Positions 1 through 6,950 of a stretch of DNA of 6,950 bases are shown here, piece by piece. A program made the translations under genes and the position numbers. The stretch covers positions 1-6,950 of the forward strand of contig JAUYMQ010000034.1 of assembly GCA_030698575.1 (NCBI GenBank). Direction: 5' to 3'. The stretch comes from Deltaproteobacteria bacterium (GTDB lineage: Bacteria > JAUYMQ01). Numbering within the stretch: position 1 is the stretch's first letter; each line of letters begins with the position of its first letter. The notes under the pieces are model-generated. The model was given only the letters and a program-made list of their open reading frames with translations, was not told the origin of the DNA and made no database searches.

Positions 1-616
1 CCACCATCTCGAGCACGAGCTGCGCGCCCTGGCTGAACTCGTAATCGCCTGCGTACAGGACGACACGTCGCCCCTCCACGGCCAGCGCCTCACGCCAGCG
101 CGCCGCGCCCTTCGCGTTCTCCGTCTGCCGCGACAGATCAAGGCCCGGGTGGATCTTCACGACGTTCCGGACGCCGGCCCCGGCGAGCATCCTTCGATTG
201 TACTCCGAGAGCGCCACCACGCGGTCGCCGAAGCAGAGCCGCGCGACGGCGCCGTAGTCGGCCGGTGAGGAGGAGACGGTTTGGACCGCCGGGCGGCGGT
301 TGAGGGCCCGCGCGATGCGGGCGACATGGGACGTGACCGGGTTGGGCGCGAAGAAGAAGTGGAGAGCGCGCACCTCGCGCGGAAGCTTGAGAAGCGCGCC
401 GAAAATCGCCGCCTTCTGCGCCAGGCCCGGGGAATAGGCGCTCTCGCCGAGCCGGCGGTGAACCGCCACGCGCGGGCTGCGGGGTTCGAAACCCGGGCCC
501 GCGAAGACGCGCACATCGTGTCGGGGCAAAGCCTCGGCGAGGTCGTGAACGAGGTTCTTGCCGCTGTCATTCCAGGGAGGCGAGAGAGGCTTCGAGACGT
601 AGAGAACGGCTCCCAT
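1..616 (-). CDS. GT4-type glycosyltransferase, 3' end missing (runs off left edge)
   Basis: The reading frame opens with ATG at 616 and stays open to the window edge, giving the first 205 residues. It probably transfers a sugar from a nucleotide-sugar donor to a surface glycan or lipid acceptor at the cytoplasmic face of the membrane; donor and acceptor cannot be told. Visible are a first Rossmann domain beginning VLYVSKPLSPPWNDSGKN (about residues 4-21), a domain-closing VVALSEYNRRML (about 133-144), the PGLD turn (157-160) that leads into the second domain of GT4 enzymes, and VVLYAGDYE (185-193), the usual first strand of the donor-binding domain. The EX7E motif would lie beyond the window. 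The start is 9 bases after the stop of the upstream fusion glycosyltransferase, so the two are probably cotranscribed. No strong Shine-Dalgarno sequence precedes the ATG, which suggests translation by reinitiation. Glycosyltransferase assignment is fairly secure; subfamily is an inference. Confidence 0.8.
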   Translation of the reverse strand, partial: MGAVLYVSKPLSPPWNDSGKNLVHDLAEALPRHDVRVFAGPGFEPRSPRVAVHRRLGESAYSPGLAQKAAIFGALLKLPREVRALHFFFAPNPVTSHVARIARALNRRPAVQTVSSSPADYGAVARLCFGDRVVALSEYNRRMLAGAGVRNVVKIHPGLDLSRQTENAKGAARWREALAVEGRRVVLYAGDYEFSQGAQLVLEMV

Positions 617-625
617 CGCGACGGC

Positions 626-2602
626 TCAGGAAGTCCGGAGAGAAGCGATGCGATCGATCTCCCCGGCGAGTCGCGACGCGACCCGGTCAGCGGAGTACAC
701 CTCGACACTCTCGCGCCCGCGCGCGGCGACCGCATCGGCCAGGTCGGGGTGCTCGAGGGCCCAGCGGATCCGCTCGGCCAGCGCGTCGGCGTCGCCCTCC
801 TTCACGAGGAGGCCGTTCCAGCCATCGCGAATAACCTCCCCGATGCCGCCCGCGTCCGACGCAATGACGAGGCAACCCGCCGCCAAGCCCTCGAGCACGG
901 TCACGGGGAGCCCCTCGGTGCGGCCGCCGGGCAGGATGCGCGAGGGCACCACCAGAATGCGCGCGCGCGCCAGCGCCGCGCGCTTCGCGTCGCCGTGCAA
1001 GAGGCCGTGAAAAACGACGCGCCCACCGAGCATCCGCGCCTGGATCCGTAACGCGGGCCTCATGGGGCCGGCTCCGGCGACGTGCAGCGTCGCGCCGGAG
1101 ATCTTCTTCATGGCTTCCAGGAGGATATCGACCCCCTTCACCTCGACAAGCCGTCCCATATAAAGGACACGCTTGCCGCGATCGCAGGCCGGCGCTTCGA
1201 TCCCGTTGATTTCAACGCCCATGGGGATCACCGGCACGTCCCGTGGCGCCAGCCGCAAATCCTGCGATGCGGCGGCGGTGAGCAGTTCGTCGCGAAGCGC
1301 CGCGCTCACGCAGACGAGGCCGTCGCATCGGGTGAGTATCGCCCGTAGCAGCCGCGCGCCGGCATCGAAGGGCCCGCGGTCGCGGAGCGCGGAAAAACCG
1401 CCGCCATGCTCAATCAGGAGATGGGGCTTTCCGGTGAACGCGCGGGCTGCCGCGCCCGCGGCGCCGCCAGGCACGAGCCAGTTCGAAACGATCACATCGG
1501 CCCGCCGCGCCGCCCAGGCCGCCCGCAGCGCGAAAACCAGAAGAAAGGGAACGAGAAACACGCGCGCCAGCGGCGACGCCAGATTCTCTTCGATACCGTC
1601 ACCATAAGCCACACGGTGCCATCGCGCGTGCGGCGCGTAGCCGAAGCGCACTATCTCCAGCTTCCCGTTCACATCGTGTTCACGGCGGGGCGCCTCTCCA
1701 TCCCAGGGTGCAAGAACGGTCACCGGACCTCGCGCCGCCCACCGCCTTGCCAGCGCGCGCACGAAGTGTCCCGCGTGATCATCCTCACGGCGCGGGTAGC
1801 TGGAGGTCAGCACCAGCAGGCGGGGCGTCGTGACAATGCGCTTGCCATCCGAGAGCGGCTGCGCCCGCGCGCGCTTCCACTCCCCGCGCCCGAGGACGCG
1901 CCGCACTATGCCCGCGGCAAGCATCCAGCCGAGGCGGGGGATGACCCGGGGAATCGCGAGGCCGGAGGCGTCCGGGCCGTCGTGATAGATCGGCCGCACG
2001 CAAACGTCGCTCACCCGGAGACCCAGGGCCGCAGCTTTGATAAGAAGGTCGTTCGGAAAACCGTAGCGGGGATAGAGAGCGCCGAGCGGCAGCCGGAGGA
2101 GCGCTTCCCGCGAGATCGCGGTATAGCCGCACTGGCTATCGGCGATCGAAAGCCCTGTGGCGAGCCGCGTCGCGAGGGTGAGAATGGCGTTGCCGAAGAG
2201 CCGGACGGAGGGCATGACGTCCATCACGTCCGGGTGCGAGAGGCGATCGCCCTTCGCGTAGTCGGCCCGCCCCTCGATGAGCGGGTCGAGCAGCGCCGGG
2301 AGGTCGGCCGGATCCATCTGCGCATCGCCGGCCATGACGGCGACGATGTCGGCGCCCGCTTCGAGGGCCCGGCGGTAGCCGCTGACAATGGCGGCGCCCA
2401 CCCCGCCGTTCGATTCGCGCCGCAGGATCTCGGCGCGCCCCACCGCAGGCACGGCGTTGCGCCCGGCCGTGCCGTCCGTGCTTCCGTCGTCGACCACGAT
2501 TACCCGATCGACGAACGCCGGCGTGGTCTCGACAACGTCGGCAACCCGGCGGCTCTCATTGTGGGCCGGAACAACAACGGCTATCTGCTTGCCTCGATAC
2601 AC
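626..2602 (-). CDS. Bifunctional GT2-GT4 fusion glycosyltransferase
   Basis: A 658-residue protein (GTG start at 2602) made of two complete glycosyltransferase modules. Residues 1 to about 240 are a GT2 fold of the dolichyl-phosphate-mannose-synthase/DPM1-like group: VVPAHNE (10-16), DDGSTDG (39-45), the acidic metal/donor site GDAQMDP (92-98), DSQCGY (155-160) and FPNDLL (182-187). No C-terminal membrane anchor follows; a basic linker (about 240-260) leads into a GT4 module from about 261 to 655. There the first Rossmann domain begins LLVLTSSYP (262-270) and includes NWLVPGG (374-380) and EHGGG (398-402). The donor domain has YMGRLVEVKG (481-490), AGAGP (509-513) and the EX7E pair E563/E571. 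The GT2 half resembles polyprenyl-phosphate glycosyltransferases and the GT4 half resembles retaining glycan chain extenders, so sequential action on one surface glycan is plausible but inferred. An ATG at 2623 would add seven residues; GTG at 2602 is preferred because it gives the family-typical MYRGK start and has AAGGAA eight bases upstream. Confidence 0.88.
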   Translation of the reverse strand: MYRGKQIAVVVPAHNESRRVADVVETTPAFVDRVIVVDDGSTDGTAGRNAVPAVGRAEILRRESNGGVGAAIVSGYRRALEAGADIVAVMAGDAQMDPADLPALLDPLIEGRADYAKGDRLSHPDVMDVMPSVRLFGNAILTLATRLATGLSIADSQCGYTAISREALLRLPLGALYPRYGFPNDLLIKAAALGLRVSDVCVRPIYHDGPDASGLAIPRVIPRLGWMLAAGIVRRVLGRGEWKRARAQPLSDGKRIVTTPRLLVLTSSYPRREDDHAGHFVRALARRWAARGPVTVLAPWDGEAPRREHDVNGKLEIVRFGYAPHARWHRVAYGDGIEENLASPLARVFLVPFLLVFALRAAWAARRADVIVSNWLVPGGAAGAAARAFTGKPHLLIEHGGGFSALRDRGPFDAGARLLRAILTRCDGLVCVSAALRDELLTAAASQDLRLAPRDVPVIPMGVEINGIEAPACDRGKRVLYMGRLVEVKGVDILLEAMKKISGATLHVAGAGPMRPALRIQARMLGGRVVFHGLLHGDAKRAALARARILVVPSRILPGGRTEGLPVTVLEGLAAGCLVIASDAGGIGEVIRDGWNGLLVKEGDADALAERIRWALEHPDLADAVAARGRESVEVYSADRVASRLAGEIDRIASLRTS

Positions 2603-2610
2603 GTGCGCGC

Positions 2611-2616
2611 TTCCTT
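2611..2616 (-). promoter_or_regulatory. Ribosome binding site deciding the GTG start of the fusion glycosyltransferase
   Basis: On the minus strand AAGGAA lies 8 bases before GTG at 2602. The alternative ATG at 2623 is preceded by a pyrimidine-rich run (CTCTCCCCGGA) without a Shine-Dalgarno match. The site therefore favours the shorter protein. Confidence 0.6.
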
Positions 2617-2755
2617 GTCTCATTCCGGGGAGAGTGGGCTCGACGGGGTCCGCGCCTGGAACCCGACCGCTTCCGGGCCGCGAAACCCGGACGGCGAGAG
2701 GGCGCTTTTCTTCATCGTTCGCTGAAATGGGAGGGGAAACGGGGGAAGAGGACGA

Positions 2756-2784
2756 AAGCTACCGGAGCGGGCGAATGATATCAA
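2756..2784 (-). promoter_or_regulatory. Candidate sigma70-like promoter for the glycosyltransferase genes
   Basis: On the minus strand TTGATA (2784-2779, five of six matches to the -35 consensus) is followed after 17 bases by TAGCTT (2761-2756, three of six matches to the -10). Orientation and position fit the leftward genes, with an untranslated leader of roughly 150 bases. The -10 is weak and high-GC bacteria often depart from this consensus, so this is only a candidate. Confidence 0.22.
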
Positions 2785-2819
2785 GCCCGGCGTTCGGGCG
2801 CCCGGGACGGGCGGCGGTA

Positions 2820-2848
2820 TTGACTTGAAAATCGACAGCGGGTAACCT
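2820..2848 (+). promoter_or_regulatory. Candidate sigma70-like promoter for the ccr cluster
   Basis: TTGACT (2820-2825, five of six matches) and TAACCT (2843-2848, three of six matches) are 17 bases apart. Transcription would start near 2855 and give a leader of about 285 bases before ccr, containing the A-rich patch and the 11-bp repeats. No better pair was seen closer to ccr. The -10 match is poor. Confidence 0.25.
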
Positions 2849-2937
2849 TCCCCGGCTTGCAGGCCGCTGCTCTAGAGGCCTGAAAACATACAAGAAAACA
2901 AGGAAGAATGAGCCCTTCCGGGGGCCCCCGAGTCTTC

Positions 2938-2970
2938 CTCGACTCTGGCTCGACGCAGGCTCGACAGAGG
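2938..2970 (+). repeat. Three tandem 11-bp repeats, CTCGACNNNGG
   Basis: CTCGAC occurs at 2938, 2949 and 2960, exactly 11 bases apart. Each copy is followed by three variable bases and GG (tctGG, gcaGG, agaGG). A degenerate copy precedes in phase at 2927 (CCCGAG), and CCCGAC follows one base out of phase at 2972. The spacing is close to one DNA helical turn, as seen for arrays bound by a regulator on one face of the helix. The array lies about 170-200 bases upstream of the ccr start. The repeat is seen directly; a regulatory role is inference. Confidence 0.55.
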
Positions 2971-3125
2971 CCCCGACACCGTCGGTCGGGTCCCCCGGCG
3001 CGCTCGTCGGCGCCGGACACCAGTCCAGTTCCCGATCCCGTCGTTCAAGGAATTCACGATCGAGTTCCCATCGACCCCGAGGCCGGGCGACGACGTCGGT
3101 ACGGGGGCGACGACCCGAAAACTCC

Positions 3126-3132
3126 AAGGAGG
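3126..3132 (+). promoter_or_regulatory. Ribosome binding site of ccr (decides ATG over GTG)
   Basis: AAGGAGG ends 8 bases before the ATG at 3141, an ideal spacing. An in-frame GTG at 3135 is only 2 bases from this site and is therefore not the likely start. Confidence 0.85.
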
Positions 3133-3140
3133 ACGTGACG

Positions 3141-4355
3141 ATGGCCGAGAAGCAGATCCCCATCGGCAAGGTGCCGGGCGAAGTGGGTGCGCTGCCCGAG
3201 TCGATGAAGGCCTGGGTAATCCGCGAGGAGCGCCACGGCGAACCGTTGAAGGCGTTCCAGCTCGAGGACATGCCCATTCCCGAGATCGGCGCGACCGAGG
3301 TCCTGGTTCTCGTCATGGCCGCGGGGGTCAACTACAACAACGTGTGGGCCGCGCTCGGCACCCCCGTCACAGTCTCGCAGCTGCACAAGGGCATTGATCA
3401 CCACATCGGCGGCTCCGATGCTTCCGGCATCGTGTGGAAGGTGGGCTCCGAGGTGAAGTACTGGAAGCCGGGCGACGAGGTGGTGATCCACTGCAACCAG
3501 TCCTGCGGCCAGTGTCCTGAGTGCAACGGGCTCGACCCCCTCGCCTGCGCCCAGCAGAAAATCTGGGGTTATGAGACGAGTTGGGGAAGCTTCGCCCAGT
3601 TCACCAAGGTGCAGGCACAGCAACTCCTTCCCAAGCCCAAGCACCTCACCTGGGAAGAAGCCGCCTCCTACGCGCTCGTCTATCTCACCGCCTACCGGAT
3701 GCTCGTGGATCAGTGCCGGCTCAAGGCCGGTGACAACGTGATGGTGTGGGGAGCGGCCGGCGGCCTCGGAGGGTTCGCCGTCCAGATCTGCAGGCTATTC
3801 GGCGCCAACGCGGTCGGCATCGTCTCGAGCGAGGAGAAGAAGAAGCTCGTGATGCAGCTGGGCGGCGTGGGCGCAATCAACCGGAAGGACTATGACTTCG
3901 CCCGTCGCGACAACGAAACGCCCGATCAGATCAAGAACCGCGCCAAGGAAACACGGCGGCTGGGTAAGGCGCTCCGGGAGTTCTGGAACGGCCGCGACGC
4001 CGACATCGTGTTCGAGCACGTGGGGCAGCAGACCTTCCCGGCCAGCGTCATTCTGGCCAAGACCTTCGGCAAGATCGTGATCTGCGGCGCGACGTCGGGA
4101 TTCAATCTCGATTTCGACGTGCGCTACCTGTGGATGCGCCAGAAGCAGATCATCGGCTCCCACTTCTGCAACGCCTATGAGGCGAACCGCGCCAACCAGC
4201 TCATCGTCGAGAAGAAGATCGAGCCGGTGCTCGGCAAGGTGTTCCCCTGGGAGGGCTGCGCCGAGGCGCACCAGGTGATGCACGAGAACAGGCACTCCGG
4301 AAACATGGTGATCCTCGTCCAGGCGGAAAAAGAGGGGATGGGGAAAACCGGGTAG
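3141..4355 (+). CDS. ccr: Crotonyl-CoA carboxylase/reductase
   Basis: A 404-residue cytosolic medium-chain dehydrogenase/reductase. The family reductively carboxylates crotonyl-CoA with NADPH and CO2 to ethylmalonyl-CoA, the committing step of the ethylmalonyl-CoA pathway. Visible are NYNNVW (64-69), GSDASGIVW (91-99), IWGYETSWGSFAQF (141-154), the nucleotide-binding turn GAAGGLG (204-210), FEHVG (291-295), and YLWMRQKQIIGSHF (329-342). Residues matching the family's CO2-binding set (an Asn in NYN, Glu145, His341) are kept, so carboxylation rather than plain reduction is expected. The odd part is residues 118-136: four Cys at 122, 125, 128 and 136 have the spacing of the structural zinc lobe of alcohol dehydrogenases, which the Ccr sequences I recall lack. 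Length is slightly below the usual 420-450. The start is set by the AAGGAGG site. First gene of the plus-strand cluster; another acrylyl/enoyl-CoA reductase is possible but less likely. Confidence 0.88.
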   Translation: MAEKQIPIGKVPGEVGALPESMKAWVIREERHGEPLKAFQLEDMPIPEIGATEVLVLVMAAGVNYNNVWAALGTPVTVSQLHKGIDHHIGGSDASGIVWKVGSEVKYWKPGDEVVIHCNQSCGQCPECNGLDPLACAQQKIWGYETSWGSFAQFTKVQAQQLLPKPKHLTWEEAASYALVYLTAYRMLVDQCRLKAGDNVMVWGAAGGLGGFAVQICRLFGANAVGIVSSEEKKKLVMQLGGVGAINRKDYDFARRDNETPDQIKNRAKETRRLGKALREFWNGRDADIVFEHVGQQTFPASVILAKTFGKIVICGATSGFNLDFDVRYLWMRQKQIIGSHFCNAYEANRANQLIVEKKIEPVLGKVFPWEGCAEAHQVMHENRHSGNMVILVQAEKEGMGKTG

Positions 4356-4543
4356 CCGTCGAGTCAGATCTGAATGGAAACTCCCGCCCGGGCGCGCGCC
4401 GCCAGGGATTCTTCCCGCTCATAATTGACGCGCCGCGTTTTCCGGGGCATCTTCCGCCTCCGGCCGGAAATCGTAAGGCATGCCGCCGGGCAGCTGGCGG
4501 CGCCGGGTCCGGGCTTCGAGGCCGCGCTTCATAAGGAGCGTTC
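4356..4543 (+). other. Spacer between ccr and the hydratase genes, with palindromes and a weak promoter candidate
   Basis: No gene is seen in this spacer. It contains perfect 10-bp palindromes TCAGATCTGA (4364-4373), CGCCCGGGCG (4385-4394) and TCCGGCCGGA (4459-4468), plus a potential hairpin pairing GCCGCC (4482-4487) with GGCGGC (4496-4501). None is followed by a T-run, so no intrinsic terminator is evident. TTGACG (4425-4430) and CATCTT (4448-4453), 17 bases apart, form a weak promoter-like pair. The downstream genes may therefore be transcribed both from ccr and from an internal start. Confidence 0.35.
4533..4538 (+). promoter_or_regulatory. Ribosome binding site of the first MaoC gene
   Basis: AAGGAG lies 5 bases before ATG at 4544 and fixes that start. 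The resulting N-terminus places the conserved FFEDFEVG segment at residues 11-18, as usual for the family. Confidence 0.8.
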
Positions 4544-5056
4544 ATGGCTGTGCACAGGGTCGTTCGTGGCAACTTCTTCGAGGATTTCGAGGTCGGCCAC
4601 GTGTTCAAGCATCACTGGGGCCGCACCATCAACGAGGGGGACAATTCCCTCTTCTCCACCGTCACGCTCAACTATCTCCCCGCGGCGCTCAACAAGGAGT
4701 ACGCGCAGAGCCTCGGCTACGCCGGATGCATCATTCATCCCCTGCTGGTGATGAACGTGGTCTTCGGCCTTTCCGTCGAGGATCTCTCGGAGCAGGCCAT
4801 CGCGCAGCTCGGCTACTTTGACATGAAGTTCGGCGTAACGGTCTATCCGGGCGACACGCTCATCAGCGAATCGACCGTGATGGAAAAGCGCGAGAGCAAG
4901 AGCCGACCGGCCTTCGGCATCGTTCGATTCAGGACGGTCGGGCGCAACCAAAAAGGCGAAGAGGTGCTTTCCTACGAGCGCCCCGTGCTGATCAAGAAAC
5001 GGAGCCACTACGGCCCCGAAGCGATGGCAGCGAAGGCGAAGGAGGGAAAATCGTGA
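4544..5056 (+). CDS. MaoC-like hot-dog protein, N-terminal half of a split mesaconyl-CoA hydratase
   Basis: A 170-residue single hot-dog domain protein. NFFEDFEVGHVFKHHWGRTI (10-29), EGDNSLFSTVTLN (31-43), GYAGCIIHPLLVMNVVFGLS (58-77), YPGDTLISESTV (101-112) and the closing RFRTVGRNQKGEEVLSYERP (128-147) follow the order of the N-terminal domain of two-domain mesaconyl-CoA hydratases (about 340 residues in the family as I recall it). At the position of the Asp/Asn-x4-His pair used for catalysis in the hydratase-2 group it has Asn43 but Ala48, so it probably lacks its own active site and serves as the structural or CoA-binding partner. It ends in a charged tail (EAMAAKAKEGKS, 159-170) where an interdomain linker would be. 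The stop overlaps the next start by GTGA, indicating coupled, probably stoichiometric synthesis. Alternatives are an independent MaoC dehydratase or an itaconyl-CoA-type hydratase subunit. Confidence 0.75.
   Translation: MAVHRVVRGNFFEDFEVGHVFKHHWGRTINEGDNSLFSTVTLNYLPAALNKEYAQSLGYAGCIIHPLLVMNVVFGLSVEDLSEQAIAQLGYFDMKFGVTVYPGDTLISESTVMEKRESKSRPAFGIVRFRTVGRNQKGEEVLSYERPVLIKKRSHYGPEAMAAKAKEGKS
5039..5045 (+). promoter_or_regulatory. Ribosome binding site of the second MaoC gene, inside the first
   Basis: AAGGAGG lies within the last codons of the preceding gene, 7 bases before GTG at 5053. A near-perfect site plus a GTGA stop/start overlap shows that the second hydratase half is translated as its own polypeptide, rather than the pair being one gene broken by a recent frameshift. 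Confidence 0.8.
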
Positions 5057-5538
5057 GCCTCACCGATCCCGGTTCCTACTACGAGAACTTCACGGTGGGC
5101 GATATCTACGAGCACTCCCGCGGGAAGACCATCAGCGAAACCGAGCACCAGTGGCTGACGCTGCTCGTGATGAACACCGCCCAGGTGCACTTCAACCACG
5201 CCATGGTTTCGGCCGATCCCGACACCTACATCGGCGGCAAGCGGATCGTCTACGGCGGCATCGTGCTTTCGACGGTGCTGGGCCTCACCAGCGAGGACTG
5301 CGCCGAGAACTCGATTACCGAGATCGGCATGAACAACGGCAAGCATCCGAATCCGGTCTTCGCGGGCGACACGCTCTTCGCTTCATCGGAGGTGCTCGAG
5401 ACGCGCGACGCCCCGGACCGGGACGATGCAGGCATCGTGAAGTTCAAGCACATGGGAAAGAATCAGGACGGCAAGGTGGTGGTGGAGATCGAGCGCGAGG
5501 TCCTGATCAAGAAGCAGGCCAAATGGGCAAGGAATTGA
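5053..5538 (+). CDS. MaoC-like hot-dog protein, catalytic C-terminal half of a split mesaconyl-CoA hydratase
   Basis: A 161-residue hot-dog protein starting at GTG 5053. SYYENFTVGDIYEHSRGKTI (8-27), the active-site-like segment NTAQVHFN (41-48), RIVYGGIVLSTVLGL (64-78), NGKHPNPVFAGDTLFASSEV (95-114) and PDRDDAGIVKFKHMGKNQDG (121-140) parallel the C-terminal domain of mesaconyl-CoA hydratase. Asn41 and His46 fit the Asp/Asn-x4-His arrangement of hydratase-2 enzymes, so this subunit probably carries the reaction: reversible hydration of mesaconyl-C1-CoA to beta-methylmalyl-CoA in the cytosol. It likely forms a heteromer with the preceding protein, which lacks the His. It ends 13 bases before the lyase gene that uses its product. 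Exact substrate (mesaconyl-, itaconyl- or another branched enoyl-CoA) is inferred from context with ccr and the lyase. Confidence 0.78.
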   Translation: MSLTDPGSYYENFTVGDIYEHSRGKTISETEHQWLTLLVMNTAQVHFNHAMVSADPDTYIGGKRIVYGGIVLSTVLGLTSEDCAENSITEIGMNNGKHPNPVFAGDTLFASSEVLETRDAPDRDDAGIVKFKHMGKNQDGKVVVEIEREVLIKKQAKWARN

Positions 5539-5551
5539 TGGAGGCCAGACG

Positions 5552-6580
5552 ATGTTCTTACTTTCGAAGCTGAACCGTTTCGTCATTCCCAGGACCGAGC
5601 TGACCTACCCCTGTCACCTCATGAAGCTCCACCAGAACGCCGCGAAGGCGCAGGTGGACCTCGTAATGGCCGACTTCGAGGACGCCTGCCCCTACGAGTA
5701 CAAGGGTGAACCGTCGCGGAAGACGATGGTCGAGGCGCTGAACACCATCGACTTCGGGAATCGCGCCATCACCATCCGGCCCAATAACATCCACTCCAAG
5801 TTCTTCCTCGGTGACATCGAGGCCATCATGATGGGCGCCGTTGATCGCTTCCACGGCATCGTCCTGCCCAAGACCAACACGCCCGAGGACATTGTCCATC
5901 TCTCGCGGCTCCTCGACGGTTACGAGAAGCAGGCCGGCTGGACCACAACGGTCCAGATCGAGGCGCTCATCGAGACCCCGCTGGCGATCGTCAACGGCTA
6001 CAAGATCGCCACGGCCAGCGAGCGCATGGCGGGCCTCATCTTCGGCATCGCCGATTTCTCGGCCGCCATGGGCGTGCGCGAGATGGTCATCGACCAGAAC
6101 AAGAACTTCCACTACGCCAAGCAGGCCACCGTGGTTGCGGCCAAGGCGGCCGGGCTCCACGCCGTCGACAACGCCTGGCTGAAGCTGATTCGAAAGGACA
6201 CGACGCCCGAGGAGGCGAAGGTGATCGAGGCCGGGCTGCGTGACAAGAACGTCGGCGCCGCGAACATGGGCTTCGACGGCACCTGGGTCATCCATCCGCA
6301 GCAGGCCGAGATCGCGAACGCGTGCTACACGCCCGATTCCGAAGCGGTGCGGCTCGCAAAGCGCGCCGTCGAGTACTACCACTCGGTTGGCGGCGGGGCC
6401 GTGGCCGATCCCGAGACGGGCTCGTTCTATGACGAGGCCACGATCAAGAACAACCTGATGGATCTCGCCAAGGGCGTTCAGGCCGGCACGGTCGAGGCCG
6501 ATTACCTCGCCCACTGGGCCGCCAAGTCGAAGGAAGTGACCGGCTACGACATCCTCCAGGTGATGAAGAGGGTGATGTGA
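5552..6580 (+). CDS. mcl: L-malyl-CoA / beta-methylmalyl-CoA lyase (CitE/HpcH superfamily)
   Basis: A 342-residue TIM-barrel CoA-ester lyase, within the usual size of malyl-CoA lyases (about 320-350) and longer than the roughly 270-300-residue CitE-type enzymes. Visible are ADFEDACP (40-47), RPN (76-78, Arg76 in the carboxylate/CoA-binding position), LPKTNTPEDI (105-114), the metal ligand Glu141 in EALIETP (137-143), the second ligand Asp168 in FGIADFSA (164-171), and GTWVIHPQQAEIANACYTPD (243-262). A C-terminal lid follows with Asp294 in SFYDEATIKN (291-300), matching the catalytic Asp that malyl-CoA lyases donate across the subunit interface. It would cleave beta-methylmalyl-CoA to propionyl-CoA plus glyoxylate and malyl-CoA to acetyl-CoA plus glyoxylate, reversibly, with Mg2+. 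GGAGG at 5540-5544, 7 bases before ATG, fixes the start. (S)-citramalyl-CoA lyase is the main alternative. Confidence 0.82.
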   Translation: MFLLSKLNRFVIPRTELTYPCHLMKLHQNAAKAQVDLVMADFEDACPYEYKGEPSRKTMVEALNTIDFGNRAITIRPNNIHSKFFLGDIEAIMMGAVDRFHGIVLPKTNTPEDIVHLSRLLDGYEKQAGWTTTVQIEALIETPLAIVNGYKIATASERMAGLIFGIADFSAAMGVREMVIDQNKNFHYAKQATVVAAKAAGLHAVDNAWLKLIRKDTTPEEAKVIEAGLRDKNVGAANMGFDGTWVIHPQQAEIANACYTPDSEAVRLAKRAVEYYHSVGGGAVADPETGSFYDEATIKNNLMDLAKGVQAGTVEADYLAHWAAKSKEVTGYDILQVMKRVM

Positions 6581-6950
6581 GGTTCTACGAGTTCGAAGCC
6601 AAGAAGCTTTTTGCCAGGCACGGCGTTCCGCTCCCGAAGAACGGCACGGCGAACACGCCTGACGAAGCGAAGCAGCTGGCGGCCGAGATAGGCTGCCCCG
6701 TGGTGCTCAAGTCGCAGGTGCTCTCCGGCGGTCGCATGAAGGCCGGCGGCGTGAAGTTCGCCGACACTCCCGACGAGGCCGCGAAGCACGCCGAGGCGAT
6801 ACTCAAGCTCGAGATCAAGGGCCTCAAGCCCGTCTGCGTTCTCGTCGAGCAGAAGGCCCCCGTCAAGAAGGAGTACTACGCGGGCGTCACCTGGGACGGC
6901 GTGGCCAAGAAGCCCGTCATCATCTTCAGCGACATGGGCGGCATCGACAT
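6577..6950 (+). CDS. sucC: ATP-grasp acyl-CoA ligase beta subunit (succinate/malate-CoA ligase-like), 3' end missing
   Basis: The frame opens at GTG 6577, overlapping the lyase stop by GTGA, and continues past the right edge; 124 complete residues are visible. The N-terminus RFYEFEAKKLFARHGVPLPK (2-21) is typical of SucC-type beta subunits, followed by PVVLKSQVLSGGRMKAGGVK (41-60), the ATP-grasp nucleotide loop, and the VLVEQK...KEYYAGVTWD strands (88-107). The usual GGRGKAGG reads GGRMKAGG, with Met54 in place of a Gly that is nearly constant in SucC sequences I recall. Such subunits pair with an alpha subunit (SucD/MtkB), expected just beyond the window, to form acyl-CoA from a dicarboxylate, CoA and ATP or GTP. 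Coupling to the malyl-CoA lyase makes malate-CoA ligase (malate thiokinase, MtkA) a good guess, but the specificity residues are not visible. AAGAGGG lies 4 bases before the start. Ordinary succinyl-CoA synthetase or an itaconate/citramalate ligase are alternatives. Confidence 0.82.
   Translation, partial: MRFYEFEAKKLFARHGVPLPKNGTANTPDEAKQLAAEIGCPVVLKSQVLSGGRMKAGGVKFADTPDEAAKHAEAILKLEIKGLKPVCVLVEQKAPVKKEYYAGVTWDGVAKKPVIIFSDMGGID

Follow-up and report, generated by a model that had tools for sequence, protein, structure and literature searches.

Background

Does mesaconyl-CoA hydratase (Mch/MeaC) have to be a single polypeptide? To our knowledge, this carbon-assimilation enzyme is known solely as a single two-domain protein, and the question is raised by two overlapping genes in the window, i.e. 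the whole stretch of 6,950 nucleotides from a Deltaproteobacteria bacterium analysed here, whose products match, in order, the two halves of that enzyme. Here, we propose that these products, MaoC-A and MaoC-B, contribute one subunit each to a heteromeric hydratase that acts on mesaconyl-C1-CoA in the ethylmalonyl-CoA pathway, and for this whole explanation, including a pre-fusion ancestry of the pair, we estimate a probability of roughly 0.75 from sequence comparisons. The chemistry and the pathway are already known, while the two-gene architecture, and with it any split or heteromeric Mch, was not found described in the literature searched, which was mostly outside the subscription journals.

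The split form extends beyond one genome and bears on the origin of the fused enzyme. The pair would complete the ethylmalonyl-CoA pathway in genomes in which looking for the familiar two-domain mch gene gives no match. Further, it would provide a testable example of pseudo-heterodimeric hot-dog enzyme evolution, in which duplication was followed by loss of a catalytic residue in one copy and of the pocket in the other, and then by fusion, possibly twice.

Gene organisation and homology

The first gene (4544–5056, forward strand) encodes MaoC-A, a subunit of 170 aa, and the second (5053–5538, forward strand) encodes MaoC-B, of 161 aa; both are MaoC-type hot-dog proteins. The genes share a GTGA stop/start overlap (5053–5056, forward strand), and each has its own Shine-Dalgarno sequence on the same strand, AAGGAG (4533–4538) 5 nt ahead of the ATG of MaoC-A and AAGGAGG (5039–5045), lying within the 3' end of the MaoC-A gene, 7 nt ahead of the GTG of MaoC-B. 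This arrangement suggests that translation of the two genes may be coupled via the GTGA. The coordinates and lengths given in an earlier note on this DNA are thus exact, both the overlap and the separate ribosome sites that it had described are located in the sequence, and its observation of a split pair stands far beyond chance.

Together, the two proteins match both domains of the mesaconyl-CoA hydratase profile PF19315 (353 positions; cut-off 26.5 bits), with MaoC-A aligning to positions 20–169 (102.8 bits, E 2.7e-29) and MaoC-B to positions 223–352 (66.2 bits, E 3.7e-18). The closest solved chains are the fused enzymes of Chloroflexus (4e3e) and Methylorubrum (8hgn), to which the halves are 35–42% identical, MaoC-A corresponding to the first or N-domain (E 4e-34 for 4e3e) and MaoC-B to the second or C-domain (E 9.5e-35), so that the order of the halves proposed earlier is upheld by the profile and by both structures. 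The predicted fold of MaoC-A (AlphaFold, mean pLDDT 72.7) likewise has 4e3e as its top Foldseek match; the model of MaoC-B, built from 7 alignment rows, reached a mean pLDDT of 57 and was left out of the analysis.

The fused enzymes, including that of Rhodobacter, resemble the pair in having two hot-dog domains in the same order, the catalytic Asn/His on the second domain, nearly identical ligand residues and shared pathway neighbours. They differ in being one chain with a bridge of about 43 (43–45) residues between the domains, whereas the window has two genes and no bridge, just 17 residues following the MaoC-A domain and 9 preceding the MaoC-B domain. With its two domains not joined in one bridged chain, the pair is a split variant and not the fused enzyme. 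The haloarchaeal Mch of the methylaspartate cycle also has two domains, of which the C-domain is like MaoC-B and the N-domain is related to one-domain bacterial proteins (PMC5592240), but it is fused, very divergent and found without a Ccr pathway, and the corresponding 2-methylfumaryl-CoA hydratase model NF041625 gave 115 and 66 bits for the two window proteins against an equivalog cut-off of 560.

Division of the active site

In the crystal structure of MeaC (8hgn), malate is contacted by F71, S79, N85 (through its backbone) and R142 of the N-domain and by N226, H231, Y248 and G249 of the C-domain (PMC10164722). Mapped through the alignment, the N-domain columns hold F, S, Q and R in MaoC-A (three of four kept) and the C-domain columns hold N41, H46, Y and G in MaoC-B (four of four), which leaves seven of the eight ligand residues present, divided into F, S and R on one subunit and N, H, Y and G on the other. 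In MaoC-A, the Asn position is occupied by Asn and the column of the catalytic His by Ala, while MaoC-B has Ala in the S79 column and thus lacks the N-domain serine. The alignment therefore bears out the earlier claim that the catalytic Asn-x4-His pair (Asn41/His46) is restricted to MaoC-B. Several fused enzymes likewise lack this pair in their first domain, and in single-domain relatives the catalytic and pocket residues are all found in one chain. As the ligand residues are divided between the proteins, neither subunit alone rebuilds the full site, whereas an A:B assembly can, and the divided roles that had been suggested find support in a partition matching that between the two MeaC domains.

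Based on these residues, the pair very likely must assemble to work. MaoC-A would supply the F71/S79/R142 side, i.e. the facing wall of the acyl pocket, and MaoC-B would contribute Asn41/His46 together with the Tyr-Gly that corresponds to Y248-G249, so that each A:B dimer would form one composite active site and neither protein would be active alone. The enzyme is expected to interconvert mesaconyl-C1-CoA and beta-methylmalyl-CoA, acting between Mcd and the neighbouring Mcl-like lyase.

Two separately encoded hot-dog MaoC subunits are also a feature of ChsH1-ChsH2 and HadAB/HadBC, and in ChsH1-ChsH2 there is one composite site per dimer with one catalytically inert partner (PMC11321319). The window pair shows the same combination of one catalytic and one inert partner at the level of sequence, the His being absent from MaoC-A and present in MaoC-B. 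Close kinship, however, is lacking: these systems act on steroid or mycolic-acid substrates and are distant in sequence, with identities of about 13–18% in the fold match, and of about 13–15% for the ChsH1-ChsH2 type, far below that of 4e3e. Loss of the His in A, and with it the division of labour, is not universal among relatives of the pair, since Acidimicrobiia A halves (L006, L008) keep the N-x4-H motif. In the Acidimicrobiia pairs whose A halves carry it (L006-L011), both subunits might be catalytic, unlike in the window pair.

Pathway context

The first gene of the operon is ccr (3135–4355, forward strand), encoding a crotonyl-CoA carboxylase/reductase of 406 aa from a GTG start, with an alternative ATG at 3141, and its product is a true Ccr (522 bits for TIGR01751 against a cut-off of 378.6). 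Downstream of the pair lies a CitE/Mcl-type C-C lyase (5552–6580, forward strand; PF03328), the best PDB matches of which are the malyl-CoA lyases 5ugr, 4l9y and 4l7z. It keeps the residues with assigned roles in Mcl, namely the Glu/Asp ligands of Mg, the Arg and the Asp (PMC3832036), and is likely a beta-methylmalyl-CoA/malyl-CoA lyase. Despite these active-site residues, the protein falls far short of all NCBIfam equivalog cut-offs (citE, RipC, haloarchaeal Mcl). The last gene (6577–6948, forward strand), which overlaps the lyase gene by GTGA, is the 5' part of a gene for an ATP-grasp succinate/malate-CoA ligase beta subunit (PF08442, TIGR01016, PRK14046), cut by the contig end; this start is nearer to SucC (TIGR01016, 109 bits) than to malate-CoA ligase (PRK14046 MtkA, 64 bits). 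Elsewhere in the window (626–2623, reverse strand), a protein of 665 aa apparently combines two glycosyltransferases, one GT2-like and one GT4-like, in a single polypeptide.

For the remaining pathway genes, we ran targeted searches of the genome, a 4.13-Mb metagenome-assembled genome (MAG) in 653 contigs. It encodes an Ecm mutase that is 58–60% identical to Ecm proteins whose genes, in other genomes, adjoin ccr and a fused mch, and a MeaB-like GTPase gene follows ecm; an epimerase-like gene and an Mcd homologue (47% identity) are also present. The same searches found no true isocitrate lyase, the sole match to that superfamily being partial (62 bits), and no fused or other Mch elsewhere in the genome. 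With the pathway otherwise complete and no other Mch in the genome, the mesaconyl-CoA step has MaoC-A and MaoC-B as its sole candidate. In other genomes (L070, L072), a fused mch occupies the place between ccr/ecm and mcd. These two genomes, from other phyla, have ccr, ecm and mcd in one cluster with a gene for a fused Mch of a second, divergent type (about 386–390 aa). Additionally, a fused Mch-like protein of 353 aa (L069, 6095–7153), 40–44% identical to both window halves, is encoded in a genome that is 84% complete and has no Ccr above the cut-off.

Split pairs in other genomes

The phylum of the window is represented in the genome set by this genome alone. In a second small phylum (family f70), both A and B occur in all five genomes, with A being 57–60% identical to MaoC-A; in the three genomes examined further, the two genes are unlinked, on separate contigs, and a true Ccr (>500 bits) is present. 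In a sample of 386 genomes from across the domain, strong matches to A (>150 bits) and to B coincide in the same four, belonging to two lineages, and no sampled genome has a strong A or a strong B alone.

Other pairs occur in different gene neighbourhoods. The order in Acidimicrobiia is A, acyl-CoA dehydrogenase, B and lyase, while plasmids of Tistrella, Variovorax and Pseudosulfitobacter carry MmgE/PrpD, A, acyl-CoA dehydrogenase, B, CoA transferase and lyase; in Sphingomonas panacis, A and B overlap as in the window, and a plasmid of the haloarchaeal Halomarina has both. In public annotation, the A and B genes of the plasmids are merely called 'MaoC family dehydratase'. Searches of a single Acidimicrobiia genome and of three plasmid records (proteobacterial/haloarchaeal) gave no Ccr above the cut-off, and these Ccr-less split pairs are probably catabolic. 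The plasmid operons L057 (4318–8630), L058 (2930–8626) and L059 (2909–8624), two of the three with an adjacent TRAP transporter, have the MmgE/PrpD-to-lyase gene order given above, their lyase being a CoA ester lyase, and resemble a route of C5/C6 dicarboxylate degradation.

Phylogeny and alternative explanations

In a tree of the halves, A proteins and Mch N-domains form one clade (99/95) and B proteins and C-domains another (100/99), both separate from the single-domain hydratases. The grouping with unrelated MaoC families that would have spoken against the earlier note is thus not seen. A second tree was built from concatenated A|B and N|C sequences, with single-domain enzymes entered twice as outgroup, and here the fused enzymes nest among the split pairs, which are paraphyletic to them. 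The window pair stands next to the fused clade with support of 97/90, or 88/90 once the haloarchaeal enzyme is added.

These data bear on whether the two proteins form one enzyme at all. Were their adjacency accidental, MaoC-A and MaoC-B would be homo-oligomers acting on different substrates, as could be suspected from RipB/Ich, which are single hot-dog MaoC proteins beside CitE-like lyases, work as stand-alone enzymes and are 33–48% identical to MaoC-A over the domain; both subunits also score better on the RipB/Ich model than on that of haloarchaeal Mch. In RipB/Ich, however, a single chain has both the pocket and the catalytic residues, and these proteins are the outgroup in all trees; the window proteins, with their residues divided, reach 132 and 111 bits on the itaconyl-CoA hydratase model NF038241 against an equivalog cut-off of 340. 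Given the missing His in MaoC-A, the missing serine in MaoC-B, the strict co-occurrence of A and B and their grouping with opposite halves of one enzyme, we regard two separate hydratases as very unlikely. A heteromeric hydratase of another C5/C6 dicarboxylyl-CoA, such as mesaconyl-C4-CoA or itaconyl-CoA, is a somewhat better though still improbable explanation. It is what the catabolic clusters probably encode, and the nearest named pairs are located in such clusters with CoA transferase and lyase, from which it follows that A/B enzymes are not limited to mesaconyl-C1-CoA; the replacement of Asn85 by Gln in MaoC-A is a further counterpoint to the proposed function. In contrast, ccr is part of the window operon whereas a CoA transferase is not, the genome holds Ecm and Mcd homologues, and of the MeaC residues F71/S79/R142 are kept in MaoC-A and the Tyr-Gly in MaoC-B. 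Finally, a fused gene broken by an assembly or sequencing frameshift could be imagined in a single MAG of so many contigs, but this is hardly credible, because the bridge is missing, MaoC-B has its own start signals and the genes are truly separate in relatives.

Accepting a heteromeric Mch, it may be either ancestral or derived, and the earlier note had named both options. A recent fission, by which one bacterial gene for a fused Mch became two of unchanged function in the window lineage, draws on the window pair being the split pair nearest to the fused clade and on the AU test, which did not reject its placement within either fused group, I or II (p-AU 0.148 and 0.277). The best trees nevertheless put the pair outside the fused clade, the bridge is absent, and a different phylum carries both genes unlinked, which makes fission an unlikely origin, although one to be taken more seriously than the alternatives above. 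The choice therefore leans towards the pre-fusion option, with the nesting of fused enzymes among split pairs and the unlinked genes of the second phylum on its side, and we favour the split pair as the older, unfused form of the enzyme. In the AU test, the rejection of a single clade of all split pairs was borderline (p-AU 0.074, then 0.036), and a clade of the window and second-phylum pairs was neither supported nor rejected (p-AU 0.247).

With less certainty, separate genes may be the ancestral state, with at least two fusions having produced one-chain enzymes, the bacterial MeaC and the haloarchaeal Mch, and the window pair may be close to the stock from which MeaC was fused. Whether the unnamed, widespread A/B hydratase family is as a whole a living pre-fusion Mch, with at least two independent fusions and the window pair as the closest unfused relative of MeaC, appears to us evenly balanced. 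In the tree, the fused Mch of haloarchaea is nested within the catabolic split pairs (95/93), on a very long branch; this position agrees with the published conclusion that the haloarchaeal and the bacterial Mch are convergent and that most relatives of the haloarchaeal enzyme are one-domain proteins (PMC5592240).
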